Shown here: one piece after another, positions 1-64,000 of the stretch | How the letters are laid out: each line of letters begins with the position of its first letter | Position numbering within the stretch: position 1 is the stretch's first letter | Assembly: GCF_014274465.1 (NCBI RefSeq) | Contig: NZ_CP060394.1 | Span: 5,332,001-5,396,000 of the forward strand | DNA: 64,000 nt | Direction of reading: 5' to 3' | Source of the DNA: Alloacidobacterium dinghuense | GTDB lineage: Bacteria; Acidobacteriota; Terriglobia; Terriglobales; Acidobacteriaceae | Program-made: the position numbers and the translations under genes | The notes under the pieces: generated by a model | The model's input: only the letters and a program-made list of their open reading frames with translations | Databases searched by the model: none | Told to the model about the DNA's origin: nothing

Positions 1-41
1 TAGCGACCCCCGGCATCAAATTACTGAGGTAGGAGTTCGCG

Positions 42-284
42 GTGGCGGATAAGAACATGATCGAGAAATTTTCGATGGCGGAGCTTTCCCGGCTGCGTCA
101 GGAATTGATGCAGTCGGGGATTGACTCCAGGCAGGCCGCCGAATTAGTCGTCGCATTTCTCGGTGCCCATGGCTACGGCACGGATTCGAAACTGGTTTCT
201 GATGTGCTGCCTCGGCTCGAAGGCTTCGGTTGCTCCGTAGACTGCCTCCAGGCGGAGCTTGAGCGCGTCGCGCTGGTGATGTGA
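42..284 (+). CDS. Small hypothetical protein
   Basis: An 80-residue protein that I do not recognise. The start is GTG, chosen because AGGAG lies six bases upstream. The product is soluble-looking, has no membrane segment or signal peptide, and is mostly helix-forming with two short charged stretches. It stands alone on the plus strand and converges on an alpha/beta hydrolase whose stop is about 45 bases away. The ribosome binding site and uninterrupted frame support a real gene, but no function can be inferred. Confidence 0.6.
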   Translation: MADKNMIEKFSMAELSRLRQELMQSGIDSRQAAELVVAFLGAHGYGTDSKLVSDVLPRLEGFGCSVDCLQAELERVALVM

Positions 285-327
285 CGCCTCCCCTCCCAGC
301 TCTGCTCTGAGATTCGTCTTATTTGCC

Positions 328-1032
328 TTATACGACTTTCTCCTTCGCGAATGACTGAAAAACTCCGACGATTGTTCGTGAGAGTTCATCTTCATTTCGC
401 TTTGTCATAAGCTCATGCCCCGCGCCTGTGATTTCGCACAGTTCCGTTCGGGCTGGGATGAGTGTTAAGGCCGCAACCATTTCCGAGGTAGTAGCGAACC
501 CATCTCGGGTACCGTGGACGAACAAAGCCGGCGTCCGGAGCGAAGAGAAATGCCCGGTCCTTAGCTCCTCGGGCTTCTGCGGGGGATGAAGTGGGTAAGA
601 CAGCAGCAACAGCTCATCGATGAGACCAGGTTCAGCTGCGGCCAGCATCGATGCCTGCCTTCCACCATAGGAATGCCCACCCAGGAACATTCTGCCGGAA
701 GACTGTTGTCGCATCGAACCCAGCGCGGCTCGAAGTCCCTTTTGGTCACGCTCCGCACTTCCCCGCGGAGGAGAGCCGTGCGGACGCGCCTGGCGAAACG
801 GAAGATCACAGCGGAGAACGGTTAATCCGGAAGCGCAGAACGTTTCCGCCAGCTTGATAAGGAGTGGAGCATTGCAATTGGCTCCTGCGCCATGTGTCAG
901 AACGAGGCAGTCTCCCCCACCGATAACCGGCAAATGCAGAAAGCCTCGAATAGAGACCCCATCGACAACATCAAGAAACGCTCGACAATTGTTCACGCTC
1001 GGCATCTGATTTAAGCGAATCCGTTTCCCCAT
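328..1032 (-). CDS. Alpha/beta hydrolase, KANL3/Tex30-like
   Basis: A 234-residue (or slightly shorter) alpha/beta hydrolase. The oxyanion-side motif THGAGAN near residue 46 and the nucleophile elbow GGHSYGG are characteristic of the KANL3/Tex30-like group. A late Asp (HGTRDGF) and His (GAGHEL) complete a plausible Ser-Asp-His triad. Substrate is unknown. The start is uncertain: the ATG at 1032 and another at 1005 both lie inside the 3' end of the upstream broken haloperoxidase, and neither has a clear ribosome binding site, so translation may be coupled to that gene. No signal peptide is seen, so it is probably cytoplasmic. Confidence 0.75.
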
Positions 1033-1846
1033 TGATAAATGCGAGGAGATCGGCGTTGACCTTGTCCTTAAGGGTAGAACACATGCCGTGGGGCGCGCCG
1101 GGATAGATTTTCAATATGGCCCCTTTGACAAGTTTCGATGAGAGGAGTGCCGACGCGCCGATTGGCACGATCTGGTCATCATCGCCGTGCAAGATGAGCG
1201 TAGGAACATCAAACTTCTTCAGGTCTTCCGTAAAATCGATCTCCGAGAAAGCCTTGATGCAGTCATAAACGGCCTTGTGTCCTGCCAGCATACCCCGCAA
1301 CCAGAACGAGTCACGTAGACCTTGCGAGACTTTGGCGCCCGTCCGGTTGAACCCATAAAAGGGTTCGCTAAGATCCTTGAAAAACTGCGAGCGGTCTCCG
1401 AGAACACCAGCACGAATCTGATCAAATACCTCAATTGGCAGGCCATTGGGGTTGGCTTTTGTTTTCAACATCAGCGGAGGCACAGCTCCAATCAGCACCG
1501 CTTTTGCAACCCGCTTTGTTCCATGGCGGCCAATGTAACGAGCGACCTCGCCGCCACCCGTGGAGTGGCCAATATGAACGGCGTCCTTGAGATCAAGTGT
1601 TTTCGGTCAGCATAGCCAGATCGTCGGCATAAGTGTCCATCTCATTGCCATCCCATGGCTGGCCTGAACGTCCATGGCCGCGGCGGTCATGAGCGATGCA
1701 GCGGTATCCCTTGCGGCCAGAAAAATCATCTGGTCTTCGAAAGCATCCGCGTTCAGCGGCCATCCGTGGCTGAAAACAACGGGCTGTCCACTGCCCCAAT
1801 CTTTGTAGTAAAGCTGCGTTCCGTCAGGCGTGGCTAGGTAAGGCAT
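971..1846 (-). pseudogene. Haloperoxidase-type alpha/beta hydrolase with two frameshifts
   Basis: Joined across frames this encodes a non-haem chloroperoxidase-like hydrolase. The N-terminus ([20 protein letters not shown], 1846 downward, after a good AGGAGG site) runs to about 1710, where a G run appears one base short. The next piece ([15 protein letters not shown]) continues in another frame to about 1600, where an A run appears one base long. The rest then returns to the first frame, reading the nucleophile elbow GHSTGGG near 1560, then GDDDQIVP and APHGM to the stop at 971. All catalytic residues are still encoded, so the break is recent, a sequencing artefact in homopolymers, or bypassed by slippage. 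Without correction the longest product is a 175-residue C-terminal fragment. Confidence 0.8.
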
Positions 1847-1969
1847 TTTGGAGTTCCTCCTGTGCTGTGATTTCGAGAGCGATTGAAGGCGTAGCGGATG
1901 GTGAACAGGATTTCAGCGCGGAGAGGCTTTCTGCATCATCTCCGCAGAAATCAAGCGCCGCGAATGCGG

Positions 1970-2554
1970 TTAGGAGTTTGCGGTTGGCTCGTTGAATTGA
2001 ATGATTTTGGTAGTGGTAAAGAAGGTCACCGACGGTTGATTCCGATATGGCTTGCGACCACGGGGCAATCGCCGGATGCTTGGCGAAAGACTAGCTTTGT
2101 CGGCGACGAATCTCTTGGTCGAGCCGCCTCCTAAGACGCGACACTCTCTTTGCTGAATTTGCGGAAGGTCGACCATGGCGGCGCACACCCTTTGCTCCAC
2201 CTCGGACGTATCTAAATGCAGCAGCCAAGCACAGACCTCGCGGGGCAAACCAACTAGAATTCGCAACACGTAACAGTGCCGGAGATTCTTCGGCAGGTTC
2301 AAGACGCAGCGCAGCTCAAAGGGCAGGATGGAAGCAGCACGGTCTTCTTCCGTGAGGTGCTCGCTCTCCAACTGCGGGTCGATGGCATGATGAATGGCGC
2401 GGCGAAACAATGCTTCCCCGAATAGATCATCGGGACAGGACATTCTGACGCTCTCTAGTATGGCAGCCTCGGCTCGCTCTACGCTGCCTGTAAGCAGCAG
2501 TCCTGCAACGAAGGCATTCTCGAGTGTTTCATGGAGTTTGAATTTGGTCGTCAT
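1970..2554 (-). CDS. Sigma-region-4-like hypothetical protein
   Basis: A 194-residue protein starting at MTTKFKLHE, chosen because GGAGG lies just upstream; the frame stays open further upstream, but the longer N-terminus looks non-coding. Residues roughly 95-150 resemble the sigma-70 region 4 or ECF sigma helix-turn-helix (RHCYVLRILVGLPREVCAWL, then helical residues with EVEQRV), but the -10-binding region 2 is not recognisable. It could be a degenerate sigma factor or an acidobacterial protein that has kept only the HTH-like half. The C-terminal 50 residues are basic and low in structure. Role unknown. Confidence 0.6.
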   Translation of the reverse strand: MTTKFKLHETLENAFVAGLLLTGSVERAEAAILESVRMSCPDDLFGEALFRRAIHHAIDPQLESEHLTEEDRAASILPFELRCVLNLPKNLRHCYVLRILVGLPREVCAWLLHLDTSEVEQRVCAAMVDLPQIQQRECRVLGGGSTKRFVADKASLSPSIRRLPRGRKPYRNQPSVTFFTTTKIIQFNEPTANS

Positions 2555-2806
2555 TGGCGCAACCTCCGTGGCGGTTTGAGAGATAGCAATTGCTTTCACG
2601 TACAGTGAATTTTGGCATGGTAGCGAAGCCGCACGCGATGAAGAGGTATCAGTGCAGGTCCCGCTACTGGTGTTGATACAAATCACTATGAAGAAAACGC
2701 TGCTGAGCCGCATCACGAGATCGACTGCTTTTTTCTTACCACTATTGAGGTAAGATCAATCGGACAAAGACCGCCGCACACACGCTAAACATACTTGTCT
2801 GCGGTC

Positions 2807-3349
2807 TCATTTCGGAGACCGGGAAATATCAGGAATGATGATTTCACGGCGGCCAAACAAAAAAGCGTCGAGTGAAAACGCTCCCGCACCCAGCAATGCT
2901 AACGCCAAGGTAACCACGATGGTCTCAATCGCTCCTGGCGCTGCGAAGTGCGTACTGGGAAGCCCAGGAAATGCCCTCAATGCAAAACCCATACTAACGA
3001 GCGCGGCAACAATACTGGCAATCGGAGTGAGAAACCCGATCATGAGGAACGCGCCCAGCACAAAGGTTAAAGCGCCGATGAGCCAGAGCATCGATGCTGG
3101 AGCACCTGAGGCGACCAGGAAACTCGCACCCTGTGCCACAGAAATCGAGCCGACCGCGAGCCGCAACAAAAGCAGTCCGAGGCCTGGCAACCCAGCCGGA
3201 AACGTGGAGAAAAGCCGCAGATCCTCCGCCTCCTCGATGCTTTGCAGCAAATCGACGTTCAGAATAGCGAAGGCTGTTGCAAGGAACATCCCGAGGGCTC
3301 GTAATATTTCGATACCACTGTAGTGGTACTGTCCGGCTGCTGCCTGCAT
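2807..3349 (-). CDS. DoxX-like integral membrane protein
   Basis: A 180-residue hydrophobic protein with about four to five transmembrane helices and glycine/alanine-rich segments resembling the DoxX family (LLLLRLAVGSISVAQGA, then GALTFVLGAFLMIGFLTPIA). DoxX-type proteins are associated with thiol or redox handling at the membrane in some bacteria, but no activity can be assigned here. It follows the response regulator gene by six bases, so it is probably cotranscribed and possibly a target or accessory of the sensor system. The first ATG at 3349 is used; its ribosome binding site is poorly spaced. Confidence 0.65.
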   Translation of the reverse strand: MQAAAGQYHYSGIEILRALGMFLATAFAILNVDLLQSIEEAEDLRLFSTFPAGLPGLGLLLLRLAVGSISVAQGASFLVASGAPASMLWLIGALTFVLGAFLMIGFLTPIASIVAALVSMGFALRAFPGLPSTHFAAPGAIETIVVTLALALLGAGAFSLDAFLFGRREIIIPDISRSPK

Positions 3350-3355
3350 TCCTGT

Positions 3356-3985
3356 CTACAGGTGCATGATGCCCCTGCGTACAGCGATCGCTACGGCTTG
3401 TGTACGATCGCTCGCGCCCAACTTCTCCATAATGTGTTTGACATGAACCTTGACGGTCTCTTCGGAGATGAAAAGGCGCTCAGCGATCTCACGATTCCGG
3501 TTGCCGCCGGCGACGTGCCTCAGAACTTCGATTTCACGTTCGCTGAGCGTTTCATCGCTGAAATGCTCGGCAAGACGTGCAGCGATTTCTGGCGGAATCC
3601 GTTTCTTGCCAGCGTGCACCTGGCGAATTGCATCGACCAGATCTTTCGGAGGCATACTCTTCAACATATATCCGCGTGCTCCTGCCTCCAAAGCACGCTG
3701 AACCTCTACATCGCCCTCGAAAGTCGTCAACATGATGACGCGGGCGTCAGGAAATTCCGCGCGAATTGCGATCAAGGCGTCAATGCCGCTTATATCGGGC
3801 AGCCGGAGATCCATAAGCGTGACATCCGGCCGTAGTTCGCGAAACCGCTGAATCGCGTCACGACCACTCGGCGCCTCAGACACGATCTCCATATCGGGTT
3901 GGTTGCGGATGATGGTGGATATTCCTTCTCTGAGCAACGGATGGTCATCGACGCAGAAGACGCGGATACTGGGTTTATCGTTCAT
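3356..3985 (-). CDS. NarL/FixJ-family response regulator
   Basis: A 209-residue two-component response regulator. The receiver domain (residues 5-120) has the acidic pair in VDDHP, the phospho-acceptor Asp59 in LMDLRLPD, and a conserved Lys in YMLKSM. The C-terminal LuxR-type helix-turn-helix reads LSEREIEVLRHVAGGNRNRE and then ISEETVKVHVKHIMEKLG. The start MNDKPSI is preferred over one 17 codons upstream because it has AGGAGCGAG ahead of it and overlaps the kinase stop as ATGA, so the pair is translationally coupled. It is the cognate output of the adjacent propeller kinase and should bind DNA. Targets are unknown; the flanking DoxX-like and GH16-like genes are candidates. Confidence 0.93.
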   Translation of the reverse strand: MNDKPSIRVFCVDDHPLLREGISTIIRNQPDMEIVSEAPSGRDAIQRFRELRPDVTLMDLRLPDISGIDALIAIRAEFPDARVIMLTTFEGDVEVQRALEAGARGYMLKSMPPKDLVDAIRQVHAGKKRIPPEIAARLAEHFSDETLSEREIEVLRHVAGGNRNREIAERLFISEETVKVHVKHIMEKLGASDRTQAVAIAVRRGIMHL

Positions 3986-6900
3986 TTTTGCTCGCTCCTG
4001 AATTTCTGGCTTTGCGTCTTCAGCCGGGAGAACCAACCCGGCCGGCGATTTCCAGGTTGATGCAAGTAGGCAACTTTTCCCGGCACGATCAGCTCAACCT
4101 CAGTTCCCGCGGTAGATCGGCTCCATAGCTTCAGTTTCGCTCCAATTCCCTCGGCTCGCTCGCGCATTCCTGGAAGCCCGAAGTGTCCTTCCCGACCTGA
4201 ACGCAGCACCTGCGGATCGATCCCGCAGCCATCGTCTCGAATAAGAATCTGCAGGTGACTGGCTGTGTATTGTAATTCAATCTCGATGCTACTCGCCTGA
4301 GAATGCCGGAATGCATTGACCAGCGCCTCGCGTCCAATGCGGTAAACCTCGTCGCGGATCACCGGATGGAGGGCACGAGGCGAACCATCTAGGATGACAC
4401 GGTAAGCAATCTCTTTTTGAATGGCCAGTTCCTGGGGCACATGGGAAAAGGCTTGTTCGAGATTGAGAGCATCCCGACCCGATGATCGGAGACCTCGAAG
4501 GGCATCTCGTCCTTCTTCAATCACCTGTCCCATCAACTGCAAAACGCGGCTCAACAGGGGCTTTGCCGGCGAATTCTCCGAAACCTTGTCCACGGCCACA
4601 TGGAGTTGCATCGAGGCGCTGAGTAGACCCTGCAGTAGTGTGTCATGCAACTCCTGGGCAATGCGCATTCGTTCTGCCAGGCGTTCTTCGAAGCGAACAT
4701 TCATGCTGTGCGCCATTTGACGCATGCGCAGTTGATAAAAAATCCATACAACACATACCAACGCCAACACGCACGAGTATTCAAACCACCATGTCTGCCA
4801 GAATGCGGGTTGAATCTTGAAAGACTGAGTGGCTTCTGAACTGTTCCATTGCCCGTAGCTATTCGCCGCGATTACGCGAAAGCGATATGGGCCTGGATTA
4901 AGGTTTGTATACACCGCCTGTCGCGCGGCGACGGGTTGGCTCCACTCGTGATCGAAACCATCAAGCCTGTATCGATAGCGGACGCTATCGGGGATGGCAA
5001 AGCTCAATCCGACATAATCAAAGACGATTCTCTGTTGAGATGCCGGAATCCGCACTGGGTCCTGCATGTTGAATGGATTTCCATCAGCAGAGACAGCTTC
5101 GATATGAACGATGGCTGCCGCCGAATCGTTGCTCACGCGGCTTGGATCAGCCACGGAAATGCCGCGATTCAGGGAAAACCAGATACGCCCGTGGCGATCG
5201 GTCACGACGGAGCGATCCCGTCTCACGCCCTCATCTCCCTGCAGGCCATCTGCAAGCCGATACTCATGAACATCCTCTTCGTGAATCGCGCCATGCAGGA
5301 ATTGATCTCGAATGATTCTGAGTACGTGATTCGAAGTAGCGATCCATAAAGCTCCGCCACTGTCTTGGGCGAATCCGAAGATGGGGTCCCGCAAGGACTC
5401 TGGAACTGGATGAGGGCCGATAATTTGGTTGCCACGCATCGCAGCAAGACCATTCGCGGTTCCAATCCACAAAACGCCTCCCGCACCCGGCAGAAGGCAA
5501 ATCACATCATCGGATGGCAATCCATCCTTCACCGCATAAGTACGCCAGTGGCCGTCGATAAACGCATTCAAGCCGCCGGGGGTTGCAAACCACATGGTTC
5601 CATCGGAGCTTTCCGCGATCGAAGTAACGGTGTTCGACGCCAGGCCTTCAGCGGTTGTATAGGTGGTGAATCGGCCATTGTTGAGTCGGCTCACACCTCC
5701 ACTAAGAGTCCCTGCCCACACGGTTCCGTCAGCACTCTCATAGACTGAGTAGACGCTGTTTTGCGCGAGCCCGCGTTCCGTGGTGTATGTCTCTGACGTT
5801 AAGATGCCTCCCTGCACGCGCAGATGGGTAAGTCCGCCGCGCTGCCTTCCAATCCAGAGATCGTCTTTATTGCCGACAATCGAATAGACGATATCGTCGC
5901 CTATCCCGGCAGTCTTTACTTGTCCAATCTTTTCGCTCCTCATGGAATAGAGGCCACCGCTGGATGGGGCAATCCATGCACGGTCATCTGAATCGACATA
6001 GATTGGGCCGCTTCGATCGGACGGCAGACCTTGAGCAGTCGAATACGTCATGAACAATCCATCGCGGAGTCGTTCCAAGCCGTCGGTATTCCCAACCCAA
6101 AGGTTGCCTTCACGGTCCTCGAGCAGGGCGGCGACAGCTTCCCTGGATTCTTGACTATGTACGTCAGACAGAACAACTCCTTGCGAGTTGAATCGCAACA
6201 GCCCACGCGCCGTGCCCACCCACAGATTGGAGTCGCGGTCCTGCACCAGGCTCAACACCTGAACATGGCTCAATGGTGGCGGAACATTGCTTGCGGAAAT
6301 CCTGGTTCCATCCCACTGCGCAACACCGTTGTCGGTGCCGATCCACATTTTGCCGTCTTTCACGGGAAGAAGACAATTGATCTTCTTGTCAGGCAGTCCT
6401 TCGGTTGCTGCAACAGCTTGGCCATTCTCTACATAGAAGAGCCCGTTGTCCCGAGTACCCATCCAGATCTTTCCATCCGAAGTTTCTGCGAGCGAAAATA
6501 CCAGCAGATTCGAAGGCAGATTCCTGAATTCGAGCACCTCAAGCTTTCCGTTGCGGTAGCGGAGCACCGGGTGTAGCAAAGTTGAGAGCAACATCCCACC
6601 TTTGTTTGCTCTGGACATGGCGGTGACGTTCGACGAAGGCGTTGCAATACCCGATATGACTGTTTCGAATTTTCCGTCGTGGTAGCGAAGCACACCTGCG
6701 CCGGGCAGCCGTATCCACATATCTCCGTCAACATCAGTTTTAAGCCCAAGCACGTGGTTAACGTGTGACAACGCCGGATTCAGTTGCTCTGCGTCGAGAA
6801 AGTTTCGTCCATCAAATCGAAACAAGCCCTTTTCAGCGCCGATCCACAGATATCCATCCCCTGTCTGAGCAATGGCATTGACCTGTCCACCAGGAAATCC

Positions 6901-7053
6901 ATTTTCTGGATTCCAGCCGTCGCGTATGTATTGCGACATCGCTCGGTCGGGGTCGAGCGCGCATGCCGGATGAGCAAATCCCAGGATTGTAAGAGCAGCC
7001 AAGAGCCACCAGAAGCGTCGATGACCATTACGGTAGATACTGGACGCGCTCAA
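3982..7053 (-). CDS. Beta-propeller sensor histidine kinase (HisKA_3 type)
   Basis: A roughly 1,023-residue membrane sensor kinase. An N-terminal signal/anchor is followed by about 650 residues of two-component-regulator propeller repeats (recurring WIGT..GL, LWVGT.RGL and DGTVWAGTLSGG units), a Y_Y_Y domain (YRYRLDGFDHEW), one transmembrane helix (CVLALVCVVWIFYQL), a HisKA_3 domain with phospho-His in ELHDTLLQG near residue 803, and a HATPase_c domain (N box REALVNAFRHS, G box DDGCGID). The propeller and Y_Y_Y domain lie outside the inner membrane and are typical of sensing polysaccharide breakdown products in related systems. TTG at 7053 is chosen because GAGG lies six bases upstream; the start lies inside the GH16-like gene. 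Confidence 0.93.
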   Translation of the reverse strand: MSASSIYRNGHRRFWWLLAALTILGFAHPACALDPDRAMSQYIRDGWNPENGFPGGQVNAIAQTGDGYLWIGAEKGLFRFDGRNFLDAEQLNPALSHVNHVLGLKTDVDGDMWIRLPGAGVLRYHDGKFETVISGIATPSSNVTAMSRANKGGMLLSTLLHPVLRYRNGKLEVLEFRNLPSNLLVFSLAETSDGKIWMGTRDNGLFYVENGQAVAATEGLPDKKINCLLPVKDGKMWIGTDNGVAQWDGTRISASNVPPPLSHVQVLSLVQDRDSNLWVGTARGLLRFNSQGVVLSDVHSQESREAVAALLEDREGNLWVGNTDGLERLRDGLFMTYSTAQGLPSDRSGPIYVDSDDRAWIAPSSGGLYSMRSEKIGQVKTAGIGDDIVYSIVGNKDDLWIGRQRGGLTHLRVQGGILTSETYTTERGLAQNSVYSVYESADGTVWAGTLSGGVSRLNNGRFTTYTTAEGLASNTVTSIAESSDGTMWFATPGGLNAFIDGHWRTYAVKDGLPSDDVICLLPGAGGVLWIGTANGLAAMRGNQIIGPHPVPESLRDPIFGFAQDSGGALWIATSNHVLRIIRDQFLHGAIHEEDVHEYRLADGLQGDEGVRRDRSVVTDRHGRIWFSLNRGISVADPSRVSNDSAAAIVHIEAVSADGNPFNMQDPVRIPASQQRIVFDYVGLSFAIPDSVRYRYRLDGFDHEWSQPVAARQAVYTNLNPGPYRFRVIAANSYGQWNSSEATQSFKIQPAFWQTWWFEYSCVLALVCVVWIFYQLRMRQMAHSMNVRFEERLAERMRIAQELHDTLLQGLLSASMQLHVAVDKVSENSPAKPLLSRVLQLMGQVIEEGRDALRGLRSSGRDALNLEQAFSHVPQELAIQKEIAYRVILDGSPRALHPVIRDEVYRIGREALVNAFRHSQASSIEIELQYTASHLQILIRDDGCGIDPQVLRSGREGHFGLPGMRERAEGIGAKLKLWSRSTAGTEVELIVPGKVAYLHQPGNRRPGWFSRLKTQSQKFRSEQK

Positions 7054-8116
7054 TGACAACCTCAGCCTGATGTTGCAGCGGAACTTTGGAGTAGTTGAAG
7101 GGGCACAGATTCAGACGTACCGATTCGCTGCCCGGCGATGGCACGTCTGACGTAAATACGTGGACCGCGACTGGATGAGGACTGGAGGTCGGCATATTTC
7201 CGCGAACGGTTTCAAAAGTCGCCTTGCCTGGTTCCCAATGAAGAGAAAATGTAAGTGGCCCTGGCGGCACAGTAATGCGCGAGACATTCGCGGGAACGTA
7301 ATAGGGCTGAACGACATATTGCCCATTCTTATCGTTTGGATCGCCCCAGCGGCTTATCTCGATGTCCATTTCGCGGTGATTTTGATCGGTTCCCAGCTCA
7401 TCGTAGGTGAAAATACCAAGCACCGCAGCAGGCTCCAATTGAGAAATATCCTGCACTGAAAAAAGATACGTTCCATACCCGAAGTGGCGCGTCATGATTA
7501 CCTCAGAGCAGGTCCATTGGTCTGGCTTGCGACCGATGCGAAGATGCAGGAAGCCTTTGGAGTCCAGTGAGACGTTGGTAGGATCGTTGTCATGCGGAGA
7601 GCCGTTCCGCTCCCCCAATGTGTCGCGGACTGTCCACTCGTAGCCACTGAACTGAATGGTCTTGGACATCGTAGGCGGGGCATTTCCACCCTTAACGGTC
7701 GCCACAGCTGCTACGCCACTCCCCTCGGTTGGCAACGCGTCCATTTTGTCCAGAGGATGATATCCAGATTCAACTAGAAGAGCAGCATACTCAGTTCCGA
7801 GATGCGTTGAATTCTTCCAAGTGGAATCAGACTGAATATTTGTAAAGGGTTGATAGGCCATCGGCTGGATCCACCAATTGCCAGCCTTGGCGTACAAAAC
7901 AATCTGCTGGCCGTCGTGCGCACCGCTGACCCGTCCTTCGATGATATCTAATTTGTTTGGACCCCCAGCCCCTGCCGGCGGAACTTTGAGGAACTCGATC
8001 GTAGGCCGAGGGCCGCCATCATGCGAATGACAGCCACCTAAAAGGATGCACAGAGCCGCGAGCAGGAATTTCCGTCTGCGAAGATAGCGCGGAACGCCTG
8101 GCATCCACGATTTCAT
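7028..8116 (-). CDS. GH16-like lipoprotein
   Basis: A 362-residue lipoprotein: a basic N-terminus, a hydrophobic stretch (FLLAALCILLGGC) and lipobox LGGC indicate export and lipidation. The C-terminal half has a glycoside hydrolase family 16-like fold signature, including the catalytic-type motif EMDIEIS (E-x-D-x-E) in HREMDIEISRWGD and aromatic-rich strands. Residues about 40-140 form a separate beta-rich N-terminal domain, perhaps carbohydrate-binding. It may act on a beta-glucan or galactan; the substrate cannot be read from the sequence. Its last bases overlap the start of the sensor kinase by about 30 bases, tying polysaccharide contact to the propeller sensor. Confidence 0.75.
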   Translation of the reverse strand: MKSWMPGVPRYLRRRKFLLAALCILLGGCHSHDGGPRPTIEFLKVPPAGAGGPNKLDIIEGRVSGAHDGQQIVLYAKAGNWWIQPMAYQPFTNIQSDSTWKNSTHLGTEYAALLVESGYHPLDKMDALPTEGSGVAAVATVKGGNAPPTMSKTIQFSGYEWTVRDTLGERNGSPHDNDPTNVSLDSKGFLHLRIGRKPDQWTCSEVIMTRHFGYGTYLFSVQDISQLEPAAVLGIFTYDELGTDQNHREMDIEISRWGDPNDKNGQYVVQPYYVPANVSRITVPPGPLTFSLHWEPGKATFETVRGNMPTSSPHPVAVHVFTSDVPSPGSESVRLNLCPFNYSKVPLQHQAEVVIERVQYLP

Positions 8117-8213
8117 ACGGCACCATTGTAGCGGGATCGTATTTTATTGGATCGAAGAGGCATTTATTCATGAAACCTACAGCCTGCAACTGAACACATA
8201 CAGATTCTGCTCG

Positions 8214-11200
8214 CTACATTTTGGTCACATCGATCATGTTGTCTTCCGGATTGCGATCGATCAGCTTGTTATAAGGATCGATCCCGGCACGTGTCGGCTT
8301 CTGGTCAACGATGAACTCGACAGTCGAGTCGTTTTGCGAGATCCACTGCTTCTCTACATGGATGGGTTGTTCATGATCTTTCGTGCCGGAAAAAACGCCA
8401 ACCTCGATGAGATCGTGCAGTGGAACTTCAGTTTCCACGCCATCGCCATTCGCCTTCAGCTTGCGCGATTTCAAGGTGAGGACAACTTTGTACTTATGAT
8501 CGGGAGTCTCCTGCCAGGTGGCCGAGACGACACGATTGTCATAAAGCGTGATGCTCTCAAACATGTCAGTAATCAGATACTGAAGATCGGATGGCGTAAC
8601 AGCCCGCAACGACACTACCAAGCCGCGCGTATCTGGGTACGGCGGCATGCTGTAACGGTTCTTTATCAGGAAATCCCTGAGCCCCTGATTTAGCCTGTCC
8701 TCACCGATATAGTCGCTCAACGCATAGAAGACCAGAGATCCCTTCTGATACCAGACATACGGTTCATTCTGCACCTGCACAAGTGGCGGCTCATGCCGGA
8801 CCTCCCCGCTGCGTCCGCGCAGATAGCCATCGAGCTCATGCTTCAGAAAGCGGCGCATATGGGTATCGCCGTACTGATGTTGCATGACGCGCAGCGCAGA
8901 ATATTCGGCAAGGCTCTCCGACATCATGTTCGAGCCCTGCACGTCAGCGCCGATCAGTTGATGCCCCCACCATTGGTGTGCGAGTTCGTGCGCGGTGACG
9001 AAGTAGGTGAAATCGATATCATCCTTTTTTTTCAGTCTGCCGATGAAGCCGATGTCCTCCGAATAAGGAACAGTGTTCGGGAATGACTGCGCAAAACCCC
9101 GATAGCGAGGAAACTCAATAACCCGGTACTGCTGGAACTGGTATGGGCTGTAGTTCGCCGTGTAGTAATCCAGGCCATGCTTCGACGAGGACAACATCTT
9201 GTCCAGATCAAACGTATGCATCGGCGTGTAGTAGATTTCGAGATTCACGTCCTTCCACTTATCGTGTTTGACGGCGTAACGACCCGACAGATATGAGAAG
9301 AAGTCAGCGATGTCCGTCGATCCCATGCTGTACTCAAAGTAATTCCGACCATTGTCCGTCCATTGCCGTTGGAGATATCCCGGAGCGATGGCCATTTGAT
9401 CAGCAGAAGTGCTGACCACGGCGTGATACGTGATCCAGTCTGAATCCGGACGGAAGAGGTTCAACTGCGTATAGTAAGCGTCGCCGCGCGGGGCCATTTC
9501 CTGATAAGGGCCGAGACTCTCTTCCCGGCGACGGACCGGGTTATCCAACTCTATGCCGCGGTTATAGCCAAGATACGGAAAGTAATCCTGATCAAAGAAG
9601 GTCCCATTGTAGGCAAGCTCCGGACGTTCGTTTCCGTCGCGGAAGCCGCGTGACGTCCATGAGCAGCGGAAATCCATGCGCATCTTTTCGCCGGGCGCAA
9701 GAGGCTGGGCCAGGTGATAGATGGAATAGAAGTGGCGTTTGTCGTTCAGCGTCAGTTGTGAAGGGCGGTCAAAGTGGATCTCGTCAAGAGATTCCTTCTG
9801 TCCTGTAATGTGAATATCGCTGATCGATTGACTGGAACGGTTCTCCAGAATGTACCATCCGATCGCTTTGAAAGATCGCTGCTGCGGATAGATATCGACC
9901 GTCGTATCAACGGCAATAATTTTCGGCAGCGGTTGCTTCTCATATTTTTTGTAGAGCTTTTCGTACTCGGCCTGCAGATGGCGCTGTTGTTTCGTCGTAC
10001 GAAATGGATTGAGGCGATGCGTGTTGTAGTAGAACCATGCGCCGCTCCCGACTGCAACCACCAGCAAGACGGCTGCTGCCGGAGCCAATTTGGGCATACG
10101 ATCGAATGCACCATGGAAACGAGTCTTCCACGATGTGTCGCTTCCCCGGCGATGCATGGCAACGCCGAGAATCCCCAGAAGTCCAGCGATGGCAAGCCAG
10201 TAGAGAAGCGACCAGAAAAGTCCAGGAACGAAATGCCCGTAACCATTCATGTCGGAATAGGTATAGGGTGTAATTTCTCCGAAGAGGACAAGACGGTTCT
10301 CAATACCGACTCGATACAAGACAGGAATCAGAATGAAATAACCAATCGCAATGCCATGCCCGAGAAACTTATTGCCGACAAGTGTCTGAACGCACATGGC
10401 AAAGAGTGAGAAGGTTACCACCTGCGTGAACGTGATCAGATAGAGTTCTTTGAAATACTGCAGCAACTCAAAGTGGTAATAGCCCTGAATCGCCTGGGAA
10501 AAAACTCCACAAACCAATACGCAGGTGAGCAGCACGAGTTGAACGACAGCCAGCGCACACAACTTGCTCAGCCAATCGACCCATTCGCGTGACGGCAGTG
10601 AATCGTGGATCTGTTCAAAACGGGTATCGCGTTCGCGCCACACCAATTCTCCTGCATACAGAGCGGCCACGATGAAAAGAAAGAAAGTCGCATTTCCTTC
10701 GACGGATTGCAGCATCAGATAGGTCACGGGCCAGACATCGCGATCATCAACGCGGCCTGCGAAATGCGCATTGATCAGCACATACGCGATCATCAATGCG
10801 GTGATACCCCAGAATGGAATCTCGCGAACGATGTTCTGGATACGTAACCGCAGCAGTGACAAAAACTGCTGCACCGTTGTGTGAAAGCCGAAATACTGCT
10901 GCACCTTTGGAAGAGAAACAGCAAACCGTGGTCTGGGCGGATGCAATTCTTCCTGCTCAACCTTTTTCTTCTTGCGTGATGCTCGAGCGGTGAGCAACTC
11001 AGCGGACATCGGAAAGAATATCCAAGTAATCGCGAGCGCCAGGACTCCAACTCCCAGCCACAACAGCCGGTTCCATAGGAACATGCCCGTCCACGTCGCG
11101 ACCAGTGTGTTTCTTTCCGCGACGGTCCAGTAGCGCGTAACGCTGTCGAGCAGAAGAACGCCAAGCGGATCGAACACTGAAGGCCAGAAACGCTCCAGAC

Positions 11201-11798
11201 TTCTGGCTGTAATCACGCTTACAAGGCCGACCAGATAAATAACAAAGAGAACTACGCCCTGCAGGTAGACAATGACAATCTTGCGCGTGAGCGCGGCAAC
11301 CATGAAAAAGAGGCTACCTAGAAAAAATACTTGCACGACAATGATGGAAAAATACAGTTTCGCAAACATCGCGAAATGGAGCGGTCCTATGCGCGTGTGA
11401 TCTGCCCAGGGAGCAAAGCAGCCGATTATTTCTCCGATCGGCAGTCCGGTAAAGATGAGGAGCGTGATGACGATCGATCCAGCCCAGCGGCCTCCGAGAT
11501 AAGACAGCTTTGAGATCGGTTTCGTAAAAACCATCTGCCATGTGTCGCGCTGGAAGTCACGCAGGATGGCCGGTCCGAAGATCGCGGCCATCACAATCAT
11601 TCCGAAAGCAGTCAGCTGGAAGAAGATCTGCATTGTCGCATAAGGCCCATTGAGCAGAATCTTCCCCGCACCGACTGGGCCGAAATCTTCTGCTGCCACG
11701 GAGAGGAAGGCGAGCAGAAACCACATCAGAAAGTAAACATACGTCGAAATACTCTTGAGTCGCAGTCGAAGCTCTAATTGGAAGAAATCAAGAAACAT
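8214..11798 (-). CDS. ABC transporter permease fused to M1-family aminopeptidase
   Basis: A 1,194-residue fusion. The first 570 or so residues contain two blocks of about six membrane helices each, like ABC-2 permeases (LRDFQRDTWQMVFTKPISKL in the first). After a final helix (AAAVLLVVAVGSGAWFYY) comes an extracytoplasmic peptidase domain with zinc motif HELAHQWWGH at residues 937-946 and the third ligand Glu about 20 residues on in SESLAEYSA, as in M1 gluzincins. The canonical GAMEN exopeptidase loop is not evident, so true aminopeptidase activity is not assured. The ABC ATPase gene ends 20 bases upstream and should power the permease part. Confidence 0.9.
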   Translation of the reverse strand: MFLDFFQLELRLRLKSISTYVYFLMWFLLAFLSVAAEDFGPVGAGKILLNGPYATMQIFFQLTAFGMIVMAAIFGPAILRDFQRDTWQMVFTKPISKLSYLGGRWAGSIVITLLIFTGLPIGEIIGCFAPWADHTRIGPLHFAMFAKLYFSIIVVQVFFLGSLFFMVAALTRKIVIVYLQGVVLFVIYLVGLVSVITARSLERFWPSVFDPLGVLLLDSVTRYWTVAERNTLVATWTGMFLWNRLLWLGVGVLALAITWIFFPMSAELLTARASRKKKKVEQEELHPPRPRFAVSLPKVQQYFGFHTTVQQFLSLLRLRIQNIVREIPFWGITALMIAYVLINAHFAGRVDDRDVWPVTYLMLQSVEGNATFFLFIVAALYAGELVWRERDTRFEQIHDSLPSREWVDWLSKLCALAVVQLVLLTCVLVCGVFSQAIQGYYHFELLQYFKELYLITFTQVVTFSLFAMCVQTLVGNKFLGHGIAIGYFILIPVLYRVGIENRLVLFGEITPYTYSDMNGYGHFVPGLFWSLLYWLAIAGLLGILGVAMHRRGSDTSWKTRFHGAFDRMPKLAPAAAVLLVVAVGSGAWFYYNTHRLNPFRTTKQQRHLQAEYEKLYKKYEKQPLPKIIAVDTTVDIYPQQRSFKAIGWYILENRSSQSISDIHITGQKESLDEIHFDRPSQLTLNDKRHFYSIYHLAQPLAPGEKMRMDFRCSWTSRGFRDGNERPELAYNGTFFDQDYFPYLGYNRGIELDNPVRRREESLGPYQEMAPRGDAYYTQLNLFRPDSDWITYHAVVSTSADQMAIAPGYLQRQWTDNGRNYFEYSMGSTDIADFFSYLSGRYAVKHDKWKDVNLEIYYTPMHTFDLDKMLSSSKHGLDYYTANYSPYQFQQYRVIEFPRYRGFAQSFPNTVPYSEDIGFIGRLKKKDDIDFTYFVTAHELAHQWWGHQLIGADVQGSNMMSESLAEYSALRVMQHQYGDTHMRRFLKHELDGYLRGRSGEVRHEPPLVQVQNEPYVWYQKGSLVFYALSDYIGEDRLNQGLRDFLIKNRYSMPPYPDTRGLVVSLRAVTPSDLQYLITDMFESITLYDNRVVSATWQETPDHKYKVVLTLKSRKLKANGDGVETEVPLHDLIEVGVFSGTKDHEQPIHVEKQWISQNDSTVEFIVDQKPTRAGIDPYNKLIDRNPEDNMIDVTKM

Positions 11799-11818
11799 GA
11801 AGATTCTCCGCGGCCAAA

Positions 11819-12700
11819 TCAGTTGGTCTTTTGGCGTTCCAGACTGAGAAAGTACACATCTTCAAGGTTCGGATCGACAGATTTGAAGCCGTCTCCCGGA
11901 TCGCTCTCTGCATACACGCGCACCTCATGCACGCCACTCAGCAATTGCACGGACACGAGTTGCATTCCTTTCTCGATTGCCGTCAGCTCAGCTTCATTGT
12001 CGACAAGCTTGCTCCAGATACGGCTGTTGAGCTTTTCAAGCACCTCAGTCGGAGATCCTTCGAGCAGCACTTCGCCATTGCTGATGATGGCCATCCGGTT
12101 ACACAACTCATGGACATCTTCGACGATATGGGTCGACAGAATGACGATGACGTCACGGCCAATCGCGCTGAGTAGATTTAGAAAGCGATGACGCTCCGAA
12201 GGATCGAGGCCCGCTGTGGGTTCGTCGACGATTATGAGCTTGGGATTGGCGAGAAGCGCCTGCGCGATACCGAAGCGCTGCTTCATGCCTCCCGAATACG
12301 TGCTCAGAGCTTTCTTGCGCACTTCCCAGAGATTCGTTTGATGCAGTAGTGCCTCGACCATATCTTTGCGCTCGCCGCTCTTGGTCACGCCTTTCATCAC
12401 GGCGAGGTGATTGAGCATGTCGAGCGCGGAAATCTTCGGATAGACTCCGAATTCCTGAGGAAGATAGCCGAGGAGTTGCCTGACTGTTTCCTTCTGCTTG
12501 ATGACATTGACTCCGTCGAGCCAGATCTCTCCCGTATCCGGCTCCTGCAGAGTGGCAATGGTGCGCATCAGCGTGCTCTTGCCTGCTCCGTTTGGCCCCA
12601 GCAGGCCAAACATATTGTTCCCGATGGTAAGACTCAGGTTTTTGAGTGCTTGCACTCCGTTGGGATAGGTCTTGGATAGACCGTTGATGGTAAGCGGCAA
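11819..12700 (-). CDS. ABC transporter ATP-binding protein
   Basis: A 293-residue ATPase with Walker A GPNGAGKST, signature YSGGMKQR and Walker B LIIVDEPTAGLDP, followed by the H-loop STHIVED. It resembles the ATPases of ABC-2-type exporters. The C-terminal 80 residues form a small regulatory-looking extension. TTG at 12700 is preferred because GGAGG lies five bases upstream; an in-frame GTG at 12706 overlaps that site. It precedes the permease/aminopeptidase fusion in the same operon and is presumably its energy-coupling subunit. Cargo unknown. Confidence 0.93.
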   Translation of the reverse strand: MPLTINGLSKTYPNGVQALKNLSLTIGNNMFGLLGPNGAGKSTLMRTIATLQEPDTGEIWLDGVNVIKQKETVRQLLGYLPQEFGVYPKISALDMLNHLAVMKGVTKSGERKDMVEALLHQTNLWEVRKKALSTYSGGMKQRFGIAQALLANPKLIIVDEPTAGLDPSERHRFLNLLSAIGRDVIVILSTHIVEDVHELCNRMAIISNGEVLLEGSPTEVLEKLNSRIWSKLVDNEAELTAIEKGMQLVSVQLLSGVHEVRVYAESDPGDGFKSVDPNLEDVYFLSLERQKTN

Positions 12701-12919
12701 AAGCACCTCCCTTAGCTGTCAAAAGGCCAGAAGCACAGTGTCTAGTTCGATTTCGACGGGGAACCAGTATATCCGGCGACTCGCGCAAGTCACTATCTTG
12801 TTTCAGCGCCACGAAGTACCGTCTTTCCTATGTGTTGATAAAAAGTTGTTGCCGAAAAAACGGAGCATGTAACTGTTTTGAACATTCTGAATCTCACGGA
12901 TGCAGACGGGAGGTTCAGA

Positions 12920-13669
12920 ATGATCATGCACGAAGCGAGAAAACGTCCGGAAAGATGGGCAACACTTAGTGCACGAATCAGGCGCCGCTGGATGATTCCT
13001 TTCGTTGCGTTCGAGTGGGGATGGGACTGGATCGCTTTCCTGCTCAGCAACTGGAGCTTTCTCGAAGTCCTTGAGTACCTTGGAAGCTTCTCGATGCTGG
13101 TGGGTGTCATTTTCTATTTTAGCGAGTCGGGAGACCGCATCAAGCAACGACACTATCAGGCTTGGCAGGTTATCAACACGGCCCAGGGGAAGGGCGGCAG
13201 TGGCGGACGCATCGATGCATTGCAGGAGCTGAATGAGGACAGGGTTCCACTCGTCGGTGTGGATGTGTCGTCCGCATTTCTGCAGGGACTGAAGCTGGAG
13301 CGTGCAAATCTGCTGCGCGCGGACTTCAGCGCGGCCGATCTGCGTGGCAGCGATCTGAAATCGGCTGACTTCACCTATGCTGATTTGCATTCGGCGAACC
13401 TGCGGGGTAGCGATCTCGAAGGCACTTCTTTTGAGCACGCGAGTCTGAATGAAGCCGATCTTGTGGGAAGCGACCTTGCTGGGTCAAATCTGGCCGATGC
13501 CGACCTGGGCGGCGCCGATCTGCGTCAGACGAGCCTCAAGAATATCCAGTGGCAACGGCTGAAAAGTATCAAGATGGCGAATATCGCTGGGGTCAAGAAC
13601 GCACCCGAAGGGTTTGTCGAATGGGCGTTAAAGAATGGAGCCATTCAGGCTCAGGACAACAACGAATAG
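12920..13669 (+). CDS. Pentapeptide-repeat membrane protein
   Basis: A 249-residue protein. The N-terminal 60 or so residues are basic, then aromatic-rich with two hydrophobic stretches (WDWIAFLLSNW and LEYLGSFSMLVGVIFYF), suggesting a membrane anchor. From about residue 110 it consists of pentapeptide repeats of the A(D/N)LxG type, about 17 units forming a right-handed quadrilateral beta helix. ATG at 12920 is chosen because GGGAGG lies just upstream; the frame is open for 14 more codons from a TTG. Function unknown; a second pentapeptide protein lies 4.4 kb away on the other strand. Confidence 0.85.
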   Translation: MIMHEARKRPERWATLSARIRRRWMIPFVAFEWGWDWIAFLLSNWSFLEVLEYLGSFSMLVGVIFYFSESGDRIKQRHYQAWQVINTAQGKGGSGGRIDALQELNEDRVPLVGVDVSSAFLQGLKLERANLLRADFSAADLRGSDLKSADFTYADLHSANLRGSDLEGTSFEHASLNEADLVGSDLAGSNLADADLGGADLRQTSLKNIQWQRLKSIKMANIAGVKNAPEGFVEWALKNGAIQAQDNNE

Positions 13670-13673
13670 ACGC

Positions 13674-14258
13674 TCAGGCAAGTTTTGTGAAACGGAGCGC
13701 TACGGAATTCATGCAATAACGAAGGCCAGTCGGACGAGGGCCATCGGTGAAGACATGTCCCAGATGCGCATCGCACAGTTGGCAAGAGACAGCCACCCGC
13801 ATCTCTCCGATCGAGTAGTCGGGGCTTTCGCGAACGTTTTCTTTTGCGATGGGCTGCCAGAAACTCGGCCATCCAGTGCCGGACTCAAACTTCGTGTCGG
13901 AGTTGAAAAGAGCGGTAGAGCAGCACATGCAGCGATAGAGCCCCTTGTCATGCAGATTCCAGTATTGCCCGGAGTAGGGGCGCTCGGTGGCTGCGCGCCG
14001 CGTAACCATAAAGGCATCCTGCGATAACTGCTGCTGCCATTCGGCGTCAGTCTTCACGACTTCAGGGAGCATCACGGGGTCTTCGCGCTGCCCTGCATCC
14101 GAGAACTGAAGAATCTTCACTTCCTTCGTTGTTTTCTCTTTCGCTTCAACGGGTTTCGCACCTTGCCATAGGTCGAACGCACTGCCTGCAATGGCCGTTG
14201 CGCCCGCAACGAGAAAGATCCGACGCGTTACTGGACTTGAGTTATCCGCGGAACTCAT
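13674..14258 (-). CDS. msrB: Peptide-methionine (R)-S-oxide reductase with Tat-like leader
   Basis: A 194-residue MsrB that reduces methionine-R-sulfoxide in proteins. The two zinc-binding CxxC pairs (CMCC and CQLC), the GTGWPSFW core and the catalytic Cys in RYCMNSVALRF are all present. The N-terminus TRRIFLVAGATAIAGSA is a twin-arginine-type leader, so the enzyme is likely exported and repairs envelope proteins. Start MSSADN is supported by AGGAGG seven bases upstream. It converges with the pentapeptide gene, their stops being five bases apart. No MsrA is fused or adjacent. Confidence 0.93.
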   Translation of the reverse strand: MSSADNSSPVTRRIFLVAGATAIAGSAFDLWQGAKPVEAKEKTTKEVKILQFSDAGQREDPVMLPEVVKTDAEWQQQLSQDAFMVTRRAATERPYSGQYWNLHDKGLYRCMCCSTALFNSDTKFESGTGWPSFWQPIAKENVRESPDYSIGEMRVAVSCQLCDAHLGHVFTDGPRPTGLRYCMNSVALRFTKLA

Positions 14259-14414
14259 TTCAATCCTCCTGCTGAAGCCACAGATGAACGGACGCCTTCC
14301 TCTCTCTGCAGCAGGAACCACCAGAGTGTAGACCGCAGGAATGCGGGGAGGGAAGCTGCTGTTTTCGTGTAATTAAAGGCGTTTTATGCGAGCTTAGTCG
14401 ACGTTTAGAAGCAT

Positions 14415-16484
14415 TTAGCTGGCGTTTTGTGCCATTCCGCGCTTTGCCTGGATCTCGATGTAGATGTTGATCAGCGAGAGGGCTGCCGGAGTAACGCCGG
14501 GGATGCGGCTCGCCTGCCCGATGGTCTGCGGGCGGACGCGCATGAGCTTTTCCTGCATTTCGCGGGAGAGGCCGCTGACGCTTTTGTAGTCGAACCATGC
14601 GGGGATGGCACGCTCTTCGGCCTTCTTGAGCTTGTCGATGGCCTTTTTCTGCTGGTCGAGGTAACCCGAATACTTGATCTCGGTTTCGACGGACTTCAAT
14701 TCATTGCGGACCTGCGCTGGCAGATGCGTCTCGGTAGACCCAGCGAGCCAGCTGGCGAAGATCGGATCGGTCAGATCTTCGCGGATTATCGGGAAGAGCG
14801 TATCGATGGTCACTTCGGGGCGCTTCAGCAACTGCACGTAGGTCTGTCCGGCGATGTTGCCGATTTGTGCAGCGAGTTCGGGCAGGAGCGTCTGTAGGCG
14901 CTCGGGATTGACCTTCTTTGTGGCCAGCAGCTTTTCGAGCGTCACCGCGCGGGCTTGCTTCTGCTCGTAGTCGCTCCATGCTTTGTCGCTGATGAGGCCG
15001 AGGCGGCGGCCGTGCGGTGTGAGGCGGCGGTCGGCGTTGTCGATGCGCAGGTGGAGGCGGAACTCAGCGCGCGAGGTGAACATGCGGTAGGGCTCGTTGG
15101 TGCCCTTGCTGATGAGGTCGTCGATAAGGATGCCGGTGTAAGCCTCGGTGCGGTCGAGGGTGAAGGGCTTGTCTCCCTTCACATACAAGGCGGCGTTGAT
15201 TCCGGCCATGATGCCCTGGCAGGCTGCTTCTTCGTAGCCTGAAGTTCCGTTGATCTGTCCGGCGAGGTAGAGACCCTGGAACTGCTTGACGCGCAGGCTG
15301 CGGTCGAGCTCGGTGGGGTCGATGGCGTCGTACTCGATGGCGTAGCCGGGGCGGAGCATCTCCGCGTTCTCGAGGCCGTGGATCGAGTGAACGATCTGCC
15401 ACTGGACGTCCATCGGCAGCGAGGTGGACATGCCGTTCACATACACTTCATGGGTGTTTAAGCCTTCGGGTTCGAGGAAGAACTGGTGCTGCTCCTTGTC
15501 CGGGAACTTGACGACCTTGTCCTCGATCGAGGGGCAGTAGCGCGGGCCGGTGGCCGTAATCTGGCCGGAATACATGGGTGAGCGCATGACGTTCTCGCGG
15601 ATGAGACGCAGCGTTTCGGGCGTGGTGTAAGCGATGTGGCAGGATATCTGCCGACTCTTGATCTCTTTCGTGCGGAAGCTGAACGGCGTTGGATCTGCGT
15701 CTCCGGGTTGCTCCTCGAACTTGCTCCAGTCAATGGTACGGCCATCGAGGCGCGGCGGTGTTCCGGTCTTGAGGCGGCAGCCGCGAAGGCCAAGGCGCTT
15801 CAGGGCTTCGCCAAGCAGGACCGATGGTGGTTCACCGCTGCGTCCTGCGGGGTAGTTCTCTTCGCCGCAGTGGATGAGGCCGTTGAGGAAGGTTCCGGTC
15901 GTGATGACGACAGCGCCTGCTTGCACGATGCGGCTGTCGCGGAGTTTTACTCCAATGATCTTTCCCGGCTTATAGGGTGCATTGCTTTCCCACCCTTCAC
16001 TCCGTGAAGGATGGGGCACCCGAGGATTTTCCACTGTAGAGAGAGAAGCAGGTCCTTCCCCTTCACTCCGTTCAGGGTCAGGATGACAAGCCTCGAAGAC
16101 AACGTCGGCTACTTCGGCCTGCTTGATGAACAAATTGGGCTGCGATTCGAGCATTTCCCGCATTTTTACGCGGTATTGCTGCTTGTCGCATTGGGCGCGG
16201 GGTGACCATACTGCCGGGCCCCGGGAGGTATTGAGCAGGCGGAACTGGATGCCTACGGCGTCGGCGACTTCGCCCATGATGCCGCCGAGGGCGTCGACTT
16301 CGCGGACGAGATGGCCTTTGGCGATGCCTCCGATGGCGGGATTGCAGGACATCTGCGCGATCAGGTCGAGGTTGAGCGTGAACAGGGCGGTCCGCAAGCC
16401 CATCCGGGCAGCGGACATGGCCGCCTCGCAACCGGCGTGTCCTGCGCCGACTACGACTACGTCGTACTGTTCAGTGAATGGCAT
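14415..16484 (-). CDS. mnmG: tRNA uridine-5-carboxymethylaminomethyl modification enzyme MnmG
   Basis: A 689-residue MnmG/GidA, the FAD-dependent partner of MnmE that modifies U34 of certain tRNAs. It has the FAD-binding motif [12 protein letters not shown], the SCNPAIGG motif, [28 protein letters not shown] and the C-terminal GVTPAA segment. Residues about 132-173, between VADVVFE and GKIIGVKL, are an insert of roughly 40 residues that lacks any counterpart in the family as I know it and is encoded by palindromic repeat DNA. The insert is in frame and falls at a surface hairpin, so activity is probably kept. Start ATG at 16484. Confidence 0.95.
15990..16090 (-). repeat. Palindromic repeat insert inside mnmG
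   Basis: About 100 bases of compact inverted-repeat sequence lie within the mnmG reading frame. One unit (16051-16090) reads, on the minus strand, CTTGTCATCCTGACCCTGAA followed by a GAGTGAAGGGGAAGGACC arm. A second palindrome (CCCTTCACTCC/GTGAAGGATGGGG) spans about 15991-16016. The first unit belongs to the same family as the intergenic repeats at 24360, 39272 and perhaps 61565. Translated, it gives [15 protein letters not shown] and [10 protein letters not shown], arginine/serine/glutamate-rich stretches foreign to MnmG. Confidence 0.8.
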
Positions 16485-16994
16485 GATGCTGCAGCCTCTA
16501 TTTTACCGGTAACCCCCTCCCCCGTGTGCCGGTCTCCCCTTCCTTATTTTTCAATGACTTAGCAGGGGATCATCCCCCTCTACCTCATTGATTCTTATAG
16601 GGTTAAGTCGGTTCTAGTGTTTTCAATCACTTAGGAGAGGGTCTGCGAACATCTGTGGCAATGGAAGAACCCTAAGCGCTGTTTCTCAGCTCTTATATTC
16701 AGGATAACAATTTGAGCAATATTTCACGCCAAATTGTGGCAACTAAAATCGATTTGTTTTCAATAACTTACAAAAAATATTAGGCGACGACCCCTTGACA
16801 GCCTGATTTCGCAGATCAGCTTTTCGCGCCGGGATAATTACAGAGCAACAACAATCCGGTGACAACTCGACAGCAATAAGTTCATAGCATCAACATACCG
16901 GCCCTGCATTGCGCTTTCTCCCCCCGATTGCGCTTCTTCATTGCTACGAACCAACTCCGCGGATTAGACGGCGGCATACTCACACGGAGGATCA
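16485..16994. other. Gene-free region with three short direct repeats
   Basis: No gene is supported in these 510 bases. The motif TTTTCAATNACTTA occurs three times on the plus strand at 16548-16561, 16620-16633 and 16757-16770. The first two copies are followed by G-rich then C-rich tracts (AGCAGGGGATCATCCCCC and GGAGAGGG) that could pair. A TTGACA hexamer at 16795-16800 may belong to a promoter for the downstream glycosyltransferase, but no well-spaced -10 element follows. Confidence 0.6.
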
Positions 16995-18161
16995 TTGGCT
17001 TACATCGGCTTTTTATCTTTATATGCGACGGGGCATCTTAACCCGTCGCTGGCGTTTGGAAGGGCTCTTCGCGAACGTGGACACACGGTGACTTTCTTCA
17101 ATCTGGCGGATACCCGGCAGGCGATCGAGGAAAGCGGTTTGAGGTTTGTGCCTTTCGCCCTGGAAGAATATCCCGAGGGCTCGCTGACACAGGTTTTTGA
17201 GAGGATCGGAAGGCTCCAGGGAGCAGACGGGTTCCAGTATTTTCTGGAGCGCATGATTACGCTCGCCCGGGCATCGTTCCGCGATCTGCCGGGGCTGATC
17301 GAAGCAAACCAGATGGATGCGCTGGTGATCGACCAGCTTTTTCCCGGCGGCGCGACGGTGGCGCAGCACCTTTGTTTGTCCTATGCATCGCTGGCGAATG
17401 CGGCGCCGGCAAACCGCGAGCCAGGCGTGCCTCCACCGACTTTGCCGTGGTGCTTTGGCGCGAGCGAGAGCGGGATTGCACGGAATGAAAAAGGCTGGCA
17501 GCAGATTGCGCAGGCGCTGATGCCGTGGCGCGACGCCGAGAATGCACAACGGAAGGCATGGAAGCTTAAGCCTTATGACGACGTGCTGGAGGACAGCTTT
17601 TCTCCGCTGGCGCAGATCGCGCAGATGGTGGATGCGCTCGATTTTCCGCGAAAGGAGTTGCCTCGCACCTTTCACTGTGTGGGACCGCTGCATCACACCT
17701 CGGCGCGCAGGCAGGTGTCTTTCGATTGGCGGCGTTTGAACGGGAAGCCGTTGATCTATGCTTCGCTGAGGACATTGCAGAACGGTCAGGGATGGATCTT
17801 CCGCGCGATCCTAGATGCCTGTGCGACGCTCGACGCGCAGGTGGTGCTGTCGCTGGGCGGCGGCTCACTGCCGAAGATGGAGATGAGCAAGATTCCGAAG
17901 AACGTCGTTCTGCTTTCCTATGCTCCGCAGCGGGAGTTGCTGGCGCGCGCGCGTTTGTGCATCACGCATGCGGGGTTGAATACGGCTCTCGATGCGCTGG
18001 CGCATGGCGTGCCGATGATTGCGATTCCCATCACGAACGATCAGCCGGGCGTGGCGGCGCGCATTCAGTGGACAGGGACGGGTGAGTCGCTTCCGCTCGA
18101 TCAGCTCCAGCCGGAACGGTTGAGAGAGCTGATTGTGCAAATCTTGAGCGAACCGCACTGA
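16995..18161 (+). CDS. Glycosyltransferase, UGT/MGT-like (GT-B fold)
   Basis: A 388-residue glycosyltransferase of the macrolide/UGT-like GT1 group. The N-terminus AYIGFLSLYATGHLNPSLAF carries the acceptor-domain GHxNP motif. The C-terminal donor-binding region reads LSYAPQRELLARARLCITHA, then GVPMIAIPITNDQPGVA. Similar enzymes glucosylate small molecules; the acceptor here is unknown. TTG is the start, with CGGAGG five bases upstream. The 3' end overlaps the convergent pentapeptide gene by 131 bases. No biosynthetic cluster surrounds it, so detoxification or pigment/lipid glycosylation are equally possible. Confidence 0.85.
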   Translation: MAYIGFLSLYATGHLNPSLAFGRALRERGHTVTFFNLADTRQAIEESGLRFVPFALEEYPEGSLTQVFERIGRLQGADGFQYFLERMITLARASFRDLPGLIEANQMDALVIDQLFPGGATVAQHLCLSYASLANAAPANREPGVPPPTLPWCFGASESGIARNEKGWQQIAQALMPWRDAENAQRKAWKLKPYDDVLEDSFSPLAQIAQMVDALDFPRKELPRTFHCVGPLHHTSARRQVSFDWRRLNGKPLIYASLRTLQNGQGWIFRAILDACATLDAQVVLSLGGGSLPKMEMSKIPKNVVLLSYAPQRELLARARLCITHAGLNTALDALAHGVPMIAIPITNDQPGVAARIQWTGTGESLPLDQLQPERLRELIVQILSEPH

Positions 18162-19266
18162 AGTGCTCGAACATGCCGTACTCGCGCTGTGAAGTGAGCA
18201 AGACGGGCTGCACTGGGACAGACGGCAGATTGGGCACGATGGCGGTGAGCTCCTGCGGGATGCTACGCGCGTCGGTGAGGTCGGCGATGATGAAGCGCGC
18301 CAGATGCGCGAGGGTACTAACGGTTTCAGTGATGTCGCGGCTGGATGGTCCTTCGAAGTCGAAGACTAACGGTAGGTAACCGCGGCTTCGGAGTGCTTCA
18401 CGAATGCCATGCAGCACGGGGAGACGGTCGACGGTGAAGCGTCCGAGGATCAAGACGACTTTTGAGGTGATGGTGTCGATGCACTGGCGAATACGGGAGT
18501 TATTGAGCAGCAGATAGAGGAACTGCGCCACCTCGAGATTGTCGACAGTGATCGAGGCCTCACCGCCAGGTGTGATGAGGAGATCGGACTCGACGGTTCC
18601 AGCGGATGTGAGATTCCAGGCGGAAACTCCGTAGACGCGGCAGGCGGAGAGATTGGCCCCATCGAGGTTGGAATCAATCAACCGCGCGAACTGCAGGTTC
18701 GCGTTGCTGAGATCGGCGCCTGAGAGATCGGCATCGATGAAAGTCGCTCCGGTAAGGTTCGCACCGGTGAGGTTTGCGTCGCGAAGATCAACCCCCGTCA
18801 GATTGGCCCAGAGGAATTTCGCTCCACGCAGTTGCGCGCCGGCCATATTGGCCCGGAAGAGGTTGACCTTGCTCAACTCGGCACCGATCATTTTTGCGTG
18901 TTGCAGGTTCGATTCAACCATGTGGGCAGAGGTGAAATCGGTGAATGAAATTTCTGCGTCACGGAGGTCGACCCTGGTCATGTCGGCGCCTGCGAAGCTG
19001 GTTTCAACAATGCGAGCTCCCCGCAGGTCGGCTCCGTAGAGCGAGGCTTTGCCGAAGGCAGCGCGGTAGAGGTCGGCGCGGTTGAGCTGCGTATAGTGGA
19101 GTCGGGAATCGTTCAGGCTGCAGTGCTGGAGGTCTGCGTCGGGGAGTTCGAGCCAGGAGAGGGTGGTTGAGCAGAGATCGGGACGGACCTTGGGATGAGT
19201 GCTACGCCACTCGTTCCAGGCGGCGACTCCCTGATGCAAGATGTCGAGATGCGCCTGCTCGGCCAT
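18031..19266 (-). CDS. Pentapeptide-repeat protein with conserved C-terminal alpha/beta domain
   Basis: A 411-residue protein. Residues about 35-210 are pentapeptide repeats (ANLTGVDLRDANLTGANLTG), then a linker VYGVSAWN. A C-terminal domain follows with the recognisable block VLILGRFTVDRLPVLHGIRE, a FDFEGPSSRDITETV segment and ARFIIADLTDARSIPQEL. I know this combination as a recurring uncharacterised family; the alpha/beta pattern is reminiscent of TIR or nucleoside-deoxyribosyltransferase-like folds, which is only inference. The final 40 residues are low-complexity and overlap the glycosyltransferase gene, so the C-terminus may have been extended by loss of a stop. The start at MAEQAH is preceded by GGAGAGGGA. 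Confidence 0.8.
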   Translation of the reverse strand: MAEQAHLDILHQGVAAWNEWRSTHPKVRPDLCSTTLSWLELPDADLQHCSLNDSRLHYTQLNRADLYRAAFGKASLYGADLRGARIVETSFAGADMTRVDLRDAEISFTDFTSAHMVESNLQHAKMIGAELSKVNLFRANMAGAQLRGAKFLWANLTGVDLRDANLTGANLTGATFIDADLSGADLSNANLQFARLIDSNLDGANLSACRVYGVSAWNLTSAGTVESDLLITPGGEASITVDNLEVAQFLYLLLNNSRIRQCIDTITSKVVLILGRFTVDRLPVLHGIREALRSRGYLPLVFDFEGPSSRDITETVSTLAHLARFIIADLTDARSIPQELTAIVPNLPSVPVQPVLLTSQREYGMFEHFSAVRSRFAQSALSTVPAGADRAEATHPSLSTECAPPRPADRS

Positions 19267-19388
19267 TCCCTCTCCAGAGCGACGGTACAAATCACAAGGG
19301 TAAATATTCTCACACGTAAGGTCTACTCAAGCTACCGTGACAGGGCAACGAAAGGAGGTGTGTTTTGGGTGGCGGTCCTGCTTGTCTT

Positions 19389-20495
19389 TTACGGTTTCTT
19401 GCCAACACAGATCGTTATGGGAGCTTCGCCAGCCTTTGGGTCAAGATTTAGCGGCTCGATATTTTTGGGGTCGGCAGGAGATATGTTTGGCCAAAGGGCC
19501 GCTTGGAAAGCAAGCACCGCCTTTAATTCTTTTGGTGCCGTTTCGAAAGTCTTTCCTATTTCCGCCGATGGGTTTTTGACGTGGGCTTCTGCTGCGATTC
19601 CGATAGCAATGCAGGGCGGGATGGCGTCTGCAGGGCCTTGTGCGGAAAGCGGGATAAACAGGGAGTTGAGTGGCACTTGTTGCGGCTGCTTTCTCACCCA
19701 GCCGGCTTTATCCAAAACGGCTGCGAGCTCCTTTGTAAGCTCGATTTGCTCCACGTCTGATGAAGTCCCGAGCGCATATTCGGTTCCCTTAAAATCCCGT
19801 AAAGCTGCAATGATCTTGTCAATGTTGACCAACGAGCGAGGACTTTTCAGCCGGTTCACTTCTGCTTGGGCAATGGCTGCTGCTTGGTATGCGGACGCCA
19901 AATGCGATTCAGCTTCAGCTGCTTTGTTGTTCGCATCGGCAGAGCTTTCTTTTGCAGACTTAATATCCCGCTCGAATGTGTCGGCCTCCCGGCGAGCCCC
20001 TCCTGCAATTTTCAGAGCATCATCAGACGATGTCTTCGCGGCGTCCGATTCGTCGTGGGCGGTTTTCGCAGATGTAGCGGCGCTACCCGCCTGTTTAACT
20101 GCTGCTGCAGCTTCACCTTCGGCTGCAGTGATTTTGTCAGATTCGTGCGCCCTCAAGAGAGCATCATTGTCCGAAACCTTGCTTTCGGCATATGTTTCGA
20201 CCACAATTCCTGCGACGATAATCAACAGTCCTATAGCAGCTATTGGGACGAACCAGCTTGTTCTTTCCTCTCTGTTTTCTTCGCGGTCCTCATCCCGAAA
20301 CCTCAGCAGGCACCACCGTTTGATAATCACAAAAGTCTCAGGCGCTTCCATGGCGCAACCTAAGGCCACAGCGTACCCCGCATATTTGACCCAAGCGAAC
20401 CAGTGTGCGCTGCAAGATTCAAGACTCAGCCGCACAGTATCGACTGCACGTATGGGATCGTTTGATGAAATCAACCAAGAGAGAAAAAGAGACAC
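19389..20495 (-). CDS. Membrane-anchored coiled-coil protein, unknown
   Basis: A 368-residue protein that I do not recognise. It has a hydrophobic N-terminus, a clear transmembrane helix near residues 82-102 (FVPIAAIGLLIIVAGIVVET), then about 120 residues of alanine-, serine-, Glu- and Lys-rich heptad-like sequence that should form a long coiled coil. A C-terminal globular part (about residues 225-368) contains two cysteines and a short second hydrophobic patch. GTG start, with GAGG ten bases upstream. It stands alone between divergent and convergent genes. A 446-residue plus-strand frame over the same DNA is serine/alanine-rich and looks like a shadow. Confidence 0.6.
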   Translation of the reverse strand: MSLFLSWLISSNDPIRAVDTVRLSLESCSAHWFAWVKYAGYAVALGCAMEAPETFVIIKRWCLLRFRDEDREENREERTSWFVPIAAIGLLIIVAGIVVETYAESKVSDNDALLRAHESDKITAAEGEAAAAVKQAGSAATSAKTAHDESDAAKTSSDDALKIAGGARREADTFERDIKSAKESSADANNKAAEAESHLASAYQAAAIAQAEVNRLKSPRSLVNIDKIIAALRDFKGTEYALGTSSDVEQIELTKELAAVLDKAGWVRKQPQQVPLNSLFIPLSAQGPADAIPPCIAIGIAAEAHVKNPSAEIGKTFETAPKELKAVLAFQAALWPNISPADPKNIEPLNLDPKAGEAPITICVGKKP

Positions 20496-20672
20496 TAGAA
20501 ATTTTCCTCATCTTCCTGAGGGTGATGGCTTTTAGTGGTGATCTGTGAGGCTACCTTACGTCAAGGGATACTTACCATCACAAGCCACCAAACAACGGCA
20601 GGTTGCGCACGGTTTATCGTATAGTGCACCAGATACCTTTGAGTTTCTAATCTTGTCGGATTCAGGAGAGAA

Positions 20673-22484
20673 ATGGCGAAATCGCGCAGGGATTTTTTGA
20701 AGAAGGGATCGCTGGGGCTTGCTGGAGCAGCCCTTGCGTGCAAAGAAAAGCCGAAGCCGGCTGCCTCGCAGAATGGAACGCCGTCAACGCCAGGAGCGCC
20801 GCCGGCATTTGCAACTGCTCCGCCGGTAGGGCCGGATATTACGTCTGCTACGTTTTCCGAAGCGCAAAAGCTGGTGCAGGTCGATCTGAGTCCTGCGGAA
20901 AGAAATGAGGCGGCGCAGAGCTGGCGGCAGGCGATGGCTCCGCTGTATGAGCGGCGTGTAGGGCCGCGCAAGGTGGCGTTGGAGCCGGGACTGGCTCCGT
21001 GGTCGCGCGTTGAGGCGGTGCAGCCGGGGCAACATGCTGGCCCGGAGAAAGAACGGTTTATCCGCAGCAAGGGGGCTCCCGAACCGTTGCCGGAGAAAGA
21101 CGAGGACATCGCCTATGCTCCGGTCTCGCAGCTTTCGCGCTGGCTCCAGAGCCGCAAGCTGACATCGACGAAATTGACGCAGATCTATCTGGATCGGTTG
21201 CAGCGCTTCGATCCTAAATTACGCTGCGTGATTACGCTCACGCGCGATCATGCGCTTGCGCAGGCGAAGCAGGCCGACGCGGAGATTGCGGCCGGGAAAT
21301 ATCGCGGGCCCCTGCATGGGATTCCTTGGGGTGCGAAGGATCTTCTGGATACTGAGGGGATTGCGACAACCTACGGGGCGGAGCCTTTCCGTATGCGCGT
21401 GCCAGACGAAGATGCTGCAGTGGTGAAACGGCTGAACGACGCTGGCGCGGTTCTAGTAGCGAAGTTGAGCCTGGGAGCGCTGGCGTTGAACGATGTGTGG
21501 TTCGGCGGACAGACGATGAATCCATGGCTACTCGAAGAAGGCTCTTCCGGATCGAGTGCGGGACCGGGCGCGGCCACGGCAGCTGGCCTGGTGGGATTTG
21601 CCATTGGCAGCGAGACGGGTGGAAGCATTGTGAGTCCGAGCATGCGTTGCGGTGTGACGGGGTTGCGGCCGACCTATGGCCGGGTGGCGCGTACGGGGGC
21701 GATGACGCTCTGCTGGTCACTCGATAAGCTGGGGCCGATGGCTCGCAGCGTGGAGGATACGCTGCTGGTACTGAATGCGATCTCCGGTCCGGATGCGGGC
21801 GATGTGGGGAGTGTGCCCAGCAAACTGGATTTCGACGCGAATGCGGATGTGAAAGAGTTAAAGGTCGGATATTTTCCGAAGTGGATGCAGGAGGCTCCGG
21901 CAACGGAGGTTGACCGCGCGGCGCTCGATACGGCCAAGAAGCTGGGGATGGTTCCGGTGGAGGTTTCGCTTCCGGACTGGCCGTATGATTCGCTCGATTT
22001 GATTTTGTTTGCGGAGTCGGCGGCGGCGTTTGAAGAGATTACGCTGAATCACCAGGTCTACATACTGAAGATGCAGACGCCGGATGCGTGGCCAAATACT
22101 TTTCGCCAGTCGCGCTTTCTTTCAGCGGTGGATTATGTGCAGGCCGATCGTTTCCGGCGGAAGGTAGCGCAGGAGATGGCGCGCGTGTTTTCGCAGGTTG
22201 ACTTATTGCTTGTGCCTTCGCTGCGCGATGAGATGCTGACGCTGACGAATTTTACCGGGCATCCCTCGCTGACGTTTCGTGCTGGCTTCGTTGAGGTATC
22301 GGAGGCGCGGAGCGACTGGGCTCCCGATCCGGATAAGCCTCTGCCGAAGTTCTCTCCCCCACGGCGCGTGCCTCATGGCGTCACGCTGATTGGACGGTTG
22401 TTTGATGAAGGCACACTGGGACGGGCGGGCCTGGCACTGGAAAAAGAATTTCATGTCGCCGGTGAACGGCCACCGGGGTTTTAG
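20673..22484 (+). CDS. Tat-exported amidase (amidase-signature family)
   Basis: A 603-residue amidase-signature enzyme. The leader SRRDFLKKGSLGLAGAALAC is a twin-arginine type, and Cys23 could make it a lipoprotein. A poorly conserved region of about 110 residues precedes the catalytic domain. The Ser-cisSer-Lys triad is visible: Lys222 in WGAKDLLD, Ser294 in SSGSSAGPG and nucleophile Ser318 in GSETGGSIV. It hydrolyses amide bonds of small molecules; specificity is not readable. It is exported, unlike GatA, and no gatB or gatC is adjacent, so it is not the tRNA amidotransferase subunit. Confidence 0.92.
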   Translation: MAKSRRDFLKKGSLGLAGAALACKEKPKPAASQNGTPSTPGAPPAFATAPPVGPDITSATFSEAQKLVQVDLSPAERNEAAQSWRQAMAPLYERRVGPRKVALEPGLAPWSRVEAVQPGQHAGPEKERFIRSKGAPEPLPEKDEDIAYAPVSQLSRWLQSRKLTSTKLTQIYLDRLQRFDPKLRCVITLTRDHALAQAKQADAEIAAGKYRGPLHGIPWGAKDLLDTEGIATTYGAEPFRMRVPDEDAAVVKRLNDAGAVLVAKLSLGALALNDVWFGGQTMNPWLLEEGSSGSSAGPGAATAAGLVGFAIGSETGGSIVSPSMRCGVTGLRPTYGRVARTGAMTLCWSLDKLGPMARSVEDTLLVLNAISGPDAGDVGSVPSKLDFDANADVKELKVGYFPKWMQEAPATEVDRAALDTAKKLGMVPVEVSLPDWPYDSLDLILFAESAAAFEEITLNHQVYILKMQTPDAWPNTFRQSRFLSAVDYVQADRFRRKVAQEMARVFSQVDLLLVPSLRDEMLTLTNFTGHPSLTFRAGFVEVSEARSDWAPDPDKPLPKFSPPRRVPHGVTLIGRLFDEGTLGRAGLALEKEFHVAGERPPGF

Positions 22485-23254
22485 TGTGTTTCTGTCGCAG
22501 CGTTGAGGGTTTCCTGCGCACGCAGAAAACCGTAGGGCTCGACGTGCGCCGCGCCCTGGTAGGGGCGTGACAGGTCGGCGATGGCGGCGAGGCTGAGAGC
22601 GATGAGGAGGGACAATCCTCCGACCTGAATGGCATGCAGCTTGAGGTTTTCCGCCCCGAAGAGGCATGCATACGAAACCGTGAGGACGCTGCCGAGGAGC
22701 AGAACAGCCCAGAGAATTCCGGGAAGATGCTGCAGGGCCTGTTCCTGGCGGATGCGGCGGTGTTCCGTCATGGAAGAGAGTTCGATGAACGCATGATCCA
22801 GGCCGACCTGCTGCGCCTGGCTGGTTGCCAGGGTGTGCGAGAGAACGTACCAAAGCTGCTGTATGAGCTCATGGCTCTTTGGCGAAAGCTGGTTATGGGT
22901 CATCGCAGGCCATTCATCGTTGAGCATGACATCAACGTAGCTGCGGGTCAGGGCACGCACCGAGTCACCCTGCGCTTGCGGCAGGGTATCTGAGAGGCGT
23001 GACAGATTGATGGCAGCGTTGGCTTCTCCATTGGCATTTGTGATCGCATCGGAGAAACTGGTCCACGCGGCGAAGAGCATGAAGCTGATGATGACCCCAT
23101 AGGTCATGCCGAGGAAATTGACCTGCCACGCAAAGGCATCGTTGTGTTTGCGCCTGTGATGCGACGGCCAGCAACGGTCGAGCGCGAAGAGAAATGCCAG
23201 AGAGGCAGCCATGACTGCGATGACGACGAAGGCGCTTTCTGATGCTTGCAGCAT
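22481..23254 (-). CDS. DUF4239-like membrane protein
   Basis: A 257-residue integral membrane protein with about four helices: two near the N-terminus (SAFVVIAVMAASLAFLFAL and GMTYGVIISFMLFAAW) and two near the C-terminus (LPGILWAVLLLGSVLTVSY and VGGLSLLIALSLAAIADLS), separated by a soluble helical segment. The spacing and the LSRPYQG motif near the end match the DUF4239 (bestrophin-like) family. Its last codons overlap the amidase stop in convergent orientation by four bases. Physiological role unknown. Confidence 0.75.
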   Translation of the reverse strand: MLQASESAFVVIAVMAASLAFLFALDRCWPSHHRRKHNDAFAWQVNFLGMTYGVIISFMLFAAWTSFSDAITNANGEANAAINLSRLSDTLPQAQGDSVRALTRSYVDVMLNDEWPAMTHNQLSPKSHELIQQLWYVLSHTLATSQAQQVGLDHAFIELSSMTEHRRIRQEQALQHLPGILWAVLLLGSVLTVSYACLFGAENLKLHAIQVGGLSLLIALSLAAIADLSRPYQGAAHVEPYGFLRAQETLNAATETH

Positions 23255-23436
23255 GGCGGTTCTGCCTCAAGGAGACTCAGGCGGGATTTTACACAGGACC
23301 ATCCGGCAATTCTCCTTTTTCTTGCACTGTGTGAATTAATCTGAGCCCTTGCCAGGATTGGAGCTTCCTGTCGATTCACATGAGTGGGTTGCTCTGTGCG
23401 TGTTTCTGGCTTATGAAGCTTTATCATCACTTACAA

Positions 23437-24330
23437 ATGCTTCATTTTGACGAAGAACAGGTTCGCGGGCTCCTGAGCTACGAAGAGCTGATCCCTGTGA
23501 TGGAGCGGGTGCTGATTCGCTTTTCTTCCGGCCAAATTCAACAGCCTGTTCGGTCGCTTGTCATGGTTCCGGAGCATAGCGGAATCTTTGGCATGATGCC
23601 TGCTGTCGATGGTGACGTGATCGGCATCAAGCTGGTGCTGGTGTACGAGAAGAATGTTGCGCTTGGACTGCCGACGCATCAGGCAGTGATTCAGCTCTTC
23701 TCGGCGAAGACCGGAGAGCCGCTGGTGTCAATGGATGGACGGCTGATAACGGAGATGCGTACGGCTGCTGTGTCTGGTGTGGCGACGAAGTTGTTGTCAA
23801 AGCCGGATGCTCGCGTGCTGGCTGTGTTGGGGACGGGGGTGCAGTCGCGGGCGCATATTCGCGCGCTGCGGTTGGTGCGGTCGTTCGAGGAGATTCGCGT
23901 GTGGGGGCGAACACCGTTGCATGCTCAGCAGGTTGCTGAAGAGCTTGGGGTGCGCGTCATGCTGGAGCTGGAGCAAGCGGTTCGTGGGTCGGATGTTGTC
24001 GTCAGCGTGGCGCATGTGAATGAGCCTCTGGTTCGAGGTGAGTGGCTTGGGCCGGATGCCTATGTGAATGCTGTTGCTACTTTAGGGTCGCACCGGCGGG
24101 AGCTGGATGATGCGGTGATGGGGGCGGCGATTGTGGTGGAGTCGCGTGAGGCTGCAATGCGTGAGTCGGGGGATATTTTGAAGTCGGGTGCGAGTGTGTA
24201 CGCCGAGCTTGGTGAGTTGCTGGCTGGGTCGGTTGCTCTACCTTTTGGGCGAAGGGTTTATAAGGCCCTTGGGATTGGTGCTGAGGATGTGGCTGCTGCG
24301 AGATTGGTGTATGACAAGGCTGTGCGCTGA
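23437..24330 (+). CDS. Ornithine cyclodeaminase/mu-crystallin family protein
   Basis: A 297-residue NAD(P)-dependent enzyme of the ornithine cyclodeaminase/mu-crystallin/alanine dehydrogenase family. The Rossmann motif VLAVLGTGVQSRAHIRALRL lies mid-protein, with GMMPAV, MDGRLITEMRTAAVSGVAT upstream and the DVVVSVAH strand after it. Members range from ornithine cyclodeaminase to ketimine reductase and imino-acid dehydrogenases, so the substrate is open. The ATG at 23437 fits the family N-terminus (MLHFDEEQVRGLLSYEELI); upstream in-frame starts at 23413 and 23380 are possible, and none has a clear ribosome binding site. Confidence 0.85.
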   Translation: MLHFDEEQVRGLLSYEELIPVMERVLIRFSSGQIQQPVRSLVMVPEHSGIFGMMPAVDGDVIGIKLVLVYEKNVALGLPTHQAVIQLFSAKTGEPLVSMDGRLITEMRTAAVSGVATKLLSKPDARVLAVLGTGVQSRAHIRALRLVRSFEEIRVWGRTPLHAQQVAEELGVRVMLELEQAVRGSDVVVSVAHVNEPLVRGEWLGPDAYVNAVATLGSHRRELDDAVMGAAIVVESREAAMRESGDILKSGASVYAELGELLAGSVALPFGRRVYKALGIGAEDVAAARLVYDKAVR

Positions 24331-24359
24331 CGAGATTAGAGGCACGTTTAGAAGAAGCA

Positions 24360-24386
24360 GATCCTTCGCTACGCTCAGGATGACAA
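24360..24386 (+). repeat. Intergenic copy of the GATCCTTCG...CTCAGGATGACA repeat
   Basis: The sequence GATCCTTCGCTACGCTCAGG ATGACAA sits between the ornithine cyclodeaminase-like gene and the rpoD terminator. It is an imperfect palindrome (CTTCGCTACGCTCAGG against its complement) and matches the copies at 39272 and, less exactly, inside mnmG. Confidence 0.8.
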
Positions 24387-24410
24387 ATCTAGAGGTTTGG
24401 TAGCGAAAGG

Positions 24411-24436
24411 AAAGGCCGCTCGGCAGAGCGGCCTTT
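24411..24436. terminator. Bidirectional rho-independent terminator
   Basis: A perfect 11-base stem (AAAGGCCGCTC / GAGCGGCCTTT) with a GGCA loop lies between the convergent ornithine cyclodeaminase-like gene and rpoD. T-rich bases on both sides let it serve either transcript. Confidence 0.9.
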
Positions 24437-24455
24437 TGAGTTTGTAATGACTCCC

Positions 24456-26144
24456 TTATTCGGTGACGGCGTCGACGAAGGCTTTCAGCTTGCGTGAACG
24501 CGACGGATGACGCAGCTTGCGCAATGCCTTGGCTTCTATCTGGCGGATGCGCTCGCGGGTGACCTGGAAACTCTGGCCCACTTCTTCTAGAGTGTGCTCG
24601 GAGCCGTCTTCGAGGCCGAAGCGCATCTTGATGACGCGCTCTTCGCGCGGCGTCAAGGTCCTAAGGACCTGCGAGGTGTATTCCTTCAAGTTGACGCTGA
24701 TGACAGCGTCGGAAGGCGATACGGCCATGCGGTCTTCGATGAAGTCGCCGAGGTGCGAATCTTCTTCTTCTCCGATCGGCGTTTCGAGCGAGATGGGCTC
24801 CTGTGCGATCTTGAGAACCTTGCGAACCTTCGCGACAGGGATATCCATGCGCTTGGCGATTTCTTCCGAGGTTGGCTCGCGGCCAAGCTCCTGCACCAGC
24901 TGACGCGAAGTGCGGATAAGCTTGTTGATTGTCTCGATCATGTGCACCGGGATACGGATCGTGCGGGCCTGGTCCGCGATAGCGCGGGTGATGGCCTGCC
25001 GGATCCACCAGGTGGCATAGGTCGAGAATTTGTAACCGCGACGGTACTCGAATTTATCGACCGCCTTCATCAGGCCGATGTTGCCTTCCTGAATCAGGTC
25101 GAGGAACTGGAGACCGCGGTTGGTGTACTTCTTCGCAATCGAGACGACCAGACGAAGATTGGCTTCGATCAGTTCGCGCTTCGCCTGCTCGGCGTCCATG
25201 TCGCCTTGAATCATCTCGCGCTGCGTGCGCTTGAGTTCGGCAATGGAGACACCGGCTTCCTGCTCCAGCTCTTCGAGATCGATCTTGCAGTTCTTCTGCT
25301 GGCGGCGGTATTCCTTCTTGAGCTCTTCGCTCTTCGACTGGTCGTGCTTCTGGTCGAGCGACTTGATCTGGCGCTCGAGCATGCGCATGGAGTCGACGGT
25401 CTTGTTGAGCTTGTCGAGAAGGCGCTTGCGCTCCTGGTTGGTGTACTTCAGCTCGCGAACGATCCGCGAAACGTAGACCTTCTCGCGTGCGATGGCCCAG
25501 CGCGTCTTGCGGTGTTCTTTGGCCTTTGCCTTCGGGTTGATGGTCTCAAGTTTCTCTTCGAACGCTGCGGCTTTCTTCTGGTGCTTGACCAGCGCGTCGA
25601 TGCGCGAAACGGTCTGCTTGACGCGCGCCTGCAGGATCTCTTCGGTGATCTCTTCTTCGTCAAAGATCACCACTTCCTTGATGTTGCGTACGCCGCGCTT
25701 GAGGTCTTCGCCGAGGCCGACGATTTCGCGAATGACAATCGATGAGCGCGAAATGGCCTTCATGACGCGGAGCTGGCCGCGCTCGATGCGCTTGGCGATT
25801 TCAACTTCGCCTTCGCGCGTGAGCAGTGGTACGGTGCCCATCTCGCGCAGATACATGCGAACGGGGTCATTGGTTTTTTCGAGGGTACCCGGCGTTAGGT
25901 CGAGCTCAACGTCTTCGCCTTCTTCGCCTTCTTCGTACTTGTCGCCGCCAAACTTGGGGCCGCCCTCATCGAGCAAATCAATCCCCTGCGTTCCGATCGT
26001 GGTGATCAGATCGTCGAGATCATCTGGTGAATTCAGGTCATTCGGAATCAGGTCGTTCACTTCACCATAGGTGAGGTAACCTTTTTCCTTACCTGTATCA
26101 ATCAGTTTCTGGATATCGTCTTCGTACTTGTCTTCCATCGCCAA
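24456..26144 (-). CDS. rpoD: Primary sigma factor RpoD (sigma-70)
   Basis: A 562-residue primary sigma factor. An acidic region 1.1 is followed by region 1.2 ([20 protein letters not shown]), a long non-conserved coiled segment, region 2 ([20 protein letters not shown], then [13 protein letters not shown]), region 3 and region 4 ([15 protein letters not shown], ending in [20 protein letters not shown]). The first codon is TTG at 26144 with GGGAG eight bases upstream; an ATG two codons later is an alternative. It directs RNA polymerase to housekeeping promoters. The gene is monocistronic, with its own terminator downstream. Confidence 0.97.
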
Positions 26145-26703
26145 GCGTGATTCTCCCGCGATAAATATCGGATCGTTGTGTATGCTTGGGTAGGACTGGG
26201 TGCGATTGGGGCCATATTCGGCGTGTCCCGGAGCGAATCTATGTCGCGGGGCGATAGGCGCACGTCTACCAAAGACTTATAGAATATCACGGACATCGGG
26301 CTCAATCTCCCTGCATTTCACGACAATTCTTCCCGCCCGCGATTGTTCTGATCCCAATCTCTTTAGATGTGGAAAAGCCCCATTTTGTTTCGAGGACTTT
26401 GCGCGCACAGAGGTTCGCATCCCAAGGTGGCTATCAGGTCTTCTCTGCAACTGTCCTTGCACACTGGCGGCTCCGTCGGTCGTCTCCTGCCTCTGGCGCA
26501 TTCGCAGTGGGGAAGCGGTCAGTCCATTATTGGCGTAAATGGCAGAAAATAAACGGAAAATCTGGCTGGGATGATTGATCGACATGCTTCTCTGCGATTC
26601 ACAAGGCTGAAACGATTGAGCCTTCACAAGGCTGAAACGATTGAGCCAAGGACTTCACTAAAGCTTGGGCCATTCACGCTAGTCGAAAAAAGCTGGAGAA
26701 ACC
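26145..26703. other. Gene-free region with a 25-base tandem duplication
   Basis: About 560 bases separate divergent rpoD and the DUF6402-like gene. Overlapping frames exist on both strands, but none has a ribosome binding site plus a recognisable product. A perfect 25-base direct repeat (unit beginning TTCACAAGGCTGAAACG) occupies 26598-26622 and 26623-26647, about 55 bases before the start codon of the downstream gene. Promoters for both flanking genes should lie here, but I cannot place them with confidence. Confidence 0.6.
26598..26647. repeat. Perfect 25-base tandem duplication
   Basis: Two identical head-to-tail 25-base units, each running from TTCACAAGG to GATTGAGCC. It lies just upstream of the DUF6402-like gene and is probably a recent slippage or replication duplication in its leader region. 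Confidence 0.95.
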
Positions 26704-27633
26704 ATGAGCCTTCCTTACGTCGCCGGTGTGCAGTCGAAAGAGTACTACCAGCTTCCAAAACCGCAGAAAATTGAAGTTGATCAGGAAACGAATCGCCGTT
26801 TTCGCGAAAAGACGGGCGTTACACGGCGCCTGGACCCCACGAATGGGAAAGATCTCGAATTGCGCCGCACCTGGCTGCGCATTCGCGACGAGGTCATTAC
26901 TGATCGCGACGCGCAAGAGCTGCGCCATGAGCTTGATTTGGACGGTTTGACCGCGATCCCTGAGGAAATGCGATTCGAGGGCTGGAACGAGGGCGCTCAG
27001 CTGATGGAAACATGGTTTGAGAGGCCGCCGACGGTGACTCCCAACTACACGGCTCCGGTCACGGATCTGATCAAGATGAGTTGGGTGCTGCGATTTGGGA
27101 GAGCCAAGTCTGTATACGACGCGATTTTTAAGGATCGAGTGTGGACCAATGACCCTTCTAGAAAGCGCATCAGAGAAATTTTGAAGGGGAAAGCGCTTCC
27201 ATCTCCAGGTCAGTCCTTGCCTTTTGGGAATCTTTCCGCACCGGTCACGGTCGTGGATGAACAGTGGGTCAATGCTCGCCCGGTCCAGAATGGCTTCTCG
27301 ATAGATGCCCTGACCGCAGCCCTAGGGCGGTTTGTCTTCAACATTGCTATTTCGGGGACGATCTCCCGGATCGGGCCTAACCTCCCGGGCGTACCTGCTT
27401 TGCCCGCAGTTATGATTTCGATCGACGAAGTAGGCGTTTACGTCAAGGATTCCTTCGATTTTGAGGGCGATCAATTCCTCGGGTGGTGGGGCTACAGAGA
27501 CACCGACTACTACAACAGCGATTTCCGCGAGTGGCGACTCCTCAACCACGCCGGAGGCGACTTCCGCGTTTATTCAGACGTCAAGCGCACGAAATTAGCG
27601 ATATCCGATATTCTGACGATTCCGATACCGTGA
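26704..27633 (+). CDS. DUF6402-like hypothetical protein
   Basis: A 309-residue soluble protein with no signal peptide. Its C-terminal half (VMISIDEVGVYVKDSFDFEG, DQFLGWWGYRDTDYYNSDF and RLLNHAGGDFRVYSDVKRT) and the central SWVLRFGRAKSVYDAIF resemble the DUF6402 family, which I recall being found near type VI secretion cargo genes in proteobacteria; this is recognition from memory and tentative. No VgrG, PAAR or immunity-like neighbour is present, so the gene is an orphan here. ATG start with TGGAG ahead. It lies next to the end of the permease array in convergent orientation, with five bases between the stops. Confidence 0.6.
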   Translation: MSLPYVAGVQSKEYYQLPKPQKIEVDQETNRRFREKTGVTRRLDPTNGKDLELRRTWLRIRDEVITDRDAQELRHELDLDGLTAIPEEMRFEGWNEGAQLMETWFERPPTVTPNYTAPVTDLIKMSWVLRFGRAKSVYDAIFKDRVWTNDPSRKRIREILKGKALPSPGQSLPFGNLSAPVTVVDEQWVNARPVQNGFSIDALTAALGRFVFNIAISGTISRIGPNLPGVPALPAVMISIDEVGVYVKDSFDFEGDQFLGWWGYRDTDYYNSDFREWRLLNHAGGDFRVYSDVKRTKLAISDILTIPIP

Positions 27634-27638
27634 AGCCG

Positions 27639-30080
27639 TTACTCGCACCGCAGGGCTGTCATCGGGTCAACCGCTGAGGCACGCCTGGCAGGCAGCAGGC
27701 ATGCCAAGGCTGCCACGACAAGCAAAAGAAACGATACGGCCAACAGGATGAGCGGGCTGGCAGAGGTAGTCTCAATCCAGCGGGTGATCATGCGGTTCAG
27801 ACCCAGACTTAAGGCGAGACCTACCCCAATTCCCAGACCGATGCTTACGCCAGCTGAGGCAAAGACGATTTTGAGCACGTGCCAGCGTTGGGCTCCGAGC
27901 GCCATTCGGATGCCGAATTCATTAGTGCGTTGGACGACCGAATAGGAAACGACACTGTACAGGCCAACGGCCGCCAGCGCCAGCGCCAGAATCGAGAAAG
28001 CAGCAAAGAGGATGGAGATCAACCTGCCTCTGGCCCATACTGTCTGATTGTGAATCCATGTTTCCAGAACGCCATCGTCCCAAAGTGTGGCCTGCTGATC
28101 GGGATTGACTGAAACGATCTGCTGCTTGACGCTGTGCAGTATGTTGCGCGGATCGACGCGGCTGCGCACAAGAACCTGCGTCCACATCCACATGTTCACC
28201 GAATAAGGTAGGTAGATCGCCGGTTTGACGGGCTTATCCAGGCCATCGTCGAGCACGTCGGCGGTGACACCAATGATCTGAAGCCAGCCGTCACTGCCCG
28301 GCGCAACCAACCGGTTGGGCGGCTCGTTCTTCAGGGATGGAATCTTTACTGAGCTGCTCAGAATGCTGCCAGTTGGGTAGTAGTGCTTGGCGAATGTTTC
28401 ATTCACGACGACCAGCAAAGCTCCATGCGCAGTCTCCGTCGCGTCCCATAGCCGGCCTTGCCTGAGCGGGATCTGCAGAGTGCTGAAGTAATTCGAGTCG
28501 ACCAGGTTGATGCTTGCTTTCTGGTCTTCCGCCGCTGTTTTTCCGAGCAATTCGAAGGGCTGCTCCCAGCCACTGTCTGGCGGAGTGGCGTTGGTTGAGA
28601 TACCGGTCGAGATCACGTCCGGCAGAGTTCCGATTTTCTGGCGCAACTGCTCGAAGTAGTTGACCCGCTCTGTCCAGGTAGAGAAGGTGTTTTCGTGGAC
28701 AGGAATGCCAACGGACATGGTGTTGTGCGGGTTATAACCTAGATTGACCCGCATCATGTGCACAAAGCCTTCAATCGCCGCACCAGCAGCGGTGAGCAGA
28801 AGCAGCGTCAGGGCAATCTGGCCAGCGATGAGGTAGGAATGCAGCTGCTTTCCACGCACGGTCCCAGCAACTTTTCGAGTGTTTGATTGCATGACCTGAT
28901 TGATTTCAGGTCGTGCGAGCTGAAGTGCTGGGAACAAGCCGAAGAGGATCCCGGTGACCATTGCAAGGCCAACGCTGAAGAGGAGCACCGGCAAATGAAC
29001 GTGGAAATCGGCCTCATTCGGAAACGCATTTCGCGGTAAGCGAGCGACGATGAGCCCGAGGCTCTGATATGCGAGGATTACGCCCAGACCGGCGCCGGTT
29101 AAGGCGATCAGCAATGATTCGGTGAGCAACTGGCGAATGATACGAGAGCTGCTTGCTCCTACGGCCGAGCGCACAGCAAATTCATGTTGGCGCGCTGTTC
29201 CGCGTGCCAGGAGCAGGATCGAAACATTCCCGCAGCCGATGGCCAAGAGCAGTCCGACGGCGCCGAAGAGCAGATAGAGGGTTTTCCCGATCTGCTGCGA
29301 GAACCAGTGGTTCAGGTTTTGAATTTCGATTTTGTATTGCTGCTTGGGAAAGTGGTCTGGCGTTTGTTTTGAGAATGCCTGGAAGTAAGACTGCAGTTCG
29401 GCAGCGGCGGCTGTTTGGGTGACGTCAGGCCGAAGCTTGACCATGGTGCCGTATTGCTCCGTAACCGAGTTGGAGAGCTTCAGAGGCAGATAAACATCGG
29501 GGCCGAAAAATCCAAAACGAGGCGGCATGATGCCAATCACAGTGTAGGTTTTGTGCACAAGCTGGATGGTCTTGCCTACGACGGACGGATCGCCGTTGTA
29601 GTGCCGTCTCCAGAACTTGTTGCTCAGGACGATGACGGGCTGCGGATCCTGCCCGTCTGGGGCGTCTGCAGGCACAAAATAACGACCGTATAACGCGGGC
29701 ACTCCAAGCATCTGAAACAGATTGCCGGTGAAATACATGGCCTGAACATCTTCGGGGACATCGCTGCCAGTGATGGTCAGATTCCAGCCATTAAAGGCGA
29801 CGACGTATTCAAGGGAATGCGCCTTCGCCAACTCACGCGATTGTGGTCCATTGAGTCCGTATCCCTGGTCTTTGTCGGATTTGTCCAGCAAAGCAATGCT
29901 GGCGATCCGTTCCGGATTGGTGTAAGGCCAAGGATTCATGAGCACGGCGTAGATGATGCTGAAGACAGAGACAGTGGCGCCGATGCCGAGGGCGAGCGAA
30001 AGGATCGCAGTAAGGGAGAAGCCAGGATGATTCCATAGCTGTCGAACGGCGTAGCGGATGTCTTGCAGCAGAGTGGTCAT
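27639..30080 (-). CDS. ADOP-type permease, copy A
   Basis: An 813-residue permease of the acidobacterial duplicated orphan permease type. It starts with LLQDIRYAVRQLWNHPGFSL and a membrane helix (GIGATVSVFSIIYAVLMNPW), then a MacB-like periplasmic domain, a three-helix FtsX block (with AVRSAVGASSSRIIRQLLTE), a second periplasmic domain and a second FtsX block (RTNEFGIRMALGAQRWHVLK) ending in RRASAVDPMTALRCE. No ATPase or PadR regulator gene is adjacent. Substrate unknown. ATG is preceded by GGAG. It is the most downstream of the four copies, 35 bases after copy B. Confidence 0.92.
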   Translation of the reverse strand: MTTLLQDIRYAVRQLWNHPGFSLTAILSLALGIGATVSVFSIIYAVLMNPWPYTNPERIASIALLDKSDKDQGYGLNGPQSRELAKAHSLEYVVAFNGWNLTITGSDVPEDVQAMYFTGNLFQMLGVPALYGRYFVPADAPDGQDPQPVIVLSNKFWRRHYNGDPSVVGKTIQLVHKTYTVIGIMPPRFGFFGPDVYLPLKLSNSVTEQYGTMVKLRPDVTQTAAAAELQSYFQAFSKQTPDHFPKQQYKIEIQNLNHWFSQQIGKTLYLLFGAVGLLLAIGCGNVSILLLARGTARQHEFAVRSAVGASSSRIIRQLLTESLLIALTGAGLGVILAYQSLGLIVARLPRNAFPNEADFHVHLPVLLFSVGLAMVTGILFGLFPALQLARPEINQVMQSNTRKVAGTVRGKQLHSYLIAGQIALTLLLLTAAGAAIEGFVHMMRVNLGYNPHNTMSVGIPVHENTFSTWTERVNYFEQLRQKIGTLPDVISTGISTNATPPDSGWEQPFELLGKTAAEDQKASINLVDSNYFSTLQIPLRQGRLWDATETAHGALLVVVNETFAKHYYPTGSILSSSVKIPSLKNEPPNRLVAPGSDGWLQIIGVTADVLDDGLDKPVKPAIYLPYSVNMWMWTQVLVRSRVDPRNILHSVKQQIVSVNPDQQATLWDDGVLETWIHNQTVWARGRLISILFAAFSILALALAAVGLYSVVSYSVVQRTNEFGIRMALGAQRWHVLKIVFASAGVSIGLGIGVGLALSLGLNRMITRWIETTSASPLILLAVSFLLLVVAALACLLPARRASAVDPMTALRCE

Positions 30081-30115
30081 AGAGGCTCCTTGGCCGACAA
30101 CCTAGATTGAACGGT

Positions 30116-32563
30116 TCAGTCGCACCGTAACGCGGTCATGGGATCGACGGATGAGGCCCTGCGCGCCGGCATCAGACACGCCATGACAGCAACGACGACG
30201 AGCAGAAGCGAAACGCTCAACACAATGAGTGGATGAGTGAGCGGATGATTTGTTGTGTTTCCTACCCAACCGGAGATAAAGCGATGCAGGCCCAGACTCA
30301 ATGCAAGCCCTGTCAAAACGCCGAGGCCAACGCTTATTCCCGCAGAGGCGAGGACAATTTTCGAGACGTCGGATTTCTGCGCGCCCAGCGCGATGCGGAT
30401 GCCGAATTCGTTGGTCCGTTGAGCTACAGAGTAAGACACGACGCTGTAGAGGCCGACAGCGGAGAGAATGAGCGCGAGAATGGAGAATCCGGCAAAGAGG
30501 GCGGAGATGAGGCGTCCGCGTGCCCATACAGGTTCGTCCCGAATCCACTTTTCCAGGCTGGCGATGGCGCCGAAGGCGGGTTGATTGGGATTGACCAGCG
30601 CGATCTGCCGGCGAATGCTGTTCTGGAGTGAATCGGGCGCGATGCGGGTGCGGACCAGGAATTGCGTTCCCATCCACAGCTGGGTGCTATAGGGAACGAA
30701 CATTGCCGGACGGGTGGGCTGATCGACGCCGTCGTTGATGGAGTCGGCTACAACGCCTATGATCTGCATCCAGCCACTGGCCTCGGGCGCATTCCAAACT
30801 CCGGGGTCATTGCGGAGATCGAGGACTTTGAGGGAATGTCCAAGGATGCTGCCTTCAGGAAAATACTGGCGTGCGAAGGTCTGATTGACGATGGCCAATG
30901 GCGTGCCGTGCGCGATTTCAGCAGGCGTCCAGGCGCGGCCTTCGAGAAGTGGTGTCTGCAGAGTGCGGAAGTAATCGGAATCGATGAGGTTGAACTTAGC
31001 GTACTGTGATTCCGGTGAGAGCGAGGGTTTGCCCAGCAGATCAAAGCGCTGCCACCAACCGCCACCTGGCGGAGTGCCGCCTGTTGTTATCGAGGCGGAG
31101 ATGACATCGGGCAACGCGGCAATGCTGGCGCGTAATTGTTCAAAATAATTCACCCGGGCTTGCCAATTCGTGTACGTGTTTTCGCGCAGGGGGATGCCCA
31201 CCGAGACGACGTTATGCGGATTGTACCCGAGAGGGACGCGCAGAATGTGGATGAAGCTTTCGATGGCTGCTCCGGCAACGGTGAGGAGCATCATTGTGAG
31301 TGCGATCTGCGCGGCTACCAGCATGGCATGCAGACGCTTGCCGCGCACGCTGCCGGCAGCCCTCGTTGTGGCCGACTGCATCACACGGCTGATTTCCGGT
31401 TTCGCCATTTGCAGTGCCGGGATGAGGCCGAAGAACACAGTAGTGAGCAGAGCGACCACGACGCTGAAAAGCAGTACGGGCAGGTTTATGTGAATGGCAA
31501 CGTCGGGAGGGAATAAGCGAGGCGGGAGCCAGGCAATGATAACGACAAGCAGGCGCGAGGCGAGCATGACACCGAGCACGGCTCCGGTAAGGGCCAGCAT
31601 AAGGGACTCAGTCAGCAACTGGCGGACAATGCGGATGCTTCCTGCGCCTACTGCGGCGCGCACGGCAAATTCATGCTGCCGCGCTGTTCCGCGTGCCAGA
31701 AGCAGGATGGAGACATTGCTGCACCCAATGGCCAGGAGCATCGCGACCGCTCCAAAGAGCAGGTAAAGCGTGCTGCCCATGTTGTGCGTGATTTCCCAGG
31801 TCAGCAGGCGGATGTCCACCTTGGCGTTCTTGGGAAAATCGAGGGGGCGCTCGTGCATGTAACGGTCGAGAAGCGGCTGCATTTCCGCGTCTGCCGCGGC
31901 GAGGCTGACTCCGGGACGCAACTTGACCATGACGCCGCCTCCCAGTGGATTGCCAATTTCCTGCGGGAGATATACGTCCGTGCCCCAGCCCTCAGTGAAG
32001 TTGGGCCGGGTGACGCCGACAATGGTGTATCGTTTGTGATCCAGCTCCAGGGTTTTGCCGATGATGGCAGGATCGCCGTTGAAGTGGCGCTGCCAGAAGC
32101 GGTAATGGAGCACCGCGACAGGCTGCGGCTCCTGCCCATCAGGGGAATCGGAGGGGCCGAGGTTGCGCCCGAGCAGCGGCGGAACGCGGAGTGTGGGGAA
32201 GGTTTCACCGATGCCAAAGTAGGCTCTGACGTTTTCCGGGATTTCGCCTCCGGTGATCTCGAGGAATCCCAGCCTCCACGAAGCGATGTTTTCGAAAGCG
32301 TGTACATTTCGCAGTTCACGCAGCTGCTGTCCTGAGAACCATGCGTCGGAGATGTTTCCCTTTTGATCGCGGATGCTGAGGTTGGCGAGACGGTCCACGT
32401 CGGCGTAGGGGAAGGGATGGAGCAGCACGCCGTAAATCACGCTGAAGACTGAGACGGTAGCGCCTATGCCCAAGGCAAGCGAGAGAATCGCAGTCAGTGC
32501 AAAGCCAAGATGGTTGTGTAACTGGCGGAAGGCGTAGCGGATGTCCTGCAGCAGGGTGACCAA
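30116..32563 (-). CDS. ADOP-type permease, copy B
   Basis: An 815-residue paralogue of copies A and C with the same architecture: LLQDIRYAFRQLHNHLGFAL, helix, MacB-like domain, FtsX block with AVRAAVGAGSIRIVRQLLTE, second periplasmic domain, FtsX block with RTNEFGIRIALGAQKSDVSK and terminal RRASSVDPMTALRCD. TTG at 32563 is chosen because AAGGAG lies six bases upstream and it makes the length match the other copies; an ATG 12 codons earlier is possible but lies nearly at copy C's stop. The gap to copy C is 28 bases, so A, B and C look cotranscribed. Confidence 0.92.
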   Translation of the reverse strand: MVTLLQDIRYAFRQLHNHLGFALTAILSLALGIGATVSVFSVIYGVLLHPFPYADVDRLANLSIRDQKGNISDAWFSGQQLRELRNVHAFENIASWRLGFLEITGGEIPENVRAYFGIGETFPTLRVPPLLGRNLGPSDSPDGQEPQPVAVLHYRFWQRHFNGDPAIIGKTLELDHKRYTIVGVTRPNFTEGWGTDVYLPQEIGNPLGGGVMVKLRPGVSLAAADAEMQPLLDRYMHERPLDFPKNAKVDIRLLTWEITHNMGSTLYLLFGAVAMLLAIGCSNVSILLLARGTARQHEFAVRAAVGAGSIRIVRQLLTESLMLALTGAVLGVMLASRLLVVIIAWLPPRLFPPDVAIHINLPVLLFSVVVALLTTVFFGLIPALQMAKPEISRVMQSATTRAAGSVRGKRLHAMLVAAQIALTMMLLTVAGAAIESFIHILRVPLGYNPHNVVSVGIPLRENTYTNWQARVNYFEQLRASIAALPDVISASITTGGTPPGGGWWQRFDLLGKPSLSPESQYAKFNLIDSDYFRTLQTPLLEGRAWTPAEIAHGTPLAIVNQTFARQYFPEGSILGHSLKVLDLRNDPGVWNAPEASGWMQIIGVVADSINDGVDQPTRPAMFVPYSTQLWMGTQFLVRTRIAPDSLQNSIRRQIALVNPNQPAFGAIASLEKWIRDEPVWARGRLISALFAGFSILALILSAVGLYSVVSYSVAQRTNEFGIRIALGAQKSDVSKIVLASAGISVGLGVLTGLALSLGLHRFISGWVGNTTNHPLTHPLIVLSVSLLLVVVAVMACLMPARRASSVDPMTALRCD

Positions 32564-32591
32564 ATCAGTCTCCTTGAATGGAAAACGGAAT

Positions 32592-35039
32592 TCATTCACA
32601 ACGCAATGCTGTCATAGGATCGACGGATGAGGCCCTGCGTGCGGGAGCAACGCAGGCCAAGATTGCTACCGCTAATAACACGGCTGCTGCCCCCAGAATC
32701 AGCAGCGGGTTATGGTTGCTGCTTTCTACCCAGCGCGCGATGAGGCGATTGAGGCCAAAGCTGACCGCAAAGCCCAAGGCAATCCCAAGCCCGATGCTTG
32801 CGCCGGCTGAAGCAAGAACAATTTTCAGGACATCGGTCTTACTTGCGCCCAAGGCCATGCGAATACCGAATTCATTTGTCCGCTGCGCGACAGAATACGA
32901 AACGACGCTGTAAAGCCCCACGGCCGCTAGAACTAGCGCAAGAATTGAGAATGCCGCGAAGAGCACAGATATAAGACGGCCCCGCGCCCATTCCGGCTCA
33001 TTCCTGATCCAGGTCTCCAGACTGTCTACTTCGCCGTTGACTTGCTGGTCGGGATCAACGCGAGTGACCTGCTGGCGAATGCTGTGCAGGATCGATTGCG
33101 GATCTGTCCGGCTGCGGATAAGGATCTGCGTGTGCATCCACATAACCGTGCCGTAGGGCATGTAAATTGCCGGTTTCACCGGCTTGTCCAGTCCGTCGTT
33201 GAGCGAATCCCTAACGACACCGATGATCTGCATCCAGCTGTCGGCTCCGGGTACCGTCAGAGTGTAGGGCGGCTCGTTCTTTTGGGTGGGCACTTCCACC
33301 GAGTGGCCAAGCATGTCGCCCGCCGGATAGAAGCGTTTGGCGAAGGTCTCATTGACGATGGCAAGCAATGCGCTGTGCGCTGTTTCTGTATGGGTCCACA
33401 TGCGTCCTTGTAAGAGCGGTATGTTAAGAGTGCGGAAGTAGCCGGGATCAATGTAGTTCAGGCGCGCGGTCTGTCCTTCAATCGAAGGATTCGGCGCCTT
33501 CCCCAGCAACTCGAATCGCTGTTCGTCACCACTGCTGGGAGGAGTGGCGTTCGTCGAAATTCCCGTCGAAACAATGTCGGGTAACTCGGCAATCTTCGCG
33601 CGGAGTTGCTCATAATAGTTCATGCGCGCTGTCCAGTTGGTATACGTGTTTTCGTGAATCGGGATACCGATGGAGATTACATTGTGCGGGTCATAGCCCA
33701 GGTTCACGCGCATCATGCTGAGGAAGCCATTGACCGCCGCACCGGCAGCCGTCATCAGCAGCAACGTCAGTGCAATCTGCCCAGCAATCAGCGTGCTGTG
33801 GACACGCTTCCCGCGCACGCTGCCAGCGGCTTTTTTCGTGCTTGATTGCATGACCTGGCCGATCTCAGGCCGGGCCATCTGCAGAGCAGGAAATAAGCCG
33901 AAGAGTACGCCGGTCAGCATCGCCAATCCCACGCAGAAAAGCAGGACCGGCGGGTTTACGCTGAAATCCGTATCGGAGGGGAAGAAGTTACGTGGCAACC
34001 AGGCCACAATCAGCGCCAGAATGCGATAGGCAAGCAGGATGCCGAGCCCTGCCCCTGTAAGCGAAAGCATCAGCGATTCAGTCAGCAACTGGCGCACGAT
34101 GCGCGAGCCGCTGGCGCCCACCGCAGAGCGCACTGCAAACTCATGCTGTCGTGCCGTACCTCGCGCCATCAGTAGGATAGAAACATTGCCGCAGCCGATC
34201 GCCAGCAGCATAGCAACCGCCGCAAACAGCAGATAAAGCGTGCCGCCCAGCTGGTGGACCGTCCAGTAGCTCAGCTCACGAACGTCAACTTTGAATTTGG
34301 GTGGAAAATGCGTCGGTGTTTCTTTAGCGAAGCGCTCCATCAGCGGCTGTAATTCAGCATTGGCAGCAGCCTGTGTAATTCCTGGCCGCAGCTTGATGAC
34401 TACTCCAAACTGGAGAGCCTGATCATTCGTGAGTTTCTGTGGCAGGTAAACATCTGCGTCCCATCCCCAGGTAAAGTGTGGACGTGTGACGCCGACGATG
34501 GTGTATTTCTTGTGAACCAGTTCCAGCGTCTTGCCGATGACAGTGGAATCGCTGCTGAAATGCCGTTGCCAGAATCGATAGTTGAGCATGACAACCGGCT
34601 GCGGCTCCTGGCCTTCCGGTGAATCGGATGGGCCGAGATTGCGCCCGAGCAGCGGAGACACTCCCAGCGTAGGAAAAGTGTCGCTTGTATTCGTATAAGC
34701 GGCTACGTCTTCGGGAACATCATGCCCGGTGACCGTCAGGTTCCATTCATTCCAGGCTGCGATGCTTTCGACGGCGTGGGCCTGTTGCAGTTCGCGCAAT
34801 TGAGGGCCGGTGATCCAGGCATTCCAGAAGTTTCCGTATGGGTCGCTGTAACTGAGCGTAACCAAGCGGTTAAGGTCCGCATATGAGTACGGATGCATGA
34901 TCACCCCATAAATCACGCTGAAGACCGAAACCGTAGCCCCGATACCGAGGGCAAGTGACAAAACAGCCGTCAGGGCGAAGCCGGGGTGGTTGCGTAGTTG
35001 ACGAAAGGAGTAGCGGATATCCTGCAGCAGGGTATGCAC
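32592..35039 (-). CDS. ADOP-type permease, copy C
   Basis: An 815-residue paralogue, first of the tightly spaced A-C run. The N-terminus HTLLQDIRYSFRQLRNHPGF leads into the helix with GIGATVSVFSVIYGVIMH; the FtsX blocks carry AVRSAVGASGSRIVRQLLTE and RTNEFGIRMALGASKTDVLK, and the end is RRASSVDPMTALRCE. The GTG at 35039 follows GGAGG by four bases and is preferred over an ATG 11 codons upstream. A near-perfect inverted repeat at 35077-35108 lies just before it and could be its operator. Confidence 0.92.
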   Translation of the reverse strand: MHTLLQDIRYSFRQLRNHPGFALTAVLSLALGIGATVSVFSVIYGVIMHPYSYADLNRLVTLSYSDPYGNFWNAWITGPQLRELQQAHAVESIAAWNEWNLTVTGHDVPEDVAAYTNTSDTFPTLGVSPLLGRNLGPSDSPEGQEPQPVVMLNYRFWQRHFSSDSTVIGKTLELVHKKYTIVGVTRPHFTWGWDADVYLPQKLTNDQALQFGVVIKLRPGITQAAANAELQPLMERFAKETPTHFPPKFKVDVRELSYWTVHQLGGTLYLLFAAVAMLLAIGCGNVSILLMARGTARQHEFAVRSAVGASGSRIVRQLLTESLMLSLTGAGLGILLAYRILALIVAWLPRNFFPSDTDFSVNPPVLLFCVGLAMLTGVLFGLFPALQMARPEIGQVMQSSTKKAAGSVRGKRVHSTLIAGQIALTLLLMTAAGAAVNGFLSMMRVNLGYDPHNVISIGIPIHENTYTNWTARMNYYEQLRAKIAELPDIVSTGISTNATPPSSGDEQRFELLGKAPNPSIEGQTARLNYIDPGYFRTLNIPLLQGRMWTHTETAHSALLAIVNETFAKRFYPAGDMLGHSVEVPTQKNEPPYTLTVPGADSWMQIIGVVRDSLNDGLDKPVKPAIYMPYGTVMWMHTQILIRSRTDPQSILHSIRQQVTRVDPDQQVNGEVDSLETWIRNEPEWARGRLISVLFAAFSILALVLAAVGLYSVVSYSVAQRTNEFGIRMALGASKTDVLKIVLASAGASIGLGIALGFAVSFGLNRLIARWVESSNHNPLLILGAAAVLLAVAILACVAPARRASSVDPMTALRCE

Positions 35040-35076
35040 ATCGCCTCCGAGTACAGACCGTGGATGATGCATCTAC

Positions 35077-35108
35077 GAGCAATTTCGTACCCAACTGGCA
35101 ATTTGCTC
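35077..35108. promoter_or_regulatory. Inverted repeat upstream of permease copy C
   Basis: GAGCAATTT (35077-35085) and AATTTGCTC (35100-35108) are inverted arms with one mismatch around a 14-base spacer, about 40 bases upstream of the copy C start. Spacing and A/T content fit a dimeric regulator site; no regulator is identified. Confidence 0.35.
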
Positions 35109-35174
35109 TAATCGATTGAATCTATGCGGGTAATTGAAGTTGCGCGTTCGATTCCGCCAGCGCGCCTCTGTTCA

Positions 35175-35198
35175 CTTGCGGACGTGACCGTTCGCAAG
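35175..35198. terminator. Hairpin after permease copy D
   Basis: CTTGCGGACG and CGTTCGCAAG form a ten-base stem with one mismatch around TGAC, about 35 bases past the copy D stop. No clear T run follows, so factor-independent termination is doubtful, but it may separate copy D from copies A-C. Confidence 0.4.
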
Positions 35199-35233
35199 CG
35201 GACAATGCTACGACGAGCGGAATTTCGCCAGAC

Positions 35234-37678
35234 TTATTCGGTCCGCAGGGCCTTCATCGGCTGCACAAGCGATGCTCGGAACGCGGGTACGATGCATGCC
35301 AGCAGCGCTACAACGACCAGAAGGAGGCCAACAGTTAATACCAGGAATGGGTTGCTGGTGGTATTGCCGATCCAGCGGGATAGCAATCCGCTCAGGCCGA
35401 AGCTCAGGATGAGGCCAACCAGGAGGCCTGTGCCCACGCTGATTCCAGCGGTGGAGAGCACGTTCAACAAAATATGACGGCGTAGCGCGCCGAGAGCCAT
35501 ACGGATGCCGAATTCATGGGTGCGTTGCGCGACGGAGTAGGAGACAACGCTGTAGAGGCCCACCGTGGCCAACACGAGCGCCAGCGCCGAAAAGACGCTG
35601 GCGAGGACGGCAATGAGGTGCTCACGCGCCCAAACTGGCTCTTGTTTGATGCGTTCAGTAATGGACTGAACGGGGTAGGACACCTGCTGCTCTGGATTGA
35701 TGCCGGCGATCTGGCGGCGAATGGCTGACTCCATTGCCAGGGGATCACCCTGGGTCTGTGCCAGCACCTGAATCCACGCAACCATGTAGAGCGAATAGGG
35801 AACGTAGATCTCAGGCTTTACCGGCTGATCGAGTCCGCCATTGCGTGCATCGCCGACAACTCCAATGACAGGTAGCCAGCTGTCACTGCCCTCGACGGCG
35901 AGGATGCCCGGCGGATGACCCTGCAGCCTTGGTATACGCACGGAGTGGCCGAGGATATCGCCATTGGGAAAATATCGGCGGACAAATTCCTGGTTTACCA
36001 CGGCAAGGCGCGCCCCGCGTTGCGTTTCAGACTCGTCCCACAGGCGCCCGCGCAACAGCGGAATATGCAGGATGGTAAAGAACTGAGGATCGACGAGATT
36101 GATGTCGACGAGGCGTGTGCCAAAGGTGTTTCTGCCAAGAATCTCGATGGGGAAATCCCAGGTGCTACGCGGCGGAGCCACGATGGCGAGGGATGCCGAT
36201 GTCACTCCCTGTGTTCTGGCGACCTGATCGCGCAGCTGCGTGAAGTAATTCGCACGCGCTTCCCATGTTGGATAGGCGTGCTTGTGGACGGGAATACTGA
36301 AGTCGGCGACATTGTGCGGATCGAAGCCGAGGTCGGTGTGGATCACCGTGCGAAAGCTCTCGATCGCCGAAGCTGAGGCGGTGAGCAGCACCATAGCCAA
36401 GGCGATTTGCCCGGCAATCAGGAAGGCATGCAATCGCCTGCTGGAGACGCTGCCTGCAGCTTTCTGTGTGGTGGCCTGCATGACTTCGCGAATCTCAGGG
36501 TTCGCAAGTTGCAGCGCAGGAAAGAGGCCGAAGAGGATGCTCGTGAGGATGGCGAGCGCAACGCTAAACGCCAGCACCGGCACGTGCACCGGAATCTCAA
36601 GGCCGCGCGGGAAAAGCTGAAACGGAAGCAGGCTGACAACGAAAGGTGTGCTGCGGTAGGTGGCGATAACTCCCAGAGCAGCCCCTGCGAGGCCGAGAAT
36701 CAGAGATTCGGTGAGAAGCTGCCGCACGATGCGCCAGCCGCTGCCACCTACTGCCGCGCGAACGGCGAACTCATGTCGTCGTCCAGTTCCGCGGGCGAGC
36801 AACAGGATCGACACATTCACGCAGCCGATCACAAGCAGCAGCAGCACCGCGGCGAAGAGCAAGTAGAGCGTGCTGCCGAGCGAGCGGCTGATGCGGTCTC
36901 CAACTCCTTGAATATTGATTTCCAGTCCCTCGATCCAGAGATTCGGATGTTCGCGAATCATTTGCTGGAAGATGGGGCGAACTTCACTCAAGGCCTGTGC
37001 TCGCGTGACGCCCGGCCTGAGCCTCATGACTGTGATGTAAATCGACGAATCGGTGCTGGCCGTGGTATCCAGGGGCACATATACATCGGCATCCCACCAG
37101 GTAAATCGCGCAGGCATGATGCCGAGGATGGTGTAGTTGCGATTATCGAGCCGCAGAGGCTGGCCGATTACAGATTGATTTCCATTGAAGCGGCGCTGCC
37201 AGTATTGATAGGTGAGAACGACAACCGGCTGCGGCGCCTGGTTGGGCGGCGCGTCGGACGGAAGAAAGGTGCGCCCGAGATAGGCCGGAACACCAAAAAA
37301 CGGGAAGGCATTGCCGGAGAGATAGACGACATCCACATCCTGCGGGATATCGACGGTCGTATCTGCCAGATATTCCTCGTCCATCTGGACCAGATCTTCG
37401 AAGGCGTGCGCATTGCGCAGATCGGCTATGTGGTCGCGGGAAACATAGATCTCATCTTCAGAGCCGGATTTGTCGCGGACACGAAACTGAACGATGCGGT
37501 TGGCATGCGCGTAGGGAGACGGATGAATGAGGACGCTATAAACAACGCTGAATACCGAAACGGTGGCAGCGATTCCAAGAGCCAGAGAGAGAATGGCGGT
37601 TAGAGCGAACCCTGGATGTTTCCACAACTGCCGGAGCGCGAACCGAACATCCTGCAGAAAAATTGACACAGGCCTCAA
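35234..37678 (-). CDS. ADOP-type permease, copy D (divergent)
   Basis: An 811-814 residue member of the same family, clearly less similar to A-C: it begins SIFLQDVRFALRQLWKHPGF, has GIAATVSVFSVVYSVLIHPS and AVRAAVGGSGWRIVRQLLTE, and ends in FRASLVQPMKALRTE in place of the RRASxVDPMTALRC ending shared by A-C. The domain order (helix, MacB-like, FtsX, periplasmic, FtsX) is unchanged. TTG at 37678 is the first codon, and a GTG three codons on is equally possible. About 195 bases separate it from copy C, so it is probably its own transcript, with a possible promoter at 37695-37722. Confidence 0.92.
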   Translation of the reverse strand: MRPVSIFLQDVRFALRQLWKHPGFALTAILSLALGIAATVSVFSVVYSVLIHPSPYAHANRIVQFRVRDKSGSEDEIYVSRDHIADLRNAHAFEDLVQMDEEYLADTTVDIPQDVDVVYLSGNAFPFFGVPAYLGRTFLPSDAPPNQAPQPVVVLTYQYWQRRFNGNQSVIGQPLRLDNRNYTILGIMPARFTWWDADVYVPLDTTASTDSSIYITVMRLRPGVTRAQALSEVRPIFQQMIREHPNLWIEGLEINIQGVGDRISRSLGSTLYLLFAAVLLLLVIGCVNVSILLLARGTGRRHEFAVRAAVGGSGWRIVRQLLTESLILGLAGAALGVIATYRSTPFVVSLLPFQLFPRGLEIPVHVPVLAFSVALAILTSILFGLFPALQLANPEIREVMQATTQKAAGSVSSRRLHAFLIAGQIALAMVLLTASASAIESFRTVIHTDLGFDPHNVADFSIPVHKHAYPTWEARANYFTQLRDQVARTQGVTSASLAIVAPPRSTWDFPIEILGRNTFGTRLVDINLVDPQFFTILHIPLLRGRLWDESETQRGARLAVVNQEFVRRYFPNGDILGHSVRIPRLQGHPPGILAVEGSDSWLPVIGVVGDARNGGLDQPVKPEIYVPYSLYMVAWIQVLAQTQGDPLAMESAIRRQIAGINPEQQVSYPVQSITERIKQEPVWAREHLIAVLASVFSALALVLATVGLYSVVSYSVAQRTHEFGIRMALGALRRHILLNVLSTAGISVGTGLLVGLILSFGLSGLLSRWIGNTTSNPFLVLTVGLLLVVVALLACIVPAFRASLVQPMKALRTE

Positions 37679-37694
37679 GATATCAAAAAAAGTT

Positions 37695-37722
37695 CTTATA
37701 ACTTATTGCTGATTTTCAGCAA
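37695..37722 (-). promoter_or_regulatory. Candidate promoter and palindrome before permease copy D
   Basis: On the minus strand TTGCTG (37722-37717) and TATAAG (37700-37695) are spaced 16 bases, resembling a sigma-70 promoter. The -35 hexamer is part of a perfect palindrome, TTGCTGAAAATCAGCAA (37706-37722), which could be a repressor site overlapping the promoter. Confidence 0.45.
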
Positions 37723-37802
37723 GTTTACATGACTTAGCACATGCTCAAACGATTCTGCAACGGAAAACCATATGTGACGCGATTCTGGACATAACCACGG
37801 AG

Positions 37803-37988
37803 TTAGTTTCCGTGGCTTCCGGTAGATATCTGAAGGATAAGGAAGGCCATCACTCCGACGACAATGATTCCAAACAGAAGCAAAAAGCCGCCGATTACGA
37901 GATTGGCTGTGCGTTGCTGCTCGGGTTTTGGGCGGGTAATACCGAAGGTGTCAATAAATAACTCTGTAAGATAGGCCAGCAGATTCAT
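37803..37988 (-). CDS. Small single-pass membrane protein
   Basis: A 61-residue protein: a short amphipathic N-terminus (MNLLAYLTELFIDTFGITRP), a polar PKPEQQRTAN linker and one long hydrophobic helix (GGFLLLFGIIVVGVMAFLIL). I recognise the ITRP-QQ-plus-helix layout as a recurrent small acidobacterial protein of unknown function. It lies between the permease array and the BaiN-like gene. Confidence 0.6.
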   Translation of the reverse strand: MNLLAYLTELFIDTFGITRPKPEQQRTANLVIGGFLLLFGIIVVGVMAFLILQISTGSHGN

Positions 37989-38044
37989 TTGTCTTTCGCT
38001 ACCCCGTCTCAGGATAAAGGGAGTTCTTCTCTAGCGGCACTCAT

Positions 38045-39211
38045 TTACAACGAGCGACCTGCCGCCGCTCCCGAAGCCCAGGCCCACTGGAAGTTGAAGC
38101 CACCCAGGTGGCCGGTTACATCGACAACTTCGCCGATGAAATAGAGCCCGGGAATGCGCTTGCACTCCATGGTGGTGGAAGAAAGCTCGTTGGTGTCGAT
38201 TCCGCCCGCGGTGACTTCTGCTTTGTCGTAGCCTTCTGTCCCGGAAGGCGTGACGGGCCAGCGATGAAATTTGGTTTCGAGTTGCTGGATTGCGTGATTG
38301 GTCCAAGATGCCGGTGCTGCGAGCGTGATCAAGCGATCGGCCAAGCGCTGTGGCATGGTATCGCGCAGTAGAGACGCGGCTCTTGTCGCATCGCGGCCTG
38401 CGGAGGTGGACAGCATTGGGGTGAAGAGCTGTTTTTCCGGGGCGAGATCTAACTCTAGGGATTTGGATCGAGTCCAGTAGGACGAGATTTGCAGGATGGC
38501 CGGACCGCTGAGGCCTCGATGGGTGATGAGCAGCTTTTCGCGGAAGCGCTGACGTCCGATGGAGGCAATCACTTCAGTCGAAACGCCGGTAAGATCACGT
38601 AGTTTTGTGCAGTCTTCTGACGAGAGAGTAAGCGGGACCAATGCTGGTCGTGTGGGGACGATGTTGATTCCGAACTGGCGGGCGATATCGTAGCCGAAGC
38701 TGGTTGCTCCCATCTTTGGAATGGACAGGCCGCCAGTCGCTACGGCAAGTGCAGGCGAGTTGAATATGCCTTTGCTCGTGCACAGCGTGAATCTGCCTGC
38801 GTGCTCGACCTGTTCGGTGCGCGTGCCGACGATGATTTCCACCCCGGCGTCGGCACATTCGGCTAGGAGCATGTCGAGGATTTGTCGCGACGAGTGATCG
38901 CAGAAGAGCTGACCCAACGTCTTTTCGTGATACGCAATGTTGTGCTTTTTGATGAGCGCGAGGAAATGCTCGGGTGTGTAGCGCGCGAGTGCCGATTTGG
39001 CGAAATGCGGATTTGCAGACAGAAAATTTTCGGGGCGGCAGTGGATGTTGGTGAAATTGCAGCGGCCGCCGCCGGAGATCAGGATCTTCTTGCCTGGACG
39101 GTCGGCCAGTTCGAGAACGGCAACGCGACGGCCTCGCTTGCCGGCTTCGATGGCGCACATGAGTCCGGCTGCGCCTGCGCCCAGGATGATGGCGTCGAAT
39201 GGCTGCGTCAC
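38045..39211 (-). CDS. NAD(P)/FAD-dependent oxidoreductase, BaiN/HI0933-like
   Basis: A 388-residue flavoprotein of the HI0933/BaiN/RdsA group. The FAD motif ILGAGAAGLMCAIEAGKRG is followed by the diagnostic GGGRCNFTN, TGGLSIPKMGATSFGY and the C-terminal EVVDVTGHLGGFNFQWAWAS flavin-contact segment. Characterised relatives include bile-acid-intermediate reductases and proteins of unclear role, so the reaction is open. GTG start. The upstream region carries a dispersed repeat at 39272 that separates it from the desaturase gene. Confidence 0.88.
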   Translation of the reverse strand: MTQPFDAIILGAGAAGLMCAIEAGKRGRRVAVLELADRPGKKILISGGGRCNFTNIHCRPENFLSANPHFAKSALARYTPEHFLALIKKHNIAYHEKTLGQLFCDHSSRQILDMLLAECADAGVEIIVGTRTEQVEHAGRFTLCTSKGIFNSPALAVATGGLSIPKMGATSFGYDIARQFGINIVPTRPALVPLTLSSEDCTKLRDLTGVSTEVIASIGRQRFREKLLITHRGLSGPAILQISSYWTRSKSLELDLAPEKQLFTPMLSTSAGRDATRAASLLRDTMPQRLADRLITLAAPASWTNHAIQQLETKFHRWPVTPSGTEGYDKAEVTAGGIDTNELSSTTMECKRIPGLYFIGEVVDVTGHLGGFNFQWAWASGAAAGRSL

Positions 39212-39271
39212 GTTAGCAGGCTATCGTAAGTGAAACCGGCGCAAGATACCTTGGCCGGTTTGGGAAAAAGA

Positions 39272-39298
39272 GATCCTTCACTTCGCTCAGGATGACAA
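39272..39298 (+). repeat. Intergenic copy of the GATCCTTCA...CTCAGGATGACA repeat
   Basis: GATCCTTCACTTCGCTCAGG ATGACAA lies between the desaturase stop and the BaiN-like start. It differs from the copy at 24360 by a few bases in the loop. Confidence 0.85.
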
Positions 39299-39315
39299 CT
39301 TTTCGCTGCGCGGGG

Positions 39316-40236
39316 CTAGCCGTGCAGGATGCGGGCTGTACCGCCTTCGGGGCCTTGCACCTTGATCTTCTTTGCAAGTCCCAACGCGCCAAGCAGGCGG
39401 ATGCACCAGTAGTTGAAGTCGAATTCATACCAGGCCATGCCGTGGCTGGCGGACACCGGATGCGCGTGGTGGTTGTTGTGCCAGCCTTCTCCGCCGGAGA
39501 GCAGCGCGACCCACCAGAGGTTGCGCGAGTCATCGCGCGTGGCGAAGCGCTTGGAGCCCCACATGTGCGTTGCGGAGTTGACGAGCCAAGTGACGTGCAG
39601 TCCGACAGCTACGCGGAAGAAGACTCCCCAGAGCACCCACGACAATCCGCCGAAGGCGGCGAGCACGATTCCGAGAATGGTGACGGGAACCCAGTGATAC
39701 TTGCTCAGCCAGCGGTAGAAAGGCTGCCTGGCGAGGTCAGGGGCATAACGCGTGAGCAGTTCCTGATCGGTGTTGTGAACAGAGCCGTAGAGAATCCAGC
39801 CGATGTGCGACCACCAGCCGCCATCGTGCGGCGAATGCGGGTCGCCGGGCTTGTCGGTAAGTTGGTGATGCAGGCGATGCACAGCTACCCAGTAGAGCGG
39901 TCCGCCTTGCAGCGAAAGTGTGCCGCAGATGGCCATGAAATACTCAACCCACTTGGGCGTGGTAAAGCCGCGATGCGTGAGCTGACGGTGGTAGCTCATG
40001 GCGATGCCCACGTTTTGCCCCAGCACCCAGGTGATGGCGAGAACGATCATCGCCGACCAGCGGAAATAAAAGAATGCCGCGATCGCTCCGATGTGGAAGA
40101 TTGCGATCCAGATGCCGAAGACCCAGTTGAACTTGCCCGAGGGCTTTTGCAGGAACATTTCTGCGTCGGACGCCGGACTGGGGGCAGTCAAACGGCTTGC
40201 GGGAGCGGTGGACACTTCTTCAGTGAGTACGGGCAT
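39316..40236 (-). CDS. Membrane fatty acid desaturase (acyl-CoA/acyl-lipid delta-9 type)
   Basis: A 306-residue desaturase with the three His boxes of the membrane di-iron family: HRQLTH, HRLHH (in VAVHRLHHQLTDKPGDPHS) and HNNHH (GGEGWHNNHHAHP). Four hydrophobic helices flank them. It should introduce a cis double bond in acyl chains and so adjust membrane fluidity. Start MPVLTEEVS is chosen over an ATG 41 codons upstream because the longer N-terminus is basic, unlike the family, and would overlap the PIN/TRAM gene. It lies about 90 bases after that gene, possibly cotranscribed. Confidence 0.92.
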   Translation of the reverse strand: MPVLTEEVSTAPASRLTAPSPASDAEMFLQKPSGKFNWVFGIWIAIFHIGAIAAFFYFRWSAMIVLAITWVLGQNVGIAMSYHRQLTHRGFTTPKWVEYFMAICGTLSLQGGPLYWVAVHRLHHQLTDKPGDPHSPHDGGWWSHIGWILYGSVHNTDQELLTRYAPDLARQPFYRWLSKYHWVPVTILGIVLAAFGGLSWVLWGVFFRVAVGLHVTWLVNSATHMWGSKRFATRDDSRNLWWVALLSGGEGWHNNHHAHPVSASHGMAWYEFDFNYWCIRLLGALGLAKKIKVQGPEGGTARILHG

Positions 40237-40324
40237 GTCTCTTAATGGACCTCTATCTAAACGATAGGGTCGGCAAGAGATATGTCGTGTAAGACTTCCG
40301 TAATTTCTTGGTGAACGAGATTCT

Positions 40325-41368
40325 CTAGCTGGAGACTTCCCGGATTTCAGCGGCGACACGCACCGTATCTGTTTTCTGCTGCGGGGGCTCGTCCATTTTT
40401 CCGAAGATCATCTTTCCCGAGGCAGTCTGCAACACGGAGGTCACGCTAATTTCGACGGATCGTCCGATCATGCGGCGCGCGTGATCGACGACGACCATGG
40501 TGCCGTCATCGAGATAGCCGACTCCCTGGTTGTATTCCTTGCCTTCTTTCAGAATGGCAATGTTCATCTTTTCGCCCGGCAGTACGACTGGCTTGAGGGA
40601 GTTGGCGAGATCGTTGATGTTGAGGACGGAGACGTGATGCAGATGAGCGACTTTGTTCAGGTTGAAATCGTTGGTAATGATTTTCGCGTCGAGTTCCTTG
40701 GCGAGTTCAATGAGCTTCAAGTCGACTTCGCGGATATGCGGGAAGTCGTCTTCGACGATCTGAACGTTAATGAGTGAGTTGGACTGCATGCGCTGCAGGA
40801 CGTCAAGGCCACGTCGCCCGCGCTGGCGTTTGGAGCCGTCGGAGGAGTCGGCCACCATTTGTAACTCGCGGAGAACAAATTCCGGGATAACGAGAACGCC
40901 GTCGAGAAAGCCTGTGTCGCTCATATCGGCGATGCGGCCGTCGATGACGGCGCTGGTGTCGAGTAGCTTCACGTTGCGCTTTGTCTGGCGCTCACCGCTG
41001 AAGAGGTCTCCCAGGGCTGAGAGATTGAGCATGTCGCCTTTGCTTGTTCCAACGACCAGTCCGACATAGGACATGAGCAACAGCACGAAAATCTGCACCA
41101 GGCTGCGGCTATTGCCCGCGGGCAAGCTGTTGGCGAGCACCAGGCTGAAGAGAAACGCGCCGAAGATGCCAAGGATGCTGCCGATAACCGCGCCAATGAG
41201 TCGCCGGAGGCTGAGAGCGCGGACACGCGACTCGAAGACGATCACGAGCGCTGCGCATCCAGCGCCCGTGATCGCAGAGAGCCACCCGGGAAGATCAAGG
41301 ATGCGAAAGAAATAACACGCTGCAGCTAGGATGAGGACAAAAAGAATCCGTATCAATACGAGGTCCAT
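40325..41368 (-). CDS. PIN-TRAM domain membrane protein (YacL-like)
   Basis: A 347-residue protein with four N-terminal hydrophobic segments (the first VLIRILFVLILAAACYFF), then a PIN nuclease-like domain (LLDTSAVIDGRIADM, FVLRELQMVAD, IITNDFNLNKVA) containing the acidic residues of the family, then a C-terminal TRAM domain (VGYLDDGTMVVVDHARRMIG). This is the layout of Bacillus YacL, a membrane PIN/TRAM protein of poorly understood, presumably RNA-related, role. ATG start without a strong ribosome binding site. Confidence 0.92.
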   Translation of the reverse strand: MDLVLIRILFVLILAAACYFFRILDLPGWLSAITGAGCAALVIVFESRVRALSLRRLIGAVIGSILGIFGAFLFSLVLANSLPAGNSRSLVQIFVLLLMSYVGLVVGTSKGDMLNLSALGDLFSGERQTKRNVKLLDTSAVIDGRIADMSDTGFLDGVLVIPEFVLRELQMVADSSDGSKRQRGRRGLDVLQRMQSNSLINVQIVEDDFPHIREVDLKLIELAKELDAKIITNDFNLNKVAHLHHVSVLNINDLANSLKPVVLPGEKMNIAILKEGKEYNQGVGYLDDGTMVVVDHARRMIGRSVEISVTSVLQTASGKMIFGKMDEPPQQKTDTVRVAAEIREVSS

Positions 41369-41537
41369 AAAGAACCCGAGCTCCCGAATAGAAAGGGCGA
41401 TCTGCCAGCCGGTGTTTTGGGCGCGGAAATGAGCTCACCGTCTGGCACGACGGGAGTATACGCATCGCAGTGCTAGTCGGGCAAAGACAGAGTTTATGGA
41501 TTTAAGTTTGCAGAGGCTGGATGACTCTAAAGCAAAA

Positions 41538-41559
41538 CGGCGCGCCCGAAAGCGCGCCG
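41538..41559 (-). terminator. Rho-independent terminator after the moeZ-type gene
   Basis: CGGCGCGC and GCGCGCCG form an eight-base GC-rich stem around CCGAAA. Read on the minus strand the hairpin is followed by GTTTTGCTTT, as expected for the end of the cysteine-synthesis cluster. Confidence 0.8.
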
Positions 41560-41580
41560 AAGGTAGTTACTTGAGACGGT

Positions 41581-42762
41581 TTAGTACTTCGGCAGCTTGG
41601 GATCGACGTCCGTAGCCCAGCCAGTGATGCCACCTGCCAAATTCACGACATTCTTGAAGCCGCTTTTCTGCAGGAACTCAGCCGCACGCTGACTGCGACC
41701 TCCAGTCTTGCAGTGGATGACGATCTCGCGATTGGGATCGAGTTCGTTGAGGCGATTCGGAAGGTCGCCGAGCGGAATGAGGGGCGCGCCGATGTTCACG
41801 ATCTGGTATTCGTGGGGCTCGCGCACGTCGAGAACGAAGACATCTTCGCCAGCATCGAGGCGACGCTTCAATTCAATGGGGGTAATTTGGGGGATTCCGT
41901 TTTGCATGGCTGCTGGTTTCTCCTCGGGGACGATACCACAGAACTGTTGGTAGTCGATGAGCCTCTTCACTGTCGGGTACTCGCCGCAGACTGGGCACTC
42001 GGGGTTCTTGCGCAGCTTCAGTTCGCGGAACTTCATGCCGAGCGAATCGACGAGCAGGAGGCGTCCGATGAGCGGATCCCCTTTGCCGAGGATCAGCTTG
42101 ATGACCTCCGTTGCCTGAATCACGCCGAGCAGGCCGGGCAGGATGCCGAGCACGCCGCCTTCTGCGCATGAGGGAACAAGTCCCGGCGGTGGCGGCTCGG
42201 GATAAAGGCACCGGTAGCAAGGGCCGTCTTTGGTCGCGAAAACGCTGGCCTGCCCTTCAAAGCGGAAGATCGAAGCGTAGGCGTTTGGCTTGTGGCCACT
42301 GAGCACGCAGGCGTCATTGACGAGGTAGCGTGTCGGGAAGTTGTCGGTGCCGTCGGCGACGATGTCGTAATCCTTAATGATCTCAAGCGCGTTGGCGCTG
42401 GTGAGCATCGTTTCGTGCTTCACGATGTTCAGATACGGATTGAGCGCCTTCAGCTTTTCGGCTGCCGAGTCAATCTTGGGGCGGCCCACGTCGTTGGTGC
42501 TGTGAATGATCTGGCGCTGTAGATTGCTTTCGTCGACTACGTCGAAGTCGACGAGGCCAAGCGTGCCCACTCCGGCGGCGGCGAGATAGTAGCTGAGCGG
42601 GGCGCCCAAGCCACCGGTGCCGACGCAGAGGACCTTTGCAGCTTTGAGCTTTTGCTGGCCTTCGAGTCCGACTTCGGGCAGGATGAGGTGTCGCGAATAG
42701 CGGGCGATTTCGGCGTTATCGAGTTGTGGCAGCGCCACTTTTTCTTCGGTGACAGTTGGCAT
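41581..42762 (-). CDS. moeZ: Adenylyltransferase/sulfurtransferase, MoeZ-type (ThiF + rhodanese)
   Basis: A 393-residue E1-like enzyme. The ThiF/MoeB domain has the nucleotide motif VGTGGLGAPLSYYLAAAGVG, the arginine-containing ESNLQRQIIHS, DGTDNFPTRYL and a zinc CxxC (CPVC). A C-terminal rhodanese domain (residues about 290-393) carries the active-site Cys in IHCKTGGRSQ. Such two-domain enzymes adenylate the C-terminal glycine of a ubiquitin-like carrier and convert it to a thiocarboxylate. The likely partner is the carrier at 43506-43781. AAGGA precedes the ATG. The thiocarboxylate could also serve molybdopterin or thiamine synthesis, but the neighbours favour cysteine. Confidence 0.92.
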   Translation of the reverse strand: MPTVTEEKVALPQLDNAEIARYSRHLILPEVGLEGQQKLKAAKVLCVGTGGLGAPLSYYLAAAGVGTLGLVDFDVVDESNLQRQIIHSTNDVGRPKIDSAAEKLKALNPYLNIVKHETMLTSANALEIIKDYDIVADGTDNFPTRYLVNDACVLSGHKPNAYASIFRFEGQASVFATKDGPCYRCLYPEPPPPGLVPSCAEGGVLGILPGLLGVIQATEVIKLILGKGDPLIGRLLLVDSLGMKFRELKLRKNPECPVCGEYPTVKRLIDYQQFCGIVPEEKPAAMQNGIPQITPIELKRRLDAGEDVFVLDVREPHEYQIVNIGAPLIPLGDLPNRLNELDPNREIVIHCKTGGRSQRAAEFLQKSGFKNVVNLAGGITGWATDVDPKLPKY

Positions 42763-42771
42763 CTTGTTTCC

Positions 42772-43392
42772 TTAATTTTTCTTTACTTCACTGATTTCTA
42801 CACTGGAGAGAATTTTCTCCAGGCTGGTGTGAACTTGTGCAAGCTCGCTGTTCGTTATTGGGCGCGTGTTGTCGACCAGGCCGGGACAAAGGGTCACCAC
42901 TGCGAGGTCGAACAAGTAGCAGGTTCCGTTTTTGTGGGTAGCGTAAATATCTTCTGAATACGAATGACACATCCCTGCGCTGGCAGTCTGCGCGTGGGCA
43001 AAGCTCATGCCGTTGATTTCTTCTGTCTCAAGCATTTTCGCATTTGCGTCACGCTGCAGCACGGACTTCAGGCATTCATCCGTGGAAGTCGCCTGCCTGT
43101 TCGCGTATACGAATTCGGCGCCTACCAGGTTCGTTCGTGGATATGGATTGTAGCCGCAATTATTACTACTGAAGTAGACAAAGCCACGCGGCGGGTTGTC
43201 CGGCGATGTGATGCTAGTGGGTGTGTAAAACTCAATGCTCTCGTTGTAATACCACTTCGCCGGATAGCGAAAACTAACTCGATAGTCCGGGTCAGAGAAT
43301 TGCATTGACGACGGTGTTGCGAGGGTGACCTGCTGCGCTTGCGATGCAAGCGCAGTGCTAAGAAGCAGCGAAATCACCTTCAGCATTCGCAA
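42772..43392 (-). CDS. Secreted hypothetical protein inside the cysteine cluster
   Basis: A roughly 206-residue protein with an N-terminal signal peptide (MLKVISLLLSTALASQAQQ). The mature part contains SDPDYRVSFRYPAKWYY, a pattern seen in small secreted proteins with a PsbP-like or DUF1795-type beginning, and several cysteines (NNCGYNPY, TDECL, GMCHSY, TLCPG) that may form disulfides. No family is recognised with confidence. TTG at 43392 has AAAGGA seven bases upstream; an ATG two codons later is an alternative. It lies nine bases before the moeZ-type gene. Confidence 0.65.
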   Translation of the reverse strand: MRMLKVISLLLSTALASQAQQVTLATPSSMQFSDPDYRVSFRYPAKWYYNESIEFYTPTSITSPDNPPRGFVYFSSNNCGYNPYPRTNLVGAEFVYANRQATSTDECLKSVLQRDANAKMLETEEINGMSFAHAQTASAGMCHSYSEDIYATHKNGTCYLFDLAVVTLCPGLVDNTRPITNSELAQVHTSLEKILSSVEISEVKKN

Positions 43393-43422
43393 GTCAGTTC
43401 CTTTAAGGAAGTAAATTCCTCA

Positions 43423-43475
43423 GGGGCTAAAGCCCCATTTGTTTGCTGCTCCTTATTGCGAGGGCTGAAGCCCTC
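43423..43475. repeat. Paired short palindromes between carrier gene and secreted-protein gene
   Basis: GGGGCTAAAGCCCC (43423-43436) and GAGGGCTGAAGCCCTC (43460-43475) are two perfect or near-perfect palindromes 23 bases apart sharing the core GGCTRAAGCC. They look like one dispersed palindromic repeat family rather than a terminator, since neither is followed by a T tract. Confidence 0.75.
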
Positions 43476-43505
43476 GCCTATCACAAAGCGCGCGTCCGCG
43501 CTTAG

Positions 43506-43781
43506 CTATCTTCCACCAGCAATCGACGGGATAATAGACAACGAATCAGCCTCGGACACCGTTGTCCCTTCTTTTTCCGGTAGGTAGCGCACGTCCTCGT
43601 CGTTCAGATAAACATTCACGAAAGCGCGCAGTTTTCCTTCGTCCGAATAAAGGTGTTTCCTTAAGTCAGGATGCTGCGAGGTAAGGGCGCTTAGAGCTTC
43701 GCCTACGGTTTGAGCATCGACCTGCACTGCATCCTGCTTGTCGGCGTATACGCGCAGCGGAGTGGGAATGAAAATTTTCAT
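43506..43781 (-). CDS. Ubiquitin-like sulfur carrier, CysO/MoaD-like, with C-terminal Gly-Gly-Arg
   Basis: A 91-residue beta-grasp protein of the ThiS/MoaD/CysO group (MKIFIPTPLRVY, VGEALSALTSQHPDLRKHL, FVNVYLNDEDVRYL, GTTVSEADSLSIIPSIAGGR). In the family the C-terminus is a free Gly-Gly that becomes a thiocarboxylate; here the stop codon follows an extra Arg91. The adjacent JAMM peptidase could trim it, as the JAMM protein QbsD does for QbsE. The set with CysM, Mec-like peptidase and MoeZ supports a sulfide donor for cysteine. AAGGA precedes the ATG. No codon ambiguity was seen at the end: GGT GGA AGA TAG. Confidence 0.88.
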   Translation of the reverse strand: MKIFIPTPLRVYADKQDAVQVDAQTVGEALSALTSQHPDLRKHLYSDEGKLRAFVNVYLNDEDVRYLPEKEGTTVSEADSLSIIPSIAGGR

Positions 43782-43868
43782 AGCAGAAATCCTTTTTGTA
43801 GTGAGGTTGCGATAGGTTCAGGCACCGACGGGTCTACGCCCACCGGGCAAGAGGCGGCAAGCCGGCGA

Positions 43869-44321
43869 TCAACATCGCCCGGCTACCAGTTCCTCAACCT
43901 GGATCGTTTCGTCCTCAAAGGATTTGTCGTCTTCACTCGTTCCCGTCAACCGGAACGAGTTTGTCTGTTGCGCTGCGCCTTTTTCGACCGCGGTGATGAC
44001 ATAGGAGCAGCCGAGCCAGTGCGCTTCGGCGAAATCGGTCATCGACCACTGCGCCGGATGGTCCGGGTGCGAGTGGTAAAAGCCGACAATGTCCAGCCCC
44101 CGCTCGCGTCCCTGCCGCTGGATGCGAATGAGTTCCTGCGGCGCGATGTGATAGCGGTTGTGAGCCGAATCGGTCCGGGTGTTGCTCGCGCGCAATGCAT
44201 CTTCAACGACATTCATGCCGTCATGGGAGCGGCCCAGCAGCACACCGCAACACTCATGCGGATAGGTCTCTTCCCCATGTTTCCGCATTGCGTTGTAGAT
44301 GGATTCGCTGAGCTTAAGCAT
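43869..44321 (-). CDS. mec: JAMM/Mov34 metallopeptidase, Mec-like
   Basis: A 150-residue JAMM domain with all metal-site residues: Glu23 (PHECCGVLLG), His83 and His85 (YHSHPDHPAQW), Ser93 and Asp96 (SMTD). In mycobacteria the relative Mec hydrolyses the CysO-cysteine adduct to release cysteine. Here it may also have to remove the C-terminal Arg of the carrier. Its ATG overlaps the CysM-type gene by eight bases (ATGCTTAA), so the two are coupled. The carrier gene starts 87 bases downstream. Confidence 0.92.
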   Translation of the reverse strand: MLKLSESIYNAMRKHGEETYPHECCGVLLGRSHDGMNVVEDALRASNTRTDSAHNRYHIAPQELIRIQRQGRERGLDIVGFYHSHPDHPAQWSMTDFAEAHWLGCSYVITAVEKGAAQQTNSFRLTGTSEDDKSFEDETIQVEELVAGRC

Positions 44322-45270
44322 CGGCCTGTTCTTCCTCCCAGAAGCGTTCGCTTAAATACTTGTCCGCCGAATCGGGCAAAATGGTCACGATCACGGCTTC
44401 ACGTCCTGCCGCGGCTTCTTCCTCAGCCACGCGCAGTGATGCTGCAACTGCTGCTCCAGAGGAAACGCCGACGAGCAGCCCCTCCGTCCGCGCAAGGCGC
44501 TTAGCCATACGATACGCGGCTTCGGTCTCAATCTCTACATCGCGGTCAGCAAGGGACGGATCGTAGATCGGCGGTACGATGGCGGTCGCCATATGTTTCA
44601 GACCTTCGAGGCCGTTGAAAGGCGAGTCCGGCTGCATGGAGATGCACTGGATTTCAGGGTTCAATTCTTTCAGACGGCGCGTGGTTCCTACAAATGTGCC
44701 GCTGGTGCCAAGTCCGGCGATGAAGTGGGTCAACTGGCCTGAAGTCTGCTTCCAGATTTCATTGGCGGTGCCGTTGTAATGTGCCTGCCAGTTGGCATTG
44801 TTGCCATACTGGTCGGCGTAGTAATACTTTTCGGGATCAGCCGCCGCCAACGCGCGAGCTTTACGAATTGCTCCATCTGAGCCGTCGTTTGGGTCAGTCC
44901 AGACCACATTTGCGCCGTAGGCGCTGAGAATGCGCTTGCGCTCGGGAGAGACATTTGCCGGTACGCAAAGTGTGACCGGAAAGCCCATGGCCGCTCCCAG
45001 CATGGCGTAAGCGATGCCAGTGTTGCCGCTGGTGGCATCAAGCAGATGCTGGCCTCTGCCCAGCTTGCCCTGTTTCATAGCGGCAGTCACGATGGAACAG
45101 GCGGCGCGATCCTTTACTGACCCGCCGGGATTCGCCCACTCGGCCTTGGCCAAAAGCTGCACTCCAGGCAAATTGGTCGCTAGTTGCTCCAGACGCAGCA
45201 AGGGCGTATTCCCGATGCGCTCCAGAAGCGTCGAGCCCAATGACTGGACCTGGGGTGAATGTGTTGCCAT
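44314..45270 (-). CDS. cysM: PLP-dependent cysteine synthase, CysM-type
   Basis: A 318-residue fold-type II PLP enzyme. Lys53 in NPGGSVKDRAA binds PLP; TSGNTGIAYAM is the asparagine loop, and GLGTSGTFVGTTRRLKE the phosphate-binding loop. It is the first gene of the cluster, with mec, carrier and moeZ-type genes after it, so it is likely to use a protein thiocarboxylate as mycobacterial CysM does, with O-phosphoserine or O-acetylserine as co-substrate. Which one cannot be settled from the sequence by eye. ATG start; a divergent promoter region with the 45366 gene lies upstream. Confidence 0.92.
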   Translation of the reverse strand: MATHSPQVQSLGSTLLERIGNTPLLRLEQLATNLPGVQLLAKAEWANPGGSVKDRAACSIVTAAMKQGKLGRGQHLLDATSGNTGIAYAMLGAAMGFPVTLCVPANVSPERKRILSAYGANVVWTDPNDGSDGAIRKARALAAADPEKYYYADQYGNNANWQAHYNGTANEIWKQTSGQLTHFIAGLGTSGTFVGTTRRLKELNPEIQCISMQPDSPFNGLEGLKHMATAIVPPIYDPSLADRDVEIETEAAYRMAKRLARTEGLLVGVSSGAAVAASLRVAEEEAAAGREAVIVTILPDSADKYLSERFWEEEQADA

Positions 45271-45365
45271 ACGTAAATCCGTTGCAGCCAGCCACGCAAA
45301 TGTGCGACAGTGAAAGCAAACGGCAGCTTAAGTCTAAGTGTAGCCTCTGCCGTGCCTTTACCGCT

Positions 45366-45821
45366 ATGCCCAAAAAAACTAAGCAACTTACGCTAGACGA
45401 AATGGTAAGCAGCCTCCGCAGCTCACAATTTGATGTGCAACAGGTCGCCGGAGTCGCAGGCCAATATCGCGTACAGAAGCACGGCTGTGCGGCAGTAATT
45501 GCGCGCGCAAGTGACGGAAATGGCGTGGCTTTTGTTACGCGCCCAGGATTTGTGCTGGGCGGAGAGATTGCCCACCTGCTCGATCGTGGGTTCCAGAAAT
45601 TCTTGAAAACAAGGCGTTTAGAGATTACAGCAACCGCAGATCACTTAAGAGCTATCCATCGATTCAGTGCAGAGTTGAAGGAAGTCGTCGGGTCACCCAG
45701 CCTCTATAACGAGTCGATTGGGACGACCAGCGATGATTACTTTTACGACCGCCTCAAGGGACGGGATAAGAATCCTATCCCGCGTTCACCTACTCCATGG
45801 GATAGGGCAGGCTCCCACTAG
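45366..45821 (+). CDS. Conserved hypothetical protein (acidobacterial type)
   Basis: A 151-residue soluble protein beginning MPKKTKQLTLDEMVSSLRSS, with a beta-rich middle (VQKHGCAAVIARAS, then RPGFVLGGEIAHLLDRGFQK) and a helical end (ADHLRAIHRFSAELKEVVG, LYNESIGTTSDDYFYDRLKG). I recognise the block as a widely kept acidobacterial protein without assigned function. It is divergent to the CysM-type gene. The frame is open upstream, but the lysine-rich start at 45366 fits the family. Confidence 0.75.
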   Translation: MPKKTKQLTLDEMVSSLRSSQFDVQQVAGVAGQYRVQKHGCAAVIARASDGNGVAFVTRPGFVLGGEIAHLLDRGFQKFLKTRRLEITATADHLRAIHRFSAELKEVVGSPSLYNESIGTTSDDYFYDRLKGRDKNPIPRSPTPWDRAGSH

Positions 45822-45830
45822 GACTTGGCA

Positions 45831-46469
45831 ATGATTCAGCGAGCTCTGACTGTGGCTGCAGTTGCAATTCTTGCTGGATCCCTGTCAGCTCGGCCACAAG
45901 GAGACTCTGCGGTCCATTTGACTGCGCGCCAGCAGGATGTGTACGCGATCTACTCCATGCTGATGCCGGGTGCGGTTTTGACGAATCTGGGATCAAGTCA
46001 GAATCAGCGTTGGGCCATCGCAGATACTACCGTCAACGATCAGGATCTTAACCCCGCGCTCGCGCCAGAGGCCGCTCTTAAGGCGCCGAATGACCACCCG
46101 CAGCGCTTCCACGATGCCGTTTTAGACTACGAACAGCGACGCGGCCAGCGCCAGACGGTTCTCCACGCGTTTCATCTCGACCGGTCTTATGCACTCCTCA
46201 CGCCTGAGGATATTCAGGAATTTCGCGCAGCGCGCACAGCCGCAGCTCCGGACAGTGCCAGCCAACAGAAATACAGCGGCTACCCCGGCATCAACTACTT
46301 CAGCGATGTGTATTTCAATCCGCACCGAAATGCGGCTCTTGTTTACCAATTGGCGTGGTGCGGCAACTTCTGCAGCCAGGGCGAGTGGGTCTACCTGGAA
46401 AAGCACGACGGACATTGGGTACGGCGGTCGGGACAGGCTGCGATCGCCTCTGGAGCGAAGCCTTTCTAG
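45831..46469 (+). CDS. Secreted hypothetical protein
   Basis: A 212-residue protein with a signal peptide (IQRALTVAAVAILAGSLSAR) and no recognised domain. The mature part is polar, with one conserved-looking segment (YPGINYFSDVYFNPHRNAAL) and a two-cysteine motif (WCGNFCSQGEWVYLEKHDG) near the end that may form a disulfide. It begins ten bases after the preceding gene, so the two may be cotranscribed. AGGA precedes the ATG. Confidence 0.7.
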   Translation: MIQRALTVAAVAILAGSLSARPQGDSAVHLTARQQDVYAIYSMLMPGAVLTNLGSSQNQRWAIADTTVNDQDLNPALAPEAALKAPNDHPQRFHDAVLDYEQRRGQRQTVLHAFHLDRSYALLTPEDIQEFRAARTAAAPDSASQQKYSGYPGINYFSDVYFNPHRNAALVYQLAWCGNFCSQGEWVYLEKHDGHWVRRSGQAAIASGAKPF

Positions 46470-47374
46470 CGCTTGGCCCGTTCTCGCTGCAGTTCGCGAT
46501 AGACATCGCTCTTTGAGAGTCCACGCTCACGGGCGATACGTTTCAAAGCATCTTTCTCATCGAGATTCTCCGCTTGCTGCAGCTCCGCGATACGCTCAGC
46601 GATGCCATCACTCAGTGCACTCTCTTTCGAGATCGCACGAGCTTCCACCAGAAGCGTAATTTCTCCGCGAATGCGGTCACGTTGGCGTAAATTGGTTGTG
46701 ACTTCTGTGACGCTGCCGCGCAGGAACTCCTCGTGCAGTTTGGTTAGCTCGCGGGAGACGACTACGCGACACTGAGCTCCCCACACGGCCTGCACGTCGC
46801 TGAGCGTTTCCAGAATGCGATGAGGTGCTTCGTAGAAGACGATGGTGGTGCGATCCGTTGTGCTTGACGCGATGTCTTCCAGAGCAGAGCGGCGCGCTCC
46901 CGCCTTTGCCGGCAGAAAGCCGGCGTACAGGAAACGATCGGTGTTGAGTCCGGACGCGACCAGCGCGCTGAGCGCAGCATTTGCGCCTGGAATAGGATGC
47001 ACGGCAATGCCTGCTTCAATGGCCGCAACAGCTAGATGCATGCCAGGATCGGAGATTCCCGGCATGCCCGCGTCGGAAACAATCGCGATGCGCGCGCCCT
47101 TATGCATGGCAGCCAGAAATTCCGGAATCCGCTCGGCTTCGTTGTGCTCGTGGCAGCTGACCGTGGGCGTGGTGACGCCGAAGTGATTCAGAAGCTTTTG
47201 TGTCTGGCGAGTGTCTTCGCAGGCAATACGATCCACCGAGCGCAGCACGCGGATGGCGCGCAGTGTGATGTCCCCAAGATTGCCAATCGGTGTTCCGACC
47301 AGATAAAGGCCGGGTGCGAGAGGCCGGTTGGATTGTTCCTCGACGCTTGCGTCGCTGTCGTCTTCCGGCATCAT
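46466..47374 (-). CDS. rsmI: 16S rRNA 2'-O-ribose C1402 methyltransferase RsmI
   Basis: A 302-residue RsmI/YraL SAM-dependent methyltransferase: GLYLVGTPIGNLGDITLRAI, CEDTRQTQKLL, SDAGMPGISDPG, HPIPGANAALSALVASGL and FYEAPHRILETL are diagnostic. It methylates C1402 in the decoding centre of 16S rRNA. The C-terminal helix-rich extension (about 70 residues) is common in the family. Its start overlaps the upstream M50-type gene as ATGA, so the two are coupled. Confidence 0.95.
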   Translation of the reverse strand: MMPEDDSDASVEEQSNRPLAPGLYLVGTPIGNLGDITLRAIRVLRSVDRIACEDTRQTQKLLNHFGVTTPTVSCHEHNEAERIPEFLAAMHKGARIAIVSDAGMPGISDPGMHLAVAAIEAGIAVHPIPGANAALSALVASGLNTDRFLYAGFLPAKAGARRSALEDIASSTTDRTTIVFYEAPHRILETLSDVQAVWGAQCRVVVSRELTKLHEEFLRGSVTEVTTNLRQRDRIRGEITLLVEARAISKESALSDGIAERIAELQQAENLDEKDALKRIARERGLSKSDVYRELQRERAKR

Positions 47375-48510
47375 TCGTTCACGCGTTTGAGCCGCCGATG
47401 CTCCGCCAGCATACCCATGCTGTGCATCAGGTTCTGCAATGTCACAATGCCGATGATCTTGTCGCCTTCTGTTACGGGAACGAGGGACATGCGTCCACCA
47501 GCCATGCGGCGAATCATGGAACCGAGCGAGTCATTCGGCTGCGCGACCTGGAAGGTGCGTGACATGACGGATTGGACATAGCCGTTGCCATCGCTACGCA
47601 GTGCTTCGAGGATCCCCTGACGCGAGACGATGCCGACTAAATTCGCGCCGCGCACAACCGGGAACTCATCTTGCAGGCTATGGATGGCCTTGTAGAGCGC
47701 ATCTTCGAGTGTGTCATGCGGCGCGAGGGTGGAGAAGTCGGTCAGCATCACATCGCGCATCGTTACGGTGTCGACCACAGACTGGAACATCAGGCCCTGA
47801 TCTTCCAGTTGCCCGCCAACGAAGATGAAGAAGCCACCCATGATGAGCCATGGGCTGAGGCTGGTCCCTAATCCAGAATTGGGTATGAACAGCAATGCAA
47901 TGCCGCCGAGTACGGCGATGAGGCCGAGGATCTGGCCAAGTCCGGATGCAGCACGGGTGGCCTGTGCCGCACCTCGCGTGCGAGTAAAGCCGCCGCGCAG
48001 CATGCGTCCGGCATCGAGCGGATAGGCGGGGATGAAATTCAGAATGCCGAGAATCACGTTGAGCCAGACGGCGGAGCGCATGAGATGTGTTGGAGTGACC
48101 CACGGTTTGGCAAAGATAGCGACCTGCGGCGCGGCCCCAGCGATTAACGTGCCTACGGCAATGGCAAAGCTGAAATTCGCCAGGGGGCCTACGATGGCCA
48201 TCGATGCCTGCACGCTGCCTTCACCGGCACGCTCTGCGCTGTCTGGGTTTGCATAGGAAAAGAGGCCGCCGATAGGCAGGAGCAAGATGCTGCGCAACTG
48301 TACGCCGTGGTATGCGGCGACGATGACGCGCGCAATTTCGCGAACGACAACAGCGAGCAACAGAATAAGCCACAGCATGATCGCCCGCCATGACTGGACA
48401 TTGACGAGGTTCGTCGAGAGCAAGCAGAGGCCCAGCAGCAGCAGAAAGAAAGTGTGGATGCGTAGATCCACGCCCATCCAGCGACCCAGGGGAAATGACC
48501 AGCCGCGCAT
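47371..48510 (-). CDS. Site-2-protease-like M50 homologue with CBS pair, active site degenerate
   Basis: A 379-residue membrane protein with the SREBP site-2-protease fold: start RGWSFPLGRWMGVDLRIHTF, four to six helices, and a C-terminal pair of CBS domains (about residues 255-370). In active M50 enzymes the third helix carries HExxH; here the same place reads VVREIARVIVAA, so both zinc-binding histidines are Arg57 and Arg61 while Glu58 stays. The second motif NFIPAYPLDAGR keeps Asp166 but has DAG for the usual DGG. The protein is probably not a zinc protease and may be a regulatory pseudoenzyme. It is coupled to rsmI. Confidence 0.88.
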   Translation of the reverse strand: MRGWSFPLGRWMGVDLRIHTFFLLLLGLCLLSTNLVNVQSWRAIMLWLILLLAVVVREIARVIVAAYHGVQLRSILLLPIGGLFSYANPDSAERAGEGSVQASMAIVGPLANFSFAIAVGTLIAGAAPQVAIFAKPWVTPTHLMRSAVWLNVILGILNFIPAYPLDAGRMLRGGFTRTRGAAQATRAASGLGQILGLIAVLGGIALLFIPNSGLGTSLSPWLIMGGFFIFVGGQLEDQGLMFQSVVDTVTMRDVMLTDFSTLAPHDTLEDALYKAIHSLQDEFPVVRGANLVGIVSRQGILEALRSDGNGYVQSVMSRTFQVAQPNDSLGSMIRRMAGGRMSLVPVTEGDKIIGIVTLQNLMHSMGMLAEHRRLKRVNE

Positions 48511-48643
48511 TGACGTTCGTCCTCGTTCCTTAAAAAGCCTACTTCAGTCATTGTATGCTGGCGCACTGTGTATGGATTTGCACTGGAATTCGTGTGCTCA
48601 GGGCTGCAAGTCGTGGGCTCAGGGCTGCGCTAGTATCGAAGGA

Positions 48644-49207
48644 ATGCGCGTGATTGCTGGAAAGTTTCGCTCGCGTGCGCTCACAGCCCCGCGCGGGCTC
48701 GATACCCGGCCGACGAGCGACCGATTGCGCGAGACGCTCTTCAATGTGCTGGCTCCGCGTATTGAGGGCGCCACGTTTCTTGATCTCTATGCCGGATCGG
48801 GTGCAAACGGAATTGAGGCGCTGAGTCGCGGCGCAAAGAGCGTTGTGTTTGTCGAGAAGGCTGTGACTGCGGTTGCTGCGATTCGCTCGAATCTGCAGGC
48901 TTTAGGAATTCGCGAAAGCTGGCAGCTGGAAACGCGCAGTGCCCTGACTTCAGTGAAGCGTCTCAGGGAGGAAGGTCAACATTTCGATATTGTGTTTCTT
49001 GATCCTCCGTACAAGGCTTCTGACGAATATGCTTTGGTCTTCGGCTTGTTGGGTGGCGAGTGTGCCTCAATCATCGCAGATGGCGCTATTGTGATCGCAG
49101 AACACCATCGCAAACAGGCGCTTGTGGACAAGTATGGAAACCTGCAGCATTATCGACTGTTGGAACAGGGAGATGCGGCGTTGAGTTTTTATTCTGTTAG
49201 GAATTAG
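48644..49207 (+). CDS. rsmD: 16S rRNA (guanine966-N2)-methyltransferase RsmD
   Basis: A 187-residue RsmD: RVIAGKFRSRALTAPRG, TRPTSDRLRETLFNVL, FLDLYAGSGANGIEALSRGA (SAM motif I) and the catalytic FDIVFLDPPYK. It methylates G966 of 16S rRNA. The ATG at 48644 has its AAGGA almost touching; a GTG two codons on has better spacing and may be the true start. It diverges from the M50-type gene, and its 3' end overlaps the convergent hypothetical gene by 11 bases. Confidence 0.94.
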   Translation: MRVIAGKFRSRALTAPRGLDTRPTSDRLRETLFNVLAPRIEGATFLDLYAGSGANGIEALSRGAKSVVFVEKAVTAVAAIRSNLQALGIRESWQLETRSALTSVKRLREEGQHFDIVFLDPPYKASDEYALVFGLLGGECASIIADGAIVIAEHHRKQALVDKYGNLQHYRLLEQGDAALSFYSVRN

Positions 49208-49784
49208 GCACGCCGCCGGTGTGTTCTCCGGTTTTCAAGTCGATGGCGAAGGCTACATCTCTATCTGTCAGCAAATCCCATCCAAGACCGCAAAGAGTGT
49301 CACCAACGATGTCGGTGATTTCGATGCCTTCCCAGGATAAGCGCTCTGATTGCCAGGCCATTCCGTCTCGACCCCACGCGAGGATGGAATGGTGACCGAC
49401 GAAGAGCAGCAATTGCTGATCGGGAAGCGGCCGCACGTAGAGGACCGGTCGATATGGAATCATGCTCCATTGTTGCGGCTGAAGCGTGTCGATCATGTAC
49501 GCGTACCCGCCTGAGGCTGCGCAGACCCAGTCAGGGTCGGGACAACTCCAAACGCCAGTCGGCGCTGTCGGATTGGCGAAGCCGAGAGCGCAGGTTGCTA
49601 GGAACGCATCTCCTTCGGATGGCTTGATCAGAAGTTCCAATGCTCCGCGCTCGACTTCTTCCACCTGCTGCGGATAGACGAATTGCCGCGCGGGGGCAAT
49701 CAGCGGGCGCTTTTCGAGAATCTCGATCGTCCAGTTGTGTGGAAAGGCGAGGTCGAGGATCGGCTTGAGAGTCTGGGTTGGCAT
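49197..49784 (-). CDS. Conserved hypothetical protein, last gene of the thiL-gltX run
   Basis: A 195-residue soluble protein, tryptophan- and proline-rich (PHNWTIEILEKRPLIAPARQ, VGHHSILAWGRDGMAWQSER, GLGWDLLTDRDVAFAIDLKT), suggesting a beta-propeller-fragment or WD-like beta sheet, but I recognise no family. It starts one base after the phosphatase stop and is therefore translated with it. No signal peptide. Confidence 0.7.
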   Translation of the reverse strand: MPTQTLKPILDLAFPHNWTIEILEKRPLIAPARQFVYPQQVEEVERGALELLIKPSEGDAFLATCALGFANPTAPTGVWSCPDPDWVCAASGGYAYMIDTLQPQQWSMIPYRPVLYVRPLPDQQLLLFVGHHSILAWGRDGMAWQSERLSWEGIEITDIVGDTLCGLGWDLLTDRDVAFAIDLKTGEHTGGVPNS

Positions 49785-49785
49785 A

Positions 49786-50280
49786 TCAGCTCTGTGAGCA
49801 CGCAGTGAATTGGAGGATCCAGCGCTTTTGAGCTTCTGTGTCAGGGACAGTGCAACCGCGCGCCTTTTCGATCACGCGTAACGCATCAACCGCGTTCCAG
49901 CCTAGTTCGATCATGACCGAGGCTGTGATGACTGTTGATCGTCCGATGCAACCTTGGCAGTGCGCTCCGACATGCTTTCCAGCGCGGATCGCGTCAGTGA
50001 GATCGGAAATCAGCTTGCAGAACTTCGCCATGTTTTGCGGAGTAGCGCGATCGGGAATGGGGAACGAGACGAATTCCAAACCAGCGTTGTGTGCAAATTC
50101 GGCCTCTTGCTCCAGTCCGAGGTAGACAGCTTCGTCGGGTTCGAGCAATGAAACGAGGATGTCGATACCAGACGATTTCACCGCCAACATCTCATCCGGG
50201 AGCCAGTCTTCGCCGCGTGGACGGGCGACGATGGCGAGGCGTGGGCTCTCGTCGTGCTGAATCCAATAAATATTTCTCAT
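49786..50280 (-). CDS. Dual-specificity/tyrosine-type protein phosphatase
   Basis: A 164-residue cysteine phosphatase. The P-loop HCQGCIGRS gives CX5R with Cys108 and Arg114, and Asp77 in FPIPDRAT is the likely general acid, as in dual-specificity phosphatases. Substrate unknown, either a phosphoprotein or a phosphorylated small molecule. It starts two bases after gltX and ends just before the hypothetical gene, so it is part of the thiL-gltX operon. A Ser/Thr kinase lies 7 kb away, but no direct link is visible. Confidence 0.88.
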   Translation of the reverse strand: MRNIYWIQHDESPRLAIVARPRGEDWLPDEMLAVKSSGIDILVSLLEPDEAVYLGLEQEAEFAHNAGLEFVSFPIPDRATPQNMAKFCKLISDLTDAIRAGKHVGAHCQGCIGRSTVITASVMIELGWNAVDALRVIEKARGCTVPDTEAQKRWILQFTACSQS

Positions 50281-50282
50281 GG

Positions 50283-51785
50283 CTATGCCACAAACTGCTG
50301 GACCCGCTCGCGGACGCTGGGGATATGTGTAGCAAGTGCCAAGCTGCTGCCTTCTTCAAAGATCGGAATCAGCTTGTCAAATTCCGGACCGGAATGTGCA
50401 CCCGTGAGCACAATGCGCACTGGGTGGAACAGGTCTTTGCCCTTGGCTCCGGTTTCAGTCTTAATCTCGTTCATCCAGTTCTTGAATTGTTCTGGTGTGA
50501 GCGCTCCCTCATGCTGAGAAACGCGTGCCGCAAAGGCCGCGAGGACTTTCTGCGCTATTTCAGTTTGCAGAATCGTCGCGTTCTCGGCATCCGCACGCGC
50601 AGGCGATGCATCGAAGCGGAAGACAAACTGCGCCTTTTCCGGCAATTGCTTCAGGCGATCGACCGAGGGCAGAAGGAGCGCGACGAGTTTGCCAAACCAC
50701 TTCACAGTCTGTGCATCGGCAGTTCTCTGAGGCGGCAATAGCCCGGCCTTTTCAAAGTAGGGCCATGCCAATTCGAGAATCCGTGCCGGATCGGCCAGCT
50801 TTATGTAATGCCGATTGAGCCAGTGCAGCTTGTCGAAATCGAAGATTGCCGGCGATGCAGTCACGCGCTCCAGTTCAAATTCTTTAATCAGTTGCTCCGG
50901 TGTGAAGGTCTCGGTGGTGCCGTCTTTAGCGCCCCAGCCCAGCAGTGCGAGGTAATTTACCAGTGCCTCGGGCAGAATGCCCATCTCGCGGAAGCTGGCA
51001 ATCGACGTGGCGCCATGGCGTTTTGACAGGCGCTCGCGGTCGCTGCCGAGGATTGTCGACAAGTGCGCGAACTGCGGCACTGGCCAGCCGAAAGCCTCGT
51101 AAATCGCAACCTGCTTGGGCGTGTTTGAGATGTGGTCATCGCCGCGGATGACGTGCGTGATCTCCATGAGCGCGTCATCGACTGCGACGACGTAGTTGTA
51201 GACAGGCACGCCGCTTGACCGCACGAGGATCGGATCGCTGACGGTATCGCTTGCGAACTCGACATCGCCGCGAACCATGTCATGGAAACGCAGAGGCTTG
51301 TCTGGAATACGGAGGCGCACGGCGAACTGCTCTCCTGCTGCGACGCGTGCGTCCGAATCGGCTGGGGGGACCGCGCGGCATTTGCCGGAGTAAACCTGCG
51401 GGCGATGCTCGGCGACGGCGCGCAAGCGCTCGGCCTCAAGCTCATCAGAAGTGCAGAAGCAGCGATAGGCTTTGCCCTCGTTGAGCAATTGATCGGTGTG
51501 TTCGCGATAAATATCGAGTCGCTCCGATTGGCGATAGGGCGCGTGCGGGCCGCCGATCCTTGGGCCCTCGTCCCATTCGAGGCCAAGCCAGTGGAGGTCT
51601 TCGATTAGCTGGGTCTCGTGCTCCTCTTTGCTGCGTTCAACGTCCGTGTCTTCGATGCGAAGGATGTATTTTCCGCCCGCGTGTCGGGCAACCAGCCAGT
51701 TGTACAACGCCGTGCGGGCATTCCCTACATGCAGCAGCCCTGTCGGCGAAGGCGCGAAGCGAACGCGCGTCTTGTTCATATGCAT
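50283..51785 (-). CDS. gltX: Glutamyl-tRNA synthetase
   Basis: A 500-residue class I synthetase charging tRNA-Glu. The HIGH signature reads [18 protein letters not shown], and the KMSKS equivalent is [10 protein letters not shown]. The anticodon-binding C-terminal domain is complete. Residues about 120-150 ([20 protein letters not shown]) lie where discriminating enzymes vary; whether it also charges tRNA-Gln cannot be told by eye. ATG at 51785, with a second in-frame ATG two codons on. 70 bases separate it from thiL. Confidence 0.96.
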
Positions 51786-51855
51786 AGCTATTCAAAATGC
51801 TATCAATAAATGCGCGAGGCACCGGACTGACTATTTGCGGGACGACGTCGGTAAT

Positions 51856-52962
51856 TTATCCAAAGTGCTCCCAACCGCCAGCATGGAGCGGCACTGCTTT
51901 GCCATTTGGCCTGATCATTTCCATGAGCGGTTTTCCTTTGCGACGTGCCTTCATGCGCCCGATGGAGCGAACTGGCACGCCAGCGATTCTTGCTGGCACC
52001 TTCGTTCTGGAGGAGGCAGTAAAGAGGAGCTCATAGTCCTCGCCACCGTGGAGGGCAAAGTGCAAGGCTGACGGAATCCAGCCATCTTTCTCCGCTTTTT
52101 GTGCCAGCGGGTGGACGGGGATCGCGGCTGCATCAACTTGTACCGCTATTCCGGACTCCTCGCACAGATGGGCAAGATCGGTGGAGAGGCCATCGCTTAT
52201 GTCAATTGCGGCGGTCGCGGTGCGCTGAGCAAGAAGCCTTCGCCCGACGGCAAGACGTGGTTCTGGGTAGAGATGCGGGTGTTCCGGTGCAGACTTTTTA
52301 AGTTTGCTGAAGGCTTCAGGATTCCGTCCCAGGGCCAGAAGCTCAGCCTCGGCCCCGCCGAGAGCGCCGGTCACGTAGAGGATGTCACCGGCCTTCGCGC
52401 TGGAGCGTAAAAGGGCGCGGCCCTGGGCCACTGATCCTACAAGGACAATGTCTGCTGACACCATGCCGGTTTGCCTGGAGCCCACTTCATCGAAAAGCGG
52501 GGACTGCGCTGTGTCGCCACCAGCGAGCGGCACCTTGTGCCGGCTGGCGAGGGCCAAGATCCCGTTCAAGAAACGGTCTAGCCAGCTTGATCCCCGCTCC
52601 GCAACTGTTAGCTCTGCCGGGACGGCGATAGAGAGGAATGCTGCCATCGGGTCTGCTCCCATGGCGGCCAGATCGCTCAGGCCGCGCGCCAAGCATCGAT
52701 GGCCAGCGGATTCGGCTGGATGCCAGTCGCGCCGGAAGTGGACCTGCTCGAGGGAAAAGTCTGTAGTAACAACAACTTCGCTTCCCGGCGCCGGCCGTAG
52801 AATGGCACAATCGTCGCCGATACCGAGGCGTACCGACCGTGTGCGCCCTGCTGTGCGCCGCCTGATCGCCGCGATCAGCGCCTTTTCTCCAGCTGGTTCT
52901 CTGGGCGTTCGCCTTGCAGACACGCTGTACAGAATACCCCTTGCTGTTACGATTCGGCACAC
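51856..52962 (-). CDS. thiL: Thiamine-monophosphate kinase
   Basis: A 368-residue ThiL that phosphorylates thiamine monophosphate to the diphosphate. It shows GEKALIAAIRRR, the metal-binding GIGDDCAIL, VVTTDFSLEQVHFR, DLAAMGADPMAAFLSI, the GGDTAQSP region and the DISDGLSTDLAHLCEESG motif. The first 20 or so residues are not conserved; GTG codons at 52962 and 52923 are both possible and neither has a strong ribosome binding site. It heads the run of minus-strand genes through gltX and the phosphatase. Confidence 0.93.
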   Translation of the reverse strand: MCRIVTARGILYSVSARRTPREPAGEKALIAAIRRRTAGRTRSVRLGIGDDCAILRPAPGSEVVVTTDFSLEQVHFRRDWHPAESAGHRCLARGLSDLAAMGADPMAAFLSIAVPAELTVAERGSSWLDRFLNGILALASRHKVPLAGGDTAQSPLFDEVGSRQTGMVSADIVLVGSVAQGRALLRSSAKAGDILYVTGALGGAEAELLALGRNPEAFSKLKKSAPEHPHLYPEPRLAVGRRLLAQRTATAAIDISDGLSTDLAHLCEESGIAVQVDAAAIPVHPLAQKAEKDGWIPSALHFALHGGEDYELLFTASSRTKVPARIAGVPVRSIGRMKARRKGKPLMEMIRPNGKAVPLHAGGWEHFG

Positions 52963-53184
52963 CCGGCACTATGACTTGTGCAGCTTAACTGGCCCGTTGG
53001 AATGTTACCAGCGATATCCCGGGGTTCTTGAAATGCATCGAACTTGATTGACCCTTATCCGTCAAGCTGATAGGGTCATCAAAGAATACCCGAAAACCTG
53101 CTCCCGGCTACGTTCCGAGATTCGTTACGCGTAATTGGCCTAAGTTGTGAGTTCCAGACGGGTAAGACTTATTGGGCGAGAATT

Positions 53185-54156
53185 TTGCGTAAACGTTACT
53201 ACATTATTTTTGTTGCTCGCGAAGAAGATGGTCGGCTCAGGAAGATTCCGGTTCCTCTCCATTACGCCTATATCTTTGTAGCGGCTGCAATTGTAGGGGC
53301 CTTTACGATTACCGGAATGGCGGGTTCCTATTCGCGCATGCTGCTGAAGACCGCCAGTTTCAATCAGGTCCGCTCGCAGCATGAAGCCCTCCGCAAAGAC
53401 TATGCGCAGCTTGAGCAGGTGGCCCATGAGAAAGAAGTGCAGGCTGCTTCGCTAGGATCGCTGGCAAACGAAGTGAGTGCTCTGTACGGTCTGCGCCAGA
53501 ACAAGCTGACCGCCGCAAAGTCAAGGATCACGGCTACGGCTCCCGTACTTTCTGACGGCCCCGACAACTTCAGCCAGCAGGCCTATTCACAATCCTTCGA
53601 TCAATTGAATGCTTTGCGCCGGACAGCGCTTTCAGGGCAGGTTTATCAGTCGTTTGGTCTCGGTACACGTCATCCTTTCGGTAGCCTGGACGACGCCCTG
53701 AATCTCGCGAATGCGCCTTCACTGTGGCCTGTGGTAGGGCCGGTGACCAGCTCGTTTGGAGAGCGGGAAGATCCATTCAACGGAGAAGGCGCTTTCCACG
53801 CCGGGGTCGACATCTCTTCTACTTTTGGTGAGGCGGTTCGCGCAACTGCAGACGGCACCGTGGAGATGGCGGACCGGGCTTCCGGTTATGGGCGGGAGAT
53901 CGTCATCGACCACGGTTTCGGGATCAAGACTGTCTATGGACATCTTTCCGGCTTTGCCGTGACCGAGGGCCAGCAGGTGACGCGCGGGCAGGTGATTGGA
54001 TATGTTGGCACCAGCGGCCGCAGCACAGGTCCGCACCTTCATTATGAAGTTCGTGTTCGCAATACGCCGGTGAATCCGCACAAATATCTGCGAGATACCA
54101 TGCAACAGCTTGCCAGCACCGGCAGCTCAATGTCTGCGGGCGGCGGCGCAAACTAG
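53185..54156 (+). CDS. Membrane-anchored M23 (LytM) peptidase
   Basis: A 323-residue protein. A basic N-terminus and one transmembrane helix (AYIFVAAAIVGAFTITGMAG) are followed by a coiled-coil segment (HEALRKDYAQLEQVAHEKEV) and a C-terminal LytM domain with the zinc ligands HAGVD and HLHYE, plus YGHLSGF. It probably cleaves peptidoglycan cross-links at the division site or activates amidases. TTG is the start with GGGCGAG ahead. An intrinsic terminator follows at 54178. Confidence 0.93.
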   Translation: MRKRYYIIFVAREEDGRLRKIPVPLHYAYIFVAAAIVGAFTITGMAGSYSRMLLKTASFNQVRSQHEALRKDYAQLEQVAHEKEVQAASLGSLANEVSALYGLRQNKLTAAKSRITATAPVLSDGPDNFSQQAYSQSFDQLNALRRTALSGQVYQSFGLGTRHPFGSLDDALNLANAPSLWPVVGPVTSSFGEREDPFNGEGAFHAGVDISSTFGEAVRATADGTVEMADRASGYGREIVIDHGFGIKTVYGHLSGFAVTEGQQVTRGQVIGYVGTSGRSTGPHLHYEVRVRNTPVNPHKYLRDTMQQLASTGSSMSAGGGAN

Positions 54157-54177
54157 GAACAGACAATCGGAGATGAC

Positions 54178-54201
54178 AAGGCCGCCAATGTTGGCGGCCT
54201 T
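54178..54201. terminator. Bidirectional terminator
   Basis: AAGGCCGCCAA and TTGGCGGCCTT form a perfect inverted repeat around TG, with T-rich flanks, between the convergent M23 peptidase and cupin genes. Confidence 0.85.
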
Positions 54202-54222
54202 TCAATTGCGTCCGAGACAGGC

Positions 54223-54600
54223 TTAATTGCCGGTTGGAACGATGCCGGCGTTTTCCACCATCAGCATGACAGTTCGCTTCGGTGCGCGTGTCCGATGCAG
54301 GATTCCCTTTGGCACTACGAAGGCCTGTCTTGGCTGAAGACTAATCGTGCGATATTCCAGGTCGATGAACAATTCGCCTTCTACGACATAGAAGAATTCA
54401 TCATCGTCGTCATGCTTGTGCCAGTGATATTCGCCTTCCACTACGCCGAGACGGACAACGGACCCGTTCACCTGGCAAAGGGTTTGATTGAACCATTTGT
54501 GCGTGCAGGTTGTTGAGAGCGCTTTTTCGTCGATCAGTTCGAGAGGCTCATGAAGAATGTTGAGCCGGGTTTCATAAGGAAAGTCTTCAGCCGTAGACAC
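54223..54600 (-). CDS. Cupin-domain protein
   Basis: A 125-residue single-domain cupin. Metal ligands are visible as the H-x-H...E set in GEYHWHKHDDDDEFFYVVEG and the later His in VPKGILHRT, so it probably binds a metal. Cupins range from sugar isomerases to dioxygenases and regulators; nothing here points to one. The ATG lies in a GGAGG context. Confidence 0.8.
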   Translation of the reverse strand: MSTAEDFPYETRLNILHEPLELIDEKALSTTCTHKWFNQTLCQVNGSVVRLGVVEGEYHWHKHDDDDEFFYVVEGELFIDLEYRTISLQPRQAFVVPKGILHRTRAPKRTVMLMVENAGIVPTGN

Positions 54601-54670
54601 GATGTGCTCCTCCCTTCACTATTCTGCTGCGACGCAGGATGGAAGGGAAGAGCACGGGAGAGAGTTGAGA

Positions 54671-55996
54671 TTACCTGGAACCGTAAGTGACGTGCCAGAT
54701 CGATCCCGAGCCATCATCGGTCACGAAGAGCGATCCATCATGGGCGACAGTTACTCCTACCGGACGCCCCCACACATGACCATCCGCAGTTGTGAAGCCT
54801 GTCAGAAAGTCTTCATATTCGCCCGTTGCTTTGCCATCGTGCATCGGTACGCGGATGACTTCGTAGCCGGCTCTGTTGGCCTTATTCCAGGAGCCATGCT
54901 CTGCGGCGAACGCGTCGCCCTTGTACTCGGCAGGAAACTGCGAGCCTTCATAGAAGTTCATTTCAAGGGAGGCAAAGTGAGGTTGCAGCAGAACGTCCGG
55001 CGTGATGACCTTTGTCTTCAACTCCGGATGTGTGCCTTGAAGTCGCGGATCCTGGTTCTGTCCCATGTACCACCACGGCCAGCCATAAAAGCCATCTTCT
55101 TCGATGTGGGTGACATAGTCAGGGACAAGATTGTCGCCCAGCATGTCGCGCTCATTGGTCGAGCACCATAGCTGCCCTGTGGTCGGGTTAATGGCCTCAC
55201 CTACACAATTGCGAATGCCATACGCGTAGATCTTGATGAATTTTCCTTCGGGCGTGAACTCCAGTACATCAGCTCTGTGAAATTCTTCCGGATGCGTATC
55301 CGGGTCATCGACGTTCGAGTGCGATCCAACGGAGACGAACATCTTTGTGCCGTCCTTCGAGAAGACGATGTCGCGTGTCCAGTGACCGCCTCCGCGCAGG
55401 CGCCCGCCGCCGGGGAGATCGGCGAGTTTTTCTGCGGACCCGCGTGCTTTCAGGTCGCCGTTCTTGTAGGGGAAACGTACGACTGAGTCGGTGTTCCCGA
55501 TATAAACCCATTTTGGGTCTGGTCCGGATGGATAAAAGGCAATGCCGAAGGGTTGACTGAGGCCGTCGGCAAATTTCTCCATCTGCTTCGGTTTGCCGCT
55601 CGCGCCTACTCCCCGGAAAACCATAATCTCATTGCTGGAACTCATGGCCACAAAAAGATCGCCGTTGGGAGCAGTGCGAATCAGCCTCGGCTGGTTCAAA
55701 CCATCTGCGTAGAGCGATACTTTGAATCCTGCCGGAGCCTGCGGCCATGCGCCATCGGGACGCTTGACCATATCCGCGCCATTATCAACCCCTTTCGTGG
55801 CGTAGGGTTGAGGAAGATCAGCTACCGTTATCTTGCGGCGGACGCCCGGTTTCTCCTGTGTGTAATCAGTGAACGCTGTCTTTCCCGTGATGACAGAAGG
55901 CGGCGGCGGGCCGTCGGCATACAGAGCGGGAACCGACAATGCAATAGCAACATACGTCGCCGCAACCGCAGCAACGCTCAGGGATTGTCTCCTCAT
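54671..55996 (-). CDS. PQQ-dependent sugar dehydrogenase-like protein
   Basis: A 441-residue exported protein: signal peptide (LSVAAVAATYVAIALSVPAL), then a six-bladed propeller of the soluble glucose/sorbosone dehydrogenase family (NQPRLIRTAPNGDLFVAMSS, SQPFGIAFYP, TRDIVFSKDGTKMFVSVGSH, GIRNCVGEAINPTTGQLWCS, AAEHGSWNKANRAGYEVIRV, DGSLFVTDDGSGSIWHVTY). Oxidation of an aldose with PQQ is the family activity; PQQ synthesis genes are not in the window. Confidence 0.88.
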   Translation of the reverse strand: MRRQSLSVAAVAATYVAIALSVPALYADGPPPPSVITGKTAFTDYTQEKPGVRRKITVADLPQPYATKGVDNGADMVKRPDGAWPQAPAGFKVSLYADGLNQPRLIRTAPNGDLFVAMSSSNEIMVFRGVGASGKPKQMEKFADGLSQPFGIAFYPSGPDPKWVYIGNTDSVVRFPYKNGDLKARGSAEKLADLPGGGRLRGGGHWTRDIVFSKDGTKMFVSVGSHSNVDDPDTHPEEFHRADVLEFTPEGKFIKIYAYGIRNCVGEAINPTTGQLWCSTNERDMLGDNLVPDYVTHIEEDGFYGWPWWYMGQNQDPRLQGTHPELKTKVITPDVLLQPHFASLEMNFYEGSQFPAEYKGDAFAAEHGSWNKANRAGYEVIRVPMHDGKATGEYEDFLTGFTTADGHVWGRPVGVTVAHDGSLFVTDDGSGSIWHVTYGSR

Positions 55997-56096
55997 ACTT
56001 CCAGATCCTCCAGGGTCGGTTAGGGGTTCAGCAGGCGTGCGGGAGCGAGCTTGAGTGGTCTAACCACTCTAGTTTTGACTATATCGTAGTCGCCAA

Positions 56097-57104
56097 TTAT
56101 TTGCTGCCACCGGCAGGCGCCAGCGGAGCCTGCATTTTTCCCGGCGGCGTGACAAGTCGTTCCAGCAATTGCGGGGTTACGGTGGCGTGCAGTACCGCGC
56201 GATCCCTATGATGCTCAATCTGAATGCTATCGAGCAACGGTCTCAGTTCTGCATCGGTTATGCCGGGAGCGGCCGCCTCCGCATTGCGTGCAAAATTCAG
56301 CAGCATCCTGAGCGAATCGGCTGACGAAGCGGCCGCCTCCTCGGTTGGAGCGATTTCCTCGATGCGCAATCGCAAAGATCCAGTCCACCGAAGCGAGGCA
56401 ATGAACGTGGAATCGAAGGTGATTGGCAGTTTGAGGCCGAAAATGCTCACATTCCCGCTATCTCCAAAGGGAAGACCGATCTGTCCGATACCCCAGGCGA
56501 GTGAGAGCAGCGGCACCTCTTCATAGTGATCGGTTAGGAGGCTGGAACCGGCAAACGGCAGCGCCGCAGTGCGGTATCGATCGAGTATGGAGTGGATTTG
56601 CTCCGAAGTTGGCGTGTTGCTCACTGCAACCATGTCATAGCCAGGCAGCGTGACACGCACGGTGCGTCCATCGCTGGGGATGCTGTAAATGATGTGTCCA
56701 GCGTAGTTTTCTCGTGAAGTCGACAGACCTTCGAGGTAATGGGTGAGCCTTCGCCCGTCAAAGTGGCCAACGAAGACCTCCGAGAAGGCGACAAGGCCAT
56801 TGGGCCCCGCTGGATCAGGCATGCGATGCAGCGCGAAGGCGGCTTCATCCAGATCGCGCTCGAACTGAATGCCTGTGGCATCGATGAAGCTCTGGTAATC
56901 AGGATCATGCGTCACCGGATGTTGATCAAAGTGTGTGACGGTTCGTATCGGGCGGAGGTTCAGATATACGATGCCGTCAGACTCCGGCAGCAGTCGCGCG
57001 GCCTCCGGCGGGGCTTTCATGCGCAGGTAGAAGGCAACTAGCAATAGCAGGAGAATGACCACAACCACACCGATCGTGATCCTCGTGCGCCTGCGAATTC
57101 TCAA
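56097..57104 (-). CDS. Membrane-anchored hypothetical protein
   Basis: A 335-residue protein with a basic N-terminus and a single hydrophobic helix (TIGVVVVILLLLLVAFYLRM). The extracytoplasmic remainder (LPESDGIVYLNLRPIRTVTH, DPDYQSFIDATGIQFERDLD, EEVPLLSLAWGIGQIGLPFG) resembles the DUF3352-like surface proteins I know from acidobacteria, but only loosely. It diverges from the kinase gene at 57221, so the two may share a regulatory region. Confidence 0.7.
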   Translation of the reverse strand: MRIRRRTRITIGVVVVILLLLLVAFYLRMKAPPEAARLLPESDGIVYLNLRPIRTVTHFDQHPVTHDPDYQSFIDATGIQFERDLDEAAFALHRMPDPAGPNGLVAFSEVFVGHFDGRRLTHYLEGLSTSRENYAGHIIYSIPSDGRTVRVTLPGYDMVAVSNTPTSEQIHSILDRYRTAALPFAGSSLLTDHYEEVPLLSLAWGIGQIGLPFGDSGNVSIFGLKLPITFDSTFIASLRWTGSLRLRIEEIAPTEEAAASSADSLRMLLNFARNAEAAAPGITDAELRPLLDSIQIEHHRDRAVLHATVTPQLLERLVTPPGKMQAPLAPAGGSK

Positions 57105-57220
57105 GATCTCTCCTTGGTGACCATTCCATCATCTCATTCGGTGCGCTGGCAAAGCATCAGGGAGTTGTTCTTAGTAATTGCTGGCGGTTGGCTGCTTCAA
57201 GCAGAATGATTGCAGGGCCT

Positions 57221-58357
57221 ATGGCATTTGAAATTGGACAACGGGTAGGGGACTACGAAGTGGTCAGCGCGCTGGGGTCTGGCGGTCTTGGCGAGGTTTA
57301 CGAAGTACGCCACACCATCTCACAGCGCTGCGAAGCCATGAAGATTCTACTTCCTGGCCAGATTGCAACTCCGGAACTAGCGGAGCGTTTTCGACGTGAG
57401 ATTCAGCTGCTGGGAGCGCTGAACCATCCACACATCGCTGCGCTGCACAATGCGTTTTATTCTGACGGTCAACTCATCATGATCATGGAACTGGTCAATG
57501 GGGAAACCCTGCGAGCCAGAAGCATGCGGATGCGCATGCCCGTGCCTGAAGTCATACGGTATGCGCGGCAAATACTTTCGGCGCTCGATTATGCGCATGG
57601 CCGGGGCGTAGTTCATCGGGACATCAAGCCTTCGAACATCATGATCACGAGTGAAAACGAGATAAAGCTTGTCGATTTCGGGATTGCAATCGGCGCGCAC
57701 TCAGCCGAACTGACTGCGCCGGGCTTCATGCTCGGATCGGTAAACTATATGTCGCCCGAGCAGATCGCCGGCGACAAGGCTACGCTGCGGTCGGATATCT
57801 ATTCTGTGGGGGTAACGCTCTACGAGATTCTGACTGGATGGCTTCCCGTCAAGGGCAGCAACAATCTTGAGATCATGCGTTCGCATCTGAACGACCGCCC
57901 CACCGCGCCCATACATTTGAATCCCCGCCTTCCGGTAGAACTTTCGAATGTTCTTCTGAAGGCTTTGGAGAAGACGCCGGAAGGGAGATTCGCCAGTGCT
58001 CTGAGCTTTCTCGCAGCGCTTGATCTTATTCCTGCTGCCGCAATGCGGGAAGCCTTCTCGGTTGAGACCACGGCGCTGCATATTCCCAGCGGAGCACCGG
58101 TTGGGGCCGTGCAACCTGTGGAGCAACGCGCGAGCGGCACTTCATCGCAGCAACAAAAGAGTGCAAGCCAGATTGCCGCATTTCCGCTCGATGACATCAG
58201 TAGGAAACTGGCGGTTTACATCGGCCCGATTGCAACCGTTGTGGTGCGCAAGCTGGCTCCGAAGTGCACAAACCTGAACCAGCTTTATCAGGAGGCGGCA
58301 TCGCACATCCCCTCAGAAAAAGACAGGCAGAAATTCCTACAATCGAAGCACAACTAG
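57221..58357 (+). CDS. Serine/threonine protein kinase (PASTA-less, soluble)
   Basis: A 378-residue Hanks-type kinase with no membrane helix. Catalytic features: glycine loop GSGGLGEVYEV, Lys41 in EAMKIL, HRDIKPSN (His132-Asp134) and DFG (Asp152), then GSVNYMSPEQI. After the kinase domain (to about residue 275) comes a linker and a C-terminal segment (DISRKLAVYIGPIATVVVRK, then CTNLNQLYQEAASHIPSEKD) that I have seen as a small helical tail domain in related kinases. Start MAFEIGQRVGDYE is inferred from the family; an ATG five codons upstream and a TTG before it are alternatives. Confidence 0.93.
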   Translation: MAFEIGQRVGDYEVVSALGSGGLGEVYEVRHTISQRCEAMKILLPGQIATPELAERFRREIQLLGALNHPHIAALHNAFYSDGQLIMIMELVNGETLRARSMRMRMPVPEVIRYARQILSALDYAHGRGVVHRDIKPSNIMITSENEIKLVDFGIAIGAHSAELTAPGFMLGSVNYMSPEQIAGDKATLRSDIYSVGVTLYEILTGWLPVKGSNNLEIMRSHLNDRPTAPIHLNPRLPVELSNVLLKALEKTPEGRFASALSFLAALDLIPAAAMREAFSVETTALHIPSGAPVGAVQPVEQRASGTSSQQQKSASQIAAFPLDDISRKLAVYIGPIATVVVRKLAPKCTNLNQLYQEAASHIPSEKDRQKFLQSKHN

Positions 58358-58893
58358 GGAGTGCTGGCTGCTGCTGATCGGGGGTGCAGGATCATCTCTG
58401 CGATCTCCTCGACTCGTTCGAGCGTGATGCCGCTGCGCTGCTCGATCCCGAGTGGGTGGTCTGGATCGGAGACGGTGAAATGCGGCCGCCATCCTATCGG
58501 CTGCGTGTGTACGTTCACTTCAAGATTGATCGTGTTGCCGAATGGGAACAACTCGGTGTTTAGCCAGCCAGGGAAAGCAGGCTCCATCTCGCGCCCCTGC
58601 GTGTTCCACAAACCGTTTGCTCGGATAAAGTTCTTAGGGCTGATCTCAGCCCATACTCCCCAAACAAATAATTCGTTGGTCCCGATCACAGGCACAACAA
58701 TGCGTCCACGCAAATAAAAATCCCGGCTGTCAATGACACACTGATCGGGTGTGATGACTACCCGTTTTTCTAATTCGTCGGGTGGAATCGCGGTCACGGC
58801 AACCGGAGCCTTGACACTGTAACTCAACGGCAGAACATCATGCCGCTCTCCGCAGACCCGGCACGCAAAGCCGCTTTTGAGTTCACTGCCCAT
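58354..58893 (-). CDS. DUF2199 family protein
   Basis: A 179-residue soluble protein with a zinc-ribbon-like FACRVCGERH at the N-terminus, VVITPDQCVIDSRDFYLRGR and VWGVWAEISPKNFIRANGLW in the middle, typical of DUF2199. Function unknown. Its stop overlaps the kinase stop in convergent orientation by four bases. Confidence 0.85.
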   Translation of the reverse strand: MGSELKSGFACRVCGERHDVLPLSYSVKAPVAVTAIPPDELEKRVVITPDQCVIDSRDFYLRGRIVVPVIGTNELFVWGVWAEISPKNFIRANGLWNTQGREMEPAFPGWLNTELFPFGNTINLEVNVHTQPIGWRPHFTVSDPDHPLGIEQRSGITLERVEEIAEMILHPRSAAASTP

Positions 58894-58927
58894 GGTTCGA
58901 TTTTTTCACAAACCATGAGCAGCTTCT

Positions 58928-59803
58928 CTACTCGTTCAACATCTCCATCGCCTTCTTCAGGCTGGTGTGCATGCGATTGAACGACGTTGTGACTTCAGCG
59001 ATTTCATCCTTGCCCTTTACCGGCAGCGGTGGCTGATCGATATCGCCGGTGCTGATGAGATCTGCCGATGCGCTTACCTTGCGCAGGGGCCGAATCACGA
59101 TGAAATACATGCCCAGATCGATGAGCACAATTGTGGCGAGGAAGATAGATCCAAGAGTAATCAGCAGGTTGCGGAAGCCTTCATCGGCGATCTTAATCGG
59201 GACTGACATGGGAACGGTGATGATCTGCGATCCCACAATCTCATTCAGCTTCCAACCAAAACCATTCTGAGAGCCATAGCGCTTGATGAGCGCTTTGGGA
59301 GCAATGCCGGGAGTGCTGTGACACGTTAGACACCCCTGTTCGGCGACAATCGGGTGCGCCAGATAAAGCGTGGGTCCGACCGGGCTCTCACGTTCGCCGT
59401 AAAACTCTTTCGCGCTCGGATTATTACGGAAATAGTTGATGATGTCCGCTTGCCAGTCCTCGGCGCGATCGACAAGATTCGTCGGATTTAGCGTGGCTTC
59501 CTTATACGTGTAGTCGGGAAAATTCTTGCGCAGGCGATTGAATGTAACCGTCGCGGCATAGAAAGGGATGGTCTGCGGCAGAAAGGTATTCGCATGCTCC
59601 GGCGTGGATTCAAGAATAGGGCTGATCTCTTCTTCGGTGTAGCTGCGCGTTGCGTTTGCGCCGGCGGACATCAACTCAGCCTGGTTCAGGACAACCTTCT
59701 TCGCGTCGTCCATGAGAAAACTTCGTGCGTTGACAGCAATCAGAGCCAAGCCAAGGCCAAAAACAACGATCAGAAGAAGATTGAACTTCGCGAGTAGTTT
59801 CAT
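58928..59803 (-). CDS. Haem-binding DUF3365 (Tll0287-like) plus HAMP protein
   Basis: A 291-residue membrane protein: an N-terminal helix (FNLLLIVVFGLGLALIAVNA), an extracytoplasmic Tll0287-like domain with one CxxCH haem site (C158-C161-H162 in EQGCLTCHSTPG), a second helix (LLITLGSIFLATIVLIDLGM) and a HAMP domain (VIRPLRKVSASADLISTGDI) ending just after it. There is no kinase or cyclase output domain. Related proteins sense redox or gas ligands and signal through the HAMP. The next gene on the same strand is the DUF2199 protein 34 bases on; the kinase beyond is convergent. Confidence 0.85.
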   Translation of the reverse strand: MKLLAKFNLLLIVVFGLGLALIAVNARSFLMDDAKKVVLNQAELMSAGANATRSYTEEEISPILESTPEHANTFLPQTIPFYAATVTFNRLRKNFPDYTYKEATLNPTNLVDRAEDWQADIINYFRNNPSAKEFYGERESPVGPTLYLAHPIVAEQGCLTCHSTPGIAPKALIKRYGSQNGFGWKLNEIVGSQIITVPMSVPIKIADEGFRNLLITLGSIFLATIVLIDLGMYFIVIRPLRKVSASADLISTGDIDQPPLPVKGKDEIAEVTTSFNRMHTSLKKAMEMLNE

Positions 59804-59960
59804 TCAGTGAGATCCCTTGTGCGCATTACAGCACAGAGGAACTGCGTGGGGACATATTTTCGTCGCGCGGAGAAACGAAGGTACCATCTCCTGTATATGA
59901 ATGCGTTTCTTCAAAGTTAAGCTGATTGTTAAGCGGCTTTAGCCCGGCAACGGAGCGATC

Positions 59961-60680
59961 ATGCGCATTGCGGTCCTATCTGACATTCACGGCAATCGGA
60001 CCGCATTTGAAGCGGTTCTTGCAGACCTGCGCGAGGTCTCACCCGACCTGATTTTGCACGGGGGTGACCTGGCTCATGGTGGATCGGCCCCGGCAGAAAT
60101 TGTGGACTGCATTCGCGATCTTGGCCGGCAGGGGGTGGTCGGCAATACGGATGAAATGCTCGTGATGCCAGAGTCGTTGGAGGAATTTGCGAGTGAGATG
60201 CCACACCTGCAGCGCCTTTTTTCCGTCATTCGCGAGATGGCGGACGTGACTCGTGAAGCCCTGGGAGAGGAGCGGCTTGCATGGCTGGGTGCTTTGCCGC
60301 GGAGCCAGATTCTTACTCCCATGGCGCTTGTACACGCCTGTCCCGAGAGCCTCTGGCGCGCGCCCGCGCTGGAAGCTGGAGACGAGGAATTGGAGTCGGT
60401 CTATGGGGTGCTCGGTCAACCCGTTGCCGTCTACGCTCACATTCACCGGTCTTACATCCGAAAACTCGCCAGAGTAACCATCGTCAATACCGGTAGCGTG
60501 AGCCTTTCTTACGATGGCGATCCGCGCGCCGCCTACCTCTTGCTCAATGACTTCAACCCGGAAATCCGGCGTGTCGAATACGACGTGAACCGGGAAATTC
60601 AGGCGCTTGTTGGCTGTGGGCTTCCGCACGCTGACTGGATCGGGAAAACATTGCAAAATGGCCGTTTCCAGATGCCATAG
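59961..60680 (+). CDS. Metallophosphoesterase (YfcE/MJ0936-like)
   Basis: A 239-residue calcineurin-like phosphoesterase. Metal-site motifs: SDIHGN at residues 7-12, GGDLAHGG, GNTDE and AHIHRS in place of the usual GHTH. Substrate may be a cyclic nucleotide or phosphodiester; not decided by the sequence. ATG follows CGGAGCG. The tRNA cluster begins about 100 bases downstream. Confidence 0.85.
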   Translation: MRIAVLSDIHGNRTAFEAVLADLREVSPDLILHGGDLAHGGSAPAEIVDCIRDLGRQGVVGNTDEMLVMPESLEEFASEMPHLQRLFSVIREMADVTREALGEERLAWLGALPRSQILTPMALVHACPESLWRAPALEAGDEELESVYGVLGQPVAVYAHIHRSYIRKLARVTIVNTGSVSLSYDGDPRAAYLLLNDFNPEIRRVEYDVNREIQALVGCGLPHADWIGKTLQNGRFQMP

Positions 60681-60785
60681 CCGCTCGTTGCGAAGCGTCT
60701 CCGCGTGTGATAACCTTTCATTCTGTACGCCTCTTCCAGCTGACGCCTTGGTGTCTTTGGAAACAGGAGTATGAGGCTGTTCGGG

Positions 60786-60861
<76 letters not shown>

Positions 60862-61019
60862 AATCCTAAAGCCTCGCAAGAGAAGCGTGAGTTCGATTGG
60901 CGCGAGCCATCCGCAGTCATTCCACCTGACAGCGTCCTTGAGAAGCCGGAGTGTTTTTAGGTCTCCGAAGGACAGTTGGTGTCTGACGGAAGTGGAAAGC
61001 TTGCACCAGCAGGGTGTTT

Positions 61020-61107
61020 GCACAGGTGGCCGAGTGGTTAATGGCAGCAGACTGTAAATCTGCCGCTCCTAGGAGCTACGGAGGTTCGAATCCTCCCCTG
61101 TGCACCA
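61020..61107 (+). tRNA. tRNA-Tyr (GUA)
   Basis: An 88-base class II tRNA: acceptor GCACAGG/CCTGTGC, anticodon arm with GTA in GCAGACTGTAAATCTGC, a long variable arm (CTCCTAGGAG), T arm GAGGTTCGAATCCTC and encoded ACCA end. Confidence 0.97.
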
Positions 61108-61178
61108 TGAGATGTAGCAGCACCAGTAAGATTTCAAGCTGAGAAGCTTAGATTGTAGTCGGGAAGCGGGTTTCATCT

Positions 61179-61367
61179 ATGCAGGTTCGAGGTTGGAGGC
61201 GCAAAGCGGTTGCGCTCCTCGTTCTGAGCGTGCTCGCTGCCTTGGCGTGGGGCACCATGAATTCCGGCAAGGTTCGCATGCTGGTCTTCGTGCTGCTCGG
61301 CGGGTTTGCTCTTCGAATTCTGCTGACAGCGGGTCGGCAGTACGATGAGGAAGAGAATCCGCAGTAG
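61179..61367 (+). CDS. Small membrane protein between tRNA genes
   Basis: A 62-residue protein with two hydrophobic segments (AVALLVLSVLAALAWG and VRMLVFVLLGGFALRILL) and an acidic tail (YDEEENPQ). No family is recognised. The ribosome binding site is weak. The amphipathic pattern and clean frame between two tRNAs make it plausible. Confidence 0.45.
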   Translation: MQVRGWRRKAVALLVLSVLAALAWGTMNSGKVRMLVFVLLGGFALRILLTAGRQYDEEENPQ

Positions 61368-61381
61368 GTGTTGGTAAGCAG

Positions 61382-61457
<76 letters not shown>

Positions 61458-61477
61458 GGATTGGGAAAAGCGCCCGA

Positions 61478-61505
61478 GGCCGACAGTGGAAAAATGCTGT
61501 CGGCC
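61478..61505. terminator. Hairpin after tRNA-Thr (GGU)
   Basis: GGCCGACAG and CTGTCGGCC form a nine-base perfect stem around TGGAAAAATG, 20 bases past the tRNA. It may end or process the tRNA transcript; no T run follows. Confidence 0.5.
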
Positions 61506-61564
61506 CTGTAGCGTGTAAGTCAAGGCGATTGGCGGGCGTGAACGGAGTGGGAGCCCGCCGCCGA

Positions 61565-61591
61565 GATCCTGAGCGCATTGCGCGAAGGACC
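61565..61591 (-). repeat. Possible degenerate copy of the dispersed repeat
   Basis: GATCCTGAGCGCATTGCGCG AAGGACC resembles the inverse complement of the GATCCTTCGC...GCTCAGGAT family at 24360 and 39272, lacking the ATGACA end. It lies between tRNA-Thr (GGU) and tRNA-Gly. Confidence 0.5.
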
Positions 61592-61620
61592 AGGCGATAA
61601 CAAGGGGCGAGCGGTAAGTA

Positions 61621-61695
61621 GCGGGAGTAACTCAGTGGTAGAGTCACAGCCTTCCAAGCTGTTGGTCGCGGGTCCGATTCCCGTCTCCCGCTCCA
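61621..61695 (+). tRNA. tRNA-Gly (UCC)
   Basis: A 75-base cloverleaf: acceptor GCGGGAG/CTCCCGC, anticodon arm CAGCCTTCCAAGCTG with TCC anticodon and encoded CCA. The T arm reads GCGGG-TCCGATT-CCCGT, so position 55 is C where U (pseudouridine) is nearly universal, and the outer stem pair is G-U. Confidence 0.95.
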
Positions 61696-61726
61696 GATTT
61701 TAAGTAAGCGGAGTTCGTAGCAAGCA

Positions 61727-62035
61727 ATGTTCGAGCAGGCGGTTCTTCCGGTTCAGGACGAGAAGACTTTTGCCGAAGTGGAAAAGGCATTGCACGACGC
61801 CTTTGCTCCGGCGAATGCGGCGAAGTTTCTTCGTCAGGTGGAAAAGGCGAAACTGCGGGCCCGTCAGTTTGAGGCCATCTTGGCGCACGGATTTCTCGGC
61901 GCAAAGACGCCAGCGCTGTATGGCTCGCTGGGTGACTCTGACCGAGGGCAGGTTCGCGAAATGTACCTCGGACTGGTTGAGCACGTCGCGCCCGAGGTGC
62001 GAGCGAAGTATTTGAAGGTGTACGCGTATTACTGA
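61727..62035 (+). CDS. Hypothetical protein upstream of tuf
   Basis: A 102-residue, mostly helical soluble protein (EKTFAEVEKALHDAFAPANA, KFLRQVEKAKLRARQFEAIL, GQVREMYLGLVEHVAPEVRA). No family is recognised. It stands between tRNA-Gly and the monooxygenase-like gene. The frame is clean, but the ribosome binding site is poor. Confidence 0.6.
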   Translation: MFEQAVLPVQDEKTFAEVEKALHDAFAPANAAKFLRQVEKAKLRARQFEAILAHGFLGAKTPALYGSLGDSDRGQVREMYLGLVEHVAPEVRAKYLKVYAYY

Positions 62036-62042
62036 AGAGTTT

Positions 62043-62369
62043 GTGTTTGCGCACGCTTCCGAACCCAGTGTTTACGTGGTGATGTGGGAGTTCGAGGTGC
62101 GCTCGGGTTGTGAGGAAGCTTTTGTTGAAGCTTACTCCCCGACAGGTGTTTGGGCTCGGTTGTTTCGGAAGTCTCCGGAGTTTCTGGGCGTGGAATTAGT
62201 GCGGAGCGTCAAGCATCCCTTACGGTTTTTCACTCTGGATGCATGGACGTCGCGCGCAGCGTTTGAAGGCTTTCGGCAGGAATATTGCGAAAGCTACGAG
62301 ACGCTGGACGTGAAGCTGGCAGGATTAACGGAGTGGGAGCGTCGGATCGGCGCATTTCCTTCCGAGTAG
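62043..62369 (+). CDS. Antibiotic-biosynthesis-monooxygenase-like (ABM) protein
   Basis: A 108-residue dimeric-alpha-beta-barrel protein: VYVVMWEFEVRSGCEEAFVE, then FLGVELVRSVKHPLRFFTLD and AWTSRAAFEGFRQEYCESYE fit the ABM/YgiN fold. The role could be quinol oxidation or another small-molecule oxidation; no co-factor or partner is visible. It starts seven bases after the preceding gene, and tuf follows 15 bases after its stop, so the three are likely cotranscribed. Confidence 0.75.
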   Translation: MFAHASEPSVYVVMWEFEVRSGCEEAFVEAYSPTGVWARLFRKSPEFLGVELVRSVKHPLRFFTLDAWTSRAAFEGFRQEYCESYETLDVKLAGLTEWERRIGAFPSE

Positions 62370-62384
62370 ATTAGGAGACTCGCA

Positions 62385-63572
<1,188 letters not shown>

Positions 63573-63597
63573 GACTGGCCGTAAACGAAGTTCAGTG

Positions 63598-63625
63598 AGT
63601 CAGCGGAGTTGAGTTTCCGCTGACT
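63598..63625 (+). terminator. Stem-loop between tuf and rpmG
   Basis: AGTCAGCGGA and TCCGCTGACT form a ten-base perfect stem around GTTGAGTT, 25 bases after tuf. There is no T run, so it may be an attenuating or processing signal rather than a strong terminator. Confidence 0.6.
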
Positions 63626-63687
63626 ACGGAAAGATTGAATTAGCGATTCCAGGGACGTGCTTCCCGGCAATCGGTTAGGATAAAGAG

Positions 63688-63837
63688 ATGCGCGAAATTG
63701 TGACATTACAGTGTCCGGTGTGCAAGGAACGGAATTATTCGACGACGAAGAACAAAAAGACGACCACAGGCCGTCTCGAGTTCTCGAAGTTCTGCAAGCG
63801 TTGCCGCAAGCACACGGACCACAAAGAAACCAAGTAA
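63688..63837 (+). CDS. rpmG: 50S ribosomal protein L33
   Basis: A 49-residue L33 ([20 protein letters not shown], then [20 protein letters not shown]) with both zinc-binding CxxC pairs, so it is the C+ form. It is too short for ordinary ORF length cut-offs. ATG at 63688, TAA at 63835-63837. It sits between tuf and tRNA-Trp as in many bacteria. Confidence 0.97.
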
Positions 63838-63893
63838 GTATTTTGGTTGTTCAGGGCGCCCGAGAGGGCGCGATTGCCTGGACGGCCAGTCCC

Positions 63894-63969
63894 AGGGGCG
63901 TAAGCTCAACGGTTAAACTGTCGGTCTCCAAAACCGAACTTGGGGGTTCGAATCCCTCCGCCCCTGCCA
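63894..63969 (+). tRNA. tRNA-Trp (CCA)
   Basis: A 76-base cloverleaf: acceptor AGGGGCG/CGCCCCT, anticodon arm CGGTCTCCAAAACCG with CCA anticodon, T arm GGGGGTTCGAATCCCTC and encoded CCA. secE would be expected just beyond the window. Confidence 0.98.
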
Positions 63970-64000
63970 GATTTGAATGCAGCCGCAACCGCTGCCGGGA

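Follow-up and report, generated by a model that had tools for sequence, protein, structure and literature searches.

The window, by which we mean the whole 64,000-nucleotide stretch analysed here, comes from a genome assembled as a single 6.27 Mb contig and carries on its minus strand, in this order, genes for a cysteine synthase, a JAMM metallopeptidase, a small sulfur carrier, an uncharacterised protein of 206 amino acids and a MoeZ-type ThiF-rhodanese protein. The features are the following.

44314..45270, minus strand: cysteine synthase of the CysM/CysK type, its 3' end overlapping the start of the JAMM gene by 8 nt
43869..44321, minus strand: JAMM/MPN+ metallopeptidase of 150 aa with a complete metal site (Pfam Prok-JAB)
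43506..43781, minus strand: CysO-like ubiquitin-fold sulfur carrier of 91 aa with a Gly-Gly-Arg end (open reading frame, Pfam ThiS and 3dwg_C profile match)
43506..43511, minus strand: Arg91 codon AGA and TAG stop, a one-residue cap past the Gly-Gly, read from the DNA
42772..43392, minus strand: uncharacterised open reading frame of 206 aa, between the carrier and the MoeZ-type E1 gene
41581..42762, minus strand: MoeZ-type E1, a ThiF domain with a C-terminal rhodanese domain

Sulfur carriers are textbook proteins with a free Gly-Gly end. The carrier of the window ends in SIIPSIAGGR, its last codons being GGT GGA AGA TAG on the reverse complement; it matches Pfam ThiS with 42.1 bits and, in a profile comparison, chain 3dwg_C with E 3.4e-25. 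The latter chain, which we take to be CysO of Mycobacterium tuberculosis, ends at GG, whereas the window carrier is capped, which would give its JAMM an added first job. The JAMM itself matches Pfam Prok-JAB with E 6.3e-25, and its site residues E23, H83, H85, S93 and D96 are without variation in a nine-row alignment. A carrier ending in Gly-Gly-Arg beside a JAMM with an intact metal site, the starting observation of the sequence-only reading, is thus borne out by the open reading frame, the DNA, Pfam and the alignment. The adjoining cysteine synthase, a PLP enzyme, is closer in score to 2v03 (218.8 bits; presumably Escherichia coli CysM) than to 3dwg_A (191.4 bits; presumably M. tuberculosis CysM); in a CysO-type system, this enzyme uses O-phosphoserine together with the thiocarboxylate of the carrier. 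The 206-aa frame has no match in Pfam or NCBIfam and an N-terminus that looks signal-like by eye; in the same position, a relative (L052) has a carrier–moeZ gap of 159 nt. With homologues of the carrier, the cysteine synthase, the JAMM and the E1-rhodanese, the locus is like the M. tuberculosis CysO–CysM–Mec–MoeZ cysteine pathway, in which Mec is described as hydrolysing the carrier–cysteine adduct (PMC3227635). Iyer et al. (2006) describe the same four genes, namely ThiS/MoaD, E1-rhodanese, JAB and cysteine synthase, as operon type 4c and list it for an acidobacterium (PMC1779556). Among 46 loci of relatives (L032–L048 and L052–L080), 31 contain all four in the order cysM–JAMM–carrier–moeZ, the commonest arrangement and, but for the 206-aa frame, also that of the window, and in the remaining 15, one or more of the four is absent within the stretch or contig.

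Comparison with the closest relatives shows that the cap is conserved and the arginine is not. Past the GG, two genomes of the same genus have WD (G003) and C (G002), and two further members of the family have Y (G020) and D (G036); the carriers of G003, G002 and G020 are 87–90% identical to that of the window over the matched part. Any residue or residues past the Gly-Gly are thus the shared feature, and a significance of the terminal Arg itself, as in the sequence-only reading, is not supported. A scan of the named genome collection returned 503 relatives; residues past the GG were present in 80 of the best 80 (78 acidobacterial, with one locus labelled Acidimicrobiia, L143, and one labelled Ignavibacteriales, L185), and close relatives with a plain GG, named in advance as evidence against trimming, numbered 0 among them. 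Pooled with the loci of further relatives and freed of exact duplicates, they gave 185 carriers, 150 of which pass a cut of at least 47% identity in the matched part with the GG present. Of these non-redundant close carriers, 149 are capped: 119 have free tails of 1–32 residues (64 of them of 1–3 residues) and 30 continue in frame into the MoeZ-type E1, with one of these fusions cut by a contig end. The sole plain-GG carrier (L036) adjoins a JAMM that is itself cut by a contig end. A JAMM lies in the same locus for 26 of the 30 fused and 101 of the 119 free-tailed carriers, and the full motif is found in 122 of the 128 such JAMMs, the other six comprising five cut by a contig or stretch end and one with Thr for Ser (L046). 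The 35 paralogous or distant carriers outside the 150 are more mixed, 26 being capped and 9 ending in plain GG (L049, L085, L087, L089, L090, L100, L106, L107 and L109); in the tail counts, this row set also takes in L048, a carrier–E1 fusion just below the identity cut. All nine plain carriers come from genomes with a JAMM, so that capping is optional; two plain-GG carriers, L036 and the distant L106, adjoin a JAMM. The GG of ThiS and MoaD is adenylated as a C-terminus, and an internal GG does not offer one; if these carriers work as the known ones do, the fusions would have to be cut. As to the origin of the caps, loss of a stop codon leaves no simple signature: the Arg codons past the GG (CGC 11, CGG 8, AGG 4, CGA 2 and AGA 1) are not mainly single-step neighbours of TGA, and the AGA of the window, which does fit a stop-codon mutation, is a single case.

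Capping extends beyond the cysteine operon. A Pfam ThiS search of the source genome found four carriers of the family, all four capped: the window carrier by R, a paralogue by a Cys-rich tail of 25 residues, ThiS by the end VGGGRP, and MoaD by fusion to what we take from its sequence to be MoaE, with the GG inside. The same genome has one JAMM gene, that of the window, on which the Prok-JAB search and our own JAMM profile agree. ThiS, meant to serve as a plain-GG control within the class, failed in that use by being capped too and was made the main test instead. In 41 relatives searched for ThiS, 31 rows were read, 23 capped and 8 plain; the corresponding 30 MoaD rows comprise 26 with a long MoaE-like extension, one with a 2-residue tail and 3 plain. 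Six loci (L252, L313, L315, L316, L335 and L352) have ThiS fused in frame, GG inside, to a domain that we recognise from its sequence as presumably ThiG-like.

Across the phylum, several kinds of carrier are often capped in the presence of a JAMM and almost never in its absence. We searched 149 genomes for JAMM, ThiS, MoaD and CysO-like carriers, taking a strong match (E 1e-17 or better) as presence and keeping apart six genomes with weak matches of E about 2e-8 or worse (G061, G084, G158, G170, G177 and G200). ThiS could be read in 103 of the 104 genomes with a match, the partial match of G159 staying outside the count, and was capped in 29 of 55 genomes with a strong JAMM versus 1 of the other 48 (Fisher 2.4e-9). 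This count places the four weak-JAMM genomes that have ThiS among the JAMM-less; without them, the latter side becomes 1 of 44 (Fisher 8.7e-9). For MoaD, 71 of the 108 matching genomes were read, the JAMM-less rows being chosen mostly for long open frames and hence the likeliest exceptions; the carrier was capped in 27 of 38 JAMM genomes versus 1 of 27 readable JAMM-less ones (26 plain and G197 capped), with a Fisher value of 1.7e-7 when G100, left out of the counts as unreadable for a contig ending before the GG, is taken as capped. Among five weak-JAMM genomes, one has a capped MoaD, a MoaD–MoaE-like fusion in G084. Of the genomes lacking a strong JAMM, 23 had a carrier matching the CysO-like profile; among the 24 carriers read from 20 of these, several of them distant matches, 23 ended in plain GG. 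The 30 best-scoring carriers of the sample, 29 of them from JAMM genomes and one from G197, were all capped; the weaker matches in JAMM genomes lie mostly outside this reading. Capping thus occurs only where a JAMM is encoded, with the exceptions of G197 and, for MoaD, the weak match G084. The former is the single exception in the ThiS, MoaD and CysO-like tests, its CysO-like carrier being a fusion; the assembly is 91% complete in about 650 contigs with no JAMM found in it, and the stretch with the carrier stops 655 nt upstream of it, presumably at a contig end, with no JAMM within. We predict that a JAMM is encoded in the missing part of that genome. One genome has a second JAMM match, immediately upstream of a MoaD–MoaE-like fusion gene (L448, G068:C4), where one would be expected if fusions require a JAMM.

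Genomes that share ancestry are not independent samples, and a count by family is the better guard: ThiS capping is then found in 12 of 25 families with versus 1 of 20 without a JAMM (p 0.002), some families appearing on both sides. It could be argued that JAMM and capped carriers merely occur in the same clades by shared ancestry, with no causal link, as both traits are clustered and a phylogenetic pair test is underpowered. On a tree of ThiS cores, which are short sequences, the test found 3–4 independent pairs on supported branches, and its sign test cannot reach significance with so few supported pairs, although nearly all differing pairings are in the expected direction. Parsimony on the same tree, however, requires at least 14 changes of capping and 16 of JAMM, three carrier families agree with a single exception that is capped in all three, and families in which JAMM and JAMM-less genomes occur together are consistent with the link (in f30, ThiS of JAMM genomes is capped in three and plain in two cases, and that of JAMM-less genomes capped in 0 of 2). 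We therefore regard shared ancestry alone as an unlikely explanation.

The tails themselves carry what may be the fingerprint of a peptidase. The 280 tails pooled from CysO-like, paralogous or distant, ThiS and MoaD carriers contain no case of Pro directly past the GG, while Pro occupies the next position in 30 of 233 (Fisher 1.8e-11); the count remains 0 in the 234 distinct tails. As a background, Pro follows 96 of 2291 GG pairs in other long open reading frames of the same loci, and the binomial probability of its absence is 6e-6 for the 280 tails and 4e-5 for the distinct ones. Peptidases in general cleave poorly before Pro, and the pattern is what a peptidase site would give, indirectly pointing to cleavage after the Gly-Gly. 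His is likewise missing from the first position (background 78 of 2291, 3.4%), which indicates a restriction not due to the Pro rule alone; the commonest first residues are Ser, Ala, Arg and Cys. The peptidase could in principle be another one, for example a carboxypeptidase, with the JAMM only freeing cysteine from the carrier as Mec does, and the 64 of 119 free tails that have 1–3 residues would be within a carboxypeptidase's reach. Whole-protein fusions to MoeZ, MoaE or the ThiG-like domain, on the other hand, require an endopeptidase, and the capping of ThiS and MoaD tracks the presence of the JAMM; a different trimming enzyme thus seems improbable to us.

We consider it highly probable, judging from these sequence patterns, that the carrier is an inactive precursor whose cap is trimmed by the neighbouring JAMM, and probable that the JAMM has become a general carrier maturase in such acidobacteria. 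The carrier would be produced in the inactive form, and the JAMM would cleave after Gly90, so that the Arg is lost and the Gly-Gly becomes the C-terminus; the MoeZ-type E1 would then adenylate this end and, with its rhodanese domain, sulfurate it, and the cysteine synthase would take the resulting carrier thiocarboxylate. The same JAMM probably also hydrolyses the carrier–cysteine adduct, as both reactions cut the same Gly–X bond, and a double role in trimming and Mec-like release of cysteine is plausible by analogy. With a tail of a single Cys, the newly made protein would be chemically the same as the carrier–cysteine adduct, and one activity could serve both steps. In trans, one JAMM would act on ThiS and MoaD–MoaE, and CysO-like, MoaD and ThiS carriers would gain tails and fusions because a peptidase removes them. 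Trimming in the manner of QbsD, a JAMM that reportedly removes residues past the GG of QbsE in thioquinolobactin synthesis, had been proposed in the sequence-only reading; as a prediction, it is well supported by the capping that tracks the JAMM in three families, the internal GG of natural carrier–E1 fusions and the first position devoid of Pro. The cap would then be no special signal. The simplest reading, which we offer as such rather than as a result, would be that the JAMM makes caps harmless, that caps then accumulate and that the JAMM becomes indispensable. We lean, with some reserve, towards the stronger form in which several carriers, ThiS included, all require the JAMM of the cysteine operon for their maturation and the caps have accrued without benefit.

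A regulated switch, in which the JAMM trims a pool of capped carrier held back until cysteine is needed, would give the caps a purpose. The JAMM does lie within the cysteine operon (cysM–JAMM–carrier–moeZ), and some operons may sense cysteine, to judge from leader-like frames rich in cysteine codons between the carrier and moeZ. The free tails consist of Cys to 14.8% (107 of 725 residues), compared with 0.03% in the carrier cores and 2.9% in downstream frames, and their Cys codons are TGT 69 and TGC 38, against TGT 657 and TGC 2719 in long open reading frames. Of 114 split operons, 23 have a run of at least three Cys within eight codons, either inside the tail or in a small frame of its own before moeZ; the reverse strand gives 5 of 114, and 50 dinucleotide shuffles average 2.6 with a maximum of 6. 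The runs lie 0–120 nt past the carrier GG (L068, L073, L074, L135, L136, L158 and others), and 11 of 12 separate frames end 43–61 nt before moeZ. No run of this kind follows the carrier in the window. Since the runs lie in either the tail or a frame of its own, we rejected them as a part of the trimming and treat them as a leader-peptide-like feature: anything past the GG would be removed, so the last codons of a carrier could double as a leader peptide. They resemble the cysteine-responsive polycysteine frames of mycobacteria (Canestrari et al. 2020, as cited and briefly described in PMC9094748 and cited in PMC13236596), and by this analogy, they are possibly cysteine-responsive leader peptides. 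Hiding of the moeZ start by base pairing with the poly-Cys RNA was not supported at 22 loci, the mean pairing energies being -12.7 kcal/mol for the locus's own sequences, -12.6 kcal/mol for synonymous recodings and -14.3 kcal/mol for other loci. As for the switch itself, one would expect its mask to be conserved, but the tails seem to be tolerated, being conserved in neither length nor sequence and ranging from a single residue to an entire enzyme; L036 has a JAMM yet no cap, ThiS ends in plain GG in 26 of the 55 JAMM genomes, and capping in these genomes also affects the carriers for thiamine and molybdopterin. The switch on cysteine synthesis envisaged in the sequence-only reading is therefore not supported, and we rate it as very unlikely. 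A last alternative, that a local mutation gave the Arg to a carrier either decaying or working uncut, fits the other residues found past the GG of its nearest relatives but is scarcely credible: all four closest relatives are capped, the matched part of the carrier is 87–90% identical to its counterparts in G003, G002 and G020, and its GG and operon are intact.

The maturation of a carrier by a JAMM has precedents as single cases. Besides QbsD, HcyD is said to trim the residues past the GG of HcyS in the methionine synthesis of Wolinella; both systems reportedly have one dedicated carrier, whereas here the tails are variable and several capped carriers are present per genome. DRJAMM cleaves the MoaD–MoaE fusion of Deinococcus radiodurans so that a C-terminal Gly remains, and MoaD–MoaE activity depends on DRJAMM (PMC8832034); the peptidase has one fusion substrate, with no thiamine or cysteine carrier in the accessible part of that report, whereas the acidobacteria have several carriers. 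CsJAMM cleaves SAMP precursors in Caldiarchaeum, acting on archaeal carriers alongside a separate ubiquitin system with its own peptidase (PMC6043591). Iyer et al. (2006) made a general proposal that JAB proteins release ThiS or MoaD from fusions and found operons for thiamine and molybdopterin to lack JAB; in the parts of that study considered here, neither systematic caps nor a dependence of capped ThiS on JAMM is described (PMC1779556). In the open-access full texts searched, no paper turned up that reports ThiS with a cap or connects capping to JAMM across a phylum, which is weak evidence of novelty; tentatively, a phylum-wide layer of JAMM-removed caps that includes ThiS appears to be new.

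Many members of a large soil phylum thus break the rule of the free Gly-Gly across several pathways. If the JAMM is indeed the maturase, the synthesis of cysteine, thiamine and molybdenum cofactor would all depend on a single small metallopeptidase, a hidden essential step, and a JAMM deletion strain is predicted to need thiamine. Bacteria would then have a counterpart to the precursors from which eukaryotic ubiquitin-like proteins are matured, and the capped carriers would offer a natural example, open to counting, of drift creating a dependence, maturation having become necessary through tolerance and not by design.

The paralogous carrier has features of its own. At locus L092 (G000:C1, near 6204115), its gene (5986–6342) overlaps a threonine-synthase-like gene at 4731–6002. 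Of the 26 paralogue loci, 25 have a match to the latter gene, in 24 cases immediately upstream; possibly, the carrier feeds a route that forms homocysteine from O-phosphohomoserine. Its tail has a conserved Cys-rich motif resembling CCSYCGQEDCTC in six genomes (L092–L096 and L099) and, being conserved unlike the other tails, may have a function such as metal binding. Carriers were also seen in the plasmid collection: one of Aliarcobacter, with an M67 peptidase and a cysteine synthase, ends in GGI (L426, 3492–3767), one of Burkholderia ends in GGRS (L427, 3495–3764) and one of Nonomuraea ends in plain GG (L425, 3501–3764), the first two indicating that caps are not confined to acidobacteria.
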